A stretch of 64,000 nucleotides of DNA from Sphingobacteriales bacterium UTBCD1. GTDB taxonomy: Bacteria > Bacteroidota > Bacteroidia > Chitinophagales > Chitinophagaceae. Location of the stretch: positions 1 through 64,000 of the forward strand of contig MWTC01000052.1 in NCBI GenBank assembly GCA_002066995.1. Reading direction: 5' to 3'. This document shows positions 1 to 64,000 of this stretch, piece after piece. Position 1 is the stretch's first letter, and every line of letters begins with the position of its first letter. A model generated the notes under the pieces. That model saw only the letters and a program-made list of their open reading frames with translations. It made no database searches and was not told the DNA's origin. A program made the position numbers and the translations under genes.

Positions 1-361
1 TTCTGCATCTAGAATTCCCGCTTACAGAACCGTCCAACCCAGTACGGGCACTATTGATTGCGCCGTTATTATTTATTGAATCTTTTGCACCATTGGAGTT
101 AATAAGAGACTGGCCTCTTTCACGGTTCGAACGGGTAGTGTTAAAATCCTGTACTTCTTTTTTTGAATTCCCTTTTACAGATCCGTCCCAGCCTTTGCGG
201 GCAGCTTCTTCACCGTCTCCGTTATTATTTATTGAATCTTTTGCACCATTGGAGTTAATAAGAGACTGGCCTCTTTCACGGTTCGAACGGGTAGTGTTAA
301 AATCCTGTACTTCTTTTTTTGAATTCCCTTTTACAGATCCGTCCCAGCCTTTGCGGGCAGC
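1..361 (-). repeat. 156-bp in-frame tandem repeat inside the surface-protein gene
   Basis: Bases 65-205 and 221-361 are identical over 141 bp at an offset of 156 bp (52 codons). Bases 1-64 look like the end of a third, diverged copy (shared gaattccc, cagaaccgtcc and gggca blocks). In the reading frame of the minus-strand gene, each unit encodes a hydrophilic Asn/Ser/Lys/Gly-rich segment containing KGWDGSVKGNSKK, TTRSNRERGQ and DSINNNG. Perfect DNA identity between copies points to recent duplication or gene conversion. Confidence 0.9.
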
Positions 362-2509
362 CGCTTCATTGCTATCTTCTGATCCGCTTTCTCCCACCCA
401 TACAGTGGTTTCATCATTCAAAACGATTGTCTGCTGCATGACAATATTATAATTACCCGCTTTAACACCGGTAAATTCAAATTCGCCATTTTCATTAGTG
501 ATGGTACGGGCCGCCACTCCCCCGCCAGGTACCTTGCCCAATGAAATGCCAACTCCTTTCACAGGAGCTCCCCTTACCGGAGGAAGGTGAGTGCCACCAT
601 TATCAGAAAAACCCGTTTCATTACCCGCCATTTTATTTCCAATAACCATTTCCGGTATGCCATCATCATCAAGATCTCCGATAGAAGCGGGCAATACTTT
701 CAAATTGGATCGTGGGCTCCAGGTAATTCCGCTGTTATCCTGATTTGAGTTAACCACCCTGTCATTTGATTGGTTGGATTTCGTTTTTAGTTTGATCACA
801 GCAACAGCTTGCTCAACTGTGCCCGTCATGCTGCCGATCTCAATGATCCAGTTCGTTTGGGGTTTCGATAATGTTCCTGCCAATCCTGCTTTCTTTTTAA
901 GATAAATATCATATCCTTTTTTTGAAATGAAGTTCCCTGAAATGTTGACTCCATAAGTGCCCGAAGGCAGATTGGCAAAAAAGAAAGCGCCGGATTGTTC
1001 TGTTTTTGTGGTGGCAAGCAGGGCGCCGCTCAGGGCATCTGTTAACTGAACCGTAATGTCTCCAAGCCCCCCTCCATTGCTATCGTGATCCCCGTTATCC
1101 ATCAGCTTTTCTTTAGCTTCAGCTTCAAACATAGGATTGTCTCCGGACACCCCTGTATCAGAATACGCCGGATTTGAAACAATCGTAGCAATACAATCTT
1201 TGCAATCATTTTTATTTGCGCTGATAATAATAGGTTGATATGCCATACGGCCCAGCGCTATTTTGCTGTCTGCATCTCTTGCATAGAATGTTGCATCAAT
1301 ACCACCAGAACCTGCAGCACCGCTTCTCCCTGCTGCATAAGATGAGGATACAGCACCTCCCTGCCCCGAAATTGATTTATTGGTTTCAATTCCACCTGCA
1401 TTTCCCGTCATCTGAGTTACGGTTCCAAACAAAATATTATTTGCCGCACCAGCTTGCAATCCACTTGCTACCGATTCACCAAAGGTCTTTCCCTTGGTTT
1501 TCCGTTCAGCAGAAGAATTCGTGGATAAACTCCGTGTATAGGCAACTGCATCTTCGGGGCAGGAAAAAGTTATTCGTTCACTGCTGCCATCAGGGCTGAT
1601 ATTGGTAACCGTAACAGGCCCGCAGCTTGAACTCGTTTGTCTTTGAATTACTCTTTCACCAAATGTTTGGCCCTGCGTCTGCTTTGTAGTGGTGGTATTT
1701 GTGGACAATCTCTCATAACCGGAGTTTCCGGTTATTAATCCGCCCGGTTGTTTCTTTTTACCTCCGAATGTTTTTAAAATGCCGACTCCTGCAGTCATGA
1801 GGTTCACACTTCGTTTCATTTCCGTTGGCATATCAATTCCGGTTTGCTTATCGGTCACCCGGACGGATGAACTTGATTGCAGGTAGTCTGCATTAATAAA
1901 GAAATGAACGGTATTGCTGAGCGGGTAATTGATACTTAAACTTCCCGAAAAACCGGGAAAAATATTTTTTCTGCCATTTTCAAAACTATACAGCGTTCCA
2001 CTGATTCCCTGCTGATCAATGCTGATACTTCCCGGATTGTTCACAAACATACCCCCTTGCAGGTCGCCCGTTATATTTAATTTTCCTCCGAAACTAAATG
2101 AGGGGCCAAAGAGAAAATAACTGTTGAGCGGATTGGCTTTGGTAATTTTAATCTGGTCCTTCGGAAATTTTCTGTCAATAATAAATTTATTAAGTGCATC
2201 CGTGCTGATTGTACCGGGAGTGATACCTGTCGTCACACCCAAACCCACCGAACCAAAATAATAACGTCCAAACATTTTCGTGGTCATGCTATTGCCACGA
2301 AACATTGATTGCTCATTACTATTTAACCCAAATGAGGTGCCGGTGCCGAGCCCAAATGACCAGTTGCCCGTTTTCATTATTCCGGGATCATCACTGAAAA
2401 TACTCCCCGAAGAACTTTGATCAATTGAACGTATGCCCTGTGCATAAGTTTGCAGTGATAATATCAGTAGCAGGAATAGTCCCGCATAGGTATTGGTTTT
2501 TGTTTTCAT
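1..2509 (-). CDS. Large secreted/outer-membrane protein with carboxypeptidase-regulatory-like domains and C-terminal tandem repeats (3' end cut by window edge)
   Basis: An uninterrupted minus-strand frame runs from ATG at 2507-2509 to the window edge (at least 836 codons). It starts with a signal peptide (MKTKTNTYAG, hydrophobic core, ending TYAQG). Residues about 30-220 are rich in aromatic and glycine residues in an alternating pattern resembling an outer-membrane beta-barrel (for example KMFGRYYFGSVGLG and VHFFINADYL). Two segments look like Ig-like carboxypeptidase-regulatory or SdrD-B domains (GAFFFANLPSGTYGVNI and GEFEFTGVKAGNYNIVM). Between them, IGDLDDDGIPEMVIGN resembles a VCBS/FG-GAP calcium loop. 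The visible C-terminal part holds 52-residue repeats (see 1-361). The first 360 bases are almost all repeat, so the protein probably continues. Function is not known; surface location is inferred from the signal peptide and domains. Confidence 0.75.
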   Translation of the reverse strand, partial: MKTKTNTYAGLFLLLILSLQTYAQGIRSIDQSSSGSIFSDDPGIMKTGNWSFGLGTGTSFGLNSNEQSMFRGNSMTTKMFGRYYFGSVGLGVTTGITPGTISTDALNKFIIDRKFPKDQIKITKANPLNSYFLFGPSFSFGGKLNITGDLQGGMFVNNPGSISIDQQGISGTLYSFENGRKNIFPGFSGSLSINYPLSNTVHFFINADYLQSSSSVRVTDKQTGIDMPTEMKRSVNLMTAGVGILKTFGGKKKQPGGLITGNSGYERLSTNTTTTKQTQGQTFGERVIQRQTSSSCGPVTVTNISPDGSSERITFSCPEDAVAYTRSLSTNSSAERKTKGKTFGESVASGLQAGAANNILFGTVTQMTGNAGGIETNKSISGQGGAVSSSYAAGRSGAAGSGGIDATFYARDADSKIALGRMAYQPIIISANKNDCKDCIATIVSNPAYSDTGVSGDNPMFEAEAKEKLMDNGDHDSNGGGLGDITVQLTDALSGALLATTKTEQSGAFFFANLPSGTYGVNISGNFISKKGYDIYLKKKAGLAGTLSKPQTNWIIEIGSMTGTVEQAVAVIKLKTKSNQSNDRVVNSNQDNSGITWSPRSNLKVLPASIGDLDDDGIPEMVIGNKMAGNETGFSDNGGTHLPPVRGAPVKGVGISLGKVPGGGVAARTITNENGEFEFTGVKAGNYNIVMQQTIVLNDETTVWVGESGSEDSNEAAARKGWDGSVKGNSKKEVQDFNTTRSNRERGQSLINSNGAKDSINNNGDGEEAARKGWDGSVKGNSKKEVQDFNTTRSNRERGQSLINSNGAKDSINNNGAINSARTGLDGSVSGNSRCR

Positions 2510-2590
2510 TGGTTGGTGGTTAAGTCAGAAAAATACAAATTATATTTTTAATATCATAATGTAACCAGGACCGGGTGGTATCTCCAATTC

Positions 2591-3694
2591 CTATTCTTCC
2601 GGCCTTTCGGTGCAGCCGTATTCGTCTTTCAGTAAATCATCGTAATGGTCTGCCTTTTGAAAGATTCCATGGAAAGATCCGTTACCGCTTTCCCGGGTCA
2701 TGTCCAGGTCATAAATTATACAGGAAAGAACAATATTTTGTTTTACGCAGCTCAATGCCATTCCTTTCAGCCTGTAATTTTCTTCAAGCAGGAACTGGTA
2801 CAGCGGTTTGATCCTGGCGGCATCGGCAGGCATCTGGCATAAATAAGCATCTGCCGCTACAAAAAAATTTTCAGGATTATAGCTGATGCGGATTTTTGCC
2901 GATCCTTCTTTTACACTCCATTGATTAGTTCCTTCTCTTGCCAGTTTAACATTCTTGCCCAGGTCCTTTAATATTTCTTCAATAACCCTGGCAATACCGG
3001 CCGGTTCAGTATCCTTTTCCGGGGGTTCGGGCAGTTTTACTTCCGTTCCGCAATTAGGACAATATTTTTCCGAATCAATATTGCCCGCAGTTACCAGGAA
3101 ATCACAACTGGTACATCTTGTCGCCGGTTTTCCTTTATTGGACTGATATAATAATAATGCTTCTCTCAGGTAATTAACGGGTAATGCGAACCCAAGATTA
3201 TCACCCCCGCGGATGATAAATGAATTCACGCCAATGACCTCACCATTTTTATTGACAAGCGGCCCCCCGCTGTTGCCCGGGTTAATGGCCGCATCAATCT
3301 GGATAAATTTTAATCCGTCACGGATGCGATCTACCTTGGAGATCACTCCCTGCGTTGCCGAGTAATTCAAACCATAAGGGTGGCCAATCGCCAGCACCTC
3401 ATCCCCGTCTTTCATCTGGTCATATCTGCCCAGCCTCACTTCCGGCAGCTCAATATTCCCGGGCGCCTCCAGGAAAGCAAGATCATGTTTGCGGTCGGTG
3501 TACCAAACCCTTGACAATTCTTTATCAAATAACTTTCCCGCAATGGTCACTTCGGCATTGTTGTCCACGACATGGTTGTTGGTAACGATCACATCAAACT
3601 CCCGGACATAAAAGCCTGTTCCGGTTCCGCTCTGTGTAGCGATCTGAATGACTGCGGCCTGGTATTTTTCTATAATATTCCTAATCTCCATCAT
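2591..3694 (-). CDS. Cytosolic trypsin-like serine protease with zinc ribbon and YbjN-like C-terminal domain
   Basis: Residues 1-185 form a chymotrypsin/HtrA-type protease domain with the full triad: His41 (TNNHVV), Asp71 (HDLAFL) and Ser142 (NPGNSGGP). No signal peptide or membrane anchor is visible and there is no PDZ domain, so it should act in the cytoplasm. Residues 194-215 are a zinc ribbon (C194-x2-C197 and C212-x2-C215). The last ~140 residues (KNVKLAREG to KADHYDDLL) have the pattern of YbjN/type III secretion chaperone-like domains. ATG at 3692-3694 overlaps the stop of the upstream gene by one base (TAATG), so translation is probably coupled. The protease assignment is firm; substrate unknown, and the YbjN assignment is by eye. 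Confidence 0.85.
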   Translation of the reverse strand: MMEIRNIIEKYQAAVIQIATQSGTGTGFYVREFDVIVTNNHVVDNNAEVTIAGKLFDKELSRVWYTDRKHDLAFLEAPGNIELPEVRLGRYDQMKDGDEVLAIGHPYGLNYSATQGVISKVDRIRDGLKFIQIDAAINPGNSGGPLVNKNGEVIGVNSFIIRGGDNLGFALPVNYLREALLLYQSNKGKPATRCTSCDFLVTAGNIDSEKYCPNCGTEVKLPEPPEKDTEPAGIARVIEEILKDLGKNVKLAREGTNQWSVKEGSAKIRISYNPENFFVAADAYLCQMPADAARIKPLYQFLLEENYRLKGMALSCVKQNIVLSCIIYDLDMTRESGNGSFHGIFQKADHYDDLLKDEYGCTERPEE

Positions 3695-5046
3695 TATTTT
3701 CTCTCCATATTCAAAAACTCAACCTCATTGGTAAACGACAGGTTAAAGCCGATCCTGTCAGTGAAGGAAAGATTTTCTGTTCTGAAATTCATATCCGGGT
3801 ATTTTTCTTTCCATTTTTCCTGTAATCGTTCTATTCTTTCAATGATCGCCTTCTGGTCAAAACGATTAGTAACAGGATCGTACAATTTTCCTTTAAAACC
3901 CAGCGCTTCAAAATAGTCGCCGTAATTGACCATCATAAATAAATGATACAGCCCCGAGATTACCCTGGGCAGGCTGAATGAATAGTGACAATAGGAAAAC
4001 CCGTATTCAATAACCTGGCTGGCGATGACCGGATAGTTATTTTCCCCGTACCATGACATATTTTGATTGGCAGCATGAATAGCATCTGAAACGGATTTAT
4101 ATGGTTGTGGCGCCACAACCGAAAAGGTATAACGGGAGCGGTACAGTTGCATAAACACCTCTTCCTTTGTAAGTGCCGCCAGTTTTTGAAACTCTGCTAC
4201 CATATCCCTGTTTTTTTCTATTGCGGATCTTTCATCTTTTTGAAAATAGATACCGGCAATTTTTTCAACATCATTAAGCAGGTTTCCCTCCGGTGCGATC
4301 AGATAGTCTATTTTGTAAACAAGGGACAACAACAGGTATGAAATCCCCCCCGAAAATTTATCTGCATCGAGCGTGGCGACGTAATCCAGCGTTTCTTTCA
4401 ACCAATGTTGAAAGTACTTATACTTGGTTTCTTTTTCCTGTATCGGGATCCCGCTGATATGATCCGTATCCATAGTTTGCAGAATGGAAAAATCTTTTAC
4501 CAGCACATCATCCTGCTTGTCTGCTTTTGTACTCAATTCTTTTAGCCCATAGTATAGCTTACCGGGGCTGGCCGAATCAATACTGCTGTCAAACAGCATA
4601 CAGAGACGATCATTATCCAATGCATAACGGCTGTAATACAAATTAAAATTCATTTCCAGCAATCGCCGCATAACAGGAACCGAGGGTTGTGGCATTTTTA
4701 CCAATGTTGCTTCGGCCCGAAGACCGTCTTTATCAAAACTACCTCTTACAATCTTGGATCCCTGGTATAACATGAATCTGCCATCGGAACCATTTCGTTC
4801 ATACACCACATTTTGTGCATCATCTTCCCCCAGGTAGTCAAAAAAAGCATCCAGGCATTCTCCGTATTTCTTTTCTTTAAAAAAGTTATCCGCTTCAGTC
4901 CACCGATTTACTTTAGCCACAGATTTATTATTATCCGAATAGCGTCCGAAAAGGATAAAGCCCGTTTCGGCTATGTCTTCCTTTTTCTTTTCCCGGCCAA
5001 ATAATTTATCCAGCATGAATTCCAATTGTGAAACGGCAAGATACAA
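3694..5046 (-). CDS. YbjN-like domain protein, predicted partner of the downstream protease
   Basis: A 450-residue protein without signal peptide or transmembrane segments. Residues about 45-175 (ADNFFKEKKYGECLDAFFDYL, then a beta-rich segment, then RRLLEMNFNLYYSRYALDNDRLCMLFDSS and LYYGLKELSTKADKQDDVLV, quoted in parts) match the YbjN / type III chaperone-like pattern. The remaining ~270 residues are helical and not recognised. It is the first gene of a two-gene unit; its stop overlaps the start of the protease gene by one base. The related domain at the C-terminus of the protease suggests the two proteins interact, which is inference. Confidence 0.65.
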   Translation of the reverse strand: MYLAVSQLEFMLDKLFGREKKKEDIAETGFILFGRYSDNNKSVAKVNRWTEADNFFKEKKYGECLDAFFDYLGEDDAQNVVYERNGSDGRFMLYQGSKIVRGSFDKDGLRAEATLVKMPQPSVPVMRRLLEMNFNLYYSRYALDNDRLCMLFDSSIDSASPGKLYYGLKELSTKADKQDDVLVKDFSILQTMDTDHISGIPIQEKETKYKYFQHWLKETLDYVATLDADKFSGGISYLLLSLVYKIDYLIAPEGNLLNDVEKIAGIYFQKDERSAIEKNRDMVAEFQKLAALTKEEVFMQLYRSRYTFSVVAPQPYKSVSDAIHAANQNMSWYGENNYPVIASQVIEYGFSYCHYSFSLPRVISGLYHLFMMVNYGDYFEALGFKGKLYDPVTNRFDQKAIIERIERLQEKWKEKYPDMNFRTENLSFTDRIGFNLSFTNEVEFLNMERK

Positions 5047-5116
5047 AAGATGATATAAGACACAACCCCTTAGCTCATCCCCGGTTCTTTCTGCAGGAAC
5101 AATCCTTTATTAAAAA

Positions 5117-5136
5117 ACCGGCCCCTGCAGGCCGGT
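5117..5136 (-). terminator. Hairpin with T-run on the minus strand in the divergent dnaN region
   Basis: ACCGGCC (5117-5123) and GGCCGGT (5130-5136) form a perfect 7-bp stem with a 6-base loop. On the minus strand it is followed by TTTTTTAAT. It lies upstream of the minus-strand 450-residue gene (start 5046), not after a gene, so it may stop antisense transcription coming from dnaN or act in a leader. Confidence 0.45.
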
Positions 5137-5141
5137 ACTTG

Positions 5142-5171
5142 TTGGCTGTAAAATAAAAATCAGTAGTTTCG
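5142..5171 (+). promoter_or_regulatory. Candidate dnaN promoter (Bacteroidota type)
   Basis: TTG at 5142-5144 is followed after 19 bases by TAGTTTCG at 5164-5171. This resembles the TTG / TAnnTTTG consensus with normal spacing, one base off in the -7 box. The dnaN ATG follows 17 bases later. Confidence 0.5.
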
Positions 5172-5188
5172 CTCAAATCAATTCCAAG

Positions 5189-6304
5189 ATGAAATTTATC
5201 GTATCGTCTTCTGTTTTACTGAAACAATTACAGCATATCTCCGGTGTTATCAATGCCAATACGGTTTTACCGATTCTCGAAGACTTTTTATTTGAAATTG
5301 AAAAAAACAAACTTTCCGTAGTCGCCACTGACCTGGAGACAGTAATGCGCATACAGCTGGATATTGAGGCTAAAGAAAACGGAAAGGTCTGCATCCCCGC
5401 AAGGATCCTGCTGGATTCACTGAAAAATCTGCCGGACCAACCACTTACTTTTAATATTGATAAAAATTCTGCCATCGAGATCACCAGCGACAGCGGTAAA
5501 TACAAGGTGATGGGCGAGAGCGCTGACAATTTTCCAAAAGAACCGGCAGCTGATGATGCCACTTCCTTCAGAATGACCGCAGCGGCCCTGGTGACCGCCA
5601 TTAACAAAACCATTTTCGCTACAAGCAATGACGACCTGCGACCTGCCATGACCGGCGTTTTCTTTGAACTGGATAAAAAAGGGTTGCAGTTTGTCGCTAC
5701 TGATGCCCACCGCCTCGTACGTTACAGAAGAAAAGACGTAAGTTGCCCGCGGAATGACACCTTTATTGTTCCCCGCAAACCGCTGAACCTTTTAAAATCG
5801 GCGATACCGGCAAACGAAGACGAAATTTCCATAAGCTATAACACGAATCATTTATTCATCAATCACGGCAACACTCAAATGAGCTGCCGGCTGATTGATG
5901 GAAGATTCCCCGATTATAAAGTGGTGATCCCGACCGACAACCCCTACCTGCTTACGGTAAACAGAAATGATTTCCAGAACGCCCTGAGAAGGGTGAGTGT
6001 ATTCAGCAATAAAAGTACTAACCAGGTCGTGCTGAATATTTCGGGCAGTGAATTACAGCTGGCAGCCCAGGATGTTGATTTTAATTTTGAGGGAAACGAA
6101 AGAATGAAGTGCCGCTACAACGGGGAGGACCTGATGATTGCTTTCAATGCACGCTTTGTAATTGAAATGCTGGGCGCCACAGACAGCAATGAGGTAAATA
6201 TGGAGCTTTCTACCTATAATAAAGCCGGTATATTGAAGCCGGCGGAACAGGACGAAGACGAGGACCTGCTCATGCTGGTGATGCCGCTGATGCTGAATCA
6301 ATAA
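5189..6304 (+). CDS. dnaN: DNA polymerase III beta subunit (sliding clamp)
   Basis: The 371-residue product has the full length of bacterial beta clamps and their recognisable landmarks: an N-terminal MKFIVSSSVLLKQLQHISGV, the second-domain DDLRPAMTGVFFEL and ATDAHRLVRYR, the SCRLIDGRFPDY segment, and a C-terminal end LLMLVMPLMLNQ that corresponds to the usual M-P-M/L-R end. It encircles DNA and tethers the replicative polymerase and repair enzymes. It is divergently transcribed from the protease pair. No dnaA or oriC-like box cluster is visible next to it, which is usual in Bacteroidota where dnaN is often away from dnaA. Confidence 0.98.
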   Translation: MKFIVSSSVLLKQLQHISGVINANTVLPILEDFLFEIEKNKLSVVATDLETVMRIQLDIEAKENGKVCIPARILLDSLKNLPDQPLTFNIDKNSAIEITSDSGKYKVMGESADNFPKEPAADDATSFRMTAAALVTAINKTIFATSNDDLRPAMTGVFFELDKKGLQFVATDAHRLVRYRRKDVSCPRNDTFIVPRKPLNLLKSAIPANEDEISISYNTNHLFINHGNTQMSCRLIDGRFPDYKVVIPTDNPYLLTVNRNDFQNALRRVSVFSNKSTNQVVLNISGSELQLAAQDVDFNFEGNERMKCRYNGEDLMIAFNARFVIEMLGATDSNEVNMELSTYNKAGILKPAEQDEDEDLLMLVMPLMLNQ

Positions 6305-6375
6305 GCCCCGTTTTAATACATATCCTTATCGGCGGATCTCCCTGATATCATGCGGAGATTCTTTACTTTTAGGAA

Positions 6376-6606
6376 ATGGAATTTGTATTTGTTCAATCAT
6401 TCAACGATTATATTGAAGCCAACATCATACTTGGGCGGCTGCAAAATGAAGGAATCAGTTGCTGGTTGAAAAACGAAAACTCCGCTATGCTCACCCCCAT
6501 TCCCATAAGTGGTATCAGATTAATGGTAGCGAAAACACAGGTAGAAAGAGCGTTGGAATTGATTGATCTTTTCAACAGGAAACCCGGGGCGATTGATCCG
6601 CCTTAA
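6376..6606 (+). CDS. DUF2007 family protein (putative signal-transducing/PII-like fold)
   Basis: A 76-residue protein with the DUF2007 pattern: an N-terminal strand (EFVFVQSF), a helix (DYIEANIILGRLQNEGI), the SCWLKNENS segment and a final VAKTQVERALELID helix. Family members are small ferredoxin-like folded proteins of unresolved function. It sits 71 bases after dnaN and 40 bases before the next gene on the same strand, so co-transcription is possible. Confidence 0.8.
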   Translation: MEFVFVQSFNDYIEANIILGRLQNEGISCWLKNENSAMLTPIPISGIRLMVAKTQVERALELIDLFNRKPGAIDPP

Positions 6607-6646
6607 TCATTTTTCCTTCGTACATTGTTGTTTCATTCATCAATTC

Positions 6647-7468
6647 ATGTGGAGCCGTATTGCTGTTTTTTTTGAAACACTGGAAGACCATCCGGTACTG
6701 CGTTTTATATTGCTGGTGGCTGGTATATTATTTTTCTGGATCATTGAAGGCGCTGTCCCTCTTATACCGCTCCGCTACAAAAAAAATAAACTGCGGCACG
6801 CTGTTGTCAACTTTGGCTTTACCATCATTCATCTTATTATCCACACGTTCCTTGCGATACTAATCGTGTTGCTTGCCGATTGGTGTAAAAAAGAATCGTG
6901 GGGCCTCGTTTACTGGTTTCATGCCAATATACCTATAACAATTTTGATTGGTGTGTTGGCGCTTGATTTCAGCAGCTGGCTGGTGCATTGGGTGATGCAT
7001 AAAAATTTATTTCTGTGGCGGTTCCATCTTATTCATCATACCGATAATAATGTGGACGTAACAACGGGGCTGCGTCATCATCCCGGTGACAGTATTTTGA
7101 GGGGAATTTTTTTCCTGCTTCTGAATTTTATATCCGGTGCTCCTGTCTATGCAGTAATGTTCTATCAGACGTTGCTGGTGTTGGCAACAGCATTCACCCA
7201 CGCCAATATCAGCCTTCCGGTCTGGCTGGATAATGCCCTTAGCTATATACTGATCTCTCCCAACATGCACAAAGTGCATCATCACCGTGAACAGCCTTAT
7301 ACGGATACCAACTATGGCGCCGTATTTTCTATATGGGACAGATTATTGGGAACCTTTTCAAAACTGGACCCTAAGGATATCCGGTATGGCATTGACCGTT
7401 ACTACCCCGAAGAGAAAGATGAGGATTTTGTAAAATTGATGAAATTTCCGTTTGAAAACCATGAATAG
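6647..7468 (+). CDS. Sterol desaturase / fatty acid hydroxylase family membrane protein
   Basis: The integral-membrane di-iron hydroxylase family is shown by three histidine clusters in order: HWVMH, FHLIHH and HKVHHH, with transmembrane helices before and between them. The family inserts hydroxyl groups or double bonds into lipids using O2. I chose ATG at 6647 (MWSRIAVFFETLEDHP) because the longer open frame from 6563 would overlap DUF2007 and adds residues without membrane-protein character. The exact lipid substrate cannot be told from sequence. Confidence 0.88.
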   Translation: MWSRIAVFFETLEDHPVLRFILLVAGILFFWIIEGAVPLIPLRYKKNKLRHAVVNFGFTIIHLIIHTFLAILIVLLADWCKKESWGLVYWFHANIPITILIGVLALDFSSWLVHWVMHKNLFLWRFHLIHHTDNNVDVTTGLRHHPGDSILRGIFFLLLNFISGAPVYAVMFYQTLLVLATAFTHANISLPVWLDNALSYILISPNMHKVHHHREQPYTDTNYGAVFSIWDRLLGTFSKLDPKDIRYGIDRYYPEEKDEDFVKLMKFPFENHE

Positions 7469-7545
7469 TTGCTTATTGAATGCCGGCCACCTTTTTATCA
7501 TACCGGATCGAAAAGAATTTTTAAAAAACACCGCAATATATTAGT

Positions 7546-8175
7546 GTGCGCCTTTTACAAAAACATTGGTTTGACCTTGGTGGGGTTTTGGGGGTAATAA
7601 CACTTATATCCGTTTTTTCTCTTCGTTCTGAATTTTCAAATTATCAATTATTAATGTGGCTAAGCCTGGTTTCTCTTTTTATTCATCAAATGGAAGAATA
7701 CCGCATACCCGGAACTTTTCCCGGAATGATCAACCGGGTAATGTTTCACAGTGATTGGCCGGATAGATATCCTTTGAACAGCAACACATCGCTGATAATT
7801 AATGTATGGATCGGGTGGGCCATTTATTTTCTTGCAGCAACCACGGGTGAGCGGTTTATTTGGCTTGGCATGTCCTTCATTTTGGTATCCCTGGGCAATC
7901 TTATTGCACACACGTTTATATTTAACATTAAAGGGAAGACTTTTTACAATGCCGGATTAGTAACCAGTTGGTTGTTCTTTGCTCCCTGTGTTTTCTTCTT
8001 CTTCAAAATAATTCACGTAGAGAACCTGGCCACCATTAGCGACTATTTCATCGGTGTTCTATTGGGAATACTAATTAACTTTATTGGTGTATTTAAGCTT
8101 ATAACCTGGCTTGCGGACAGAAATACAGTATTCGTTTTCAGCAACAACCAGTTATTGCCCCGGGACCGGAAATAG
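7546..8175 (+). CDS. HXXEE domain membrane protein
   Basis: A 209-residue protein with about five hydrophobic helices and the signature HQMEEY (H-x2-E-E) near residue 49, plus a later AHTFIFN histidine, as in the HXXEE family of putative membrane enzymes with metal-binding residues. The start is GTG at 7546; no ATG fits the family N-terminus better. It lies between a lipid hydroxylase and DUF4345 genes on the same strand, hinting at a membrane-lipid role, which is inference. Confidence 0.78.
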   Translation: MRLLQKHWFDLGGVLGVITLISVFSLRSEFSNYQLLMWLSLVSLFIHQMEEYRIPGTFPGMINRVMFHSDWPDRYPLNSNTSLIINVWIGWAIYFLAATTGERFIWLGMSFILVSLGNLIAHTFIFNIKGKTFYNAGLVTSWLFFAPCVFFFFKIIHVENLATISDYFIGVLLGILINFIGVFKLITWLADRNTVFVFSNNQLLPRDRK

Positions 8176-8198
8176 GGTTTATAAATTAAAAATAATTT

Positions 8199-8570
8199 AT
8201 GTCACTGGCAATTAGTATTTTATTGGGACTTGTCGGAATAATATGTTTTTTAGGGGGCGCAAATATTATGATCAGGGGGGCGATGCATTTTTTACCCAAA
8301 GAGATTCCGGCCCAATTGGTTTTAGATAATTTAGTTCGTTTTTTAGCAGGGATATATTTAGGTTCAGGATTTCTTTGTGCTTACGCTACATTCCATGCAG
8401 AAAGTATAGGGAATATTATTTATTTCCCGGGGCTTATTGTAGTGTTTTCCGGGATGGGGCGTTTGTATTCCCGATTAGAAATCGGCCCGGCGGGCAATTA
8501 TTTTGACATCATTATGGTTGTTGAAATTGTTATTGGTTTATCAATCATTTTACTGAAGTGTTTAAATTAG
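8199..8570 (+). CDS. DUF4345 family membrane protein
   Basis: A 123-residue protein with four hydrophobic helices. The segment LDNLVRFLAGIYLGSG and the final helix are typical for DUF4345 proteins, which are small four-helix membrane proteins of unknown function. It begins 23 bases after the HXXEE gene and is probably in the same transcript. Confidence 0.72.
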   Translation: MSLAISILLGLVGIICFLGGANIMIRGAMHFLPKEIPAQLVLDNLVRFLAGIYLGSGFLCAYATFHAESIGNIIYFPGLIVVFSGMGRLYSRLEIGPAGNYFDIIMVVEIVIGLSIILLKCLN

Positions 8571-8631
8571 AAACTTTATTTAAAAAGAAATCAACTAATC
8601 CTTTTATCCATTACACCTAAAACAATCTAAA

Positions 8632-9402
8632 GTGCAAGGTAAAAATTCACCCTCTTTGTCCGGTCGCTTGATTTCCAAAAATAACGGCCCTGTCGTTGCT
8701 ATAATCCCGGCACGATACGCCGCAACAAGATTTCCTGCCAAGCTGATGCAGCCCCTTGGAAAAAAAACGGTGATCCGGCACACCTACGACGCAACACTTG
8801 CGACGGCTTTGTTCGATCTGGTTGTTGTAGCTACCGACAGTGAAATTATTTACAATGAAATCGTTAATCACGGTGGAAATGCGGTGATGAGCCAAAAAAA
8901 TCATGAAAGCGGAACAGACAGGATAGCAGAAGCAGCGGCAACCATGAATGCAGATATTATCGTGAATGTGCAGGGAGATGAACCGTTTGTAAAGAGAGAT
9001 CCCCTGGAAAAACTGCTGCAGCAATTTGCTGATCCTTTGGTGCGGGTGGCTTCGTTGATGCAGGTGCTGAAAGATCATTCGCAAATAGAAGATCCGAATT
9101 ATGTGAAAGTGGCCGTTGATAAAAAAATGAATTCTCTGTTCTTCAGCCGCAGCGTCATTCCTTATCCGAGGGAGAAAAATATCCCCGTCACCTACTATGA
9201 GCATGTCGGCGTTTATGCATTCCGCAAAAGAGAATTAATGGATTTTACCCGCTGGGAAATAACGCCTCTTGAGGCGGCAGAAAAAATTGAATGTCTTCGT
9301 TTCCTCGAAAACGGAATTCCCCTGCGCATGGTGATCACAGATTATATAGGCGTAGAAATTGACACGCCGGCCGACCTGAAAAGAGCTGCCGGCCTTTTGT
9401 AA
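8632..9402 (+). CDS. kdsB: 3-deoxy-manno-octulosonate cytidylyltransferase (CMP-Kdo synthetase)
   Basis: The enzyme activates Kdo with CTP for lipopolysaccharide inner core synthesis in the cytoplasm. The sequence shows VAIIPARYAATRFPAKL (nucleotide binding), ESGTDRIAEAA, VNVQGDEPF (metal/CTP site) and the C-terminal EIDTPADLKRA. The start used is GTG at 8632, giving about 20 residues before the core; TTG at 8668 would match usual family length better. It is followed by a ROK kinase and a KdnB-like oxidase. Confidence 0.95.
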   Translation: MQGKNSPSLSGRLISKNNGPVVAIIPARYAATRFPAKLMQPLGKKTVIRHTYDATLATALFDLVVVATDSEIIYNEIVNHGGNAVMSQKNHESGTDRIAEAAATMNADIIVNVQGDEPFVKRDPLEKLLQQFADPLVRVASLMQVLKDHSQIEDPNYVKVAVDKKMNSLFFSRSVIPYPREKNIPVTYYEHVGVYAFRKRELMDFTRWEITPLEAAEKIECLRFLENGIPLRMVITDYIGVEIDTPADLKRAAGLL

Positions 9403-9441
9403 TACCTTTACCACAACCTTTTCATTTATCAATTAAAAATC

Positions 9442-10353
9442 ATGAGCGTTCCTCTTTGGGGTGTTGATCTTGGCGGAACGAAAATTGAAGCTGTCATACT
9501 CAGATCTTTTGACAACCCCGCCCCTATAATCAGAAAAAGAATAGACACAAATGCCGTAATGGGCTATGGCCATATCCTGAAACAAATTGATACGTTGATT
9601 GGGGTGATGAAAAAAGAATCCGGAATGACTCCGCAACAAATCGGGTTCGGCACACCCGGCGTTTTGGACCCGCAGTCACAAACAATGAAAAACTGTAACA
9701 CAACTTCTTTAAACGGGAGACCGTTGAAAAAAGATCTCGAAAGCCTGTTACGGGTACCTGCCATTATTGCAAACGATGCCAATTGTTTTGCCCTTGCCGA
9801 AACACACTGGGGAATAGTTAAACAAAAGTTTCTTTCCGCCTCTGTTGTCTTCGGCATCATCATGGGTTCGGGGGTGGGTGGCGGAATCGTATTAAACGGT
9901 AAAGTGTGGAACGGCCGCCATGGTATTGCCGGAGAATGGGGCCACAATTTTTTAGATGAATCCGGCGGGCCTTGTTATTGCGGAAAAAAGGGCTGCGTGG
10001 AAACGATAATTTCAGGAACCGCATTGCAAAAATTTTATGCCGGCATTACCGGGGAAAACATCCCCCTGAAAGAAATAGTAAACCGTTCTGCACAGCATGA
10101 TGGAGCGGCCCTCCGCACTGTGGATCGGTTACAATATTTTTTTGGTAAAGCCGTCTCCGTGGTGATTAACCTGGTTGACCCGGATGTGATCGTTGTGGGG
10201 GGTGGCGTCGGAAATATTGATTCAATTTATAAAGAAGGGGTGGTGTCGCTAAAAAAATTTATTTTCAATAACAGGGTTGAAGTGCCGATCATAAAACCCG
10301 CTCTTGGTGACAGCGCCGGCGTATTCGGTGCAGCAGCATTAACGGCAACGTAA
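9442..10353 (+). CDS. ROK family sugar kinase
   Basis: A 303-residue sugar kinase of the ROK family. It has the N-terminal phosphate motif GVDLGGTKIEAV, IANDANCFALAE (catalytic Asp), the glycine-rich IMGSGVGGGIV and GEWGHNFLDESG, and the zinc cluster CYCGKKGCVE characteristic of ROK proteins. No N-terminal helix-turn-helix is present, so it is an enzyme and not a repressor. Sugar specificity cannot be read; glucose, fructose, N-acetylglucosamine or N-acetylmannosamine are all possible. Its position between kdsB and a KdnB homologue may be chance or may point to an envelope-sugar role. Confidence 0.88.
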   Translation: MSVPLWGVDLGGTKIEAVILRSFDNPAPIIRKRIDTNAVMGYGHILKQIDTLIGVMKKESGMTPQQIGFGTPGVLDPQSQTMKNCNTTSLNGRPLKKDLESLLRVPAIIANDANCFALAETHWGIVKQKFLSASVVFGIIMGSGVGGGIVLNGKVWNGRHGIAGEWGHNFLDESGGPCYCGKKGCVETIISGTALQKFYAGITGENIPLKEIVNRSAQHDGAALRTVDRLQYFFGKAVSVVINLVDPDVIVVGGGVGNIDSIYKEGVVSLKKFIFNNRVEVPIIKPALGDSAGVFGAAALTAT

Positions 10354-10386
10354 TCCGTGGTTTAAATTATTAGATAGTGAATTGTT

Positions 10387-10394
10387 TACATTTG
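10387..10394 (+). promoter_or_regulatory. Candidate -7 promoter box upstream of the KdnB-like gene
   Basis: TACATTTG matches TAnnTTTG exactly and lies 27 bases before ATG at 10422. No clear TTG sits at the expected -33 distance. If used, it supports the downstream ATG start over GTG at 10377. Confidence 0.35.
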
Positions 10395-10421
10395 TGGCAA
10401 AAATTTTTGAAAAATATAAAT

Positions 10422-11495
10422 ATGAAATTCCGCAACTTTAAAATGGTGGGCTTTGTGGTTTATGGCCGTGGTTGTTTTGATCAGTTAGATGAAATCCTGG
10501 CACCACACAGGAAGAACAATGTGCCGATGGTCTTTTTATTGGATCATTTTTTTCAAGATAAACCGCTGGTACGGCGTATTCCACTTTGCGGTAATGACGA
10601 GATCATTTTTGCCGACGTAACTTATGAACCCAAAACTTCTTATGTAGATAAACTGGCGCAACAGCTGAAAGAAAAATTTGGAACCGTAAGCGGTATCGTT
10701 GGTGTCGGCGGTGGCAGCACCATGGATCTTGCCAAAGCCGTTTCACTAATGATGAATAACCCCGGCTCCTCAGCCGACTATCAGGGTTGGGATCTTGTTA
10801 AACATCCGGGCGTATATAAAGCAGGTGTCCCTACACTCAGCGGTACCGGCGCTGAAGTTTCAAGAACCTGTGTGCTTACGGGCCCGGTCAGGAAGCTGGG
10901 AATGAATTCCGACTTCACCCCTTTTGACCAGATCGTCCTGGATCCTGAATTAACGGCCAATGTTCCTGCCAATCAAAGATTCTATACCGGCATGGACTGT
11001 TACATTCATTGCATTGAAAGCCTGAACGGCACATACCTGAATGAATTCAGTAAATCTTATGGTGAAAAAGCGCTGCAGCTTTGCCAGAAAATTTTTGTAG
11101 AAAAAAATTCCTGGGATGATGACTGTGATAATAAACTCATGATGGCGTCATACGCAGGGGGAATGAGCATCGCCTATTCACAGGTGGGCGTGGCGCATGC
11201 GGTGAGTTATGGATTAAGTTATTTATTGGGAACCAAACATGGTATCGGAAATTGTATCGTGTTTGACAAGCTGGAAGAGTATTATCCCGAAGGGGTAAAA
11301 GAGTTCAAATACATGGTGGAAAAAAATAAAATTGACATTCCGCAACAAATTACCAAAGGACTAAGCGATGAACAATTTGATACCATGATCAATGTTTCCA
11401 TGGGAATGAAACCGCTGTGGGAAAATGCTTTGGGAAAGGACTGGGAGAAAATTATGACAAGGGAGCGGCTGAGAAAATTGTTTGAGCGTTTATGA
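10422..11495 (+). CDS. kdnB: Iron-containing alcohol dehydrogenase, KdnB-like (Kdo 8-oxidase)
   Basis: The product belongs to the iron-dependent alcohol dehydrogenase family: GVGGGSTMDLAKAV (NAD(P) binding), VPTLSGTGAEVSRT, and metal ligands from DCYIHCIES, AHAVSYGLSYLLGTKHGIGN. KdnB of Shewanella oxidises the 8-OH of Kdo, the first step to 8-amino-Kdo; the short family type, together with a nearby kdsB, makes this the best guess. The partner aminotransferase KdnA is not in the window. ATG at 10422 was preferred over GTG at 10377 because residues MKFRNFKMVGFVVYGRG match a normal N-terminus. The stop overlaps a 57-codon frame (ATGA). Confidence 0.75.
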   Translation: MKFRNFKMVGFVVYGRGCFDQLDEILAPHRKNNVPMVFLLDHFFQDKPLVRRIPLCGNDEIIFADVTYEPKTSYVDKLAQQLKEKFGTVSGIVGVGGGSTMDLAKAVSLMMNNPGSSADYQGWDLVKHPGVYKAGVPTLSGTGAEVSRTCVLTGPVRKLGMNSDFTPFDQIVLDPELTANVPANQRFYTGMDCYIHCIESLNGTYLNEFSKSYGEKALQLCQKIFVEKNSWDDDCDNKLMMASYAGGMSIAYSQVGVAHAVSYGLSYLLGTKHGIGNCIVFDKLEEYYPEGVKEFKYMVEKNKIDIPQQITKGLSDEQFDTMINVSMGMKPLWENALGKDWEKIMTRERLRKLFERL

Positions 11496-11665
11496 TTAAA
11501 CCGGAGTATGCGGCTCTTTCGCCGGGGGGCTTTCCCGATAAAGCGCTTTTTCTGTTGGAGAGAAAGAGCGCTGTGGTTCTCAGTAATGGAATTTTTACCA
11601 GGCGCCTTACAAAGAAAGTGAAAGTGCCTTACTCTTTTTCATTAAATTCATTCCTTTTGATATAA
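11492..11665 (+). CDS. Possible small ORF coupled to the KdnB gene (57 aa)
   Basis: ATG at 11492 overlaps the upstream TGA (ATGA). The frame encodes MIKPEYAALSPGGFPDKALF and continues with LLERKSAVVLSNG and TRRLTKKVKVP, ending at TAA 11663-11665. The DNA inside contains an inverted repeat (AGCGCTTTTTCT at 11542-11553 and AGAAAGAGCGCT at 11561-11572, one G-T pair). I do not recognise the product. It could be a true small gene, the 5' remnant of a longer lost gene, or chance; the stop-start overlap is the main argument for translation. Confidence 0.35.
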   Translation: MIKPEYAALSPGGFPDKALFLLERKSAVVLSNGIFTRRLTKKVKVPYSFSLNSFLLI

Positions 11666-11936
11666 AACAAGAACACCGCTGCATTATCCCAAAAAGATTC
11701 GGAAATAAAAACAGGGTCTGTTGGGTGCTTAAATTTGATTTAGAGAATGGGTCCATTTTTTTAAAGGTTTAAATCAGCAAATGAATGCACGGGACGCCAA
11801 CAACACGTGTTCCTGTTTCCCCCGGAAAGCCTTTGGAATAACCGTTATCATTCCCTGTAATATTATTTTTTATAATAATCTGATTTTTTCTTAGTTTTAG
11901 CATTGCCTATACCGGCAGAAGTCGAAAACCCTTTTT
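11666..11936. other. Gene-free spacer before the small secreted protein
   Basis: AT-rich, with no frame of note on either strand. It contains an incomplete palindromic AT segment near 11865-11880 (aatattattttttataataatc). Probably leader and promoter for the gene at 11937. Confidence 0.4.
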
Positions 11937-12452
11937 ATGCTGGCAAAAGAAAAACCTTCCGTTTTTGCATACCATCATTTTGTCATTGTATTACTTTTTA
12001 TACTTAACATTTCAATTTCTGCTGCGGCACAGATTGCGTCGGCGTGTACTCTTCTCCGGCCCGCAGAGCTGGAATCAGTACTTGGGGGAAAAATCAAAAG
12101 TTCTGACGAAAATAACCTGGGCGACAGATCGTATTGCAACATTGAGATTAATGATCTTAAGGTGATGGTCCGGCTTGCATCAAAGAAAAATAAAAATTCG
12201 GATGCTGAAATCAAGGGTGCTGAGATTTTGCGCAAACAGGGCTGGGGTGTTACCATTAAGACAGAAGGAAAGCTGACCCTTTCAACTTTAATTCCTCCCG
12301 AAAATTTAAAAGGCGCTGTCTTTACCACTTCAGCAAGTATTTTGGATAATGGCCGGGTGCTTGCCGTAGAAATATCAGCAGTTACAAAAAACAAAATGGT
12401 CTCAACTGAAACGGCTAAAAATCTAGTACAAAAAGCTTTTTCGCGGCTCTGA
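11937..12452 (+). CDS. Secreted hypothetical protein with DUF3558-like pattern
   Basis: A 171-residue protein with an N-terminal hydrophobic segment (FVIVLLFILNISISAAAQ) ending in a likely signal peptidase site after AAA-Q. The mature start SACTLLRPAELESVLGGKI resembles small secreted domains of the DUF3558 type (C-x-L-L-x3-E-x3-v-L-G) in which a Cys pairs with a second Cys (SYCNIE). No enzyme motif is present. Single gene, convergent with the SMP-30-like gene. Function unknown. Confidence 0.65.
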   Translation: MLAKEKPSVFAYHHFVIVLLFILNISISAAAQIASACTLLRPAELESVLGGKIKSSDENNLGDRSYCNIEINDLKVMVRLASKKNKNSDAEIKGAEILRKQGWGVTIKTEGKLTLSTLIPPENLKGAVFTTSASILDNGRVLAVEISAVTKNKMVSTETAKNLVQKAFSRL

Positions 12453-12496
12453 TATCTAAGAAGCAAATTAATTCCCGTTTATCCTTTAATTATCCC

Positions 12497-13411
12497 TTAC
12501 TGCCGTTTTCTTACTGTCCACTCCCGCCCGGGGATATCGCTGCGAAAACTCTCGATGTTTCTTGTATCCTGGAGTGTTACATAAACGGTTTTTCCGTCAT
12601 CGCCGCCGAAAGCCACATTTGTAGGCTTTTGACCTATCAACCCCACCTCCCGCAACAACCGCCCTTCGGGTGATACGATGGCAACAACCCCTTTACCATA
12701 CCGGGCAATGTATAAATTCCCCTTTTGATCACAGCGCATTCCATCCAGTCCGAAATCCGGAAACTCAATCAGGAGCCTTTTATTTTTGGCCTTTCCGCTT
12801 TTTGAAATATCATATACCCAAACCCGGCGCTGTATGGATTCGTTTACGTATAGTTTATTATTTGCGGGGTTAACTTCAATCCCATTCGTCGTTCCCATTC
12901 CAGACTCCAGCAAAACGGCTTTTCCTTTCTTATTCACATACCAGATGGCACCTGCATTATTTTCCCAGTCGGGATCACTCGCAAAAAAAGTATTTTGTTT
13001 GGTAATGGCGATATCATTGGGCTGTTTCATCCTGCCATCGTGCGCAAAGATGCTGATCTGTCTGGTCCGCATATCAACCTTCAGGATATTATGGCCGGTA
13101 TAATCTGCAACGAACATATCGCCCCCGCTGTTAAAGCGGATGCCATTCCCGGTACTTCCCCGGGGTAATTCCACAAAAATTTCTGCAATGCCGGATGGGC
13201 CGATCTTCCCGATGGTGCCCTGATGATGATAATTAACCGCATATAGTCGTCCTTCTTTATCCACTGCGGGCCCCTCGGCCCCGTCGGTAAAGCTATTAAT
13301 TGGTGTAAATACCGAGGAAACAAACAATCCCGCCGTGTCTTGCGTCTGCGTTTTTATTTTATTACAAATCACAAAGAAAACAATACCGGAAAGAATTGCT
13401 TTTTTTCTCAT
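12497..13411 (-). CDS. Secreted SMP-30/gluconolactonase-like beta-propeller protein
   Basis: A 304-residue protein with an N-terminal hydrophobic segment (MRKKAILSGIVFFVICNK). The rest has six-bladed propeller repeats of the SMP-30/LRE family: EGPAVDKEGRLYAVNY, GNGIRFNSGGDMFVADY, PNDIAITKQNTFFASDP, TNGIEVNPANNKLYVNES and LDGMRCDQKGNLYIARYGKG. The Glu, Asn and Asp residues at the conserved metal positions (E46, N104-type GN, PND, DG) are kept, so lactonase-like activity on sugar lactones is plausible. Substrate unknown. Confidence 0.85.
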   Translation of the reverse strand: MRKKAILSGIVFFVICNKIKTQTQDTAGLFVSSVFTPINSFTDGAEGPAVDKEGRLYAVNYHHQGTIGKIGPSGIAEIFVELPRGSTGNGIRFNSGGDMFVADYTGHNILKVDMRTRQISIFAHDGRMKQPNDIAITKQNTFFASDPDWENNAGAIWYVNKKGKAVLLESGMGTTNGIEVNPANNKLYVNESIQRRVWVYDISKSGKAKNKRLLIEFPDFGLDGMRCDQKGNLYIARYGKGVVAIVSPEGRLLREVGLIGQKPTNVAFGGDDGKTVYVTLQDTRNIESFRSDIPGREWTVRKRQ

Positions 13412-13650
13412 GTCCTTCTGCGTTTAGTAATTAAAAATAATGCTTTGATCAGAATCGAAACTCTTTTTTTAGCGAACATGAATTTTTTTCCGCTTCACAA
13501 CAGTAACACCTTAATAACGCCCAATGAAATTATCGGGCTTTTGTTTCCGGGCAAAGAATTACATCCGTGCTCACCCGCCCTGCAGATGTAATATTTATTG
13601 TTGTTGCGGGTGATTCATTTTTTATTCCGGATTTATTAATTTCACTATTT

Positions 13651-14763
13651 ATGAATGTCAAAAGAATACGCCCCAAAAAGTATCTCCGGTATCTCTACCC
13701 GGTGAACCTATTCGGAACGCAGCGTACCAAGGAAATTCTTTCGGTCAACCCCACGGTGGCTCCGCGCCGGAAAGAAGCTGCTGAGGTTTTTGTTTATGTT
13801 TACGACTATGATGCCACCGGAGTAGAAGAAAAAAAATTTACCGATGTCTCGGGTTGCCTGTCCTATAAATCGAGTGACCGTGTCAGCTGGATCAATATTG
13901 ACGGGTTAAGAAAAGCTGATGTAGAAATGGTGTGTAATCATTTTGGGGTCCACCCGCTCATTGCAGAAGATATTCTAAGCCAAAATCAGCGACCAAAAAT
14001 GGATGAGGTGGATAATCATTTGTTTTGCCTGTTGAATATGCTTTATTATAACAAAGAGAGCCGGACTGTTGAACAGGAACAAATCAGCATCATCCTGGGA
14101 AAAGAATATGTAATCAGTTTCCAGGAAGATGCCACCAGAGATGTTTTCAACCCCCTGAGAGATCGGTTGCGTGTTAACAACAGCCGCATTCGCCAGCGTG
14201 GCGCCGATTACCTCTGCTATGCTTTGCTGGATCTAATCGTTGACAATTATTTTCTGGTAATGGAACAGCTGGGCGAACAGGTGGAGGCCCTGGAAGAAGA
14301 AGTGGTTCGCAACAGTAATACAATAACCCTCGGGCACATTAACCAGTTGCGTAAAGAACTGATTGTTTTAAAAAGAAATATTCCCCCCGTGCGTGAGCTG
14401 GTAAATGGTTTTATACGAAGTGACAGCGACCTGCTGGAAGACAACACCACCAAATATTTTAAAGACGTATATGATCACATTGTGCAGGCCAATGACCTGA
14501 CAGAAAATTATCGTGACATGATGATTAATATGCACGACCTCTACATCAACAATGTAAACCTGAAGCTAAATGAAGTGATGAAAGTAATGGCTATTGTGAC
14601 CTGCCTGCTGGCTCCGGCTACAGTGATCGGCGGAATTTTTGGAATGAATTTTCAAACGATTCCCTGGCTGCATAATCCTTACGGGTTTTTTATCGCCGTA
14701 GGCATAATGTTGCTGATCCCGGTGTGGATGTTGTGGGTCTTTAAAAAAAGGGGGTGGTTCTGA
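13651..14763 (+). CDS. corA: CorA family magnesium/cobalt transporter
   Basis: A cytoplasmic N-terminal domain is followed by a long helix and two C-terminal transmembrane helices. The signature GMNF lies at the end of the first (IGGIFGMNFQTIPW). It forms a pentameric channel for Mg2+ or Co2+. I chose ATG at 13651 (MNVKRIRPKKYLRYLYP); an in-frame GTG at 13567 would prepend a hydrophobic stretch not found in CorA proteins. The last residues are positively charged (FKKRGWF), as in the family. Confidence 0.93.
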   Translation: MNVKRIRPKKYLRYLYPVNLFGTQRTKEILSVNPTVAPRRKEAAEVFVYVYDYDATGVEEKKFTDVSGCLSYKSSDRVSWINIDGLRKADVEMVCNHFGVHPLIAEDILSQNQRPKMDEVDNHLFCLLNMLYYNKESRTVEQEQISIILGKEYVISFQEDATRDVFNPLRDRLRVNNSRIRQRGADYLCYALLDLIVDNYFLVMEQLGEQVEALEEEVVRNSNTITLGHINQLRKELIVLKRNIPPVRELVNGFIRSDSDLLEDNTTKYFKDVYDHIVQANDLTENYRDMMINMHDLYINNVNLKLNEVMKVMAIVTCLLAPATVIGGIFGMNFQTIPWLHNPYGFFIAVGIMLLIPVWMLWVFKKRGWF

Positions 14764-14847
14764 ATATGAGCCGCTTTCGAAAGCTCGCCCTGTGTTGAAT
14801 TAACTTCCCGACCCGAACCCGCTCTGCTTGTTTATACACAAACAAAA

Positions 14848-14868
14848 CCCCGGGCAAATTGCCCGGGG
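14848..14868 (-). terminator. Intrinsic terminator of the PpiD-like gene
   Basis: CCCCGGGC (14848-14855) and GCCCGGGG (14861-14868) form an 8-bp perfect stem with a 5-base loop. Read on the minus strand it is followed by TTTTGTTTGT, just after the minus-strand stop at 14896. It may also block read-through from corA. Confidence 0.85.
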
Positions 14869-14895
14869 CCGCAGTTGATTTTGGTTGAATAAGTA

Positions 14896-17064
14896 TTAAT
14901 AGAACTTAGACCTGTAATCTTTGATATTCGCTGCATTTCGAAGCGGAGCCAGTGGATCAGAAAATCTTGCCGTTTGCAGGGCGTTTTGATATAACATTTT
15001 TTGTTTAACCGAAACTTCTGCATTTTCCACCGCTGTGGCTGTTACACTATCCACCCGCTCTACATATAGCCCATAGATCCCCGCCAATGGCTGGGGAACC
15101 ACCTTGCCGTTATTGGCCTGGTTGAATGCTGCACCGATTACCTTCGGGTCGTGACCGGAAATTGGTACGCTTTGCCCCGGCTCCATGCGCAGGCTGTCAA
15201 TCGTCTCAATGGTTCTGTTCAGTTTTTGTGCTGCCGCTTCCAGTGTTGTTATGGCGCCTAGCTTTTGCTTAAATAATTCTGCCTTCTTCCTGTTTCTCAA
15301 AACCGGTTCTACGCGAAGGCGTGCCTGTGCCGGACTTTGTGTTCCCTCTTTGTTTATTTCCGTTACCACAGCAACAATATACTGATCACCGATAGGCCCG
15401 TCCGACTGTATTACTTCACCAAGATGAGCGTCATATATTTTTTTTATGAACTGCCTGTCGGTTCCGTTGATACCATTAATACTATATGCGTTCGGGTCTA
15501 TATTATTTGCAATGAATTTGTTGATGCCTTTCGGCTGAAGTTCTTTTTCAAAATTTGCTTCGAACGATTTAATGTCCCTGCTGTTCCCGGCAAATTGTGT
15601 GGATGCGTTATTAGCATTGTTGTCTGTCTCGGTGCTTGGAACAATTTCTTTGGCCATGTATGCCACCTTATATTGTGTTTCGGGATTTATGAATTTTAAT
15701 ATTTCGATATAGTGCCACCCAAACGATGTCTTCACCACTTTTTTATCTCCCGGTTTTCCATCGAACAAAATAAATTGCCCGAATTCTTTTGCAAAGTTTT
15801 CTCCCTGTATGTCCACGGAAGAAAAGGTCATTACACCCTTGTCTTTGTGAGCGGCAATGTCTGTCGAGTATTTGGTTTCAAGTGTATCAAAATTTGCCCC
15901 GTTCTTAATTGCCTGTGCTATACTGTCGGCTCTTTTGTGTGCGGTTGAATCATCCATTAACGGCTGTCCGGTTTGCGGATCTACTGTGCCGATCAGGATG
16001 TGGCGGCATCTCACCGAGTCGGGCAATGTTTTTTCATCAACCATTTTGGCCAGTACATAACTTGATCCATCCAGATACGGGCCAAAAACCGCGTTTTTAG
16101 GAAGACTTGTGATTTCATCTTTGTTTGGAACCTGCATTTTGCTCTTGGGAACATAACCATCAAAGTAAGGAATGGCGCTTCCGTTGGCAGCCAGGAACGT
16201 GTGTTCGTCTGAAATGGTGTCAAAGGCTGGTTTTAAAACAGTCAGTTGTTCTTTTATTGCAGCGGTATCTGCAGCGCTTGCCGCCGCATTGAAGGCTACA
16301 TATTCAATACTTCTGCTTTCTTTTTGTTTGAACTCATCTTTGTGTTTACTGATATAATCTGCGATTTCATTATCAGAGATATGAATTGTGCTGTCCACAA
16401 ACATGGTGTCTGTGTAAGGAACCCGAATCAAAGAAATTTTTGCCAATAAACTGTTGTCTGTATTTTGTTTTTCTAAAAACCATTTGGGAAAATTCGTGCT
16501 GTTTGCCAACAAAGAGTTGTATTTTTCCAGCAACCTTTGAATCTCCAGTTGATTAATGAATGCATTCAGCCTCATCTTATCTTCCGACGTTCCTCTTTTT
16601 TTAATTGCGTTGATCTGCTGTATCGCCAGGGCGCTGTTGTATATCCCCGTCTGGGGGTCTGTTCCCAATCTTTTAATGTCTTCGGGAGGATTGGCTCCAA
16701 ACATTAAATCATTAAGCTCCTTTACGCCGACCTGAATTCCCAATTTATCCACTACACTATTCAGCAATATCTGTCCTATCTCCTGATTCCATACAGCATC
16801 CACAATCTGCCCAAGATCTCTTTTCCCAAATTGCCCCGGATTTTGTTGCTCAAAATCTTCTTGTTGTTTTACCCTGATCTGAAACTCATCAGCATTGATT
16901 CTTTTACCATTAACCTTCCCGATTGTATTTGCGCTGCCGCCACTGAATAGTCCGCTGCTGCGCCCGGAAACGTAATCAATTAAAATAAAACCAATCATCG
17001 CAATTGAGATCAATATCACAGATATTCGGGCGTATTTATCCCGTATCTTCTGAATTACGGACAT
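14896..17064 (-). CDS. ppiD: PpiD-like periplasmic peptidyl-prolyl isomerase / foldase
   Basis: A 722-residue protein with one N-terminal transmembrane anchor (ISVILISIAMIGFILIDYV) and a large periplasmic part. After a SurA-N-like chaperone region (ANTIGKVNGKRINADEFQIR to residue ~200) comes a parvulin domain near residues 345-450: VRCRHILIGT, ADSIAQAIKNGANFDTL, YSTD, FGQFILFDGKPGD and TSFGWHYIEIL. The C-terminal part repeats a SurA-like pattern. It helps fold outer-membrane and exported proteins. The lone transcription unit has a strong terminator at 14848. Confidence 0.93.
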   Translation of the reverse strand: MSVIQKIRDKYARISVILISIAMIGFILIDYVSGRSSGLFSGGSANTIGKVNGKRINADEFQIRVKQQEDFEQQNPGQFGKRDLGQIVDAVWNQEIGQILLNSVVDKLGIQVGVKELNDLMFGANPPEDIKRLGTDPQTGIYNSALAIQQINAIKKRGTSEDKMRLNAFINQLEIQRLLEKYNSLLANSTNFPKWFLEKQNTDNSLLAKISLIRVPYTDTMFVDSTIHISDNEIADYISKHKDEFKQKESRSIEYVAFNAAASAADTAAIKEQLTVLKPAFDTISDEHTFLAANGSAIPYFDGYVPKSKMQVPNKDEITSLPKNAVFGPYLDGSSYVLAKMVDEKTLPDSVRCRHILIGTVDPQTGQPLMDDSTAHKRADSIAQAIKNGANFDTLETKYSTDIAAHKDKGVMTFSSVDIQGENFAKEFGQFILFDGKPGDKKVVKTSFGWHYIEILKFINPETQYKVAYMAKEIVPSTETDNNANNASTQFAGNSRDIKSFEANFEKELQPKGINKFIANNIDPNAYSINGINGTDRQFIKKIYDAHLGEVIQSDGPIGDQYIVAVVTEINKEGTQSPAQARLRVEPVLRNRKKAELFKQKLGAITTLEAAAQKLNRTIETIDSLRMEPGQSVPISGHDPKVIGAAFNQANNGKVVPQPLAGIYGLYVERVDSVTATAVENAEVSVKQKMLYQNALQTARFSDPLAPLRNAANIKDYRSKFY

Positions 17065-17715
17065 AATATATTATTGTGTTTAATAAAGGACGGCAAAAAT
17101 AGGATAAAATAGACAAGATTTCTGCCTTTTTGGTGGGTAAAATCGGTAGCTCCCCCTGGTTTTTGTGTGTTTCCGGGGGCTTTTTCTTTTGAGAGCTTCA
17201 TAGAATATGCCCAAATTTTTTACAGTTCTTTCTTCGCGGGCAAACTTTTTTTACACCTCCGCCTGTTTATAATATAATAATCATGTGAATAATCCCCTGT
17301 GAAACGTGAATATGAAACAGGATCTTTTGAAACAATCATTTTCTTTTTGCTACTAAAATTTTTTATCAGTAAGTTTTCCTGATTATAATTTTTTATATCC
17401 ACAAAGAACTTCCGGAATTTTAAATTTTTTTTTCCTTCTGTGTTTATTAACATCTCTGTGAAGAAATAATTCTTCACCTCGGAGAACACATGTATTATTA
17501 TGTTAATTACCCTGTTTACCCTGTGAATTCTTTTTAGGATGTAACTTTATACCCTGGTTTCCTCGATAGTTATCAACAAATCAACAGGAGTAATAATAAT
17601 AGTCTCTTTTTTATAAAAATTATATTTATTAGTATTATATTCTTTTATTATTGCAAAAAAAAATTTTTGAATTTTTGAAATTGTTGTTTGAATATTGCCG
17701 TCTTGAATTTTAGAA
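17065..17715. other. 651-bp AT-rich gene-free region upstream of nadA and ppiD
   Basis: This is a divergent promoter region. A minus-strand TATTTTTG (plus coordinates 17094-17101) matches the -7 consensus for ppiD. A plus-strand terminator-like hairpin sits at 17149-17190. The only frame, a minus-strand 89-codon one at 17220-17489, is low-complexity and Lys/Asn/Phe-rich, and looks like chance in AT-rich DNA. The last 150 bases before nadA are over 75 percent A+T. Confidence 0.5.
17149..17190 (+). terminator. Orphan plus-strand intrinsic terminator
   Basis: GCTCCCCCTGG (17149-17159) pairs with CCGGGGGC (17173-17180) with one bulged T, followed at once by TTTTTCTTTT. No plus-strand gene precedes it (ppiD is on the other strand), so it could end a small RNA that starts in 17065-17148, or stop transcription antisense to ppiD. 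Confidence 0.5.
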
Positions 17716-18726
17716 ATGAATACAGAAGTTTTGGATATTGCAAGAAGAGACCTGAACCTAAACGGTTACCTGGATATTGAAGTTGACCCGGCGATTGATC
17801 TTTTTGCCGGGATTGAACGGTTGAAAAAAGAAAAAAATGCGATAATCCTTGCACACTACTACCAGGAGCCGGATATTCAGGATGTGGCTGATTATATCGG
17901 GGATAGTCTGGGGCTGGCCCAAAAAGCTGAAAAGACCGATGCGTCAATAATCGTTTTTGCCGGTGTGCATTTTATGGCTGAAACAGCTAAAATCCTGAAT
18001 CCATCCAAAAAAGTTTTGATCCCTGATCTGAAAGCAGGATGTTCTCTAAGCGACAGTTGTCCCCCGCTTCTTTTCAAAGCGTTTAAAGAAAAATATCCTG
18101 ATCACGCCGTAGTGACTTACATTAACTGCAGTGCCGGAATAAAAGCGCTAAGTGATGTGATCTGCACGAGCAGTAATGCCAAATATGTCGTAGAAAGTTT
18201 TCCAAAAGATCAACCCATCATTTTTGCGCCGGACCGTAATCTTGGGGCCTATCTTAATAAAGTACTGGGGAAAAACATGTTGTTATGGAATGGAAGCTGT
18301 GTGGTGCATGAAATATTCAGCCTGGAAAAAATCACAAAATTGAAAGTGCGCCATCCACAGGCGAAGCTTATTGCCCACCCGGAATGTGAAGAACCGATAT
18401 TAAGAATAGCAGATTTTATCGGAAGCACAACCGGGTTGTTGAAATTTACCCAAACTGATCCATCAAAGGAATATATTGTGGCAACCGAGACGGGCATCTT
18501 ACATCAGATGATGAAAGCCTCACCACAAAAAACATTCATACCCGCTCCGCCGGATAACAGTTGCGCCTGCAACGACTGCCCGTTTATGAAACGGAATACG
18601 CTGGAAAAAATTTATCTGTGTATGGCGTATGAAGAACCAGAAATTTTAATTGATGAAGAGCTTAGGCTTGCAGCAAAGAAGCCTATTGACCGGATGCTGG
18701 AAATTAGTGCCCGGGCGGGTTTATAA
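17716..18726 (+). CDS. nadA: Quinolinate synthase
   Basis: NadA condenses iminoaspartate with dihydroxyacetone phosphate to quinolinate, a step of de novo NAD synthesis, using a [4Fe-4S] cluster. The 336-residue protein has [24 protein letters not shown], the [14 protein letters not shown] motif and cysteines in [15 protein letters not shown] and [15 protein letters not shown]. nadB and nadC are not nearby, although nadD lies at 40657. Confidence 0.97.
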
Positions 18727-18799
18727 TTTTATTGTTTTGTATTTTTTCTGGTAGGTGTACAGAAAATAATAATATAACCGGCACAGAAGAGGAAAAAAA

Positions 18800-19951
18800 T
18801 TAAATTCTTGCTAAACGCTCCACGGCCGCCTCTATAGTCTCTTTCTTTTTGCAGAAACAAAAACGCAGAACCTTATTATCTGTTCCGTTTTTATAAAACG
18901 AAGAAACAGGAATTGCAGCAACACCAAATTCTTTTGTGATCCGGATCGCAAATTCCCTGTCACCCTCATCGCTGATACGATCATATTTGGCACCGATAAA
19001 ATAACTGCCCCGGCTTGTCAGCAAATCAAATTTTGTATTTTTCATCATCCCCGAGAAATAATCTCTTTTCTCCTGTACAAATTTGCTTAACGAAAGGTAT
19101 TCGTCTTTACTTTTCAGAAATCGGGCCAGTGCCACCTGTGAAGGAGTATGGCAGCAGAAACAATTGAACTGGTGAACTTTTCTGAACTCAACCATTAGCG
19201 ATGACGAAGAAATACAATATCCAAGTTTCCACCCGGTGCAATTATAAGTTTTACCAAAAGAAAAACACACAAAACTCCTTTCGAGCAGGTCTGGATACCG
19301 GAGTATGCTCCGGTGAGGAATATTATCGAAAACCAGGTGTTCATAAACTTCATCAGAGATAATGAAAATATTGGTACCCGCTACAACAGAACGAAGCTCT
19401 TCAATATCCCTTTCGCCTATTACCGATCCCGTAGGATTATGCGGAGAATTTATAATGATCGCTTTTGTTTTAGAGGATATTTTTTTTCTTACCTCATTCC
19501 AGTCTATCTGGTATCCGGGAAATTTCAGGTTGACCGGAACAGGAATAGCGCCATTGATTTCTATATTGGGAATATAACTGTCATACGCCGGCTCAAAAAC
19601 GATAACCTCGTCTTCCGGGTGAAGGATGGTGGTTAACGCGGTATAAATGGCATAGGTTCCTCCCGGAGTGATAGTGATCTGTGTGTCGGGAGAGATCTTT
19701 GTGTTATATAAAAACTCCGCCTTTTCAGCAATGGATTCCCTTAGTGGCATATAGCCCTGCATAGGAACATATTGATTCCACCCGCCGTGCATTGCTTCGG
19801 CTACCAGGTTCATTAATTTCTCGCTCATTTCATAATCAGGAAAACCCTGGCCAAGATTAATAGCATTGTACCGGCCGGCCAACCCGCTCATTACGGTAAA
19901 AATGGTAGTACCTACTCCGGGAAGTTTTGATTGGATCGGTAGTTGTAACAA
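18800..19951 (-). CDS. Pyridoxal-phosphate aminotransferase, methionine/kynurenine type
   Basis: A 383-residue fold type I class I/II aminotransferase. It has INLGQGFPDYEMSEKL and QYVPMQGYMPLRESIA, the Asn-Pro substrate/PLP site NSPHNPTG, SDEVYEHLVFD, and the PLP lysine in SFGKTYNCTGWKLGY. The segments match YbdL/KAT-type enzymes that transaminate methionine, glutamine or kynurenine. It ends facing nadA (convergent). Exact amino-acid preference is not readable; a role in methionine salvage is common for this subgroup. Confidence 0.88.
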   Translation of the reverse strand: MLQLPIQSKLPGVGTTIFTVMSGLAGRYNAINLGQGFPDYEMSEKLMNLVAEAMHGGWNQYVPMQGYMPLRESIAEKAEFLYNTKISPDTQITITPGGTYAIYTALTTILHPEDEVIVFEPAYDSYIPNIEINGAIPVPVNLKFPGYQIDWNEVRKKISSKTKAIIINSPHNPTGSVIGERDIEELRSVVAGTNIFIISDEVYEHLVFDNIPHRSILRYPDLLERSFVCFSFGKTYNCTGWKLGYCISSSSLMVEFRKVHQFNCFCCHTPSQVALARFLKSKDEYLSLSKFVQEKRDYFSGMMKNTKFDLLTSRGSYFIGAKYDRISDEGDREFAIRITKEFGVAAIPVSSFYKNGTDNKVLRFCFCKKKETIEAAVERLARI

Positions 19952-19994
19952 ATGAAGAAATATTTTGATTGAATAAACAGAATACGGGATAAAA

Positions 19995-20351
19995 TTAGCT
20001 GATATTTTTTTTGGAAGTTCTTTGGGTTGTTATTTTGCCGGCAACCAGATTATAGGGGTGGTCGATCCATTCTTTAAGTTGGTTTTCAGAAACAGGGCTG
20101 ACCAACAAAATTGTATTCCAGTATTTTTTATTCATGTGATAGCCCGGAAGCACGCAATGAAATTCTTCTCGTAAAACAACAGCTTTTTACGGATCACACT
20201 TTATATTGAAACTTAGCCGATCTTCATCCGGGCCGGCTAGTTAAAATATTTTTCCATTTATCTTATACACCAGCGTATCCGGCCCAAAAGGAAAAGACTC
20301 TTTCACCGGGGGCCCCAAAAGACAATATTCACGCAGCGACTCAATATTCAT
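19995..20351 (-). pseudogene. YjbR/MmcQ family pseudogene with two in-frame TAA stops
   Basis: A continuous 119-codon frame reads MNIESLREYCLLGPPVKESF, then FPFGPDTLVYKINGKIF, stop, LAGPDEDRLSFNIKCDP, stop, KAVVLREEFHCVLPGYHMNK, KYWNTILLVSPVSENQLKEW, IDHPYNLVAGKI and so on to a final TAA at 19995-19997. This is a complete-length YjbR/MmcQ protein (DNA-binding-protein-like fold, about 118 residues). Internal TAA codons lie at 20241-20243 (codon 37) and 20187-20189 (codon 55; the family usually has Glu there). There is no frameshift. The ATG overlaps the end of the RidA gene by 11 bases, showing it was the last gene of that operon. Confidence 0.85.
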
Positions 20352-20739
20352 TTTGGTACATGATCGCCGTAGCTTCAATTTCTACCAGGTACCCAGCGCC
20401 TATCAGGCCACTAACCTCCACCATGGTGGTACAAGGCCTGATATCTTTAAAAAACGCTCCATGTGCTTTACCATATTCTTCCCAACGGGAGATGTCGGTA
20501 ACAAACATTCGTGTCCGTACCACATCTTTTAATGAAGCACCGGCTTTTCTCAAGACCAGTTCAATCTTTTGGATTATATACCTGGTTTGCTCGTAAGCAC
20601 TGTCACCACCCACCAGGTTGTTGTTTTCATCAACGGCAACCGTACCCGTTACCTCAACAGTATTTCCGAACTTAACTGCCCGGCTGTACCCCACAACCCC
20701 CTCCCATCTTGCTCCCGAAGAATAATTTGTACGCACCAT
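20341..20739 (-). CDS. ridA: RidA family reactive intermediate deaminase
   Basis: A 132-residue RidA/YjgF/UK114 protein. These trimers hydrolyse reactive enamine/imine intermediates made by PLP enzymes. Visible are the N-terminal YSRAVKFGNTVEVTGTVAVD, the central QTRYIIQKIELVLRKAGASLKDVVRTRMFVTD (quoted in parts of the conserved helix), and the active-site arginine in VVRTRMFV plus the C-terminal EIEATAI. Its ATG overlaps the upstream exonuclease stop by one base (TAATG). Confidence 0.92.
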   Translation of the reverse strand: MVRTNYSSGARWEGVVGYSRAVKFGNTVEVTGTVAVDENNNLVGGDSAYEQTRYIIQKIELVLRKAGASLKDVVRTRMFVTDISRWEEYGKAHGAFFKDIRPCTTMVEVSGLIGAGYLVEIEATAIMYQNEY

Positions 20740-21461
20740 TATGATTTTATTTCAATGTTTTCATTTTTGATCAGCGATTCGTTTTGAAGACGGAGAAAAA
20801 TTTGTGCAACGGTTATCACATCTTTCTGGCAATAGGCCGTTATCCTTTCCAAATTTTTTTCTTTCCAATATACTTCCCACACCACGCTTCCGTCAATATC
20901 GTCTTTTGGTGTTGAGATGCCAAGCGTATGCGCCAGCAGGTTGAGGGAGGTGTAACTTTTAAAGTCGCCAAATTTCCAGAGCTCCAGTGTATCAAGGTGG
21001 TTTACTTCCCATGGTTTTTTCCCGGAGAGTTGAAGGTCTGCCGGAATTGGAATTTGGTGGACAACAAATCTTCTGCAGAGGTATGGAAAGTCAAATTCTT
21101 TTCCGTTGTGGGCACAAAGATATTTGGCGCCACCCGGGGTCCACTTGTTCAGCATTTCTGAAAAGCGAATCAGCAGAATTTTTTCATCTTCTCCCGAAAA
21201 GCATTTTATAAAAATCTTTTTATTTTCCCCGCTGCCTGAAATTATTCCGCAACCAATGCAAACGATTTTTCCAAATTCGGCATAGATGCCGGCGCGGGGA
21301 TAAATGTTTTCCGGATCTTCTAACTCTTTATTGCGGATTAAATAAGAGGCTTTATGATTCCAGAGAAGTTTCCAGCTTTCGGGAAGTTCAGAATACGATG
21401 AATATTGGGGCACCGTTTCAATGTCGAGAAATAAAATATTGTCTGATGGAAACCGGGCCAT
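20739..21461 (-). CDS. Predicted 3'-5' exonuclease of the PolB exonuclease-like family
   Basis: A 240-residue DEDDy-type nuclease: Exo I FLDIETVP (Asp-Glu), Exo II CAHNGKEFDFPYL (Asp) and Exo III AYCQKDVITVAQ (Tyr-x3-Asp). It corresponds to the stand-alone PolB-like exonuclease family (DNA_pol_B_exo2). It is translationally coupled to ridA and follows the mannose-1-phosphate guanylyltransferase in the same direction. Substrate is unknown; a housekeeping DNA or RNA repair role is inferred. Confidence 0.88.
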   Translation of the reverse strand: MARFPSDNILFLDIETVPQYSSYSELPESWKLLWNHKASYLIRNKELEDPENIYPRAGIYAEFGKIVCIGCGIISGSGENKKIFIKCFSGEDEKILLIRFSEMLNKWTPGGAKYLCAHNGKEFDFPYLCRRFVVHQIPIPADLQLSGKKPWEVNHLDTLELWKFGDFKSYTSLNLLAHTLGISTPKDDIDGSVVWEVYWKEKNLERITAYCQKDVITVAQIFLRLQNESLIKNENIEIKS

Positions 21462-21517
21462 GGGATAATAGTTTTAAATTATTCAACAGGGCAAATTTGC
21501 GATGATCCGTTTTATTC

Positions 21518-22600
21518 TCAGAGATATTTATCTCCCTTATGCCGCTTTACTTCTGCCACGTATTCTTTTATTTCCTGTTCTTTTTCTTTTTTACAAATAA
21601 GCAGCACGTCTTTTGTGTCCACGACAATGTGGTCTTCCAGCCCCTGAAGCAAAACCAATTTACTATCGGGAGCATGTACCATACATTTCGTGGCATCAAT
21701 GATCATTACATTCTTGCCCGCAACCGCATTGTCCAGGTAATCCCGTTCCATATTTTCCCAGGCGCTGTTCCAGGTGCCGAGGTCGCTCCATCCAAATGAA
21801 GCCGGGATGACATAAACATTGTCTGCTTTTTCCATTACGCCGAAATCGATGGATATGGAAGTGCATTGCGGGTATATTGTTTCAATTGCCCCCCGCTCCT
21901 GCGGGGTGTTAAATTTATCTTTTTCAGCAGCAAATATTTCATAGATCTCCGGTAAATATTTTTCCAGGGCAGCAACAATGTGTTTTACTTTCCACACAAA
22001 AATGCCCGCATTCCACAAAAAGTCTCCACTGGCAAGAAATGTTTTTGCCAGTTCAAGATTTGGTTTTTCGGTAAACGTCTTTACTTTATAAATACCCGGC
22101 GCTGCAGCAACCGTATCGTGTTGTATATAACCATAACCCGTATTGGGAATGTGGGGTGTAATACCGATGGTTACCAGGGCGTTGAAATGGTTTACAAAGT
22201 CCAGTGCAGTTCTGGATGTTTGAAAAAACTTTTCAGTTTCGAGAACAAGATGGTCGGCGGGGGCGGCAATCATCAGTGCGTCAGGATCTTTTTTTAATAG
22301 CTTTAGTGCAATATAAGTAATGCAGGGGGCGGTATTTTTTCTGAAGGGCTCTCCAAGAATATTTTCTTCAGGTATTACGGGCAGCTGTTCTTTTACGGCA
22401 GAAATATATTCTTTTGAAGTAACCACGTAAATATTTTCTGCCGGCACCAACATGCTGTAACGGTCAAAAGTTTGCTGAATTAATGTTTTGCCGGTGTTCA
22501 ATATATCAAGAAATTGCTTGGGGTGATCGGTGCGGCTCATCGGCCAGAAGCGACTGCCGATACCGCCGGCCATGATTGCTACATAATGATGTTTGTTCAT
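21518..22600 (-). CDS. manC: Mannose-1-phosphate guanylyltransferase (GDP-mannose pyrophosphorylase)
   Basis: The 360-residue enzyme makes GDP-mannose from GTP and mannose 1-phosphate for polysaccharide and glycan synthesis. It has the nucleotidyltransferase signature MAGGIGSRFWPMSRTDHPKQ, EPFRKNTAPCI, PADHLV, FTEKPNLELA and FLWNAGIF. Length equals the catalytic domain alone; the C-terminal phosphomannose isomerase domain of bifunctional ManC is absent. It starts 16 bases after kdsD. Confidence 0.93.
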   Translation of the reverse strand: MNKHHYVAIMAGGIGSRFWPMSRTDHPKQFLDILNTGKTLIQQTFDRYSMLVPAENIYVVTSKEYISAVKEQLPVIPEENILGEPFRKNTAPCITYIALKLLKKDPDALMIAAPADHLVLETEKFFQTSRTALDFVNHFNALVTIGITPHIPNTGYGYIQHDTVAAAPGIYKVKTFTEKPNLELAKTFLASGDFLWNAGIFVWKVKHIVAALEKYLPEIYEIFAAEKDKFNTPQERGAIETIYPQCTSISIDFGVMEKADNVYVIPASFGWSDLGTWNSAWENMERDYLDNAVAGKNVMIIDATKCMVHAPDSKLVLLQGLEDHIVVDTKDVLLICKKEKEQEIKEYVAEVKRHKGDKYL

Positions 22601-22616
22601 ATTGATATCTTGTCGT

Positions 22617-23579
22617 CTATAATAAACCCTCTCTGATGAGGTCGTGCAAATGTATGATTCCTGAATATTTTCCGTTTTCTACCACGACCAACTGTGTGAT
22701 TTCTTTTTTTCGCATCAGCTCCAGCGCCTCAACGGCCATAGCATCGGGCGAAATCGTTTTTGGCGTTGCCGTCATAATGTCCCGGGCAGATTTATTTCCA
22801 ATATCATTACTTTTCTCCAACATTCGCCTCAGGTCACCATCGGTAATGATGCCGAGTAAATTATTTTGTTCATCCACCACTGCAGTAGCGCCCAGTCTTT
22901 TTTTGGTAATTTCTATGATAACCTCTTTCAGGGATTGATCGGGAAGAACCCCCGGCTTCTCGTTTAGTGTGTACAGGTCTTCTACGTGCAGGTAAAGTTT
23001 TTTGCCCAGCGTTCCGCCGGGATGAAACCTTGCAAAATCATTGCTTCCGAAACCTTTTAAATTCATCAGTGCAACAGCCAGCGCATCTCCCATAACCATT
23101 TGCGCCGTAGTGCTGGTGGTGGGCGCCAGGTTATTGGGGCAGGCCTCCCGTTCCACAGTTGTGTTCAAAACTATATCGGCGTGTTTTGCAAGAAAGGAAT
23201 CCATGTTCCCGGCCATCCCTATCAGCGTATTGCCAAAATTTTTTATAAGCGGGATCAATATTTTTATTTCCGGGCTGTTTCCGCTTTTGCTTAGTATGAT
23301 CACAATATCTTCTTCCATCACAATACCGAGGTCGCCATGAATAGCATCGGCGGCATGCATGAACACGGAAGGTGAGCCGGTGGAATTTAATGTGGCAACA
23401 AGTTTTTGTGCGATCACACCGCTTTTTCCGACACCGCTGATTACAATTCTGCCCCTGCATTTAGCCATAGCACGAACGGCATTCTCAAAGCTTTCATTTA
23501 TATATGATGCCAGGCCCGAAACAGACTGGGCTTCCAGCCGGATAGTGAGAAGTGCGATCTCTTTAATAGAATCATTCAT
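22617..23579 (-). CDS. kdsD: Arabinose-5-phosphate isomerase (SIS plus two CBS domains)
   Basis: KdsD/KpsF converts ribulose 5-phosphate to arabinose 5-phosphate, the precursor of Kdo. Residues 1-200 form the SIS domain (ISGVGKSGVIAQKLVATLNS, HAADAIHGDLGIV, SKSGNSPEIK, APTTSTTAQMVMGDALAVAL). Residues ~205-320 are a CBS pair (IMTATPKTISPDAMAVEALE and the preceding VVDEQNNLLGIITDGDLRR). It heads the minus-strand run kdsD-manC-exonuclease-ridA. kdsB lies 13 kb away. Confidence 0.95.
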   Translation of the reverse strand: MNDSIKEIALLTIRLEAQSVSGLASYINESFENAVRAMAKCRGRIVISGVGKSGVIAQKLVATLNSTGSPSVFMHAADAIHGDLGIVMEEDIVIILSKSGNSPEIKILIPLIKNFGNTLIGMAGNMDSFLAKHADIVLNTTVEREACPNNLAPTTSTTAQMVMGDALAVALMNLKGFGSNDFARFHPGGTLGKKLYLHVEDLYTLNEKPGVLPDQSLKEVIIEITKKRLGATAVVDEQNNLLGIITDGDLRRMLEKSNDIGNKSARDIMTATPKTISPDAMAVEALELMRKKEITQLVVVENGKYSGIIHLHDLIREGLL

Positions 23580-23854
23580 CTTTAACCTTCAAAATTAGAG
23601 AATTTAACAAGAATAAATATTTGTGCAAACGATGTACCTTGAAATTTAACCATTACCAGCCACGAAAGAAGTCTGCAATTTCGTAAATTCGCTATCCTTT
23701 TTTTGTATCACCCCAGATTATTCAGCATGTCCGTATATAATGGGGGGCGAAAAACGAGGTGAATAAAATTATCCTTATATGTACCGGAAGATTTTGTAGA
23801 AATGCGTATCTTATTGAAATAAATGCAACCAAGCAGAGAAGGAGAGAATGAGTA

Positions 23855-26131
23855 ATGGCAACAACAACAAAACGAAAATCAAACAACAAAGGATCTCAGG
23901 CGGAAGCCCCCGAAAGGGCAGTAAAGAATTCAAACAAACAACGCACCGGTCTTCATAAGGCGTTACAGGAATATTTTGGATTTGATAAATTTAAAGACAA
24001 CCAGGAAAAGGCAATCGGGTCTTTGTTGGCGGGTCATGATACATTTGTTATCATGCCGACCGGCGGAGGGAAAAGCCTGTGCTACCAGCTGCCGGCAATG
24101 CTCAGCGAAGGCATAGCCATTATTGTCTCCCCCCTTATTGCATTAATGAAAAACCAGGTTGACCTGGTGCGCAGCTATAGCAGCAAAGATGACGTGGCGC
24201 ATGTTCTGAATTCCACATTGACCAAAAAAGAAATTAAAGAAGTACACGATGATCTCCTGACCGGGAGAACAAAAATGTTATATGTGGCCCCGGAAACATT
24301 AACCAAACAGGAAAATCTTGAATTTTTCAGTGATTTGAAAATTTCTTTTTTTGCCGTCGACGAAGCACATTGTATATCAGAATGGGGGCATGATTTCAGG
24401 CCGGAATATCGCCGCCTTCGGGAAATGATGATACAGATAGATCCGGATATTCCGGTTATTGCACTTACGGCAACGGCTACCCCCAAAGTACAAAGCGATA
24501 TTATCAAAAACCTGGACCTGAGAACCCCGGATATTTATGTTTCTTCATTTAACCGGCCCAATCTTTATTATGAAATTCAACCCAAAATAAAAAAATCACA
24601 GACCGACGAAAGCATCGTTCGGTTTATCAAGGGAATGAAGGACAAGAGCGGAATCATTTATACCCTGAACAGGAAAACAACCGAAGAGCTGGCAGATATT
24701 TTAATGGCCAATGGAATAAAAGCCGTGGCCTATCATGCGGGGCTGGATGGTAAACTGAGGTCGGTGCGCCAGGATCAGTTTTTAAATGAGGACGTGCAGG
24801 TAATAGTCGCAACCATTGCATTTGGAATGGGGATTGATAAACCGGATATCCGCTTCGTCATTCATTATAATATTCCCAAATCAATAGAGAATTATTACCA
24901 GGAAACAGGGCGGGCGGGAAGAGACGGCCTGGAGGGGAAATGTGTTTTATATTATTCTCACAAAGATGTTTCTAAGCTGGAACACCTGATGCGGGACAAG
25001 CCATTAAGCGAAAGAGAGGTTGGTGCACAGCTGATCAACGAAACAGTAGCATATGCCGAAAGCGGAGTATGCCGGCGTAAAACATTAATGAGCTATTTCG
25101 GTGAAGAATATAAACAGGAAAACTGCGGCAATTGTGATAACTGCAAACACCCGAAAGAAAAAGTGGAAGCAAAAGAAAGTGTTGTTGCCGTATTAAAGAC
25201 AATAAAAGCTCTTGACGAAAGGTTTGCCACTAATTATGTGGTTAACATTATTATTGGCAAGCTGACGCCCCAGATACAAATGTTCCGTCACGAGGGGCTG
25301 GTTGAGTTTGGAATTGGAAGTGACCAACCCCCGCATTACTGGAATTCGCTGATAAGACAAATGTTGCTGGACGGGTTGCTTAAAAAAGACATTGAAGAAT
25401 ACGGGGTGTTGAAGTTGCAGAAAAGAGGGGAGGACTTTCTTAAAAAAGCGAAGTCTTTCAAGATTGTTCTCAATAATCTTTATGAAGACGCCAATGCCGA
25501 CGATGAGGAAGGAGCGGAAACGGCGTCCGGGGCAGCGGCTGACGATAAACTTTTTGAAATACTGAAAGAACTCCGGCTGAAAGAGGCCAGGAAAAAGGGA
25601 TTGCCGCCTTTTGTTGTTTTTCTTGAATCTTCATTACAGGATATGGCCACGTTGTATCCTACCAATCTTGGCGAACTGGAAAAATGCCACGGTGTAAGCA
25701 GGGGCAAGGCAATAAAATTCGGAAAACCATTTGTAGAGCTTATTGCCGGATATGTAGAAGAAAATAACATAGAACGCCCCGACGATTTTGTAATGAGAAG
25801 CGTGGTGAATAAGAGCGGGAATAAGGTTTTTATCATTCAGCAAACAGACAAAAAAGTATCGCTGGAAACCATTGCCAGAAACAAAGGCTGGCGGATAGAT
25901 GAAATGCTGGAAGAAATGGAAACCATTGCTGCCAGCGGAACCAAGCTCAACCTCGATTATGCTATTGATGAAATGCTGGACGAAGAAGAACAGGAAGAAA
26001 TTATAGAATATTTTAAAAGCTGTGAGACATCTTCATTACAGGTTGCGCAGGAAGAGCTGGCGGATCATAATTTTAATTGGGAGCAACTTAAAATTATGCG
26101 GATAAAATTTTTGAGTGAATACGGGATGTAG
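23855..26131 (+). CDS. recQ: ATP-dependent DNA helicase RecQ
   Basis: A 758-residue RecQ helicase. Visible are motif 0 (LHKALQEYFGFDKFKDNQEKA), Walker A MPTGGGKSLCYQLP, DEAHCISEWGHDFRPEY, ALTATATPKV, motif V/VI (ATIAFGMGIDKPDIRFVIH, YYQETGRAGRDG), the zinc-binding cysteines C-R-R (GVCRRKT), ENCGNCDNC, a winged helix region, an HRDC domain near 590-660, and a C-terminal helical/HTH tail typical of Bacteroidota RecQ. It unwinds 3'-5' in recombination repair. It is divergent from kdsD. ATG at 23855 was used; the ATG at 23848 is out of frame. Confidence 0.96.
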   Translation: MATTTKRKSNNKGSQAEAPERAVKNSNKQRTGLHKALQEYFGFDKFKDNQEKAIGSLLAGHDTFVIMPTGGGKSLCYQLPAMLSEGIAIIVSPLIALMKNQVDLVRSYSSKDDVAHVLNSTLTKKEIKEVHDDLLTGRTKMLYVAPETLTKQENLEFFSDLKISFFAVDEAHCISEWGHDFRPEYRRLREMMIQIDPDIPVIALTATATPKVQSDIIKNLDLRTPDIYVSSFNRPNLYYEIQPKIKKSQTDESIVRFIKGMKDKSGIIYTLNRKTTEELADILMANGIKAVAYHAGLDGKLRSVRQDQFLNEDVQVIVATIAFGMGIDKPDIRFVIHYNIPKSIENYYQETGRAGRDGLEGKCVLYYSHKDVSKLEHLMRDKPLSEREVGAQLINETVAYAESGVCRRKTLMSYFGEEYKQENCGNCDNCKHPKEKVEAKESVVAVLKTIKALDERFATNYVVNIIIGKLTPQIQMFRHEGLVEFGIGSDQPPHYWNSLIRQMLLDGLLKKDIEEYGVLKLQKRGEDFLKKAKSFKIVLNNLYEDANADDEEGAETASGAAADDKLFEILKELRLKEARKKGLPPFVVFLESSLQDMATLYPTNLGELEKCHGVSRGKAIKFGKPFVELIAGYVEENNIERPDDFVMRSVVNKSGNKVFIIQQTDKKVSLETIARNKGWRIDEMLEEMETIAASGTKLNLDYAIDEMLDEEEQEEIIEYFKSCETSSLQVAQEELADHNFNWEQLKIMRIKFLSEYGM

Positions 26132-26231
26132 GCCTCCGGATTCAAAAGAAAAAACATTTAGCTTTTGGATTTCCTATTTCACAAATACAACCTTATTTTT
26201 GCTGCCCGCAATTACGGCGGAAAATGAAAGA

Positions 26232-26316
26232 GGGACGATGTCCCCGGGGGTAGAGCAAAGGACTGAAAATCCCCGTCCGACCGTTTCGTACGGGCGGGCA
26301 TATATCGGCGGTTCGA
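26232..26316 (+). pseudogene. Damaged tRNA-Phe copy carrying an inserted GC-rich repeat
   Basis: Bases 26249-26272 are identical over 24 nt to 26393-26416 of the intact tRNA-Phe (D-arm end, anticodon arm with GAA). TCGGCGGTTCGA at 26305-26316 equals the T-arm start at 26422-26433. Between the two blocks the intact tRNA has 5 nt but this copy has 32 nt, containing a GC-rich element (26273-26299). The first 25 nt match the tRNA 5' half only in part (about 16 of 25), and the 3' half of the T-arm and acceptor strand are missing. It cannot fold as a tRNA. Confidence 0.75.
26273..26299 (-). repeat. Dispersed 27-30 bp GC-rich repeat, copy A (in the tRNA-Phe remnant)
   Basis: On the plus strand this reads GTCCG-ACC-GTTTC-GT followed by ACGGGCGGGC. 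The same elements in the same order occur on the minus strand at 52713-52742 inside mnmH. Not a tRNA part; see findings. Confidence 0.55.
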
Positions 26317-26375
26317 AAGAAATGATTAAGATAGGAGGGCAAAGAAAATTAGATAGGGAAGAATATAAAATAACC

Positions 26376-26448
26376 GGTGCGGTAGCTCAGTTGGTAGAGC
26401 AAAGGACTGAAAATCCTTGTGTCGGCGGTTCGATTCCGCCCCACACCA
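26376..26448 (+). tRNA. tRNA-Phe (anticodon GAA)
   Basis: The 73-nt cloverleaf has a D-arm (GCTC/GAGC), anticodon stem AAGGA/TCCTT with loop CTGAAAA and GAA at 26409-26411, and T-arm GGCGG-TTCGATT-CCGCC. The acceptor stem GGTGCGG/CCACACC pairs except for a C-A mismatch at position 5-68. Discriminator A at 26448; CCA is not encoded. A TATTTTTG box at 26194-26201 could be the promoter but precedes the damaged copy at 26232. Confidence 0.93.
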
Positions 26449-26457
26449 CAACTTTAA

Positions 26458-26480
26458 AACCTGATCATTCGGGTTTTTTT
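26458..26480 (+). terminator. Terminator of tRNA-Phe
   Basis: AACCTGA (26458-26464) and TCGGGTT (26469-26475) form a 7-bp stem with one G-T pair and a 4-base loop, followed by a run of T. Confidence 0.85.
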
Positions 26481-26488
26481 ATTGGATA

Positions 26489-27388
26489 TTAGTGAAATTG
26501 CTTTTTAAGCTGGCCTATAAGAATTCCGTTGAAATATATTTTTAAAGTATAGAGACCCGTAATAATATTTTCGGACTCTACGGAAGAAGATAATGTTTTT
26601 TGTTCCCCCCGGATATAATCGAAACGAATTTTTTTGGTAAATGCTTTTCTTCCCTCTTTTCCGGTAATAAAATAGTTTTCAGCCGCATCCCATTGATCAG
26701 ACTGCAATACCTTATTTTCCGGGTTGAGCAGAACAACAAAAACTTCATAGTTGGCGTTTTGCACAATATCATTTTGTAGCTTAAATGAAAAAATAAATCC
26801 ATCGGCTTCGTTTATTGAATTTACCGCTATATCATTAGAACGTGAGTTGGCCGCCGACAGGCTGATTCCCGATACCGTAAAAAGAACATCGGTATTGCCT
26901 GCATTTTTTGAAGATGATTTGACAGGGATTCCCGATGTGACATTATTATCACGGACCTTCACATTCTCTTTGTTTTTATTTGTTTGCAGGGAGGAGTTCT
27001 CGTTCTTGAATTTACCGGTTTTGATTTCCGGGAATTCTATATTTTTTTTGAATTTTGAATAATCTCTTTGGGGCGACCCGCCATCTTCTTGAATATCATC
27101 CTGATTTTTTTTCAGAGCCGGCGCTTCGTTGGGGCTGTTGTTTAGCGTGGTTTTTGAGGTGTCGCGGATTAAATTATTATTATCTGTAGTATCCTTCCCG
27201 GGGGAGGTAGATTTGTTTATGGAATCATTAAATGCATTTTTTATGGCTTGTGCCGTAACCGCCGAATCTTGTAAATATTTTTCAGTAGAATATGCCTTTT
27301 TCTGACTTTTATCATAAAGGAAAAAAATCCAGGTACCTATGAGACAGGCGGAGAGCAGAATCAATAAAACGGATTTGAAATCTTTCAT
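26489..27388 (-). CDS. Membrane-anchored hypothetical protein with low-complexity linker
   Basis: A 299-residue protein. Residues 7-25 (VLLILLSACLIGTWIFFLY) form one N-terminal transmembrane helix. Residues ~40-165 are a hydrophilic Asn/Lys/Ser-rich linker (INKSTSPGKDTTDNNN, KTGKFKNENSSLQTNKNKEN). Residues ~165-299 look like a beta-sandwich (DVLFTVSGISLSAAN, FIFSFKLQNDIVQNANYEVF, ITGLYTLKIYFNGILIG). Probably a periplasmic domain on a flexible stalk. It ends close to the tRNA terminator and starts divergently from nothing obvious; gene to its right is on the same strand. Function unknown. Confidence 0.7.
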   Translation of the reverse strand: MKDFKSVLLILLSACLIGTWIFFLYDKSQKKAYSTEKYLQDSAVTAQAIKNAFNDSINKSTSPGKDTTDNNNLIRDTSKTTLNNSPNEAPALKKNQDDIQEDGGSPQRDYSKFKKNIEFPEIKTGKFKNENSSLQTNKNKENVKVRDNNVTSGIPVKSSSKNAGNTDVLFTVSGISLSAANSRSNDIAVNSINEADGFIFSFKLQNDIVQNANYEVFVVLLNPENKVLQSDQWDAAENYFITGKEGRKAFTKKIRFDYIRGEQKTLSSSVESENIITGLYTLKIYFNGILIGQLKKQFH

Positions 27389-27441
27389 TGAATTCAGCCG
27401 AAAGGCAAATTAAGAATACGGTTTGTGTTTATTGTGTAGCG

Positions 27442-28587
27442 TTATTTATTAGTATTCTTGTCAACATAGGCAGAGATCCATCCTACCTGTCCGTTTTTTA
27501 CAAGGAAAAACTGTTTTGTTTCAAATACCGAAACAAACTGGCGCATGATCTTCAGCATAAGGCCGGTGCCCGCCATCAAGGATTTTTGATCAAACACAGC
27601 GTGTACTCTTTTTATTTCTCTGGCGGCAGCATCTTTGTCAACCGATCTGTCCGTAATATTTTTAACCAGGGCGTTGTCAGAGAAAGATGAAAAATCATTT
27701 ATTAATTTTTCGCTGTACCGGATCAGCTTATCGAAAGTGACGGCGACTACCGAATTACTGCTAAGCTCGGGATACATTAAGGTAGCTGTGGCCCACGCAA
27801 TACCGCCGCTGAATGCTATGTTATCGCTTTTGGGATAGGCACCGCTTTCATTAACCGCATACACAATATCATTATTTTCCGCTTCTGATAACACCCTGTA
27901 CAATTGCTTATTGTAATTAGTAAGACTATTGTCGTTTTCGCAACGTTTTTCCGCGGTATTGGCAACGCTTTTTGTACCCCAGTTCAGTTGAAACAATTTA
28001 AAATCCTTTGTGTTCCCGTAGGGGAAGAACCCTCCTTTTGCATTACCACTTCCAATGTCTATCAGGAAAGTATTATAGCGCCTGGCTTCCGGTATAATTC
28101 CCAAATGTGAAAGACGTGCTTCATCTGTAACGCTTACAACTTCCACCTGTCGCTGTGGTTCTTTTATTTTTTGCTTAAAGTCGCCGATAAGCCTATCTAT
28201 CCAATCGGTCTTATTTTCTTTATCAGCCTGCATTTTCACACCACTGCTAATGACGGTATATACCTGTTGTGGTTTTATCTGGTAATCTTTCGTGGCTTTT
28301 GTATAAAGATTATAATAGGCGTTCAGGGTGGCATCAAATGTGGGTTGGGTAAAACTAATAAAGTCTGTGTTGATGGAAGTGTCTTTCAAAATATTAAAAG
28401 ACCCGCCCGGTTGTGTGCTTTTTCCAATCTCTACAACACTAAGCTTGACACCCTTGGCGCCCACCTCAATGCCCGAATAGGTAAATGTGTTGGAATATTT
28501 TTGTTTTGAATTGTTTTGTGCGGATACACCATATCCCCCGATTGCTGCCGCCAGCAATAAACAACACCTTAAATTAATCTTTAACAT
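27442..28587 (-). CDS. Exported Ppx/GppA-like ASKHA-fold protein
   Basis: A signal peptide (MLKINLRCCLLLAAAIGGYG, then VSAQ) precedes a domain with the order of Ppx/GppA phosphatase motifs: GIEVGAKGVKLSVVEIG, VISSGVKMQAD, VTDEARLSHLGII, TFLIDIGSGNAKGGFF (phosphate-2-like), FQLNWGTKSVA and FSGGIAWATATL. Canonical Ppx/GppA enzymes are cytoplasmic, so export is unusual. Glycine and acidic positions differ (DIGSGN, not DIGGGS), so activity is uncertain. ATG at 28587 was chosen over the longer frame (28611) because it starts directly before the signal peptide. Confidence 0.7.
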   Translation of the reverse strand: MLKINLRCCLLLAAAIGGYGVSAQNNSKQKYSNTFTYSGIEVGAKGVKLSVVEIGKSTQPGGSFNILKDTSINTDFISFTQPTFDATLNAYYNLYTKATKDYQIKPQQVYTVISSGVKMQADKENKTDWIDRLIGDFKQKIKEPQRQVEVVSVTDEARLSHLGIIPEARRYNTFLIDIGSGNAKGGFFPYGNTKDFKLFQLNWGTKSVANTAEKRCENDNSLTNYNKQLYRVLSEAENNDIVYAVNESGAYPKSDNIAFSGGIAWATATLMYPELSSNSVVAVTFDKLIRYSEKLINDFSSFSDNALVKNITDRSVDKDAAAREIKRVHAVFDQKSLMAGTGLMLKIMRQFVSVFETKQFFLVKNGQVGWISAYVDKNTNK

Positions 28588-28829
28588 TGGCAGTAATTTA
28601 ATCAAAAACAAATTTATTGAATTGGCCCCGTCTTTGGAATTTACGGTTTCTGCGATGTTCTTTTTGTGTAAAAAATGTGATTAAAATAGAGGGGCGAACA
28701 GAATGATAAAACGATAGTAAAAATACTCGTGAATCAGATCACTAAAAAGATGCTGATTTGTTTATCGGGTTCGGGTTGTAAATGCAACAACTATTCAACA
28801 ATTTGAGGAGGGAATCATACGAAATTTAT

Positions 28830-29738
28830 TTATTTTGAAAGCGCCACGGCAATCTCCGTCCCCACTTTTGCATTGTGCCTGATCAATGCAATGTTTGTTT
28901 CCAGACTTTCTCCATGACTATGATCGGCGATATATTGTAGTACAAAAGGAGTTACATTTTTTCCGGTGATCTTTTTTTCTTTGGCTGCAGTCAATGCTCT
29001 TTCGATGTGAACCTCCATCTCTTCTGTCGGTATTTCCATTTTTGCGGGTACCGGGTTTGCGATCAATACCGAACCCCTCAATCCCATTTTCCATTTTGTA
29101 CCGAGCATTTGAGCTATCTCTTCCGGCGAATCCAGTCTTAAAGGAGAAAGAAAACCGCTTTTACGGGAGTAAAAACCCGGAAACTCGTCCTGGCCGATAG
29201 TAACTACCGGGATGCCCATCGTTTCCAGGTATTCCAGCGTTAAACCAATGTCGAGAATTGATTTTACTCCGGCAGAAATTACCGCAACTGAAGTTTGGGC
29301 CATTTCCGTTAAGTCTGCAGAAATATCCATTGTGGTTGTGGCACCACGATGTACACCGCCAATCCCCCCTGTAACAAAGATTTTTATTTCAGCCATGGAT
29401 GCTATTCTCATGGTTGCGGCAACTGTTGTAGCGCCATATAATTTTTTAGAAACGACATAAGGAAGATCACGGAGGCTGACCTTCCACACATTTTTTTCTT
29501 TACCCATTATCTCTAATTGTTCGCTGTTCAATCCCACCAGACATTTCCCGCTCATAATGGCAATGGTGGCGGGTACCGCACCGTTATCACGGATAATTTT
29601 TTCAACCGCCAATGCTGTTTCCACATTTTGAGGGTAGGGCATTCCGTGAGAAATAATTGTGGATTCCAGTGCAACGACCGGTTTCTTATCAAGTAATGCC
29701 TGCCTGACTTCGGTGTGTATTTCTAAAAACTGGTTCAA
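28830..29738 (-). CDS. psuG: Pseudouridine-5'-phosphate glycosidase
   Basis: PsuG splits pseudouridine 5'-phosphate to uracil and ribose 5-phosphate. The 302-residue protein has ALESTIISHGMPYPQNVETA, VPATIAIMSGKCLVGL, the catalytic Lys region in VVSKKLYGATTVAATM, FVTGGIGGVHRGA (Lys/His active site) and AGVKSILDIG. It overlaps psuK by four bases (ATGA) and is co-transcribed with it. Confidence 0.96.
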   Translation of the reverse strand: MNQFLEIHTEVRQALLDKKPVVALESTIISHGMPYPQNVETALAVEKIIRDNGAVPATIAIMSGKCLVGLNSEQLEIMGKEKNVWKVSLRDLPYVVSKKLYGATTVAATMRIASMAEIKIFVTGGIGGVHRGATTTMDISADLTEMAQTSVAVISAGVKSILDIGLTLEYLETMGIPVVTIGQDEFPGFYSRKSGFLSPLRLDSPEEIAQMLGTKWKMGLRGSVLIANPVPAKMEIPTEEMEVHIERALTAAKEKKITGKNVTPFVLQYIADHSHGESLETNIALIRHNAKVGTEIAVALSK

Positions 29739-30661
29739 TCAGGATAATATTTGGTGACTAAAGTCAATAGTTTTTCCTGGTTCAGGTGAGTGGCAATAGC
29801 TCCATTGACCTGCAATATCTCGGCAGAAAGGGTGTGAGCAAGTTTCAGGCATTCCAGATCATCTTTCTCTAAAAATTTTCCGAGAATGAAACCGGATAAC
29901 GAGCCATCCCCTGCACCGGTACAATCCACTACGTTTATCTGCGGAGCATTTAAGGTGATCGTTTTTTCTTTATTATATAAAGCAGAACCGTGTTGCCCGT
30001 TGTGAAGCCAGATGTTCTGAACACCCCGATTCAACAATTCCTCAACCTGTTGCTGAGTGAAAAAAGATTTATCAGAGCAAAGCACCGGTAGTTCATCTTC
30101 GTTGGGAGTGATCAGGTAAAGCCCATTAAGAATGGCATCTTTGAATTTTCTTGCCGGAGGAACAGAAACCGGCTCTAACACAAAAGGTATTTTTGTTTTA
30201 TTGCTGAAGCCCAGAAGCCATTCGGCTGTATCTACATTAATATTGGCATCAGCCAGCAAATATGAGGCACCATTTAACAGGTCAATATGGCTTTGCAAAT
30301 ATTCAGGAGTGATCAGGTGATTTGCAGCGTTGGTTAAAAATGCAGAAAACAAAGAACCATCCGGGTTTAATATTCCTGTATATTTTCCCGAAAGCCCTTC
30401 TTTGGTGATGGAGGCATCTAATTGCACTCCTGCCGCACTGCAAATTTGTTTAAGCCAATCTCCATCACTGTCATATCCGAAAACACTGATCAGCTGAACC
30501 GGAACATCCAAAAGCGCAAGCTGGTGTGCAATATTTCTGCTTACGCCACCCGCAGTCTTTGTAACAGAAGCATCATTTGTGGTAGCCAGGAGCAATTCTT
30601 CCTTTGCGTGGAATAGTTCATCCACCAACGACGCTCCGATGCAAATGACGGGTTTTGACAT
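29735..30661 (-). CDS. psuK: Pseudouridine kinase (PfkB family)
   Basis: A PfkB-type carbohydrate kinase (308 residues) next to psuG, so pseudouridine kinase is the natural call. It shows VICIGASLVDE, TAGGVSRNIAHQLALLD, VLEPVS and the anion-hole motif VDCTGAGDGSLSGFILG with catalytic Asp. I used ATG at 30659-30661 (MSKPVICIGAS); the longer frame from 30718 adds an N-terminus not expected for PfkB. First step of pseudouridine degradation. Confidence 0.93.
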   Translation of the reverse strand: MSKPVICIGASLVDELFHAKEELLLATTNDASVTKTAGGVSRNIAHQLALLDVPVQLISVFGYDSDGDWLKQICSAAGVQLDASITKEGLSGKYTGILNPDGSLFSAFLTNAANHLITPEYLQSHIDLLNGASYLLADANINVDTAEWLLGFSNKTKIPFVLEPVSVPPARKFKDAILNGLYLITPNEDELPVLCSDKSFFTQQQVEELLNRGVQNIWLHNGQHGSALYNKEKTITLNAPQINVVDCTGAGDGSLSGFILGKFLEKDDLECLKLAHTLSAEILQVNGAIATHLNQEKLLTLVTKYYPD

Positions 30662-30684
30662 AGTGCAAATGTAAGAGCAATGAA

Positions 30685-31065
30685 TTACTCTTCTTTTTTC
30701 CTGACGATCAAAAACCAATCATTGTCCAGCGGCAGGTAGCCGTAGTCATAACAAAAGAAATATTTCTTTCCGTTCCTGGTTGTATAAATATGAGTAAGGT
30801 GTTTAAACTGAAAGCCAAGGTTCATTAATTTCTCTTTGGATGCTTTGGCTGTTTCTTCTGCGTCCGGCAAAAGGGATTCAAGAATCTTTCTGTTCTTGAG
30901 TAAAGCGTTATTGATATTTCTGACGTAGCTGCTGTGGCTCCCTTTGGCCTTTTGCTGATTGTTATAGTTGTTGCGGCAGTAATCATCACAGAATTTTTTA
31001 TCAATTCTCCCCTTTAATGTCTTACCGCAGTATAAGCAGGCCCTGGTTTCGGCAAATGCAGGCAT
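30685..31065 (-). CDS. Small zinc-ribbon protein, Bacteroidota-type
   Basis: A 126-residue protein. Residues 10-34 contain a four-Cys site (C10-x2-C13 and C26-x3-C30) in CLYCGKTLKGRIDKKFCDDY-C, resembling zinc ribbons that bind nucleic acids. The C-terminal half (FQFKHLTHIYTTRNGKKYFF) has a beta pattern. It lies 23 bases upstream of psuK and may head that operon, but a functional link to pseudouridine is not evident. Function unknown. Confidence 0.7.
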   Translation of the reverse strand: MPAFAETRACLYCGKTLKGRIDKKFCDDYCRNNYNNQQKAKGSHSSYVRNINNALLKNRKILESLLPDAEETAKASKEKLMNLGFQFKHLTHIYTTRNGKKYFFCYDYGYLPLDNDWFLIVRKKEE

Positions 31066-31116
31066 GGTAAAGGTTTTATAAGAACAAGGTAGTAAAAAAT
31101 ATCCGTGTGCAAACGC

Positions 31117-31152
31117 TTTTAACCGGTTAGCTTCGGGAAGAAACGGTTAAAA
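31117..31152. repeat. Inverted repeat and ACCG-rich spacer upstream of ssb
   Basis: TTTTAACCG (31117-31125) and CGGTTAAAA (31144-31152) are a perfect 9-bp inverted repeat with an 18-base loop. The 170 bases from here to ssb contain several more ACCG/CGGT units (31153, near 31196, 31224, 31252 and 31263). It may be an operator array or a transcription-terminating structure between the divergent genes. Confidence 0.4.
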
Positions 31153-31287
31153 ACCGACTCCCGCTTTTTTACCACCACATCTTTGTGTTGTCAATCGGTT
31201 CCGGAAAAAAAATTGATATCGCCGGTTGATTGAGATAACAAAATTCTAAAACCGTCCCGATTTAACCGGGGCACAAATTTTAAAACT

Positions 31288-31635
31288 ATGTACGCATTAA
31301 AAAACAAAGTACAACTGATCGGAAACCTGGGCGCAAGACCCGAAGTAAAGAATACCGAAAGCGGAAAGAAGCTGGCACAATTCAGTATCGCTACCGGCGA
31401 AAGTTACCGAAATGCCAAAGGCGAAAAAGTAACCGAAACACAATGGCATCGTGTTATTGCCTGGGGCAAGCTGGCTGAAATAGCAGAAAAATTTCTGGAC
31501 AAAGGAAAAGAAGTGGCTATTGAAGGAAAGCTGGTCAATCGCAGCTATACCGATAAAAGCGGGAATAAGAAGTACATCACTGAAATACAGGTGAGCGAGC
31601 TGCTCCTGCTCGGCACAAAAGCTGCAAAGGAATAA
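31288..31635 (+). CDS. ssb: Single-stranded DNA-binding protein, short form without acidic tail
   Basis: A 115-residue OB-fold SSB: NKVQLIGNLGARPEVK, the core TQWHRVIAWGKLAEIAEKFLDKG (quoted as two blocks TQWHRVIAWGKLAEI and AEKFLDKG), VAIEGKLVNRSYTDKSGNKK and ITEIQVSELLLLG. It ends GTKAAKE and lacks the flexible linker and acidic DDDIPF-type tip that recruits partners in the main SSB. It is probably a secondary SSB. A hairpin with T-run follows. Confidence 0.9.
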   Translation: MYALKNKVQLIGNLGARPEVKNTESGKKLAQFSIATGESYRNAKGEKVTETQWHRVIAWGKLAEIAEKFLDKGKEVAIEGKLVNRSYTDKSGNKKYITEIQVSELLLLGTKAAKE

Positions 31636-31642
31636 ATAAATC

Positions 31643-31704
31643 GCCACAGATGAACACAAAGTCACGCAGATATACATGCAGGGTGTTTGTCTGTGGCTTT
31701 TTTT
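31643..31704 (+). terminator. Terminator hairpin after ssb, overlapping the left GxxExxY-flanking repeat
   Basis: GCCACAGA (31643-31650) pairs with TCTGTGGC (31690-31697), with AACAC/GTGTT pairing inside, and is followed by TTTTTTTT (31698-31705). It may end ssb transcription. Its left arm is also part of the repeat described under 31643-32173. Confidence 0.6.
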
Positions 31705-31769
31705 TAAAATAAGATACCATGGAAAACTTTCCTTTTTAGAATGAAACCTACCTGATAATCGGATTCTGT

Positions 31770-32156
31770 ATGGAAGTGCAAAGAACGACTGGATATGGCC
31801 GCAAAGAGGTTGTTTATAAAGATGCAATTGAAATAGAATTCATTAATGCGGATATTCCCTTTTTAAGAGAAGCCGAATTGGTTGTTTGTTATAAGGAGAA
31901 AATTCTTTCGCATAAATTTTTAGAAGAATTTTATTGTTTTGAAAAAATAATCGTTGAGATCAAATCCTGTGATGAGGGAATTACAGATAATCATATTGCA
32001 CAAACGCTCAATTATCTCCGGGTTTCTGATTGTGAGATGGGATTGATAGTTAATTTTGGGAAAGAAAACCTGAATATAAAAGATTGGTATTATCAACCGT
32101 ACAATGAAGTTAAATGTATTTCTTATTTGCGTTCATCTGAGTCCATCTGTAGCTAA
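31770..32156 (+). CDS. GxxExxY (PD-(D/E)xK-like) protein, N-terminus interrupted by TAG
   Basis: The GxxExxY family is named for the G-x2-E-x2-Y segment, here GYGRKEVVYKDA in altered spacing, then FLREAELVVCYKEK, a nuclease-like core FYCFEKIIVEIKS, and HIAQTLNYLRVSDCEMGLIVNFG. The usual family core has Asp where this one has Glu (FLEEFYC). The upstream codons, in the same frame, read M-E-N-F-P-F (31719), TAG (31737), N-E-T-Y-L-I-I-G-F-C, then this ATG; N-E-x2-Y-x-I-I-G is the usual family beginning. So the gene either starts at 31770 short of six or more residues, or is a nonsense mutant. The cassette lies between flanking inverted repeats. Function of the family is not established. Confidence 0.65.
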   Translation: MEVQRTTGYGRKEVVYKDAIEIEFINADIPFLREAELVVCYKEKILSHKFLEEFYCFEKIIVEIKSCDEGITDNHIAQTLNYLRVSDCEMGLIVNFGKENLNIKDWYYQPYNEVKCISYLRSSESICS

Positions 32157-32168
32157 ACCCAAACATCT

Positions 32169-34685
32169 GTGGCAACATTCACTCCTGATATAAGTAATGA
32201 AATGTTTCTTCTGGCTGTTCAATTGGTGAATCGAAGCCGCCGAAATATATTTCTCACCGGGAAAGCAGGAACCGGGAAGACTACTTTTTTAAGATATATC
32301 CGTGAAAATTGTTTTAAACAAACCGCTGTAGTGGCTCCTACCGGGGTAGCGGCAATCAATGCCGGCGGGGCAACCATACACTCTTTTTTTCAATTACCCC
32401 TATTGCCCTTTATTCCTGAGGCAAAGGGTTTTTTGGGAAATGAAACCGAAACTACCAATCGTCATATTTTATTAAGCCGTCTTCGATTGACCTCTGAAAA
32501 GAAAAAGATATTTCAGGAACTGGAGCTTCTGATCATTGATGAGATCAGCATGGTCCGCTGTGATACGCTGGATGCTATAGACACCATTTTACGGCATGTG
32601 CGGTCACAATACGACAAGCCATTCGGCGGTGTGCAGGTCTTGTTTATCGGAGATCTGTTTCAGTTGCCACCAATAATACCCGATAATGAATGGAAATTGT
32701 TGGCGCAATTCTATAACGGTCCTTATTTCTTTGATAGCCGTGTGTTGCAGAATGATCAACCGCTGTACATTGAATTTACAAAGATCTACCGGCAGAGCGA
32801 AGATCAATTCATTGATCTTTTGAACCAGGTACGCAACAATGACCTCAACGCTGAAGGCATCTCCCTGCTCGAAAAGAGATTTCAGCCGGCATTCAGAAAC
32901 CGGCTGCACGATGGGTATATCATTTTGACCACACACAATTATAAAGCCGATGCCATTAACCTGGAAGAATTAAAAAATATTTCCGGGAGAACAGTTTCGT
33001 TTACGGCAGAGGTAGAAGGCGAATTTCCGGAAAGATCGTTTCCTGCAGACGAGATACTACAACTAAAAGAAGGAGCGCAGGTGATGTTTTTGAGAAATGA
33101 CATGGATAAGAGCAAAAGATATTTTAATGGGAAAATTGGTAAAGTAACCAGGCTGGAAGATGATAAGATATTTGTCCGTTGCGCCAGCGAGGAACCGGAA
33201 ATTGAGGTTAAAAAGGAAACATGGAAAAACATCAGGTATTCCTGGAATAAGAACACCCGGAATCTTGATGAAGACGTGCTGGGATCTTTCAGGCAATATC
33301 CTTTAAGACTTGCCTGGGCAATAACTATTCATAAAAGCCAGGGACTCACATTTGATAAGGCAATTATTGATGCAGAAGAAGCTTTTTCTTCGGGCCAGGT
33401 ATATGTTGCTCTGAGCCGGTGCACAAATCTCGAAGGCATGATATTGCAAAGCAGGATCGGTCATTCAGGCCTTCAGTGCGATGAACGGATCGTTCGCTAT
33501 TCTCAAGATAAAAACACAATAGACACCCTGAAAGAAGAATTGAGAGAATCCGGGAAAATATATCTGCAGGATATTTTAGTGTCTTTATTTGATTTCAAAT
33601 CTGTTGTTAAGCACGGTAAAGAACTGTTTAGTTATCTGGGAGAACATCATAAGTCTTTTAATGAAGGATTGGTGACATGGCTGGAACATCTGCTGGGCAC
33701 TATCTCGGCCATGCAGGTTACTGCTGAAAAATTCCATACTCAACTTTTTTCTTTTTTTATTTGGGAATTGGATACGGAGAAAAACGACGGCTTACGGGAA
33801 AGGGTCAAAGCGGCAACTGTTTATTTTGCCGGTCAAATTGACCAATTACTTCGTACTGTTCTGCAATCCCCGGCTATAACCGATAGCCGGCAACATGCAA
33901 AGGAATATAATGAAAGCATTAAAGAATTATATACTGAACTGTTTACAAAAAAATATTTGATGTCTGCTTATAATGGTCAATTCAATATAGAGGCCTATCA
34001 CCAGTTAAAAAGAAAGATCATCGTTCCGCCTATTCCTGTCAACGCTTATTCCGGAACAACAGACCGGCAATTAAAAACCGAGAATCCCCACCCGGAACTT
34101 TATATTGAGCTCCGGAAGCTCAGGGACAGTATTTGCGCCCCAAAGAACTTACCTGTGTACTTAGTGGCAGGCAGTAAAACGTTAGAGGAAATGGCGAGAT
34201 TCTTACCGCACTCACCGGAAGCGTTGATGCAGGTAAGCGGATTTGGCAAATCAAAGGTCACGTCATACGGGCAGCGGTTTTTAGATGTTATAATAAGATA
34301 TTGTGATCAGCACGGTCTGCAATCGCTCATACATGAAAAGGAGGTCAAACGTAAGGGGAAACATAAAGATAGCTCTCGCCCAACTGATACAAAGGCGGAA
34401 TCATACAGGCTGTTTGGAGAAGGAAAGACCGTATTGGAAATTTCTAAAGAACGGAAATTGGCCGTTCAAACTATTGAAAGGCATCTCGAATATTATGTGC
34501 GGAACGGTAGTATTCCTATTGAGAAACTGGTTAGCTCCGATAAACTTTCATTGATTGTCCCGGTGTTAAAAGAATATACCGGAGATTCAATATTTCCGGT
34601 AAAAGAGAAGCTTGATGATAGTATTGGCTTCGGAGAAATAAGGCTTACACTAGCTTGGATTGCATATCAGAAAGAACTTCATTAA
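32169..34685 (+). CDS. Pif1/RecD2-like helicase with HRDC and C-terminal HTH domain
   Basis: An 838-residue superfamily 1B helicase: Walker A IFLTGKAGTGKTTFL, VVAPTGVAAINAGGATIHSF, Walker B LLIIDEISMVRCD, FIGDLFQLPP, IYRQS, the UvrD-like ITIHKSQGLTFDKAI and VYVALSRCTNLEGM. The C-terminal region has an HRDC-like domain (SLRDSICAPKNLPVYLVAG, FGKSKVTSYG) and a helix-turn-helix (EGKTVLEISKERKLAVQTIE). GTG at 32169 gives the longest protein; ATG at 32202 (MFLLAVQLVNRS) may be the real start because the GTG lies inside the repeat 32164-32173. Confidence 0.9.
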   Translation: MATFTPDISNEMFLLAVQLVNRSRRNIFLTGKAGTGKTTFLRYIRENCFKQTAVVAPTGVAAINAGGATIHSFFQLPLLPFIPEAKGFLGNETETTNRHILLSRLRLTSEKKKIFQELELLIIDEISMVRCDTLDAIDTILRHVRSQYDKPFGGVQVLFIGDLFQLPPIIPDNEWKLLAQFYNGPYFFDSRVLQNDQPLYIEFTKIYRQSEDQFIDLLNQVRNNDLNAEGISLLEKRFQPAFRNRLHDGYIILTTHNYKADAINLEELKNISGRTVSFTAEVEGEFPERSFPADEILQLKEGAQVMFLRNDMDKSKRYFNGKIGKVTRLEDDKIFVRCASEEPEIEVKKETWKNIRYSWNKNTRNLDEDVLGSFRQYPLRLAWAITIHKSQGLTFDKAIIDAEEAFSSGQVYVALSRCTNLEGMILQSRIGHSGLQCDERIVRYSQDKNTIDTLKEELRESGKIYLQDILVSLFDFKSVVKHGKELFSYLGEHHKSFNEGLVTWLEHLLGTISAMQVTAEKFHTQLFSFFIWELDTEKNDGLRERVKAATVYFAGQIDQLLRTVLQSPAITDSRQHAKEYNESIKELYTELFTKKYLMSAYNGQFNIEAYHQLKRKIIVPPIPVNAYSGTTDRQLKTENPHPELYIELRKLRDSICAPKNLPVYLVAGSKTLEEMARFLPHSPEALMQVSGFGKSKVTSYGQRFLDVIIRYCDQHGLQSLIHEKEVKRKGKHKDSSRPTDTKAESYRLFGEGKTVLEISKERKLAVQTIERHLEYYVRNGSIPIEKLVSSDKLSLIVPVLKEYTGDSIFPVKEKLDDSIGFGEIRLTLAWIAYQKELH

Positions 34686-34690
34686 TCTTA

Positions 34691-34864
34691 ATGTATTTAA
34701 ACAGGTTGTTTAGCGGATGTGCGGTTATGAATGTGAATAACTGTTTAACGGCTCTCCAATAGATAAAACAATTGTTAGTATAAGAATCATCAATATTATT
34801 CACATTAACATCAGATTGATTTGTTGGTTTGAATTTATTATATATCTTTTCATAACGAATCAAT
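34691..34864. promoter_or_regulatory. SET-operon promoter region with 11-bp inverted repeat
   Basis: A TTG at 34821-34823 is followed after 19 bases by TATCTTTT (34843-34850), near the Bacteroidota promoter pattern, with ATG at 34865 just after. AATGTGAATAA (34730-34740) and TTATTCACATT (34796-34806) form a perfect 11-bp inverted repeat 55 bases apart, just upstream of the -33 box. It could be a regulator site or part of the helicase 3' end. A 23-codon frame 34691-34762 is noted under rejected items. Confidence 0.4.
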
Positions 34865-35371
34865 ATGATAACACTTACTGACCCCGGTTATCGCCTGATA
34901 AGTGATCATGGCTTTGCCGAAGTGAGATTAAACCTCACCAACAATCAAAAGACATTAATTGCAATGCGTCCGTTCAGGGCGGGAGAACTGTTCTCGACAT
35001 TTTCTGCAAAGGAAATTATGAGAGAGCCCAACTACCTTTCTTTCCAGGTCGGACCACATAAGCACATTATGATTGATCCGGAATTCCTGCAGTGCATTAA
35101 CCATAGTTGTAATCCCAATACGTTTTTTGATACATACGCTATGCGTGTGATCACTTTACGGCCTGTTAAACGGGGAGAAGAACTGACATGGTTTTATCCG
35201 TCTGCTGAATGGGAAATGGCACAAACATTCCAATGTTTTTGCGGTAGTCCAAATTGTTTAGGTGAAATCAAAGGAGCCGCTTATCTTGCAAAGAGTGTTT
35301 TAAATCAATATAAGCTAACCCGGTTCATTCAACAACAACTGCATGATCGTTCAAACGAAGAGAGGGCATAA
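34865..35371 (+). CDS. SET domain methyltransferase-like protein
   Basis: A 168-residue free-standing SET domain. Conserved core: PFRAGELFSTF (residues 36-46), the NHSCNPNT motif at 79-86 (S-adenosylmethionine/knot), EELTWFYPS at 105-113 (active-site Tyr111), and a post-SET cysteine cluster (C124, C126, C131 in CFCGSPNC). SET enzymes methylate lysine residues. It is the first gene of a three-gene unit; the next ATG overlaps its end by 29 bases. The target is not known; the ligase neighbours suggest a ligated peptide or protein, which is inference. Confidence 0.88.
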   Translation: MITLTDPGYRLISDHGFAEVRLNLTNNQKTLIAMRPFRAGELFSTFSAKEIMREPNYLSFQVGPHKHIMIDPEFLQCINHSCNPNTFFDTYAMRVITLRPVKRGEELTWFYPSAEWEMAQTFQCFCGSPNCLGEIKGAAYLAKSVLNQYKLTRFIQQQLHDRSNEERA

Positions 35372-36482
35372 AAAAAGACTGCAAAAGAATACTACCCCCA
35401 CACTGGATCAGCTAAAGATATGGGTATTGTATCCTTATTTTGAAACAGATGATCCCAACCTCAAACACTATTATGATTTCTCACATAGTCTTGGTGAATT
35501 CACAAAAGTTTTCAGGGAATTAAATGCCGACTGGATATGGCAACCTGTAACAACAGATAATTTTAAAGAAGTTATCAGCATCATCAGAAAAAAGTCAAAG
35601 GGGAAAATTCCTTTTGTATTCAATCTATGTGATGGCGATGAGATCAATAATACGCCGGGGGTATCTGTAATTCATGAGCTCGAAAAACATAAGATTCTTT
35701 ATTCGGGCTCTGATACATATTTCTATGATATCACTTCGTCAAAGATACCAATGAAGAAGGCATTTGACAGAGCTAAAGTATCTACTGCAAAATGGGAGGT
35801 TGTTGATGGAAGCGAAGAGTCCATTGTGGGAATTTGTGAAAGATTGGGACCTCCCCTGCTAATCAAACCCGCAGTATCCGGGGGCAGCATGGGGGTTTCT
35901 GTAAAAAATGTAGTTCATACAGATAAAGAAGCGATCGGGCGAATCAGGGAGCTGAACCAGGGATATCGGGGCTGGCAATTAACCACGGGGGGGTTATTTG
36001 TAGAACAATTCATCAAAGGTCCCGAATATACCACAATGATCGTAGGATCATACAAGCATCCTGAATCATGTATTGTATATAAACCTGTAGAGCGGATATT
36101 TCATGAATCACTTTCGGAAGAAGAGCGTTTTTTATCTTTTGACAGGCTTTGGGAGATTTATGAGGATGAAATGCCAATGCCAAACGGAGGAAGTTTCTAT
36201 CATTATGAACCCTGTGATCCAGAACTTTCGGAAAGGATATGTAAAATTAGCCTGGAAGCATATTATGCGGTCAAGGGGGTTGGCTATACAAGAATAGATA
36301 TCCGGATGGATGCGGTAACAAAAAAATTATATGTTCTGGAAGTAAATGCCCAATGCGGATTAAGCGAAGACGAAGACTATACTTCCATCGGGGCCATACT
36401 GCGCTTTTCCGGAAAATCGTTTACACAACTGGTTGAAGAAATTATTTATGACACTATAGCAAACCGGGGCATAGCCCGGTAA
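35343..36482 (+). CDS. ATP-grasp ligase, D-Ala-D-Ala-ligase-like (SET-associated)
   Basis: A 379-residue ATP-grasp enzyme. N-terminal domain with FVFNLCDGDE (92-100); ATP-binding LLIKPAVSGGSMGVSVK (Lys175); LFVEQFIKGPEYTTMIVG; IVYKPVERIF; and Mg2+-binding residues in RIDIRMD (Asp319) and VLEVNAQCG (Glu333, Asn335). ATP-grasp ligases form acyl-phosphates and join carboxylates to amines or thiols, as in peptide-bond synthesis. Substrates unknown. It starts inside the end of the SET gene and ends 7 bases before the fusion gene. Confidence 0.9.
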   Translation: MIVQTKRGHKKRLQKNTTPTLDQLKIWVLYPYFETDDPNLKHYYDFSHSLGEFTKVFRELNADWIWQPVTTDNFKEVISIIRKKSKGKIPFVFNLCDGDEINNTPGVSVIHELEKHKILYSGSDTYFYDITSSKIPMKKAFDRAKVSTAKWEVVDGSEESIVGICERLGPPLLIKPAVSGGSMGVSVKNVVHTDKEAIGRIRELNQGYRGWQLTTGGLFVEQFIKGPEYTTMIVGSYKHPESCIVYKPVERIFHESLSEEERFLSFDRLWEIYEDEMPMPNGGSFYHYEPCDPELSERICKISLEAYYAVKGVGYTRIDIRMDAVTKKLYVLEVNAQCGLSEDEDYTSIGAILRFSGKSFTQLVEEIIYDTIANRGIAR

Positions 36483-36489
36483 TTTCAAT

Positions 36490-37983
36490 ATGAAGATCTG
36501 TGTATTACTTCCCGATTATTCAACCACATCGGTTGATTATAAAGAGTATGATCCTGTACGTAATTTGTCTGCATTGATGCCCGAAGCTCAAATGGATCAT
36601 GTATTTATTAATAAGCTAAGCACGTATAAACAATTACGGGATTTGGGCAAAAAAGGGTATGACATCTTTGTTAATCTATGCGAAGGCTACCCGGACTGGG
36701 AAGTGCCCGGTTATGATATTTATTTTAATGCGGAACTATTGAATCTTCCGATAACAGGACCCGGCACCAGGTTATTTGATGTGCCTAAGAAATTGATGAA
36801 GTATGTTGCTTATTCCGAAGGAGTGAAAGTTCCGGCTTATGCATTGATCAGCTCATTGGATGAAATTAAAAGTGAAACACAACATTTAAACTATCCCCTA
36901 TTCGTTAAACCGGCACATTCTGGTGACAGTCGCGGCATTGATGAACATTCATTGGTTCATAATGTTGAAGAGTTAAAAAATAAATGTGCATCAATTATTG
37001 AAGAACATGGTTCCCTGCTGGTGGAAGAGTATATATCCGGGAGAGAGTTTACGGTTCTGGTTGCCGCCAATGCAGATAATCCGAAAGAGTGCACCACTTT
37101 TAAGCCGGTAGAATATATTTTTCCGGAAGGCCTGGAGTTCAAAACTTATGCATTAAAAACATGGGAACTTCATCCAGACTGTAATCATCCTTGCAATGAT
37201 CCTGATTTGGAAAAAGAATTGAGAGCAGCTGCAAAAAGAATATTTCAGGCTTTCAGTGGAGTGGGCTATTGCAGGATGGATTTCCGGGTGAACGAAAAAG
37301 GAGAGATCTATTTTCTTGAATTAAACTTTACCTGCTCTGTTTTTTATACCGATGGGTGGGATGGCTCAGCAGATTTTATTTTAAAATTTGACGGCATTGG
37401 CCAGGCCGGCTTTCTGAGGCATATCATAGAAGAAGGGATAGCAAGGCATAAAAGAAAGCAAAAGCCATTCGAAATAAAAGGAAATTCCATTGCCGGATTT
37501 GGAATTTATGCAAACCGGGAGATTCCTGCAGGTGAAATTGTTTTTTATGGTGAGGGTAAAGCGCAACGTATCATTTCCAGGCGATACATGGAAAGAAACT
37601 GGAATGAGAGAGAAAAAGAAAATTTCAGGCGTTATGCCTACCCGATAAGTAAAGAGGTATATATTTTATGGGATGTAGATCCTTCAGAATGGGCGCCACA
37701 AAACCATAGTTGTGATCCTAATACTGAATTTAACGGGTTGAATGTAATAGCAATAAAAAATATCAGTAAAGGCGAAGAGCTTACACTGGATTATGCCCGC
37801 TTTTTAGATGAATCTATGGAGCCTTTTCAGTGTTCTTGCTCATCTCCAGATTGCAGGGGAATGATTTTCGGAATAAAAGACATGTCTGTTACCTATAAAG
37901 AACAATTAAAAAAACCGGGTAGAAGACACTCACGCCCTATCGCCCCATATAAACCATCAGTATCTGAACATCAGAAGGGTTAA
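36490..37983 (+). CDS. ATP-grasp ligase fused to a C-terminal SET domain
   Basis: Residues 1-318 are an ATP-grasp enzyme paralogous to its neighbour: VNLCEGYPDW (61-70), PLFVKPAHSGDSRGI (Lys140), LLVEEYISGREFTVLV, CTTFKPVEYIFPEGL, CRMDFRVN (Asp264) and FLELNFTC (Glu277, Asn279). Residues ~325-461 are a SET domain: GIYANREIPAGEIV, NHSCDPNT (405-412), EELTLDYARF (429-438; Tyr435) and CSCSSPDC (C448, C450, C455). A short basic tail ends the protein. The two activities on one chain point to joint action on one substrate. The 3' end overlaps mnmG tail-to-tail by 47 bases. Confidence 0.92.
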   Translation: MKICVLLPDYSTTSVDYKEYDPVRNLSALMPEAQMDHVFINKLSTYKQLRDLGKKGYDIFVNLCEGYPDWEVPGYDIYFNAELLNLPITGPGTRLFDVPKKLMKYVAYSEGVKVPAYALISSLDEIKSETQHLNYPLFVKPAHSGDSRGIDEHSLVHNVEELKNKCASIIEEHGSLLVEEYISGREFTVLVAANADNPKECTTFKPVEYIFPEGLEFKTYALKTWELHPDCNHPCNDPDLEKELRAAAKRIFQAFSGVGYCRMDFRVNEKGEIYFLELNFTCSVFYTDGWDGSADFILKFDGIGQAGFLRHIIEEGIARHKRKQKPFEIKGNSIAGFGIYANREIPAGEIVFYGEGKAQRIISRRYMERNWNEREKENFRRYAYPISKEVYILWDVDPSEWAPQNHSCDPNTEFNGLNVIAIKNISKGEELTLDYARFLDESMEPFQCSCSSPDCRGMIFGIKDMSVTYKEQLKKPGRRHSRPIAPYKPSVSEHQKG

Positions 37984-39799
37984 TTCCAGATATGCGGCTT
38001 GCCTGACCCAGTGTTCTTGGCTTCACGTTATTTAATTTTTCCCGGGCCTCATTTCCCAGGGCTACAATTTTTTTATAATCAAAGTTTTCCGGTATTTGAA
38101 GTTCTTCTAATAAGACCATTTTCTTTACCAGCTCTTTTTCTTTCTCAATATATACATCATACTTAATCTGGATTGAAGCCTGTTCAAGATATTCTTTTTT
38201 ATAACCAATCAACAGGTTTTCAAGCCTGGGGCACATCAACATAAGGTCAATTAATTCTATTTCCGGGCGCAGCAGGATCTTTTGAACTTTTTGCTTTTCA
38301 AAAATTTGCGATGAGTTGATTTTTTCTAAATAAGGATTGATTTCTTCTGGTTCAAGTGTTAGTGTTTCAAGAACCATTTTGATCCTGTCTACAGATTCTT
38401 TTTTTATCCGCGCCTGTTCCATTCTTTTCTGAGAAGCAAGGCCCAGGCGGTAGCCCAATTGGGTTAATCTCAGGTCCGCATTATCCTGTCTTAATAATGT
38501 TCTGAATTCTGCCCTTGATGTAAACATTCGGTATGGTTCTTTTGTACCCTTGCTGATCAGATCGTCGATCAATACACCGATATAAGCATCACTTCTTTTT
38601 AAAATTAAGGGCTCCAAAGAATTAATTTTTTGATGTGCATTTATTCCTGCTATCAACCCCTGGCAAGCAGCTTCTTCATAGCCGGTAGTACCGTTGATTT
38701 GCCCTGCAAAAAACAGATTCTCTATTAGCCTGGTTTCCAGTGAGTAATACAGTTGGGTCGGTGGAAAATAATCGTATTCTATGGCATAACCAGGACGAAA
38801 TATTTTTGCATTTTCAAACCCCGGAATTATACGAATAGCTTCGTATTGAACTTCTTCCGGCAATGAAGTTGAGAAACCATTTACATACACCTCTATTGTG
38901 CTCCACCCTTCCGGTTCTACAAATAGCTGATGTCTCTCTTTATCTGAAAACCGGTTGATTTTGTCCTCAATACTAGGACAGTATCTGGGGCCCGTTCCTT
39001 CTATCCTACCCGTAAACATCGGACTTTTATCAAAACCAGTTTTTAAGATGTCGTGAACTTTTTTATTCGTATAAGTTATCCAGCAGCTTCTTTGATTTTG
39101 TGGTTTAGAAGTCTCAAGAAATGAAAAACCGGTAATTTCTTTGTCTCCAGGCTGTTCTTCCATTTTCGAATAGTCTAAACTTCTCCCATCAACCCTTGGA
39201 GGTGTACCTGTTTTAAGTCTCTGGCTCTCAAATCCTAGCGATACTAACTGTTCAGTTAACCCGCTTGCAGATCGTTCCCCCATTCTGCCGCCGCCAAAAT
39301 TTTTTTCCCCTACATGTATAATTCCATTTAAGAATGTTCCATTAGTTAGTACAACTGCTTTTGATCTTATTTCATGTCCTAAGCCCGTAATTACACCAAA
39401 TACTTTATTATTACGAACCACAATTGATTTAACTATATCCTGATAAAAATCAAGATTTGGAGTCTTTTCAAGCATTTCACGCCATTTGAGCGAAAAAAGC
39501 ATTCTGTCGTTTTGGGTTCTGGGGCTCCACATAGCCGGGCCTTTAGACCTGTTGAGCATCCTGAATTGGATCATTGATAAATCGCTTACAATACCAGAAT
39601 ATCCACCAAGAGCATCAATTTCTCTAACTATTTGGCCTTTGGCAATACCCCCCATGGCCGGATTGCAGCTCATTTGAGCAATGGTCTGCATATTCATAGT
39701 AATTAAAAGGGTCTTTGAACCCATATTTGCTGCCGCTGCAGCAGCTTCGCTTCCGGCATGGCCCGCTCCTACTACTATTAAATCGTATTCCTGAAACAC
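37937..39799 (-). CDS. mnmG: tRNA uridine-5-carboxymethylaminomethyl modification enzyme MnmG
   Basis: The FAD-dependent enzyme with MnmE makes cmnm5U/nm5U at wobble position 34. Of 620 residues, the FAD site VVGAGHAGSEAAAAAANMG is near the N-terminus, followed by CNPAMGGIAKGQIVREIDA, TGTPPRVDGRSLDYSKME, FRPGYAIEYDYFPPTQL, CQGLIAGINAH and RAEFRTLLRQDNADLRLT. mnmE is not in the window. A minus-strand gene with its stop (TAG) inside the convergent fusion gene. Confidence 0.97.
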   Translation of the reverse strand: MFQEYDLIVVGAGHAGSEAAAAAANMGSKTLLITMNMQTIAQMSCNPAMGGIAKGQIVREIDALGGYSGIVSDLSMIQFRMLNRSKGPAMWSPRTQNDRMLFSLKWREMLEKTPNLDFYQDIVKSIVVRNNKVFGVITGLGHEIRSKAVVLTNGTFLNGIIHVGEKNFGGGRMGERSASGLTEQLVSLGFESQRLKTGTPPRVDGRSLDYSKMEEQPGDKEITGFSFLETSKPQNQRSCWITYTNKKVHDILKTGFDKSPMFTGRIEGTGPRYCPSIEDKINRFSDKERHQLFVEPEGWSTIEVYVNGFSTSLPEEVQYEAIRIIPGFENAKIFRPGYAIEYDYFPPTQLYYSLETRLIENLFFAGQINGTTGYEEAACQGLIAGINAHQKINSLEPLILKRSDAYIGVLIDDLISKGTKEPYRMFTSRAEFRTLLRQDNADLRLTQLGYRLGLASQKRMEQARIKKESVDRIKMVLETLTLEPEEINPYLEKINSSQIFEKQKVQKILLRPEIELIDLMLMCPRLENLLIGYKKEYLEQASIQIKYDVYIEKEKELVKKMVLLEELQIPENFDYKKIVALGNEAREKLNNVKPRTLGQASRISGINPSDVQILMVYMGR

Positions 39800-39905
39800 T
39801 TTTATTAATTAAAGATTGCAAAAGTAATTCCATTGAAGGAAAGAAGAGAAATAAGTGAGTTAAATGACACTTTTCACGTGAAAAATAAACATATAATTGT
39901 GACCA

Positions 39906-40352
39906 TCAAATAGTTGTATAAATAGATAAATAATAGTCCTCTTTTTCTCTCATTGTCCCGGCCTCTATATTTGTCTTGTCATTGTAGCCACACAAATGCA
40001 AAGAACCGTGAAATATAACCCTAAGGAGTTCATTTTTGAAAGAGATTTTCATTCGTTTTGCATTAGCCATTACCCTGTCAATACTGATATAAGCCTCACC
40101 CTGTATAATTTCTTTATTATCAGATAGATTAAACGTGATGATATCGGTGAAATAGTTATGATTCAGGTAGGCTTTATTGATTTTTAAGAGGTCGTTGTCA
40201 GAACAAAATATATAATTCATGCTGTTAAGCTCTTTTCCCTCCTTTAAAAAAATTGTTTCAATAAATGTCTTAAGACTGTTGCTGTTTCTTAAATAATATT
40301 TCTTATTCGGGTAAAAAAAGTTAATTAAAGGCTTTGCATTGGGTTTCGACAT
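39906..40352 (-). CDS. ybeY: rRNA maturation endoribonuclease YbeY
   Basis: A 148-residue metal-dependent RNase for 16S rRNA maturation and ribosome quality control. The signature VIFHGSLHLCGYND-KT carries two His plus a third ligand at Asp/Lys instead of His (GYDH in E. coli); Bacteroidota YbeY proteins commonly have GY-x-D-K here, so the enzyme is probably active. Start at ATG 40350-40352 (MSKPNAKPLINFF); the longer frame to 40448 overlaps feoA. Confidence 0.93.
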   Translation of the reverse strand: MSKPNAKPLINFFYPNKKYYLRNSNSLKTFIETIFLKEGKELNSMNYIFCSDNDLLKINKAYLNHNYFTDIITFNLSDNKEIIQGEAYISIDRVMANAKRMKISFKNELLRVIFHGSLHLCGYNDKTNIEAGTMREKEDYYLSIYTTI

Positions 40353-40412
40353 AATTACAAAGTTTGTGAGAAACGGAAGAAAATCAATATTAGATTTGCT
40401 GCATAGAAAAAA

Positions 40413-40643
40413 ATGGATAAAAAACTTTCGGAATTGAAGCCGGGACAATCGGCCATTATCAGGAAATTCAATAGTGCAGAAATTTCTTTAAAATTAATGG
40501 AAATGGGTTGTTTGCCCGGGGAAAATGTAATATTGGAACAAATTGCTCCTTTGGGGGATCCTATTTCAATAACAGTTGCCGGTTATAAATTAAGTTTACG
40601 CCTGGATGAGGCAGAAGAAATTATTATTGATATAATTAATTGA
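40413..40643 (+). CDS. feoA: FeoA SH3-like ferrous transport accessory protein
   Basis: A 76-residue FeoA: LSELKPGQSAIIRKF, LKLMEMGCLPGENVIL and PISITVAGYKLSLRLDEAEE match the SH3-like domain that regulates FeoB. feoB is not next to it but 3.2 kb downstream on the other strand (43857-45977), with nadD, chrA and an amidohydrolase between. It starts 13 bases before nadD ends upstream of that gene, and probably shares a transcript with nadD. Confidence 0.9.
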   Translation: MDKKLSELKPGQSAIIRKFNSAEISLKLMEMGCLPGENVILEQIAPLGDPISITVAGYKLSLRLDEAEEIIIDIIN

Positions 40644-40656
40644 TAATCAGCTGTAT

Positions 40657-41232
40657 ATGATAATAGGTCTTTATTTTGGCTCGTTCAATCCCATACATAT
40701 AGGCCATCTTATCATTGCAAACCATGTCCTGAATGAGACAGATCTGAAAAAGATCTGGTTTGTTGTATCGCCACAGAACCCGTTAAAAACAGAATCGGGA
40801 TTACTTAACGAATACCAGCGACTGCATTTGCTCAGGCTTGCCACCGAAGATGATACCCGTATAAAAGTATCAGATATTGAATTTCATCTGCCCAGGCCAT
40901 CTTTCACCTCAAATACACTTGCGTATTTACAAGAAAAATATCCGGCACGTCAATTTAAAATTATCATGGGCAGTGACAGTTTTCAAAATCTTCATAAATG
41001 GAAAAATTGGGAAACGATTGTTTCGAATTACGAGATTATTGTTTACCTGAGGCCCGGATTTGAAATTGAAAATAAAATTCAGGCAAAACTCATTATTCTC
41101 AATGCGCCGCTGCTTGAAATTTCTTCTACACACATAAGAGAATTAATTGCTCAAAAAAAGTCTGCCCGCTATCTTGTTACCGACAAAGTGTATGAAGAAA
41201 TATTGAAAGGTAGATATTATGTAAAAAAATAG
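40657..41232 (+). CDS. nadD: Nicotinate-nucleotide adenylyltransferase
   Basis: The 191-residue enzyme makes nicotinate adenine dinucleotide from NaMN and ATP. It carries the class motifs [20 protein letters not shown] and the C-terminal SSTHIRELI (ISS-T-IR), and [11 protein letters not shown] and [16 protein letters not shown]. It follows feoA by 13 bases. Its 3' end overlaps chrA tail-to-tail by 16 bases. Confidence 0.96.
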
Positions 41233-42458
41233 CCCAACATAAGACAGACAACAACAATAATGGGTGAGGGTATCCGGGTGTATTTTAGAAGTGTAAAAGT
41301 TCCAAGGATCACACCTAAGTTCAAAAAACTGATCGTTTTTGCTTCCATCAGTGAGATATCTTTCATCATATAAAATGTAGCGGCTATCATAATACCCACT
41401 ACCACCGCATTGATTCCTTCTAATGATCGGTAAACAGCTGCATATTTTTTTAGATGACTCCAGATAGGAAAGAAGAACAGGACAAGTAATGCACTTGGTA
41501 AAAATATTGCGATCGTTCCTATCAGGCAGCCTATAATATGCATTTCGGTGCCCATTTCTTTTAGTGCCATTCCTCCTGCAAATGACGCAATTGAGAAAAC
41601 AGGTCCGGGCATGGCCCTTATGATCCCCATTCCTGTGTACATATCCTCCTTATTGATCTGTATCACATTGGAATCTTTTCTTTTCATTTCCAATGGACGT
41701 ACGCTAAATTGTTCATACATCATTGGCATCAATACTTGTCCTCCTCCGAAGATCAGGCTGCCCATCCGGTATGTGTTTTCAAAAAGATTGATAGGTTTTC
41801 TTTCGGGCCAGTCTTCTTTTCTTGCTTTTTCGCTGAGTACACCGGCAAAAATGAAAATGATGCCGAATAGCCAGAAGTTCCACCAGCGTATTTTCCGGGG
41901 CTTAACCTCTGTTTGTGGAATGCGTTTCCTGCTCAGGTTGGTGGTTATTCCTCCAAGCACAATCAAAGCGGGAAATATCCAGGGCTGCCGGAAGAAAAAA
42001 TAAGTTGCTAATGTAGAAAAGATCATTATCAGCCATGTTATCGTATTTTTAATTGCAACAGAGAAGGTGGCGACAGAAGCATATACCAAATAACCTACAG
42101 CCATCGGGATGATAAATTTAAAAATATCGGTATGCAATGCGTTTTTATCAATGTAGTGAAGCACAAATGAAAGAGCTCCCATCAGAATACTTGCGGGCAG
42201 TATCCAGATAATTAATGACAGAACTGCGAGAGGAATTCCGCCTCTCTTATATCCGATTAGTGTAATTGTTTGTGTTGATGAAGCCCCGGGCAACAACTGG
42301 CAAAAAGCGGTATATTCCATCAATTCTTCTTCTGTAATGTAGGGTCGCTGACGGACAAAAGTTTTTATCATCATTGCTATATGAGCCTGGGGGCCCCCAA
42401 AAGCAGTAATACTGTTTAAAAAGACAGCACGTAAAAAATGACGGTGGCGGAGCAGCAT
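41217..42458 (-). CDS. chrA: Chromate transporter family protein (two-domain ChrA)
   Basis: A 413-residue membrane protein with two CHR halves. The first has [14 protein letters not shown] and [13 protein letters not shown]; the second has [17 protein letters not shown] and [20 protein letters not shown], each matching the duplicated CHR motif (FGGP-x-AH; PGP). About ten transmembrane helices are expected. It exports chromate, or in many bacteria transports another anion, so substrate is uncertain. Convergent with nadD. Confidence 0.92.
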
Positions 42459-42547
42459 TTGACCTTAAATATAAAAAAACAACTTAACAATGAAATGAAA
42501 TTGATCACGAAGCTTAATTTATACTTATATTCATAAAAAAAATAGTT

Positions 42548-43852
42548 ATGAAAAACAGGATTGCTGCTATTTTTTTAATTGTATGCACTATGCAGTTGCA
42601 GGCACAAAACAATTCTGCCGCATTAAAACAAAAGATTATTGAAACAGTAGACAAAGTTGAAGCGCAATGCATTGCCTGGCGGAGAGATTTTCATCAGCAC
42701 CCTGAATTGGGAAATCATGAATTCAGGACTGCGAAGATTGTAGCTGATTATCTCAAAAGTTTGGGTCTTGAAGTAAAAGAAGGGGTGGCCAAAACAGGTG
42801 TTGTGGGAATTTTAAAAGGAGGATCGCCGGGTCCCTGTATTGCGCTGAGAGCAGATATGGACGGATTACCAATCACTGAAAAAACAAATCTTTCGTTTGC
42901 TTCAAAAGAAAAAGAAACTTACAACGGACAAGAAGTGGGAGTGATGCACGCCTGTGGTCATGATTCGCATGTGGCCATTATGATGAGTGTTGCAAAAGTA
43001 CTTTCTGATATGAAAAAAGACCTTAAAGGGACAGTGAAATTTATTTTTCAACCGGCAGAGGAAGGTCCGCCCGAAGGTGAAGAGGGTGGGGCAAAGCTTA
43101 TGATAAAAGAAGGGGTTATGAGCGATCCAAAAGTGGATGTAATATTAGGCTTGCATATATGGTCATCGGTGGAAGCAGGAAAGATCAATTACAAACCAGG
43201 TTCTTTCATGGCTTCATCCGACTGGTTTTCAATAAAGGTAAAAGGTAAAGGAAGTCATGGTGCGAATCCATGGCTTGGTATTGACCCAATCGTTGTTTCC
43301 GCACAGATCATTGAAGCGTTGCAAACTATAGTTAGCCGCCAATCGGAGCTCACAAAAGCACCGGTGATCATAACGGTAGGTAAAATTGAAGGTGGCGTGA
43401 GGAGTAATATTATTCCCGATGATTGTGCCATGTATGGAACCATTAGAACACTCGATCCTGAAATGCAGGCTGAAGTACAGGAAAAAATAAAAAGAACCGT
43501 AACAAATATTGCAGAAGCTTCTGGAGCAACGGCAGAGATTGTGTTCGACACAAAAACACTGGTGACATATAATGATCCAGTCCTGGTTAAAAAGATGCTT
43601 TCTTCATTGCAAACCGCAGCAGGTAATGACAATGTAATGGAATCTGAATGGCAGACAGGAGCCGAAGATTTTTCTTATTATGGCACTAAAGCACCCGCCT
43701 TCTTTTTCTTTTTGGGCGGGATGCCCAAAGGAATGGACCCGAAAAAGGCGCCTCCGCATCATACCTCAGAATTTTATATTGATGAAAGCGGATTTAAAAC
43801 AGGCATCAAAGCCTTTTGCAACCTTGTGTTTGATTATATGAATATGAAGTAA
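42548..43852 (+). CDS. Exported M20 family amidohydrolase/peptidase
   Basis: A signal peptide (MKNRIAAIFLIVCTMQLQA-Q) precedes a 410-residue metal-dependent amidohydrolase of the hippurate hydrolase/IAA-amino-acid hydrolase type. Metal ligands and catalytic residues are visible in MHACGHDSHVAIMMSV, FQPAEEGPPEGEEGG, LGLHIWSS, and HHTSEFYID near the C-terminus. It likely removes N-acyl groups from amino acids or cleaves small amides in the periplasm. Substrate unknown. Confidence 0.92.
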   Translation: MKNRIAAIFLIVCTMQLQAQNNSAALKQKIIETVDKVEAQCIAWRRDFHQHPELGNHEFRTAKIVADYLKSLGLEVKEGVAKTGVVGILKGGSPGPCIALRADMDGLPITEKTNLSFASKEKETYNGQEVGVMHACGHDSHVAIMMSVAKVLSDMKKDLKGTVKFIFQPAEEGPPEGEEGGAKLMIKEGVMSDPKVDVILGLHIWSSVEAGKINYKPGSFMASSDWFSIKVKGKGSHGANPWLGIDPIVVSAQIIEALQTIVSRQSELTKAPVIITVGKIEGGVRSNIIPDDCAMYGTIRTLDPEMQAEVQEKIKRTVTNIAEASGATAEIVFDTKTLVTYNDPVLVKKMLSSLQTAAGNDNVMESEWQTGAEDFSYYGTKAPAFFFFLGGMPKGMDPKKAPPHHTSEFYIDESGFKTGIKAFCNLVFDYMNMK

Positions 43853-43856
43853 GAAA

Positions 43857-45977
43857 TTATTTTAATAACTGATAAGCCAGCAGGCTTATTACATAAGCGA
43901 TCCCGGTCATGTATGCAAGCTGTATCAATGGCCATTTCCAGCTGCGGGTTTCTCTTTTTACTACAGCGAGAGTGCTCATGCATTGCATGGCAAAAACATA
44001 AAAAATCATAAGAGATAACCCCGAAGCCAGATTGAATACCGGCGTGCCATCAGGGTTGACTGCAGCTTTCATTTTTTCTTTCAACAAAAGACTACTTTGA
44101 TCCTCATCGCCTACACTGTATAAGGTAGCCATAGTTCCTACGAAAACTTCTCTTGCCGCAAAAGAGGTGATCAGGGCAATTCCGATTTTCCAGTCGTAGC
44201 CAAGGGGTTTGATGACCGGTTCTATGTTTTTACCAAGAATACCTGCGTATGAGCTTTCCAGTTTTGCGGTATGTAGCTCTTTATCTAATTTTTCGGAGTC
44301 GGCGCCCGGTTGTTTTTTTAGCTGTTCGTATTGTTGCGTAATCTTTTCCATATTGTTTCCCGGACCGAAAGAACTCATTGCCCAAAGCACCAGGCTGATG
44401 ATCATAATTATTTTTCCCGCATCCGTCACAAATATCCGGGCCTTGCTTACCATTGTTGGTAAAATATTGTTCCATCTTGGTGAACGGTAAGCAGGCAACT
44501 CCAGGATAAAAAAGCTTTTTTCTTTGACCCTGATCAGCCATTTTCCAATGTATGATACGATCAACGCCATGACCAGACCCATCAGGTAAAGGCCCATCAT
44601 TACCAAACCCTGAAGGCTAAGAAAACCTAAATAATAATGGCTTGGAATTACCAGGCCGATAAGAATGGTGTAAACGGGCAATCTTGCAGAGCAGCTCATC
44701 AACGGAGTAATGAGAATAGTAAGCAATCGTTCTTTTTTATTTTCAATACTTCTTGCGCTCATAATAGCCGGGATGGCACAGGCAAAACCACTGATCATTG
44801 GCATCACACTTTTCCCGTTAAGCCCCACACTACGCATCAGCCTGTCGGTAAGAAAGCTGATGCGGGCCATGTATCCGGTATCTTCTAACAAAGTGATTAA
44901 CCCGAAGAGGATCATTATCTGGGGAACAAAAACTACTATGCCGCCCAGGCCGGCAATGATTCCGTTAATCAAAAGATCACTCGCCCATCCGCCCGGCAAC
45001 GATTGTGATAACCATTGACTCAGGTGTGCAAAACCATAGTCTATCCAGTCCATCGGGTATTGCGCCAACCAGAAGATGCTTTGAAAAAGTAAAAAAAGTA
45101 TAACAAGTAATATCAGGTAACCCCACTTGCGGTCCAATAAAACATCATCGATCTTCTCTGTAAAAAGTTTTTTTTGAAAAGAGTCGGGCTCGGAAACCGA
45201 CGATTGCATGACTTGTTTAATCCTGGCATAACGCTGTACTATTTCTTCCCCTTGTGTCCTGGTATGATTGAATTGGTATTTCTGTTCTATATTTTCAATC
45301 GTTTCCTGCATCTTATCACCCAGGTCGAATGATTCGTGATTAATAAGGTAATGAATAGATTTATAGTTGCTAAGGCCGGGAATTATTTTTTTAATATCCT
45401 CTACAGGCCCTTTTGCCAAATCAATGGTGTCAATAAAATCCCTTGTGGGGCTGTGATATACATTTTCTGCGGCTGAACTGATTGCTTTTTTTAGTTGTAC
45501 GATTCCTTTATTTTTTCTTGGGTTTACCGGAATGACGGGCACCCCTAATTGCTGCTGCAGTTCTGAAGTGTCAACTGTTATTCCTTTTTTCCCGGCAATG
45601 TCCATCATGGTAAGTGCTATGACAACCGGTACCTTAAGGTCAATTGTTTGTGTACAAAAAAGAAGATTTCGCTTTAAATTGCTGGCATCGGCTACAACCA
45701 AGATCACATCTGCCGAGATATCTTTATCCTGCTGCAATAATACTTTATAACTCACCCACTCATCCGGCCTTCTTGGGTAAAGGCTGTAGGTACCGGGCAG
45801 GTCAATCACTTCTGCGTTCAGGTCTCCGGATAGCGATGTCATTCCCGTTTTCTTGTCAACAGTTACCCCGGGGAAATTTCCTACTTTCTGGTTCAGTCCG
45901 GTAAGACAATTAAACAGAGATGTTTTCCCGCTGTTGGGGTTTCCAACTATTGCAATATGTAACTTATTTTTCCCCAA
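43857..45977 (-). CDS. feoB: Ferrous iron transporter FeoB
   Basis: The N-terminal G-domain has IVGNPNSGKTSLFN (G1), DLPGTYSLYP (G3) and VALTMMDIA (G4-like). The C-terminal Gate domains follow from about residue 290 (GLNGKSVMPMISGFACAIPA, SCSARLPVY, AREVFVGTMATLYS). It imports Fe2+ in an energy-dependent way. Length 706 is in the family range. feoA is 3.2 kb away on the other strand; no feoC is seen. Confidence 0.95.
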   Translation of the reverse strand: MGKNKLHIAIVGNPNSGKTSLFNCLTGLNQKVGNFPGVTVDKKTGMTSLSGDLNAEVIDLPGTYSLYPRRPDEWVSYKVLLQQDKDISADVILVVADASNLKRNLLFCTQTIDLKVPVVIALTMMDIAGKKGITVDTSELQQQLGVPVIPVNPRKNKGIVQLKKAISSAAENVYHSPTRDFIDTIDLAKGPVEDIKKIIPGLSNYKSIHYLINHESFDLGDKMQETIENIEQKYQFNHTRTQGEEIVQRYARIKQVMQSSVSEPDSFQKKLFTEKIDDVLLDRKWGYLILLVILFLLFQSIFWLAQYPMDWIDYGFAHLSQWLSQSLPGGWASDLLINGIIAGLGGIVVFVPQIMILFGLITLLEDTGYMARISFLTDRLMRSVGLNGKSVMPMISGFACAIPAIMSARSIENKKERLLTILITPLMSCSARLPVYTILIGLVIPSHYYLGFLSLQGLVMMGLYLMGLVMALIVSYIGKWLIRVKEKSFFILELPAYRSPRWNNILPTMVSKARIFVTDAGKIIMIISLVLWAMSSFGPGNNMEKITQQYEQLKKQPGADSEKLDKELHTAKLESSYAGILGKNIEPVIKPLGYDWKIGIALITSFAAREVFVGTMATLYSVGDEDQSSLLLKEKMKAAVNPDGTPVFNLASGLSLMIFYVFAMQCMSTLAVVKRETRSWKWPLIQLAYMTGIAYVISLLAYQLLK

Positions 45978-46174
45978 TCAGCAAATTTAAGCCTGTAAAA
46001 GTAGATGCAAGACTGTGAGACGGCTTACGAAATACGGATTTAAAAAATTTAAAAGGTTCTGAAAAGCATCCTCCTGGTTATACCGCTTCCGGGCCCGGGT
46101 TTAACGGATATTATTGTTTTTTCGTCCTGAATAATTGCTTCCCTCAATACCTTTGCCTTAATTAATCAAAAATT

Positions 46175-47830
46175 ATGACTCATTTTCGTTTAGGCGCTCT
46201 TGCACTTTTATTGTTATCCTTTCAATTTACTGATGCACAAAAAATAAAAAAAGCGGATAGGGCTGTTCTTTCCAATCTTCATCAGCACATCGAATACCTG
46301 GCCAGCGATAAACTGGAAGGAAGGCGTACCGGCACCGAAGGAGAAAAACTGGCAATGGAATATATCAGTGATCAGTTCAGGAAAATAGGTCTGCTGCCGA
46401 AAGGAGTCAGCGGATATTATCAACCTTTTGGAGTAGATGACGGGAAGCAGCTTGATCCGTCTTCATATTTGTTTATCAACAATACCAGGCTGCAACCCGG
46501 GAAAGATTTCTTCTCTTTTCCCTTTAGCCCCAATGGATCAATCGAAGCTGAACCCTCTGTTGCGATCAGGGAAATTGGAATGCCCTGGTTCATTGATCTT
46601 AAAGAAACGCTTGAAGAAAATAAAAACAACCCCCACTTTGATGTCTTTGATTTTATTAAAAAAGAAGCAAAAATATCAAAAGCATCCGGAGCTACGGCGG
46701 TTTTCTTTTACAATACGTCATCTATTGATGATCAGGTAAAGTACGAACCTAAAGATCATTCCGATCCGGTACCAGTCCCCGCAGTATATTTTACAAAGGC
46801 TGCAGCAATGAAGTATTTTGGAGATCCTTCTTCTACGCTTGATTTAAAAATGAAAATAGGTCTTGTTGAAAAAAAACGTACCGGCCATAATGTGATTGGT
46901 TATATTGATAATGGGGCAGCGACAACAGTGATTCTTGGCGCTCATTTCGATCACCTGGGTTATGGCGAAGACGGTGGCTCCAGGTTAACTACGGGGGAGC
47001 ATTTAATTTATAATGGTGCAGATGATAATGCAAGCGGTACGGCGGCGCTGATTGAACTGGCAAGGATGTTGAAATCGTCCAAAGACAGGAAAAATAATTA
47101 TCTCTTTATAGCTTTTTCAGGTGAGGAGCTTGGGTTATTCGGTTCAAAATATTTTACGGATCACCCCACCATTGATCTTAGTAAGGTGGATTATATGATC
47201 AATATGGATATGGTGGGAAGGTTAAACGATAGCACACATGTTCTTACCATCGGCGGATATGGAACGTCGCCGGTATGGAATGCGGTGTTTGCATCATTCA
47301 ATAAAAAGAAATCAGATCTTATTTTCAAATTTGACAGCAGCGGCACAGGTCCGAGCGACCACACTTCTTTTTACAGAAAAGATATTCCGGTACTTTTTTA
47401 TTTCACCGGCCTTCACCCGGACTATCATAAACCAAGCGATGATTTTGACAAGATAAACTATACCGGTGAGCTGGAAGTGATCCGGAATATATATTCAGTG
47501 ATCAGTTTTCTCAATAACAAAAGCAAACTTGCATTTACAAAAACGAGGGAGACCCAGTCCACCACTTCTGCAAGGTTCAGTGTAACAATGGGCATCATGC
47601 CGGATTATACCTACCCGGGGAGCGGCATAAAAGCCGATGGAGTCATAGATGGAAAACCGGCGCAAAAAGCCGGGATCAAAACCGGTGATATAATTATTCA
47701 ATTAGGAGACTATAACACTTCATCCATGGAGGGTTATATGCAGGCGCTGAGTAAATTTAAAAAGGGAGAAAAGACCAAAGTAAAATTTAAAAGAGGGAAT
47801 GATATACTGGAAGCCGAAGTTGAATTTTAA
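46175..47830 (+). CDS. Secreted M28 family metallopeptidase with PDZ domain
   Basis: A signal peptide (MTHFRLGALALLLLSFQF) is followed by an aminopeptidase with a possible PA insertion (residues ~90-230). Zinc ligands are in LGAHFDHLGYG, YNGADDNASGT, AFSGEELGLFGS, MINMDMVGR and SSGTGPSDHTSFYRK, HKPSDDFD. C-terminal residues ~465-551 form a PDZ domain (KAGIKTGDIIIQLGDYNTSS). It is the first of four genes with 14-26 base gaps. Confidence 0.94.
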   Translation: MTHFRLGALALLLLSFQFTDAQKIKKADRAVLSNLHQHIEYLASDKLEGRRTGTEGEKLAMEYISDQFRKIGLLPKGVSGYYQPFGVDDGKQLDPSSYLFINNTRLQPGKDFFSFPFSPNGSIEAEPSVAIREIGMPWFIDLKETLEENKNNPHFDVFDFIKKEAKISKASGATAVFFYNTSSIDDQVKYEPKDHSDPVPVPAVYFTKAAAMKYFGDPSSTLDLKMKIGLVEKKRTGHNVIGYIDNGAATTVILGAHFDHLGYGEDGGSRLTTGEHLIYNGADDNASGTAALIELARMLKSSKDRKNNYLFIAFSGEELGLFGSKYFTDHPTIDLSKVDYMINMDMVGRLNDSTHVLTIGGYGTSPVWNAVFASFNKKKSDLIFKFDSSGTGPSDHTSFYRKDIPVLFYFTGLHPDYHKPSDDFDKINYTGELEVIRNIYSVISFLNNKSKLAFTKTRETQSTTSARFSVTMGIMPDYTYPGSGIKADGVIDGKPAQKAGIKTGDIIIQLGDYNTSSMEGYMQALSKFKKGEKTKVKFKRGNDILEAEVEF

Positions 47831-47856
47831 TTAATAATCTGATTCAAATTCTCTGC

Positions 47857-48309
47857 ATGGCAGAACGTAATTTCAAGCTTCAGCTTGACACAAATGAACT
47901 GACAAGGGGATTCTTTGATGACACCAGGCTGCTGGGCATCATGGCTCCGATCAAAGACTACCAGTTGTGCTGGCACCTTAATAATATAATGGTGATGGAC
48001 TTCAGGGTGAATAACGAAATTGAAATACAGCTTACTCGAAAAAAAAGGAATTACTTCTTCAGTGTTTATGAATACAACGAACCTACCGGATCGCTGTCGC
48101 ATTATATCTATAACAACCGTAATGACGGGGAATATCTGCTTCCTGAATTCCGGCATCTTGATTTTTTGTGGCTGATGAAAGGAGATGCCTTAACCGCAGA
48201 AGAAATTCTCCAGCAAAAAATTGATTCTGTTAAAATGATCAGCAGCGTACAGCTGGTGGTTGAACTCACCAATGAAAAGATCAGGAACAAAGAACATTTG
48301 ATCTTTTGA
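47857..48309 (+). CDS. IPExxxVDY family protein
   Basis: A 150-residue Bacteroidota-specific protein with the motif LLPEFRHLDFLWLMKG, which corresponds to I-P-E-x3-V-D-Y of the family name. No catalytic residues known. The gene is 26 bases after the M28 gene and 26 bases before phhB-like gene. Confidence 0.85.
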   Translation: MAERNFKLQLDTNELTRGFFDDTRLLGIMAPIKDYQLCWHLNNIMVMDFRVNNEIEIQLTRKKRNYFFSVYEYNEPTGSLSHYIYNNRNDGEYLLPEFRHLDFLWLMKGDALTAEEILQQKIDSVKMISSVQLVVELTNEKIRNKEHLIF

Positions 48310-48335
48310 AACGTTTCTTAATAAAACGATAGTAT

Positions 48336-48572
48336 ATGTGGCAGGAAACAGATAACAAATTGTATAAGAAATTCCGGTTTAATAATTTCAGTGAAGCGTT
48401 TGCCTTCATGGCAAGGGTAGCGCTTGAAGCCGAAAAGGCGGATCATCATCCGACGTGGACAAATGTGTACAACACGGTGGAGATATGGTTATCTACCCAC
48501 GATGCCGGAGACATTGTTACCGATAAGGACAGGAAACTGGCTGAAAAAATAGATTCTTTGCTTCTGTCTTAA
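48336..48572 (+). CDS. phhB: 4a-hydroxytetrahydrobiopterin dehydratase (pterin-4a-carbinolamine dehydratase)
   Basis: A 78-residue [24 protein letters not shown] (quoted [17 protein letters not shown]), [23 protein letters not shown] and [13 protein letters not shown] show the active-site HHP and downstream HDAG. It regenerates the pterin cofactor of aromatic amino acid hydroxylase, which is not in this window. Short for the family but complete. Confidence 0.92.
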
Positions 48573-48586
48573 TCAATACGGATACT

Positions 48587-49501
48587 ATGCCCTTGCCATC
48601 CACCATACTTATGATACGGCCGGTCAGTTTTGGTTATAATGAAGAAACTGCAGCTACTAATTTTTTTCAAAGTCCTTTGCCCGGAAAACAAAAAGTTCAG
48701 GCGCTGGCAATGGGTGAGTTTGAAAATATGGTGAATTTAATGAGAGACCATGATATTGAAGTGATCGTATTTGAAGACACTGATGGTAATCCCAAACCGG
48801 ACGCTGTCTTTCTTAATAACTGGCTCGGAACCTCACCGGCAGGTATCATTTTTATTTTTCCGATGTATGCGGAAAACCGGAGGTCAGAAAAGAGGGATGA
48901 TATTTTGAAATGGCTGAATGAAAATTTTAAAGTAAAAGATGTACAGGACTGGAGTGAATTTGAGGCGGAAGGACGGTTTCTTGAAGGCACAGGCAGTATG
49001 GTGATGGATCATAAGAATAAAATGATCTATGCTGCAATTTCTCCAAGGACAAATCTTTTTGTTCTGGAAAAATTTGCAGGGGCGAATGGCTACCAGGCAA
49101 TGGTTTTTCTTGCAACTGATAAAAACGGAAATCCTGTTTATCATACCAATGTGGTGATGACGCTGGGAGAAGAATTTGCAGTGTTGTGTGAAGAGGCCAT
49201 AGAAGAAGAATGGGAGCTTATTGCTGTTCGCCAATTACTGGAATCTACAGATCATAAGATTATACCGATCAGCAGGGATCAGATGCTGTCATTTGCCGGT
49301 AATATGCTGGAATTAAAAAATAAAAAGGGAGAAAGAATTTTAATAATGAGCCGGGCGGCATTTGAGTCCTTAAAGGATGAACAAAAACAAATTTTAGAAT
49401 CTTACGCAAAATTGCTTCCGATACCTGTGCCTACTATTGAAGCCGTTGGAGGGGGTAGTGTGAGGTGTATGATGACAGAGGTCTTTTTAGAAAAGAAATA
49501 G
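48587..49501 (+). CDS. ctlX: CtlX-type arginine deiminase-related hydrolase (citrulline utilization)
   Basis: A 304-residue GME-family guanidine-modifying-like protein, with the core in MIRPVSFGYNEETA, DAVFLNNWLGT, FLEGTGSMVMDHKNKMIYAA, PVYHTNVVMTLGE and the C-terminal GGGSVRCMMTEVF (catalytic Cys). Proteins of this subfamily are linked with citrulline hydrolysis. It is the last gene of the M28 unit. Confidence 0.85.
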   Translation: MPLPSTILMIRPVSFGYNEETAATNFFQSPLPGKQKVQALAMGEFENMVNLMRDHDIEVIVFEDTDGNPKPDAVFLNNWLGTSPAGIIFIFPMYAENRRSEKRDDILKWLNENFKVKDVQDWSEFEAEGRFLEGTGSMVMDHKNKMIYAAISPRTNLFVLEKFAGANGYQAMVFLATDKNGNPVYHTNVVMTLGEEFAVLCEEAIEEEWELIAVRQLLESTDHKIIPISRDQMLSFAGNMLELKNKKGERILIMSRAAFESLKDEQKQILESYAKLLPIPVPTIEAVGGGSVRCMMTEVFLEKK

Positions 49502-49612
49502 AACAGGCCTGCTTGCCTTATCGGATTTCACTTAAGATATATTGGTTTATGAGACGGCGTATTCACAGATTTACTGAATAATACAAAGAACGGTTTGTGG
49601 ACATTTGAATCT

Positions 49613-50674
49613 TTATTTTACCCAGATACTTTTTTTATTCGGGCTAATCATCATACCGACCGGCTCAAAATTTTTACCTAAAATATTTATTACATCATTT
49701 GCAGATTCTTTTTTCACACTTATCAACAGGCCGCCGTTTGTTTGCGGGTCAGATAATAATGAAGATGCTTCTGGTACGTTTATGCCATCATCAAAACCTA
49801 TCTTCTCACCGTAGCTATTCCAGTTTCTTGTAACCGCACCGGAGAATATTTTTCGTGAAAGATAATCTTTCGCTCCATCCATAATGGGAATTTTATCAAA
49901 ATAGATCTCAGCACCCAGATTACTGCCTTCTGCCATTTCTATCAGGTGTCCCAGTAATCCAAAACCGGTTACATCCGTCATAGCGGTTACTCCTTTTATT
50001 TTACCTAACACTTCACCAATTTTATTCAGTTCAGTCATTTGCCCGGTCATTGTTTTTAAAAACGCTTCTTTTAATACACCTCTTTTCTGGGCGGTAGATA
50101 AAATGCCGACACCAATTGGTTTGGTTAAAAATAAAAGATCACCCTTTTGCGCCGTATTGTTTCTTTTTAAGTTTTCGATCGGAACAGTTCCTGTCACCGC
50201 CAGGCCGAATATTGGTTCGGGAGAATCAATACTATGTCCTCCCGCTAATGACATTCCGGCTTCCCGGCACATAATTCTTCCGCCTTCAATTACTCTTTGA
50301 GCTATTTCGGGAGACAGTTTGTCAATAGGCCAGCCAAGAATGGCAATGGCCATTAATGGTGTTCCTCCCATAGCGTACACATCGCTGATGGAATTGGCGG
50401 CAGCAATCCTTCCAAAATCATACGCATCATCTACTATCGGCATGAAAAAGTCTGTTGTAGAGATCAATGCCGTTCCATTTCCAAGATTATATACTGCGGC
50501 ATCATCTTTACTGCTGCTACCAACAAGCAAGTTGTTATTGCCGGGCAATGAAATATTTGTTTTTAGAATTTCATCCAAAATTTTTGGAGATATTTTACAA
50601 CCGCAGCCCGCTCCATGAGAAAAATGTGTCAGTAAAACCTTTGCATTACCGGTTAAATTTGAATCCTGAATCAT
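49613..50674 (-). CDS. selD: Selenide, water dikinase (selenophosphate synthetase)
   Basis: The 353-residue enzyme makes selenophosphate from selenide and ATP. Catalytic Cys at 24 in SHGAGCGCKISPKILDEI (Cys, not selenocysteine). Also KDDAAVYNLGNGTALISTTDFF, ANSISDVYAMGGTPL, AGGHSID and VTGFGLLGHL. It sits in one direction with rho, mnmH and a secreted protein. Only tRNA selenouridine use is evident nearby (MnmH). Confidence 0.96.
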   Translation of the reverse strand: MIQDSNLTGNAKVLLTHFSHGAGCGCKISPKILDEILKTNISLPGNNNLLVGSSSKDDAAVYNLGNGTALISTTDFFMPIVDDAYDFGRIAAANSISDVYAMGGTPLMAIAILGWPIDKLSPEIAQRVIEGGRIMCREAGMSLAGGHSIDSPEPIFGLAVTGTVPIENLKRNNTAQKGDLLFLTKPIGVGILSTAQKRGVLKEAFLKTMTGQMTELNKIGEVLGKIKGVTAMTDVTGFGLLGHLIEMAEGSNLGAEIYFDKIPIMDGAKDYLSRKIFSGAVTRNWNSYGEKIGFDDGINVPEASSLLSDPQTNGGLLISVKKESANDVINILGKNFEPVGMMISPNKKSIWVK

Positions 50675-50709
50675 CCTGCAAATTTCGATGAATTGTTGAT
50701 AGGGGCAGG

Positions 50710-51915
50710 TTACTTTTTTCGCCGGAGGATTATCGCAGCATTGGTTTGCAGGTCAGCACTGAAACGAACCTGGTAGGCATTATCTCCATCATGAATTACC
50801 AATAACCCGGTATTGGGAGGATATTTTCCGAGATTTTCTGCATAAAGAACAATGACAACAGAGTCGCCCATGTCAGGTGTGATATAAACAGTCCTTTTGA
50901 TAGCGGAAGCTTTCAGGCATTCTTTGGCAATGATGAGATTTCCGTTTAACAAAACACTGACCGTATCCCCATCAATTTCCCCGTTATCATACAATGACAA
51001 TTCAAGGCTGTCAGATTTGATGAATACAGTTGGAGAAAAAACGGACGATCTTTCATTCACCAGCGCTGCAGGTCCATTGTTAATGACAACAGGGCTGTTA
51101 GCGGTTGTCAATTCACCTGATTGAACAGGGTTTGCCTTTTTGAGCTCGGGCTTATTCACTGCCACCGGGTTTTCTTTATTTCTCTGTGCCGGCTTTGCCG
51201 GTTCAACAGGTTGTTCTGTTTGTGAGGAAATCCTTTTTTTCAGATCATTACTGCTGTTCACTATATTTTTATCAGGGAGGTCCGCAGGCTTTTGCTTTTT
51301 TACAACAACTTTTGATAAATCCTCTGTTTTTGAATTGTCGCGTTGATTTTTTATTGCGGGGAAATTTACCGGGTTTTCTTCTTTGTAAAAAGCAACATCA
51401 TCTGCAAGTTTCAGCTCTTCAAGATGCGGAAAAATTTTTGACTGGCTGAGATCTTTTTCTTCTTTGAGTGTGATGCCGCCGGAGATTGAGTAAAAATTTT
51501 TTGTTTTATTGGTTTTCCATGTTCCATCGAGATGCCAGACGCTATCTTGTTTGTTCATTCTGAAGATGCTGGTCATTTTGACTCCTTTATCAAGCTTTCC
51601 GCGGAAATTATAAGAAATGATTTCTTCGTCTTTTACTTCACATATATCACCGTCAATAGTACCTTTTACTCTTTTCAGGATGTAATAGAGTGTATCACCC
51701 ACAATGAATTCGCTACGTGAGTAGCCATACACTTTTCCACGGTATTCCGTCAGCGCTATTTCGAAAGTTTGTTCTTTACGGGTAGTTGTGCTGTCATTAC
51801 TCAGAGCGCCTGTCCATAAACCGGTGAGCTGTTTCTGACCCCAAAAAACAGCCGGGAACAAAATACATACAATCAGTTTAACTGACTTCTGAATGATATT
51901 GGCGTAAGGAGACAA
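50710..51915 (-). CDS. Secreted hypothetical protein between mnmH and selD
   Basis: A 401-residue protein with a signal peptide (KSVKLIVCILFPAVFWGQ). Residues ~25-150 form a lipocalin-like/beta-rich domain (LTGLWTGALSNDSTTT, YYILKRVKGTIDGDICEV). A low-complexity Lys/Asn/Pro linker spans ~170-290. C-terminal residues ~300-401 are a beta-sandwich with LSLYDNGEIDGDTVSVLLNG and the following VYITPDMGD, recurring in Bacteroidota surface proteins. Start ATG overlaps the mnmH end by 38 bases, suggesting co-translation. Function unknown. Confidence 0.75.
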   Translation of the reverse strand: MSPYANIIQKSVKLIVCILFPAVFWGQKQLTGLWTGALSNDSTTTRKEQTFEIALTEYRGKVYGYSRSEFIVGDTLYYILKRVKGTIDGDICEVKDEEIISYNFRGKLDKGVKMTSIFRMNKQDSVWHLDGTWKTNKTKNFYSISGGITLKEEKDLSQSKIFPHLEELKLADDVAFYKEENPVNFPAIKNQRDNSKTEDLSKVVVKKQKPADLPDKNIVNSSNDLKKRISSQTEQPVEPAKPAQRNKENPVAVNKPELKKANPVQSGELTTANSPVVINNGPAALVNERSSVFSPTVFIKSDSLELSLYDNGEIDGDTVSVLLNGNLIIAKECLKASAIKRTVYITPDMGDSVVIVLYAENLGKYPPNTGLLVIHDGDNAYQVRFSADLQTNAAIILRRKK

Positions 51916-53050
51916 GTTTATCGGCGTTTTCTATAGTTACTGAATCGCAATTTATTTCATATAATAACGAATTAATTTCTTCCCGATTGTGTAAGGCTTT
52001 TAGATAATGCTTGTCATAATATTGAAGCAATATCCTGAAGCATTCTGAAATATTTCCATCTATAAGAAACTGAGCAGCATTTTTTGCATTCAAACCGCCC
52101 AGGCGATCCCGTATTCTTCCTATAGCCTCCGCCATTTTTTTCCTGTCTAAAGAGCCATATTCGTGAACAAGCTGCTTCAAACGTTCTTCAAAAGGGATTT
52201 TTATAAAATATACGGGGGAACGACGCATGGTATTCCATAGATCATTTGGCAGATTGACAAGCCCGATGCGCTGACTTTCATCTTCGAGCCATATCAATGA
52301 ATAATGAATACCGGCTGCTGAGGTTTTACATTCTTTCACTGACTTTTTTCGCAGTTCCTGTGCAAGCAGATTTTCAAACATCTCCTGTCCCGGTTGTTCA
52401 TGCATATCAATGTTTCCGAACGCCGAGCCTTTATGTTTTGCTGTTTCTTCGAGATTAATTACGGTTTCTCCCCTTTTTTCCAATTCTTTGATCAACGCTG
52501 TTTTTCCGGTACCAGTAAAGCCTCCTAAAATTTTAAAATGAAAAGGAATCTCAAAAGTTTCAAGCACATGATGCCTGAATTTTTTGTATCCTCCTGCCAG
52601 AGTGAATACTTTGAAGCCATACAGATCCATCAGCCAGGCGACGGCTGCACTCCGCATTCCACCCCGCCAGCAATAAATGAGGATCAGTCGTGAGCCCGGA
52701 GCCATGAGACCAGCCCGCCCGTCAGGCAAACAGGTTGCGGACTCGATTTCTTCAATCATTTTCCTCATTTTAGGACCAAAAGAGTCCAATGCAATTTTTA
52801 TTGCGGCGCCACGGCTTTTTTGTTTATAGGCAGTGCCAACAGCTTTTCTTTCTTCATCAGTGAACAGGGGTAAATTATATGCTCCGGGAATATGTGCATG
52901 CTTGTATTCTGAAGGGGAACGAACATCAATTAAAAGATGTTTTTTCGAAAGCCCGAGAAATTGTTCAATATGTATTTTTTCAACTGGCAAGAACCGGGAA
53001 TAAAATGATTTGATTGAAGGTACTTGATTTTGAAAAAAAGAGCCCGCCAA
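51878..53050 (-). CDS. mnmH: tRNA 2-selenouridine/geranyl-2-thiouridine synthase MnmH
   Basis: A 390-residue protein with N-terminal rhodanese domain (LLIDVRSPSEYKHAHIPGA; catalytic Cys127 in LILIYCWRGGMRS) and a P-loop domain (LGGFTGTGKTALIKEL). It replaces 2-thio with selenium at U34 using selenophosphate from SelD. Residues ~104-120 (ATCLPDGRAGLMAPGS) are an insertion relative to what the rhodanese loop usually needs; the DNA of the insertion (52713-52742) matches a repeat found in a tRNA-Phe remnant at 26273-26299. Confidence 0.94.
   Translation of the reverse strand: MAGSFFQNQVPSIKSFYSRFLPVEKIHIEQFLGLSKKHLLIDVRSPSEYKHAHIPGAYNLPLFTDEERKAVGTAYKQKSRGAAIKIALDSFGPKMRKMIEEIESATCLPDGRAGLMAPGSRLILIYCWRGGMRSAAVAWLMDLYGFKVFTLAGGYKKFRHHVLETFEIPFHFKILGGFTGTGKTALIKELEKRGETVINLEETAKHKGSAFGNIDMHEQPGQEMFENLLAQELRKKSVKECKTSAAGIHYSLIWLEDESQRIGLVNLPNDLWNTMRRSPVYFIKIPFEERLKQLVHEYGSLDRKKMAEAIGRIRDRLGGLNAKNAAQFLIDGNISECFRILLQYYDKHYLKALHNREEINSLLYEINCDSVTIENADKLVSLRQYHSEVS
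52713..52742 (+). repeat. Dispersed 27-30 bp GC-rich repeat, copy B (inside mnmH)
   Basis: On the minus strand this is GTCCG-CA-ACC-TG-TTT-GCCTG-ACGGGCGGGC, in frame with mnmH, encoding TCLPDGRA. Copy A at 26273-26299 has GTCCG-ACC-GTTT-C-GT-ACGGGCGGGC. The shared blocks appear in the same order. Confidence 0.6.
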
Positions 53051-53104
53051 ATCTGCGAACTCTGAATTTTTTAAAAATCTGTAGAGGTCAGGTAAATCAT
53101 GATT

Positions 53105-54760
53105 CTATCCGTTCATACTTGCCAAAAACTCTTCATTGCTTTTCGTTCCACGCATCCGTTTCAGCAGTTCATTCATTGCTTCTTCGGTATTCATATCCGT
53201 GAGGTAAACACGAAGCAGGTTCATACGTTGCAGCACATCTCTTTCGAGCAACAGATCATCACGCCGTGTGGATGAAGCGACAAGGTCAATAGCAGGATAA
53301 ATCCGCCTGTTGGACAGCCGGCGATCCAGTTGCAATTCCATATTACCTGTTCCTTTAAATTCTTCAAAGATCACTTCATCCATTTTACTGCCGGTATCTA
53401 TCAATGCCGTTGCCAGGATGGTCAGGGAACCTCCATTTTCAATTTTCCTGGCTGCGCCAAAAAATTGCTTGGGTTTTTGCATCGCATTAGCTTCCACGCC
53501 ACCGGAGAGTACCTTGCCGCTGGCGGGGGCAACTGTATTATGTGCACGGGCAAGGCGGGTGATTGAATCAAGCAGTATTACAACATCGTGTCCGCATTCT
53601 ACCAATCTCTTTGCTTTTTGTAATGCAATGGTTGAAACTTTTACATGTTTCTCTGCGGGTTCATCAAAAGTAGAAGCAATTACCTCGGCTTTTACACTCC
53701 GTTCCATATCGGTCACTTCTTCGGGCCTTTCATCTACCAGCACTACCATCAAATAACACTCTGGATGATTTTCAGCGATGGCATTGGCCACGGCTTTTAA
53801 CAGCATTGTTTTACCGGTCTTGGGTTGCGCCACTATCAATCCCCTTTGTCCTTTACCGATTGGAGTGAAAAGGTCCATGATACGGGTGGACATGTCGCTG
53901 GGGGCGGTAAACAAGTTTAATTTTTCAAAAGGAAACAGCGGAGTCAGGTAATCAAAAGGAACACGGTCTCTTACCTCTTCAGGACTTTTTCCATTGATGG
54001 TATCCACTTTCAATAGTGCGAAATATTTTTCACCTTCTTTTGGCGGGCGCACTGCTCCGTAAACGGTATCACCGGTTTTTAATCCAAATAATTTTATTTG
54101 AGAAGGAGATACATAAACGTCATCAGGAGAAGACAGGTAATTGTAATCGGAAGAGCGAAGAAAGCCATAACCGTCCGGCATCATTTCCAATACTCCTTCG
54201 GACATTATCACGCCATCGAATTCGATATTGAAAACCTGGTCACGTCGCTGCGGATATACCTTCTGCGGAATTTCTGCATGAGTATCCGATTCCGGTGCAG
54301 CAGTTGTTGTATCTTCAGCTGTTTCATGTACAGCTTCGGCTTCTTCTTGTCTCTTTGCATCTTCTTCGTGTACGGTTGATTTTTCTTTTGTCTCAACCGT
54401 TTCTTTTTCTTCGGATCTTCTGCGGCCTTTTTTAAGCTGTGCTTTTTCTAAAACAGGCTCTTGCCGGTTTTCTTTTTTAGGGGACATGTGGGGTTTTTTA
54501 AAAGATTTTTTATCTGGTTCACTTTCTTCCACTACAGCTTCTTCTGTAGTAAGGCTAGTGGATGTTTTTATAATTCGTTTACGCTTTGATTTGTCATCAC
54601 TACTGTTCTTTTTTTCACTGGCAATTAATGCCTGCCTGTCCAGTATTTTATAGACCAGTTCCTGTTTTTCAAGTCTCTTTGCATTAGGGATTTTGAGCTG
54701 CTCGGCTATATCCAGCAACTCAGGAACGAGCATATCGTTCAGTTGGAGAATGTCGTACAT
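53105..54760 (-). CDS. rho: Transcription termination factor Rho
   Basis: A 551-residue Rho. N-terminal helical domain [19 protein letters not shown], a hydrophilic acidic/basic insert at ~55-165, the RNA-binding CSD ([21 protein letters not shown]), then Walker [20 protein letters not shown], Walker [19 protein letters not shown] and the Q/R-loop [16 protein letters not shown]. The insert before the RNA-binding region is usual in Bacteroidota. It starts the run rho-mnmH-secreted-selD. Confidence 0.97.
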
Positions 54761-55004
54761 AAAAAATATTAAAGGTTATCACTGAGCCACTTTCACCAAT
54801 CTTAAAGTCTGAAAACGATTTGTATTTATGTGAACGGAATTTTGAATTAAACTGGTAAGCTGCAGGAAATGAAAGGTACTTAACAGCTGTTTTACGTTGC
54901 AATGTTACGGCGAAATTCATAAAATCCAAAATTTTTTGTTTCTGAAGGTTTGATTACAGGTGTATTAGGCCGGCAGAACAGACGGGTGGTTCACTTCCTA
55001 ATTG

Positions 55005-55012
55005 TACCTTTG
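55005..55012 (+). promoter_or_regulatory. Candidate asnS -7 box
   Basis: TACCTTTG matches TAnnTTTG exactly, 20 bases before the asnS ATG. A -33 TTG at the right distance is not clear. Confidence 0.35.
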
Positions 55013-55032
55013 CGACTCTTATTTATTTCAAT

Positions 55033-56472
55033 ATGTTTAACAAAAGAGTGATCATAAAAGATCTGCTGACCTGGGAGCCGGGCAGCCAGGAAGTGACTGT
55101 GATGGGATGGGTCCGCACATTTCGAAATGGTCAGTTCATTGCTTTGAATGACGGGTCAACTAATTCAAACCTCCAGGTGGTGCTGGATCTGGGTAAGTAT
55201 GGGAGTGAATTCCAGAAGCGGATTGCTGTTTCAGCAGCCTTAAAAATAAACGGAACTGTAATTGCCTCTCCGGGCAAAGGCCAGAAACTGGAATTGAAAG
55301 CGACATCAGTAGAGATCCTCGGTGATTCTGATCCGGAAAAATATCCGCTGCAGCCGAAAAAGCACAGCCTTGAGTTTTTAAGGGAAATTGCTCATCTCAG
55401 GTTTCGCACTAACACTTTTGGCTCTGTGTTCCGTATTCGCCACGCTCTTGCATTTGCTATTCACAAATTTTTTAATGATAAAGGATTTTTATACATGCAC
55501 ACCCCTATCATCTCGGCAAGTGATGCCGAAGGTGCAGGGGAATTATTTAAAGTAACCACCCTTCCGCTTGAAAATATTCCGAAGAATGAAAACGGTTCTG
55601 TAAACTTCAAAGAAGATTTTTTTGAGCGCAGTACTAACCTGACGGTGAGTGGACAACTGGAAGCAGAATTGGGTGCAACGGCGTTTGGAAATGTTTATAC
55701 ATTTGGCCCCACCTTCCGTGCAGAGAACTCTAATACGGCAAGACACCTGGCGGAATTCTGGATGATAGAACCGGAAATGGCTTTCTATGATCTGGAAGAT
55801 AATATGAACCTTGCAGAAGAGTTTATCAAATACATTATTAAATATGCGGTAGCACATAACCGGGAAGATCTGGAATTTCTTACCCAGCGCCTGGAAGACG
55901 AAGAGAAACATTTGCCGCAGGATAAGCGCAGCGAGATGAGCCTGCTGCAAAAACTGGAATTTGTACTTCAACATGAATTTGAGCGTATCACGTATACAGA
56001 AGCTGTTGAAATTTTAAAAGAAAGTAATTATAACAAAAAGGAAAAATTCAGGTTTCCGGTTACAGGATGGGGAATGGATATGCAGAGTGAACATGAACGC
56101 TACCTGGTAGAAAAACATTTTAAAAAACCGGTTATCATCAGGAATTATCCGAAAGAAATCAAAGCATTTTATATGCGGCAGAATGAAGACGGGAAAACCG
56201 TAACTGCAATGGATATACTTGTACCGGGAATTGGTGAAATAGTTGGCGGCTCACAAAGAGAAGAACGCCTTGATAGGCTGGAGCAAAGAATGAAGGAGAT
56301 GAATATCCCCGAAAAAGATCTGTGGTGGTACCTGGATATAAGAAGGTTTGGCACCGTACCGCATTCAGGATTTGGTCTGGGTTTTGAAAGGATGGTCCAG
56401 TTTGTAACGGGAATGACCAACATCCGTGATGTTATTGCGTTTCCCCGTACACCGGGTAATGCCGAGTTTTAA
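55033..56472 (+). CDS. asnS: Asparaginyl-tRNA synthetase
   Basis: A 479-residue class II enzyme. N-terminal OB-fold anticodon-binding domain ([20 protein letters not shown]), motif 1 region ([20 protein letters not shown]), motif 2 ([22 protein letters not shown]) and motif 3 ([14 protein letters not shown]). AsnRS features are the [15 protein letters not shown]-like [15 protein letters not shown]. It charges tRNA-Asn in the cytoplasm. Convergent with the Usp gene, 7 bases apart. Confidence 0.97.
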
Positions 56473-56479
56473 TTGCTGC

Positions 56480-57307
56480 TTATTCGTGCACGCACATCAC
56501 AGGAATCCGGGATTCAAAAACAAGTTGCTTCGTTGAACTCGGTTTGAATATACTTTCCAGCAGCTTGTGTTTTTTAGGAATAGCAATAACAAGATCTAAA
56601 TTGTTTTCTTCTGCAAATTTGTTGATGCCATCTTCAATATCCTTTTGCTCAATGAAATGATAAGAGGGATTAATGTCTTCCAGCATCGTGTGCAGCATCA
56701 AAGATTGTTCCGGGGTTTCTGGTTTGAAACGGCGGTTTTCATAGTCCACATTCAGCACATACAATCCGGCGTTGAACTCTTTGATAACATTCTTTATGAA
56801 ATGGATCGGGGTGGATTCAATCACTTTTTTGAAATCACAGGCAAACCCGATCTTTTTAATTCCTTGTCCGTATTCTTTCCCGGGTGGCACACAGAATACC
56901 GGCCAGGTAAGATGGCGTATGGCGGTTAATGTTACGCTGCCGAACATTACTCTTTCGAGACCTGTTGCACCTTTCGTTCCCATTACCACGGCAAACGGAT
57001 TGATTTTATTACAAAAACTTTCCAGTTCATCTACAACATTGCCTAATCTTGCTTCAGTATAAACTTTGATTTTTCCGGAAGTGATGCGCTCAATTGCAGA
57101 TTTCAGGTCAGCAAGTTTTTCCTCAACGCTTTCTCTTAATTCATCAATGGATACCACGACAACCGGTACATCAGTCACTGTGACCGGCACCTGGTAAACG
57201 TGCATCAGAACAATATTGGCGTTTATGGCTTTTGCCATATCCACTCCGTAATTCATTGCATTGGTGGCAATAGGAGAAAAATCCGTAGGAATGATTATCG
57301 TTTTCAT
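56480..57307 (-). CDS. Universal stress protein with tandem Usp domains
   Basis: A 275-residue protein. The first Usp domain has TIIIPTDFSPIATNAMNYGV and the ATP-type motif GTKGATGLERVMFGSVT (G-x2-G-x9-G-S). The second half (~145-275) keeps the Usp fold (KKIGFACDFKKVIES, LVIAIPKKHKLLESIFKPSS) but the ATP-binding motif is degenerate. Stress tolerance role, mechanism unknown. Confidence 0.9.
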   Translation of the reverse strand: MKTIIIPTDFSPIATNAMNYGVDMAKAINANIVLMHVYQVPVTVTDVPVVVVSIDELRESVEEKLADLKSAIERITSGKIKVYTEARLGNVVDELESFCNKINPFAVVMGTKGATGLERVMFGSVTLTAIRHLTWPVFCVPPGKEYGQGIKKIGFACDFKKVIESTPIHFIKNVIKEFNAGLYVLNVDYENRRFKPETPEQSLMLHTMLEDINPSYHFIEQKDIEDGINKFAEENNLDLVIAIPKKHKLLESIFKPSSTKQLVFESRIPVMCVHE

Positions 57308-57895
57308 AATAGTTTATTATAGTAAAAGTAGGAACATATATAAGAATAACAGGATGATCAATATCAGCTGATATAATGATTTTACTGCTCATCGCTTTGT
57401 CTTGCCGGTAAAAGGAAAAAAACTTTAAAAATAGCCGGTTATGTAAATGTTATTCTCTTTACAATTTTGAATGGTGAAGATGATTTAACGGTAAAAGTTT
57501 CAGAAAAAAACAAAATTCATTTACAGATTGAGTTGTCATGTGTTTTGTTCTTTTATTAATTAGTGATTAAGTTATCCCGGTGAAGGCTAATAAATTTATA
57601 ATGTCATTTTTTTCTGCAGGCATGGAGAAAAAAGAAAAATTCAGGTTAATCTGAAACGGAAAAAATTGCTCAAGCGATACTGCAGGAAAAACAAAATCTG
57701 AAAATCTGAAAGTTGAATCCGGGATTTTAATTATAAATTTTTTATAGCTTTTTATTAGGCAGATAGCTGATTGTAAATGGTTTATATAAAGTTGAAGAAA
57801 AAATAGGGCTAATGACTATAAAAAATATGGTACTGTGTTTTGTAGAGTACTGAATAATACATTAGCTTTGTGCAAGATTAGTAAAAAAGAGAATT
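57308..57895. other. 588-bp AT-rich gene-free region between usp and padR
   Basis: No credible frame on either strand. It serves as divergent regulatory DNA; the padR promoter and operator lie in its last 65 bases. Otherwise no repeats of note were seen. Confidence 0.5.
57830..57870 (+). promoter_or_regulatory. padR promoter with overlapping inverted repeat (candidate autoregulatory operator)
   Basis: TTG at 57840-57842 and TAGCTTTG at 57863-57870 (perfect TAnnTTTG) are 20 bases apart, the normal Bacteroidota promoter. GTACT (57830-57834) and AGTAC (57846-57850) form an inverted repeat 11 bases apart around the -33 element. PadR regulators bind such palindromes, so repression of its own promoter is likely, by inference. 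Confidence 0.6.
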
Positions 57896-58246
57896 ATGAA
57901 TATTGAGAATACACAGAGTCAAATGAAGAAAGGGATACTGGAGTTCTGCATTCTTTCTGTCATCCGGAGGGGTGAGGCTTATCCAAGTGATATTGTAGAG
58001 GAAATGAAAGCGGCAAACCTGAAGATATTTGAAGGAACCCTGTATCCGCTTCTTACAAGGCTGAAAAATGCAGAGATGCTGACGTACCGGTGGGTAGAAA
58101 GTAATTCGGGCCCCCCAAGAAAATATTTTTCATTGACGGAGAAAGGAGAAAAATTTTATAAAGAACTGGAACAAACGTGGACTGAATTATCAAACGGTGT
58201 GAATGCACTTACTGCAAAAAAACCTGAAAACCCCATCAATCAATAA
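57896..58246 (+). CDS. PadR family transcriptional regulator
   Basis: A 116-residue winged-helix protein: MKKGILEFCILSVIRRGEAYPSDIV (quoted as two blocks KKGILEFCILSVI and GEAYPSDIVEEM), GTLYPLLTRLKNAEMLTY and PPRKYFSLTEKGEKFY match PadR. It lies 30 bases before the PspC gene, a standard pair in Bacteroidota. It probably represses both genes. Confidence 0.94.
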   Translation: MNIENTQSQMKKGILEFCILSVIRRGEAYPSDIVEEMKAANLKIFEGTLYPLLTRLKNAEMLTYRWVESNSGPPRKYFSLTEKGEKFYKELEQTWTELSNGVNALTAKKPENPINQ

Positions 58247-58276
58247 CGAAACAATTTAACAAGCAAATAATTTAAA

Positions 58277-60463
58277 ATGAAAAAGATCATAAATGTAAAT
58301 CTCAGTGGCCGGGTGATACCGATAGAAGATTCGGCGTATGAAAAACTGCAGGCTTATATTGAAAGTTTACGCAGGCATTTTTCCGGAGAAGACGGCAGGG
58401 ATGAAATCATCAATGATATTGAGAGCCGCATAGCAGAATTGATGAGTGAAAAGATCCGTAAAGGCGCTGACCGGATCACGGATACTGATGTAGAAGAGAT
58501 CATCAGCTCCATGGGAAGGCCCGAAGATTTTGATACGGAAGAAACTTCATCTGCACAAGACCAGGGTTCGCAACAAGAGCGGGCATCTTACAGCGGCTAT
58601 ACAGGAAGAACCGAACGTAAAAGACTTTATCGTGATTCGGGCGATAGGATCGTTGGGGGGGTTTGTTCGGGTATTGCCAATTATTTGAATGTTGACCCTG
58701 CTATCATTCGTATTTTATTTGCCATTGTAAGCTTTGGTGGTTTTGGCCTGGGCTTCGTTATCTATTTTCTTTTATGGATCGTGCTGCCTTCTCAGCAAAG
58801 CGAGGGCTTTTCCGGAAAAAGATTGTATCGTAATCCTGACGACAAAGTAATCGGGGGTGTTGCGGGTGGTTTAGCAGCATATTTCAATATGAAAGCATCT
58901 ACGATCCGATTGATCTTTGCAGCCCCGGTCATCCTGAGTTTCTTTTTTAATATTCTTTATCATTTCAGCTGGAGGTACGATTTTCATGTATTTCCCAATA
59001 TCTTTTTCGGTTCATTGAGCGGAACGTTCATTCTTGCGTATATTATTTTGTGGATCGTGTTGCCGGAAGCAAGAAGCCCATATGAAAAAATGGAAATGCG
59101 TGGTGAAAAAGTGGATGTGAATACGATCAGGCAAAATGTGCAGGAAGGAATTCAGCAATCAAGGGACCGGCTGAAAGATTGGGGTAATGAAGTTCGGGAG
59201 TCCGTTCATAACCTGGGCAACAAGGCAAAAGATTTTGCAAACACAAGGGGTAAAGCGTTTGCTTCTGAAGCCGGGAGTGCAGCCCGCCGAACAGGCAACG
59301 GAATAGGACATGCTATCGGAGTGCTTTTCAGAGTATTCTTTTTATTTGTTGCGGGTTCCATTGCGTTCGGATTATTTGTTGCGATTATTGTTTTATTATT
59401 CGGAGGGATTGCCTGGTGGCCGGTGAATAATTTTTTATGGACCAGCAACTGGCAACAACTATATGCATGGGGAACATTGATTTTCTTCCTGGGCGTTCCA
59501 CTGATTGCATTTATTACATGGATCATACGCCGAATTCTCAGGGTGCGTTCCCGAAGCGGGTATCTTGGGTGGATATTTGGAGGATTGTGGGTGATAGGCT
59601 GGGTTGTAGCTACATTATTTGCTGCCAGCATTACAAAAGACGTAAGGAATTATGGACATTTTGATGAGCCGGTTAACATAACTCAGCCCGCCCATGGAAG
59701 GATGATCATAGAAGTGCCTGAACCCGAATTAAGATATACGGGAAATTTTGCCTGGTTCGACAATGAATCAACCGGATGGGATCTTTCGGATGACACATTG
59801 AAGCTTTCCGGCGTCCGGTTTGATATAGTTCTTAGTGAAGATTCCGATTATCATGTTGTGTTGAAAAAATATAGTTCCGGAAGAACTATGACAGAGGCAA
59901 GGTCGAGAGCAGAAAAAATAAAATATCCCGTTTCATACAGGGACAGTATCCTGGATTTGGGAAGCGGCTATGCCATAGACAAGAACAGCAAATTTCGCTG
60001 GCAGAAAGTATATGTGGAGATCAGGGTACCGGCAGGAAAAAAAATCCGGTTTGATGAAACGGTAAGGGATCGACTGAATCCGTTCAATTTCAGGATCAGG
60101 AGATACCGCGACTGGAACAACAGGATACAATTTGATATTGATGATCGGGAAAGCTTCATTTGGAAAGTCAATACTGATTATACAATGGGAAAAGACGGAC
60201 GCCTGGTAAGTCCCGAAGGCAGCCGGGTGGAATCTAATGATGATTATCGCTACAAAACGGATGATAGCAGTAGCCTTGATAAGAATATCCGGGAAAAAGA
60301 GAAAGAGCTGGAAAGGCTGAAAGAAAAAAAGAGAGAGCAGGAAAAGAAAAGTCAAAAAGGCAGCTCCACCGGAGTTATCAATAATGTTTTCAGTAGTCTT
60401 TCGGGAAAAGAAGTAGCAATAGTTCCATCACCGGTCTTATCCCTGATCGGCGTATTCAATTAA
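58277..60463 (+). CDS. PspC domain membrane protein (two PspC domains)
   Basis: A 728-residue membrane protein with an N-terminal HAAS-like cytoplasmic region (SGRVIPIEDSAYEKLQAYIES), then two PspC domains: KRLYRDSGDRIVGGVCSGIA and KRLYRNPDDKVIGGVAGGLA, each followed by hydrophobic helices. A second hydrophobic block (residues ~350-440) and a large soluble C-terminus follow, ending in a charged coiled coil (REKEKELERLKEKKREQEK). PspC proteins sense envelope stress. It pairs with padR. Confidence 0.93.
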   Translation: MKKIINVNLSGRVIPIEDSAYEKLQAYIESLRRHFSGEDGRDEIINDIESRIAELMSEKIRKGADRITDTDVEEIISSMGRPEDFDTEETSSAQDQGSQQERASYSGYTGRTERKRLYRDSGDRIVGGVCSGIANYLNVDPAIIRILFAIVSFGGFGLGFVIYFLLWIVLPSQQSEGFSGKRLYRNPDDKVIGGVAGGLAAYFNMKASTIRLIFAAPVILSFFFNILYHFSWRYDFHVFPNIFFGSLSGTFILAYIILWIVLPEARSPYEKMEMRGEKVDVNTIRQNVQEGIQQSRDRLKDWGNEVRESVHNLGNKAKDFANTRGKAFASEAGSAARRTGNGIGHAIGVLFRVFFLFVAGSIAFGLFVAIIVLLFGGIAWWPVNNFLWTSNWQQLYAWGTLIFFLGVPLIAFITWIIRRILRVRSRSGYLGWIFGGLWVIGWVVATLFAASITKDVRNYGHFDEPVNITQPAHGRMIIEVPEPELRYTGNFAWFDNESTGWDLSDDTLKLSGVRFDIVLSEDSDYHVVLKKYSSGRTMTEARSRAEKIKYPVSYRDSILDLGSGYAIDKNSKFRWQKVYVEIRVPAGKKIRFDETVRDRLNPFNFRIRRYRDWNNRIQFDIDDRESFIWKVNTDYTMGKDGRLVSPEGSRVESNDDYRYKTDDSSSLDKNIREKEKELERLKEKKREQEKKSQKGSSTGVINNVFSSLSGKEVAIVPSPVLSLIGVFN

Positions 60464-60590
60464 ACCCAAAATAAATTCCGTATTTTTTTACTGTGTTCCG
60501 GGACTAAAAACATAATGGCCTGTACACAAAAAATACAATTGAGATTTCTATTTACCGTTGTTACGGATAGATTGCGAAATGTTTTTAATT

Positions 60591-60598
60591 TACATTTG
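60591..60598 (+). promoter_or_regulatory. Candidate gcvT -7 box
   Basis: TACATTTG matches TAnnTTTG exactly, 21 bases before ATG. No TTG at ideal -33 spacing. Confidence 0.35.
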
Positions 60599-60619
60599 CA
60601 GCAATTTCAAAATCTCTAA

Positions 60620-61726
60620 ATGAAAAATACCCCTTTTACTTCCAAACATATAGCGCTTGGTGCAAAAATGGCTGAATTTGCAGGTTATAATATGCCCATC
60701 AGTTATACGGGCATTAATGATGAACATACTGCTGTACGCAGGAATGCCGGTGTATTTGATGTAAGCCACATGGGTGAGTTTGTTTTAAAAGGAGAAAATG
60801 CTCTGGACCTTATTCAGCGGCTAACTTCCAATGATGCTTCCAAACTCTCTGCGGGTAAGATCCAATACAGTTGCCTGACCAATGAAAACGGCGGCATCGT
60901 TGATGACCTGTTAGTGTATTGCATCGAAGAAAATAGGGAATATATGCTGGTTGTGAATGCATCAAATATCGAAAAGGACTGGAACTGGATTATGAAGCAT
61001 AATAACAAAGCTGTGATAATGGAGAATGTTTCAGACAGGACCGGACTGCTGGCAATACAGGGACCAAATGCAGCAAAGATCCTGCAGCCACTGACTGATA
61101 TGGATATCTTAAATCTGAAATATTACACTTTCGCCAAAGGAAAATTTGCAGGAGTGGATAAAGTGCTGATCAGCGCAACAGGTTATACCGGTGCAGGAGG
61201 AGTTGAAATTTATTTTGAAGATCTTCCGTTTGGCAGCCAGGATAACAATATGGCTTCCGATAAAATATGGGATGCCGTTTTTAAGATTGGCGCATCACAG
61301 GGATTGAAGCCTGCAGGACTTGGGGCAAGGGATACATTGAGGCTGGAAATGGGGTTTAGCCTGTATGGGAACGATATAGATGATACTACTTCACCACTGG
61401 AGGCAGGATTGGGATGGATCACCAAATTCACTAAGGATTTTACCGCAAAAACAATTCTGGAAAAGCAAAAATCCGAAGGAGTAAAACGGAAGCTGGCCGG
61501 ATTTGAGATGATTGACAGGGGAATTCCCCGGCATGGTTATGAAATAAAAGATCATTCCGGGGTAAAAATAGGTTATGTTACTTCCGGCACCCAGTCACCC
61601 AGCCTGGGTAAGGCTATTGGAATGGGATATGTAGAAGTTAAAAATTCATTGCTTGATTCGGAGATCTTCATTTCTGTCAGGGATAAATTGCTTAAAGCAA
61701 AAGTGGTAAAGCTACCATTCAGTTAA
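60620..61726 (+). CDS. gcvT: Aminomethyltransferase (glycine cleavage T protein)
   Basis: A 368-residue GcvT, transferring the methylene of glycine to tetrahydrofolate. Signature segments: [62 protein letters not shown] and [21 protein letters not shown]-terminal [20 protein letters not shown]. gcvH and gcvP are not nearby. Confidence 0.96.
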
Positions 61727-61804
61727 CTTAAAATTTCGAAAGAGGATGAGTAAAGTGCGTCCGGATTATGAATTGAATTTATAATTTTTAATTTTGAATA
61801 TTCT

Positions 61805-62281
61805 ATGCAAACAATCCATCTTACTACGTTTATTGCCGCTCCGGTGAACGTGGTGTTTGATCTTAGCCGCCATGTGGAATTGCACAAGCGGTCAATGAAT
61901 CCCTACAAAGAAGAAGCTGTTGCCGGCACCCGTTTCGGGTTGATGGAAAAAGATGAAACAGTAACATGGAAAGCAAAACATTTATTTAAAAACAGGTTGT
62001 TGCGGGTGAAAGTTACCGATCTTCAAAAACCCGAACGGTTTGTTGACGAACAGATGAAAGGTGATTTCAAGGCAATGAAACATGAGCGTTATTTCAAACC
62101 ATGTGACAACGGTACTATACTGATCGATCTGTTTCACTACGACATTCCATACGGATTTTTCGGAAAGCTGTTTGACCGGTTTTATCTTTTGCGTTATATA
62201 ACACACCTGCTTCAGCAGCGGAATGACACAATCAAAGAATATGCTGAAAGCGATAAGTGGAAGAGACTTCTGATAAAATAA
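61805..62281 (+). CDS. SRPBCC (START-like) family protein
   Basis: A 158-residue protein with the N-terminal pattern IHLTTFIAAPVNVVFDLSRHVELH and the C-terminal RYITHLLQQRNDTIKEYAES helix of the SRPBCC superfamily (ligand-binding pocket). It resembles the cell-division-inhibitor-like subgroup. Ligand unknown. It lies between gcvT and comB. Confidence 0.82.
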   Translation: MQTIHLTTFIAAPVNVVFDLSRHVELHKRSMNPYKEEAVAGTRFGLMEKDETVTWKAKHLFKNRLLRVKVTDLQKPERFVDEQMKGDFKAMKHERYFKPCDNGTILIDLFHYDIPYGFFGKLFDRFYLLRYITHLLQQRNDTIKEYAESDKWKRLLIK

Positions 62282-62344
62282 GAGACCCTAAAATAACCTG
62301 CGGCCCCGATCAATTTATTCCTTTATTTTTGTGCTCTTCTGCGC

Positions 62345-63070
62345 ATGAATACCAAGCCGACACTTTTCACCTCTTTTTCACCTGCGCTTTTGCATTTGTA
62401 TGATCTCAGCAACAGTATTGTTGTAATTATTGATATACTCCGGGCCACTTCTACTATTGCCACTGCATTGTATAATGGCGCAAAGTCAGTGATTCCTGTT
62501 GACAGCGTAAGCCGGTGCATTGAGCTGGGAAAACAAATCGAAGGAGTCACTGCCGGTGAAAGAGACGGAAAAATAGCAGAGGGATTGCAAAACGGGAATT
62601 CGCCATTTGAATACACACGGGAATTTATTGCAGGAAAAACATTGGTTTTTACCACCACTAACGGAACCCGCTTGCTGCAAATGGCGCTGGACAGGGGAGC
62701 AACGGAGATTGTTACCGGCGCTTTTTCCAACCTCTCTGTTGTGTGTGATCATTTGATGGTGATGAAAAAGAATGTGATCCTCGCCTGTGCTGCCTGGAAA
62801 GACAGGATAAACATGGAAGATTCATTGTTTGCCGGAGCCGTTATTCATGAAGTCGGAAGATACTTCTCCATTAACTGCGATTCGTCACATATAGCAACAG
62901 CCATGTATAAACAGGCAAAGAAGGATCTGTTTGATTTTATGAAAGCGAATGAAGCCTCACATTATCACCGGCTGATAGGATTTGGTTTGGAAAAAGATAT
63001 CCGTTATTGCCTGACTCCGGATCTTGCAAATGTATTGCCGCAATATGACAATGGGAAACTGACCATTTAA
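62345..63070 (+). CDS. comB: 2-phosphosulfolactate phosphatase ComB family protein
   Basis: A 241-residue ComB: VVIIDILRATSTIATALYNG, KSVIPVDSV, GERDGKIAEGLQNGNSPFEYT, LVFTTTNGTRLL and the following EIVTGAFSNLSVV. The archetype removes phosphate from 2-phosphosulfolactate in coenzyme M synthesis. In non-methanogens the substrate is unclear. A TATTTTTG at 62324-62331 may be its -7 box. Confidence 0.88.
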   Translation: MNTKPTLFTSFSPALLHLYDLSNSIVVIIDILRATSTIATALYNGAKSVIPVDSVSRCIELGKQIEGVTAGERDGKIAEGLQNGNSPFEYTREFIAGKTLVFTTTNGTRLLQMALDRGATEIVTGAFSNLSVVCDHLMVMKKNVILACAAWKDRINMEDSLFAGAVIHEVGRYFSINCDSSHIATAMYKQAKKDLFDFMKANEASHYHRLIGFGLEKDIRYCLTPDLANVLPQYDNGKLTI

Positions 63071-63318
63071 TAGAATTGATTATTGAATTTTTTTTATGGA
63101 AAAAGAGAGACAAAAAAAATACACGTAGCGTTGAATCCTGTGTTTCTCCGGGGCCGGAAGCATTCGGAAAAAACCTGCTAAGATACTTCATTTCATTTTC
63201 TTTTTTATCGTTTCAGAATATTTTTTATTTTTCTTCATTTGTAAGGAAATCCACCACACATCCTACTACATTTGCAGATTAACCTTTTCTGATTTCTGTG
63301 ATTAAATAAAATAACGAT

Positions 63319-64000
63319 TTGGCCTTACCGCACCTTATCAGATATGTTTACACCCATGGAACCGATGAAGTGATCCGTCGTGGAAAAAAGATACATGCTG
63401 TCGGGTTTGTAGAATTAGTAGAATACGATGACTTATTCGGATCGGCAGTTCTCAGGGTGAAAGATGACAGCTACTCCACTTATTATAAAGTTTATATCCA
63501 GAAAATAAGAGACCCGAAATTTGTTTCGCTTCGCTGCGGCTGTCCTTATAACCTGGGCGAAATCTGCCGTCATGAAGCGGCAGCATTATTTTATTTACAG
63601 GAACTGATTGATAAAGGACAATTGCATACCGGGGAAGTGCAGTATGATCAGCGGCATACCATTGCAAAAATGAAAACCATTGACCTGAGGTCTTTAAGGA
63701 TGCTTTCTTCTCCTGATGTGTTTACTGAAGCCGAGAAATTTTTACGAACGCAGAAAGCAAAGATTGATTTTGCGAAAAATGAAACAGTAAGGGCATCTGT
63801 CCGCCTGGAGGGAAAAGAGTACAAAGTCATCATCAGTAAAAACGAAGAGAGGAACTTTGATACCAGCTGCGATTATGAAGACAGAGAACACCCGCTTTGC
63901 TTACCCAAAGTGATCGTGTTTCTTCAATTACTGAATTCATTTGGTGCCGGTTATTTTGACAGCATCCGCAATTGGGATAAAGAAAAAAATAAATTGCTGG
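63319..64000 (+). CDS. SWIM zinc-finger protein, N-terminal part (3' end cut by window edge)
   Basis: A frame from TTG at 63319 continues to the end (227 codons). Upstream in frame a TAA at 63307 leaves only this TTG as start. Residues ~73-87 show the SWIM zinc finger (CGCPYNLGEICRHE: C-x-C, C-x-H), which binds DNA or protein. The later VRLEGKEYKVIISKNEE may belong to an adjacent domain. Such N-terminal modules often precede SNF2 helicases, which would lie outside. A TACATTTG box lies at 63267-63274. Confidence 0.75.
   Translation, partial: MALPHLIRYVYTHGTDEVIRRGKKIHAVGFVELVEYDDLFGSAVLRVKDDSYSTYYKVYIQKIRDPKFVSLRCGCPYNLGEICRHEAAALFYLQELIDKGQLHTGEVQYDQRHTIAKMKTIDLRSLRMLSSPDVFTEAEKFLRTQKAKIDFAKNETVRASVRLEGKEYKVIISKNEERNFDTSCDYEDREHPLCLPKVIVFLQLLNSFGAGYFDSIRNWDKEKNKLL

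Follow-up and report, generated by a model that had tools for sequence, protein, structure and literature searches.

What has placed the same ten bases, ACGGGCGGGC, both in a copy of a tRNA gene and in the coding sequence of mnmH, within one 64,000-nucleotide stretch of Sphingobacteriales bacterium UTBCD1 DNA (hereafter, the window)? The original prediction, which located this decamer correctly at 26290-26299 on the forward strand and at 52713-52722 on the reverse strand, held that the two sites carry one and the same repeat. It was also right that the first decamer lies within an incomplete duplicate of the tRNA-Phe gene, the intact gene being at 26376-26449, and that the second is in frame within mnmH (51878-53050, reverse strand), slightly before the catalytic Cys127. 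The repeat itself, described as the blocks GTCCG, ACC, TTT and ACGGGCGGGC of 26273-26299 and 52713-52742, did not survive the analysis. We rejected ACGGGCGGGC as a repeat: it is present in four copies in the 3.76-Mb genome, versus ten for the reversed pattern, and both remaining copies are unrelated sequence from which the upstream blocks are absent. Since GTCCG and ACC fall outside the 21-bp unit found in mnmH, the shared block order is a coincidence or, at best, the trace of a distant kinship.

Both sites nonetheless hold members of genuine families of short palindromes, and the prediction had merged two different things: the insert in the tRNA copy is a 27-bp element of what we call family 1, and that in mnmH is a 21-bp element of family 2/3 (Table 1). 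A scarcity of other copies, which had been named as evidence against a repeat, is what was found for ACGGGCGGGC but not for the true families, which occupy two places (family 1) and about 14 places (family 2/3) in this genome. We therefore conclude that the two sites are probably independent insertions of two families of tiny GC-rich palindromes, which behave like miniature non-autonomous mobile DNA of Bacteroidota. Both families are repeated, dispersed and palindromic, their units are whole numbers of codons, and they are absent from orthologues or paralogues. Where an empty site is available, in LysS and the histidine kinases, exact units are seen with no target-site duplication, and the window copies in mnmH and in the tRNA copy fit the same 21- and 27-bp units.

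Table 1. Positions in the window of the two inserts, their hosts and neighbouring features.
Feature	Position	Strand	Basis or remark
Family-1 element, 27 bp, CCCGTCCGACCGTTTCGTACGGGCGGG	26272..26298	+	1 mismatch to family-1 pattern; removal restores tRNA length
Family-1 element, alternative ends	26273-26299		Equally possible, as one base is repeated at the ends
Partial tRNA-Phe copy, decayed, D-arm to T-arm, split by family-1 element	26249..26316	+	Sequence identity to intact gene
tRNA-Phe(GAA), intact	26376..26449	+	ARAGORN; Rfam RF00005, 71.1 bits
Motif ACCTTATTTTTGCTGCCCGC, kept upstream of tRNA-Phe in relatives	26190..26209	+	Comparison with relatives
Family-2/3 element, 21 bp, TTTGCCTGACGGGCGGGCTGG; gives MnmH its residues 108-114, LPDGRAG	52710..52730	-	Pattern match and length versus G002
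mnmH, tRNA 2-selenouridine synthase, host gene	51878..53050	-	NCBIfam NF008750 and TIGR03167, above cut-off
Host sequence with GTCCG and ACC blocks, not element	52731..52742	-	Outside the 21-bp unit

Family 1 has the 27-bp (nine-codon) consensus CCCGTCCGACCGGGTCATCCGGGCGGG, whose terminal C is partly imposed by the search pattern and whose usual reading is ARPDDPVGR. BLAST of the tRNA region against relatives unexpectedly returned several matches to the insert alone, all copies of CCCCGTCCGACCGGGTCATCCGGGCGGGC. With up to three mismatches allowed, the family-1 pattern has matches in 13 of 101 genomes, a count that includes this genome (the genomes sampled being one per species), and its reversed control in none. 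The second copy in this genome, at C30:50913-50941, is in frame, as ARTDDAAGRG, within a peptidase-like protein of 945 residues. Named genomes hold family 1 in at least 119 stretches; among the matches listed these belong mostly to Chitinophagaceae, Sphingobacteriales and other Bacteroidota, but also to Scalindua, another Planctomycetota MAG, Yanofskybacteria and Nomurabacteria. The loci seen outside Bacteroidota include L282 (Candidatus Yanofskybacteria), L332 (Candidatus Nomurabacteria), and L252, L277 and L312 (Scalindua), and reflect either horizontal spread or mis-binned contigs.

The proteins struck by family 1 include RlmN, RsmH, histidine kinases and UvrA. The histidine kinases are the most informative, as genome G031 contains an array of 17 paralogues, five of which have an insert of the ARPDDPVGR type, at two different sites, while nearly all of the remaining paralogues are gapless there. 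Comparison of inserted and gapless paralogues thus gives an insert of nine codons with nothing duplicated. The array is itself dense, its approximately 17 paralogues lying at L116-L118 (G031:C1:1980001-2040000). At L324, the loop of a family-2 palindrome contains a family-1 element (EEDLPT-ARPDDPVGR-GQAGK), and the unit is again 27 bp. The family-1 DNA hairpin is moderate (-8.9 kcal/mol, z -1.9).

Family 2/3 is 21 bp (seven codons) long, CCYGCCTGNCSGNCRGGCAGG, and reads LPAGQAG or PPDGRAG. It is present in roughly one third of relatives, with control matches almost nil. A pattern built around the mnmH insert and similar palindromes gave about 150 matches in 35 of the 101 genomes and none for controls; one based on CCCGCCTGACGGACGGGCAGG gave about 95 against five for the control, with mnmH included at two mismatches; and the exact 21-mer is found in 24 of 296 genomes sampled across the phylum (control, 0). 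Here, as for family 1, copy numbers obtained with such patterns are lower bounds, because the patterns are short and mismatch-limited. In this genome, in-frame copies lie in lysS (NLPAGQAGK), argH (FPPDGRAGK) and cca (DLPAGQAGY), with two more in adenine deaminase and others in several further ORFs. The adenine deaminase copies (L183, G000:C15:113100-118100, at 2520 and 2569) are family-2 elements 49 bp apart, within a repeated GGTGAGAAGTGAG-like flank, and are read in two different frames. Elsewhere in the genome, at L140 (G000:C30:100001-120000, about 9771-10747, reverse strand), a longer and apparently intergenic repeat, GCTCTGCGAGGCATCCTGCCTCGCAGCATTATTTTATCGC..., recurs six times at intervals of about 130-320 bp.

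The clean empty site of family 2/3 is in lysS. This genome and its closest relative, G002, have GAAGAAAA-CCTGCCTGCCGGTCAGGCAGG-GAAAACA, with one base different in G002, and thus exactly 21 bp extra, whereas LysS of the same-genus genomes G001 and G003 is shorter at this point by exactly seven residues; in 20 further relatives the gaps here are of 6 to 12 residues. The DNA hairpin of family 2 is strong (-8.6 kcal/mol, z -3.9). Of the 38 family-2/3 copies in ORFs, a set with a few chance matches and two pairs of orthologues in it, 30 are in the LPAGQA phase; more distant genomes show a less marked preference (9, 6 and 2 copies by phase). In two genomes, at L429 (G246) and L481 (G385), a prolyl-tRNA synthetase-like protein carries a family-3 element at an identical codon position (LKT-RLPDGQ-VDET), in a frame that is not the usual one.

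How do these families compare with known systems? RPE are palindromic elements of 105-146 bp, found in frame in many conserved Rickettsia protein genes (Ogata et al. 2000, 2002, reviewed in PMC2229807) and also in RNA genes, namely those for tmRNA and M1 RNA (PMC2229807). The resemblance is close in kind, as the original prediction had supposed in likening the inserts to palindromic elements that add in-frame peptides: here too, palindromic repeats lie in frame in conserved protein genes, the same sequence is found in several unrelated ones, orthologues or paralogues lacking exactly the insert exist for LysS and the histidine kinases, and one window copy is in an RNA gene copy. The differences are that the present families are 21 or 27 bp, outside the RPE size, belong to Bacteroidota, and are unrelated to RPE in sequence. 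Bacterial MITEs such as ERIC, RUP and NEMIS measure about 100-200 bp, end in inverted repeats and are often bordered by duplications of the target (PMC2229807). The present families are likewise small non-autonomous repeats, at times in genes and fused to proteins, but they are only 21 or 27 bp, and target duplication is absent at the LysS and histidine-kinase empty sites.

CGTC REPs are closer in size, being short single hairpins, also found inside ORFs, with no dedicated transposase and with Bacteroidetes among their phyla; their marks are an unpaired CGTC tag at the end, a stem that opens with AT pairs, and a CCA-like tail (PMC3733652). The present families share with them the short single hairpin, the location within ORFs and the lack of a link to a transposase gene, but as a rule the tag, the AT stem start and the CCA-like tail are absent, and we do not count them as members. 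CGTCATT precedes five of 127 family-1 copies, all five in one Bacteroidales MAG. At L301, L302, L310 and L326 (one Bacteroidales MAG), family-1-like copies follow GACTGCGTCATT, a CGTC-REP-type end; these copies could possibly form a bridge to CGTC REPs, through distant kinship.

GTAG REPs are dispersed palindromes of 20-40 bp, some of them within uvrA, tRNA synthetase genes and other ORFs, that are associated with RAYT transposases (PMC2817692, PMC3733652, PMC6006769). The present elements are also short dispersed palindromes, some in just such ORFs, and could in principle be REP sequences of the classical type, moved by a RAYT (Y1 transposase) that is encoded by a gene with these palindromes on its flanks. 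PF01797 matches are present in 13 of the 16 genomes searched. IS200-type chemistry is consistent with single hairpins that leave no target duplication, and the present elements are compatible with it. We nevertheless find this explanation unlikely. None of 30 PF01797 loci has an adjoining family-1 or family-2 element, the sole nearby one, at L340, being about 700 bp off, and these Y1-transposase loci identified no mobilising enzyme for either family; G002 has copies yet no PF01797 match; and the conserved GTAG is missing, with a GTAG-like match near an end in only three of the 127 family-1 copies. The families also differ from GTAG REPs in their low copy number, in that many copies are intragenic, and in that they do not flank Y1-transposase genes. 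Full-text literature on the elements' peptides and on Bacteroidota palindromes yielded RPE, REP and MITE papers but no description of these families, with thin coverage of subscription papers. The kind of element is already known, and these families are provisionally new as far as the literature was searched.

Is the MnmH segment a true member of family 2/3? The original prediction saw an insertion here, and extra residues do exist, as MnmH is seven residues longer than its G002 counterpart over the whole protein; those gained, however, are LPDGRAG and not TCLPDGRA. Our initial view was that TCLPDGRA is mere linker variation, and this was revised once the 21-bp unit emerged. Removal of 52710-52730 leaves MIEEIESATCLMAPGSRLILIYC, equal in length to MVEEISTLATLRQESPEPLFIYC of G002. 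The insert has two mismatches to the CCCGCCTGACGGACGGGCAGG-based pattern and three to the general family-2/3 pattern. As the pattern with about 150 matches used mnmH letters, a separate test was made with the general one: at up to three mismatches in 464 kb of this genome, it matched mnmH and one true copy only, and its reversed, complemented and 12 shuffled versions matched nothing in the same 464 kb (the samples for such pattern tests were these 464 kb and 400 kb of G031). BLAST of the mnmH stretch against its own genome gave chance matches only, because the copies are too short.

It could be argued that the only element is in the tRNA copy and that the mnmH segment is ordinary linker drift resembling family 2/3 by chance. 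Relatives differ greatly in how long the linker is at this point, the mnmH copy has diverged, differing from the nearest exact family member at five of 21 positions, and its DNA hairpin is weak (-3.1 kcal/mol, z -0.7). Yet control patterns never match so well in 464 kb, and exactly seven residues were gained relative to G002, in the frame used by other family-2/3 copies. We thus regard drift as rather improbable, and prefer insertion of a family-2/3 element. Given how widely the linker length varies, tolerance of the insert is to be expected. LPDGRAG lies at a predicted flexible loop (residues 109-119, pLDDT <50), which connects a helix to the strand toward Cys127, and the insert is probably an old tolerated copy that has no function itself.

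The insert in the tRNA copy has one mismatch to the family-1 pattern, which when reversed has no match in 101 genomes, and the unit length, 27 bp, is taken from the nested copy at L324 and from the histidine-kinase paralogues. On its two sides the element is bordered by 24 nt and 12 nt that match the intact tRNA-Phe exactly. Minus the 27 bp, the copy is GGTAGAGCAAAGGACTGAAAATCC-ATATA-TCGGCGGTTCGA and the intact gene is GGTAGAGCAAAGGACTGAAAATCC-TTGTG-TCGGCGGTTCGA, of equal length. The recQ--tRNA-Phe order is kept in the genus, and the extra tRNA copy, which sits between the upstream motif and the intact gene, is found in this genome only. That motif, which also precedes tRNA-Phe in relatives and resembles the Bacteroidota -7 box, would likely be the promoter of the tRNA unit. 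Neither ARAGORN nor Rfam recognised the partial copy as a tRNA. The original prediction was thus right to place an element within an RNA gene copy, but the copy in question has decayed and the intact tRNA-Phe lies next to it, so that no functional RNA is interrupted. Near 60 family-1 loci, tRNA genes are present at L270 only, and neither is interrupted there.

Might the inserts be functional, as selected peptides or regulatory hairpins, and not selfish DNA? The frame preference is strong: the family-1 consensus is stop-free in all six frames, and ARPDDPVGR is nonetheless the frame of 39 of the 53 copies in long ORFs (p 9e-20 versus 1/6, with some copies sharing ancestry). Many targets are housekeeping proteins, and the same UvrA linker was struck in two species. 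On the other hand, the targets are unrelated proteins, insert-free orthologues or paralogues are the rule, 65 of 118 family-1 copies lie outside any long ORF, and the two UvrA inserts are in different reading frames, so that selected function appears very unlikely. The UvrA inserts, of L244 (Sphingobacteriales bacterium 41-5) and L329 (Agriterribacter humi), both lie directly past the signature motif and, since they are read in different frames, are probably independent. Least credible of all is a single repeat family at both window sites with GTCCG, ACC, TTT and ACGGGCGGGC as its conserved blocks: the decamer is common to both, and families 1 and 3 share CCCGTCCG and GGCGGG after reverse-complementing one of them, so that distant kinship is possible, but the units differ in length (27 versus 21 bp), the peptides differ, in mnmH the GTCCG and ACC blocks belong to the host, and the decamer is not enriched.

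If the two sites are independent insertions of two palindromic families, how would such elements move? From the empty sites, the nested copy and the near-identical copies in different genera, we infer that they have moved in the past; no copy was seen to be polymorphic within a species among the genomes compared, one per species. We propose that the elements travel in single-stranded hairpin form and are mobilised by a trans-acting enzyme whose gene lies elsewhere. The simplest candidate would be an HUH/IS200-type transposase, as its chemistry agrees with the hairpins and with the absence of duplications. Purifying selection would then keep insertions only in tolerant loops, in disposable DNA such as a duplicated tRNA, or between genes. 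Copies in genes do mostly use one frame, that of ARPDDPVGR or LPAGQAG, adding nine or seven residues, and the tRNA copy would represent insertion into a duplicate that was already dispensable. The flanks of the elements have no conserved motif, and a preference for loops of older palindromes is not apparent, as there was no excess flank complementarity (mean 2.29 versus 2.29 shuffled) and the nested copy at L324 is a single case. A phage vehicle was considered and rejected: among 2.9 million contigs, one viral contig has family 1 and 28 stretches have the family-2 21-mer, the latter mostly in other frames. As a broader and more tentative proposal, related codon-sized (21 and 27 bp) mobile palindromes may have spread in Bacteroidota, and occasionally in Planctomycetota or candidate phyla, by some hairpin-specific enzyme, with their length, stop-free frames and favoured frame being adaptations of a selfish element to essential genes.

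Selfish palindromes that survive in conserved protein genes have so far been a matter mainly of Rickettsia and of some REP-bearing species. The families described here are among the smallest of the kind. Their units are exact multiples of a codon, and they belong to a large phylum in which Niabella, Niastella, Agriterribacter and Lacibacter are cultured genera. As their carriers include lysS, argH, rlmN, rsmH and uvrA, they would explain lineage-specific insertions of seven or nine residues that otherwise resemble protein evolution. The pairs of orthologues and paralogues with and without the insert make it testable which enzyme moves the elements and whether the added peptides are neutral.
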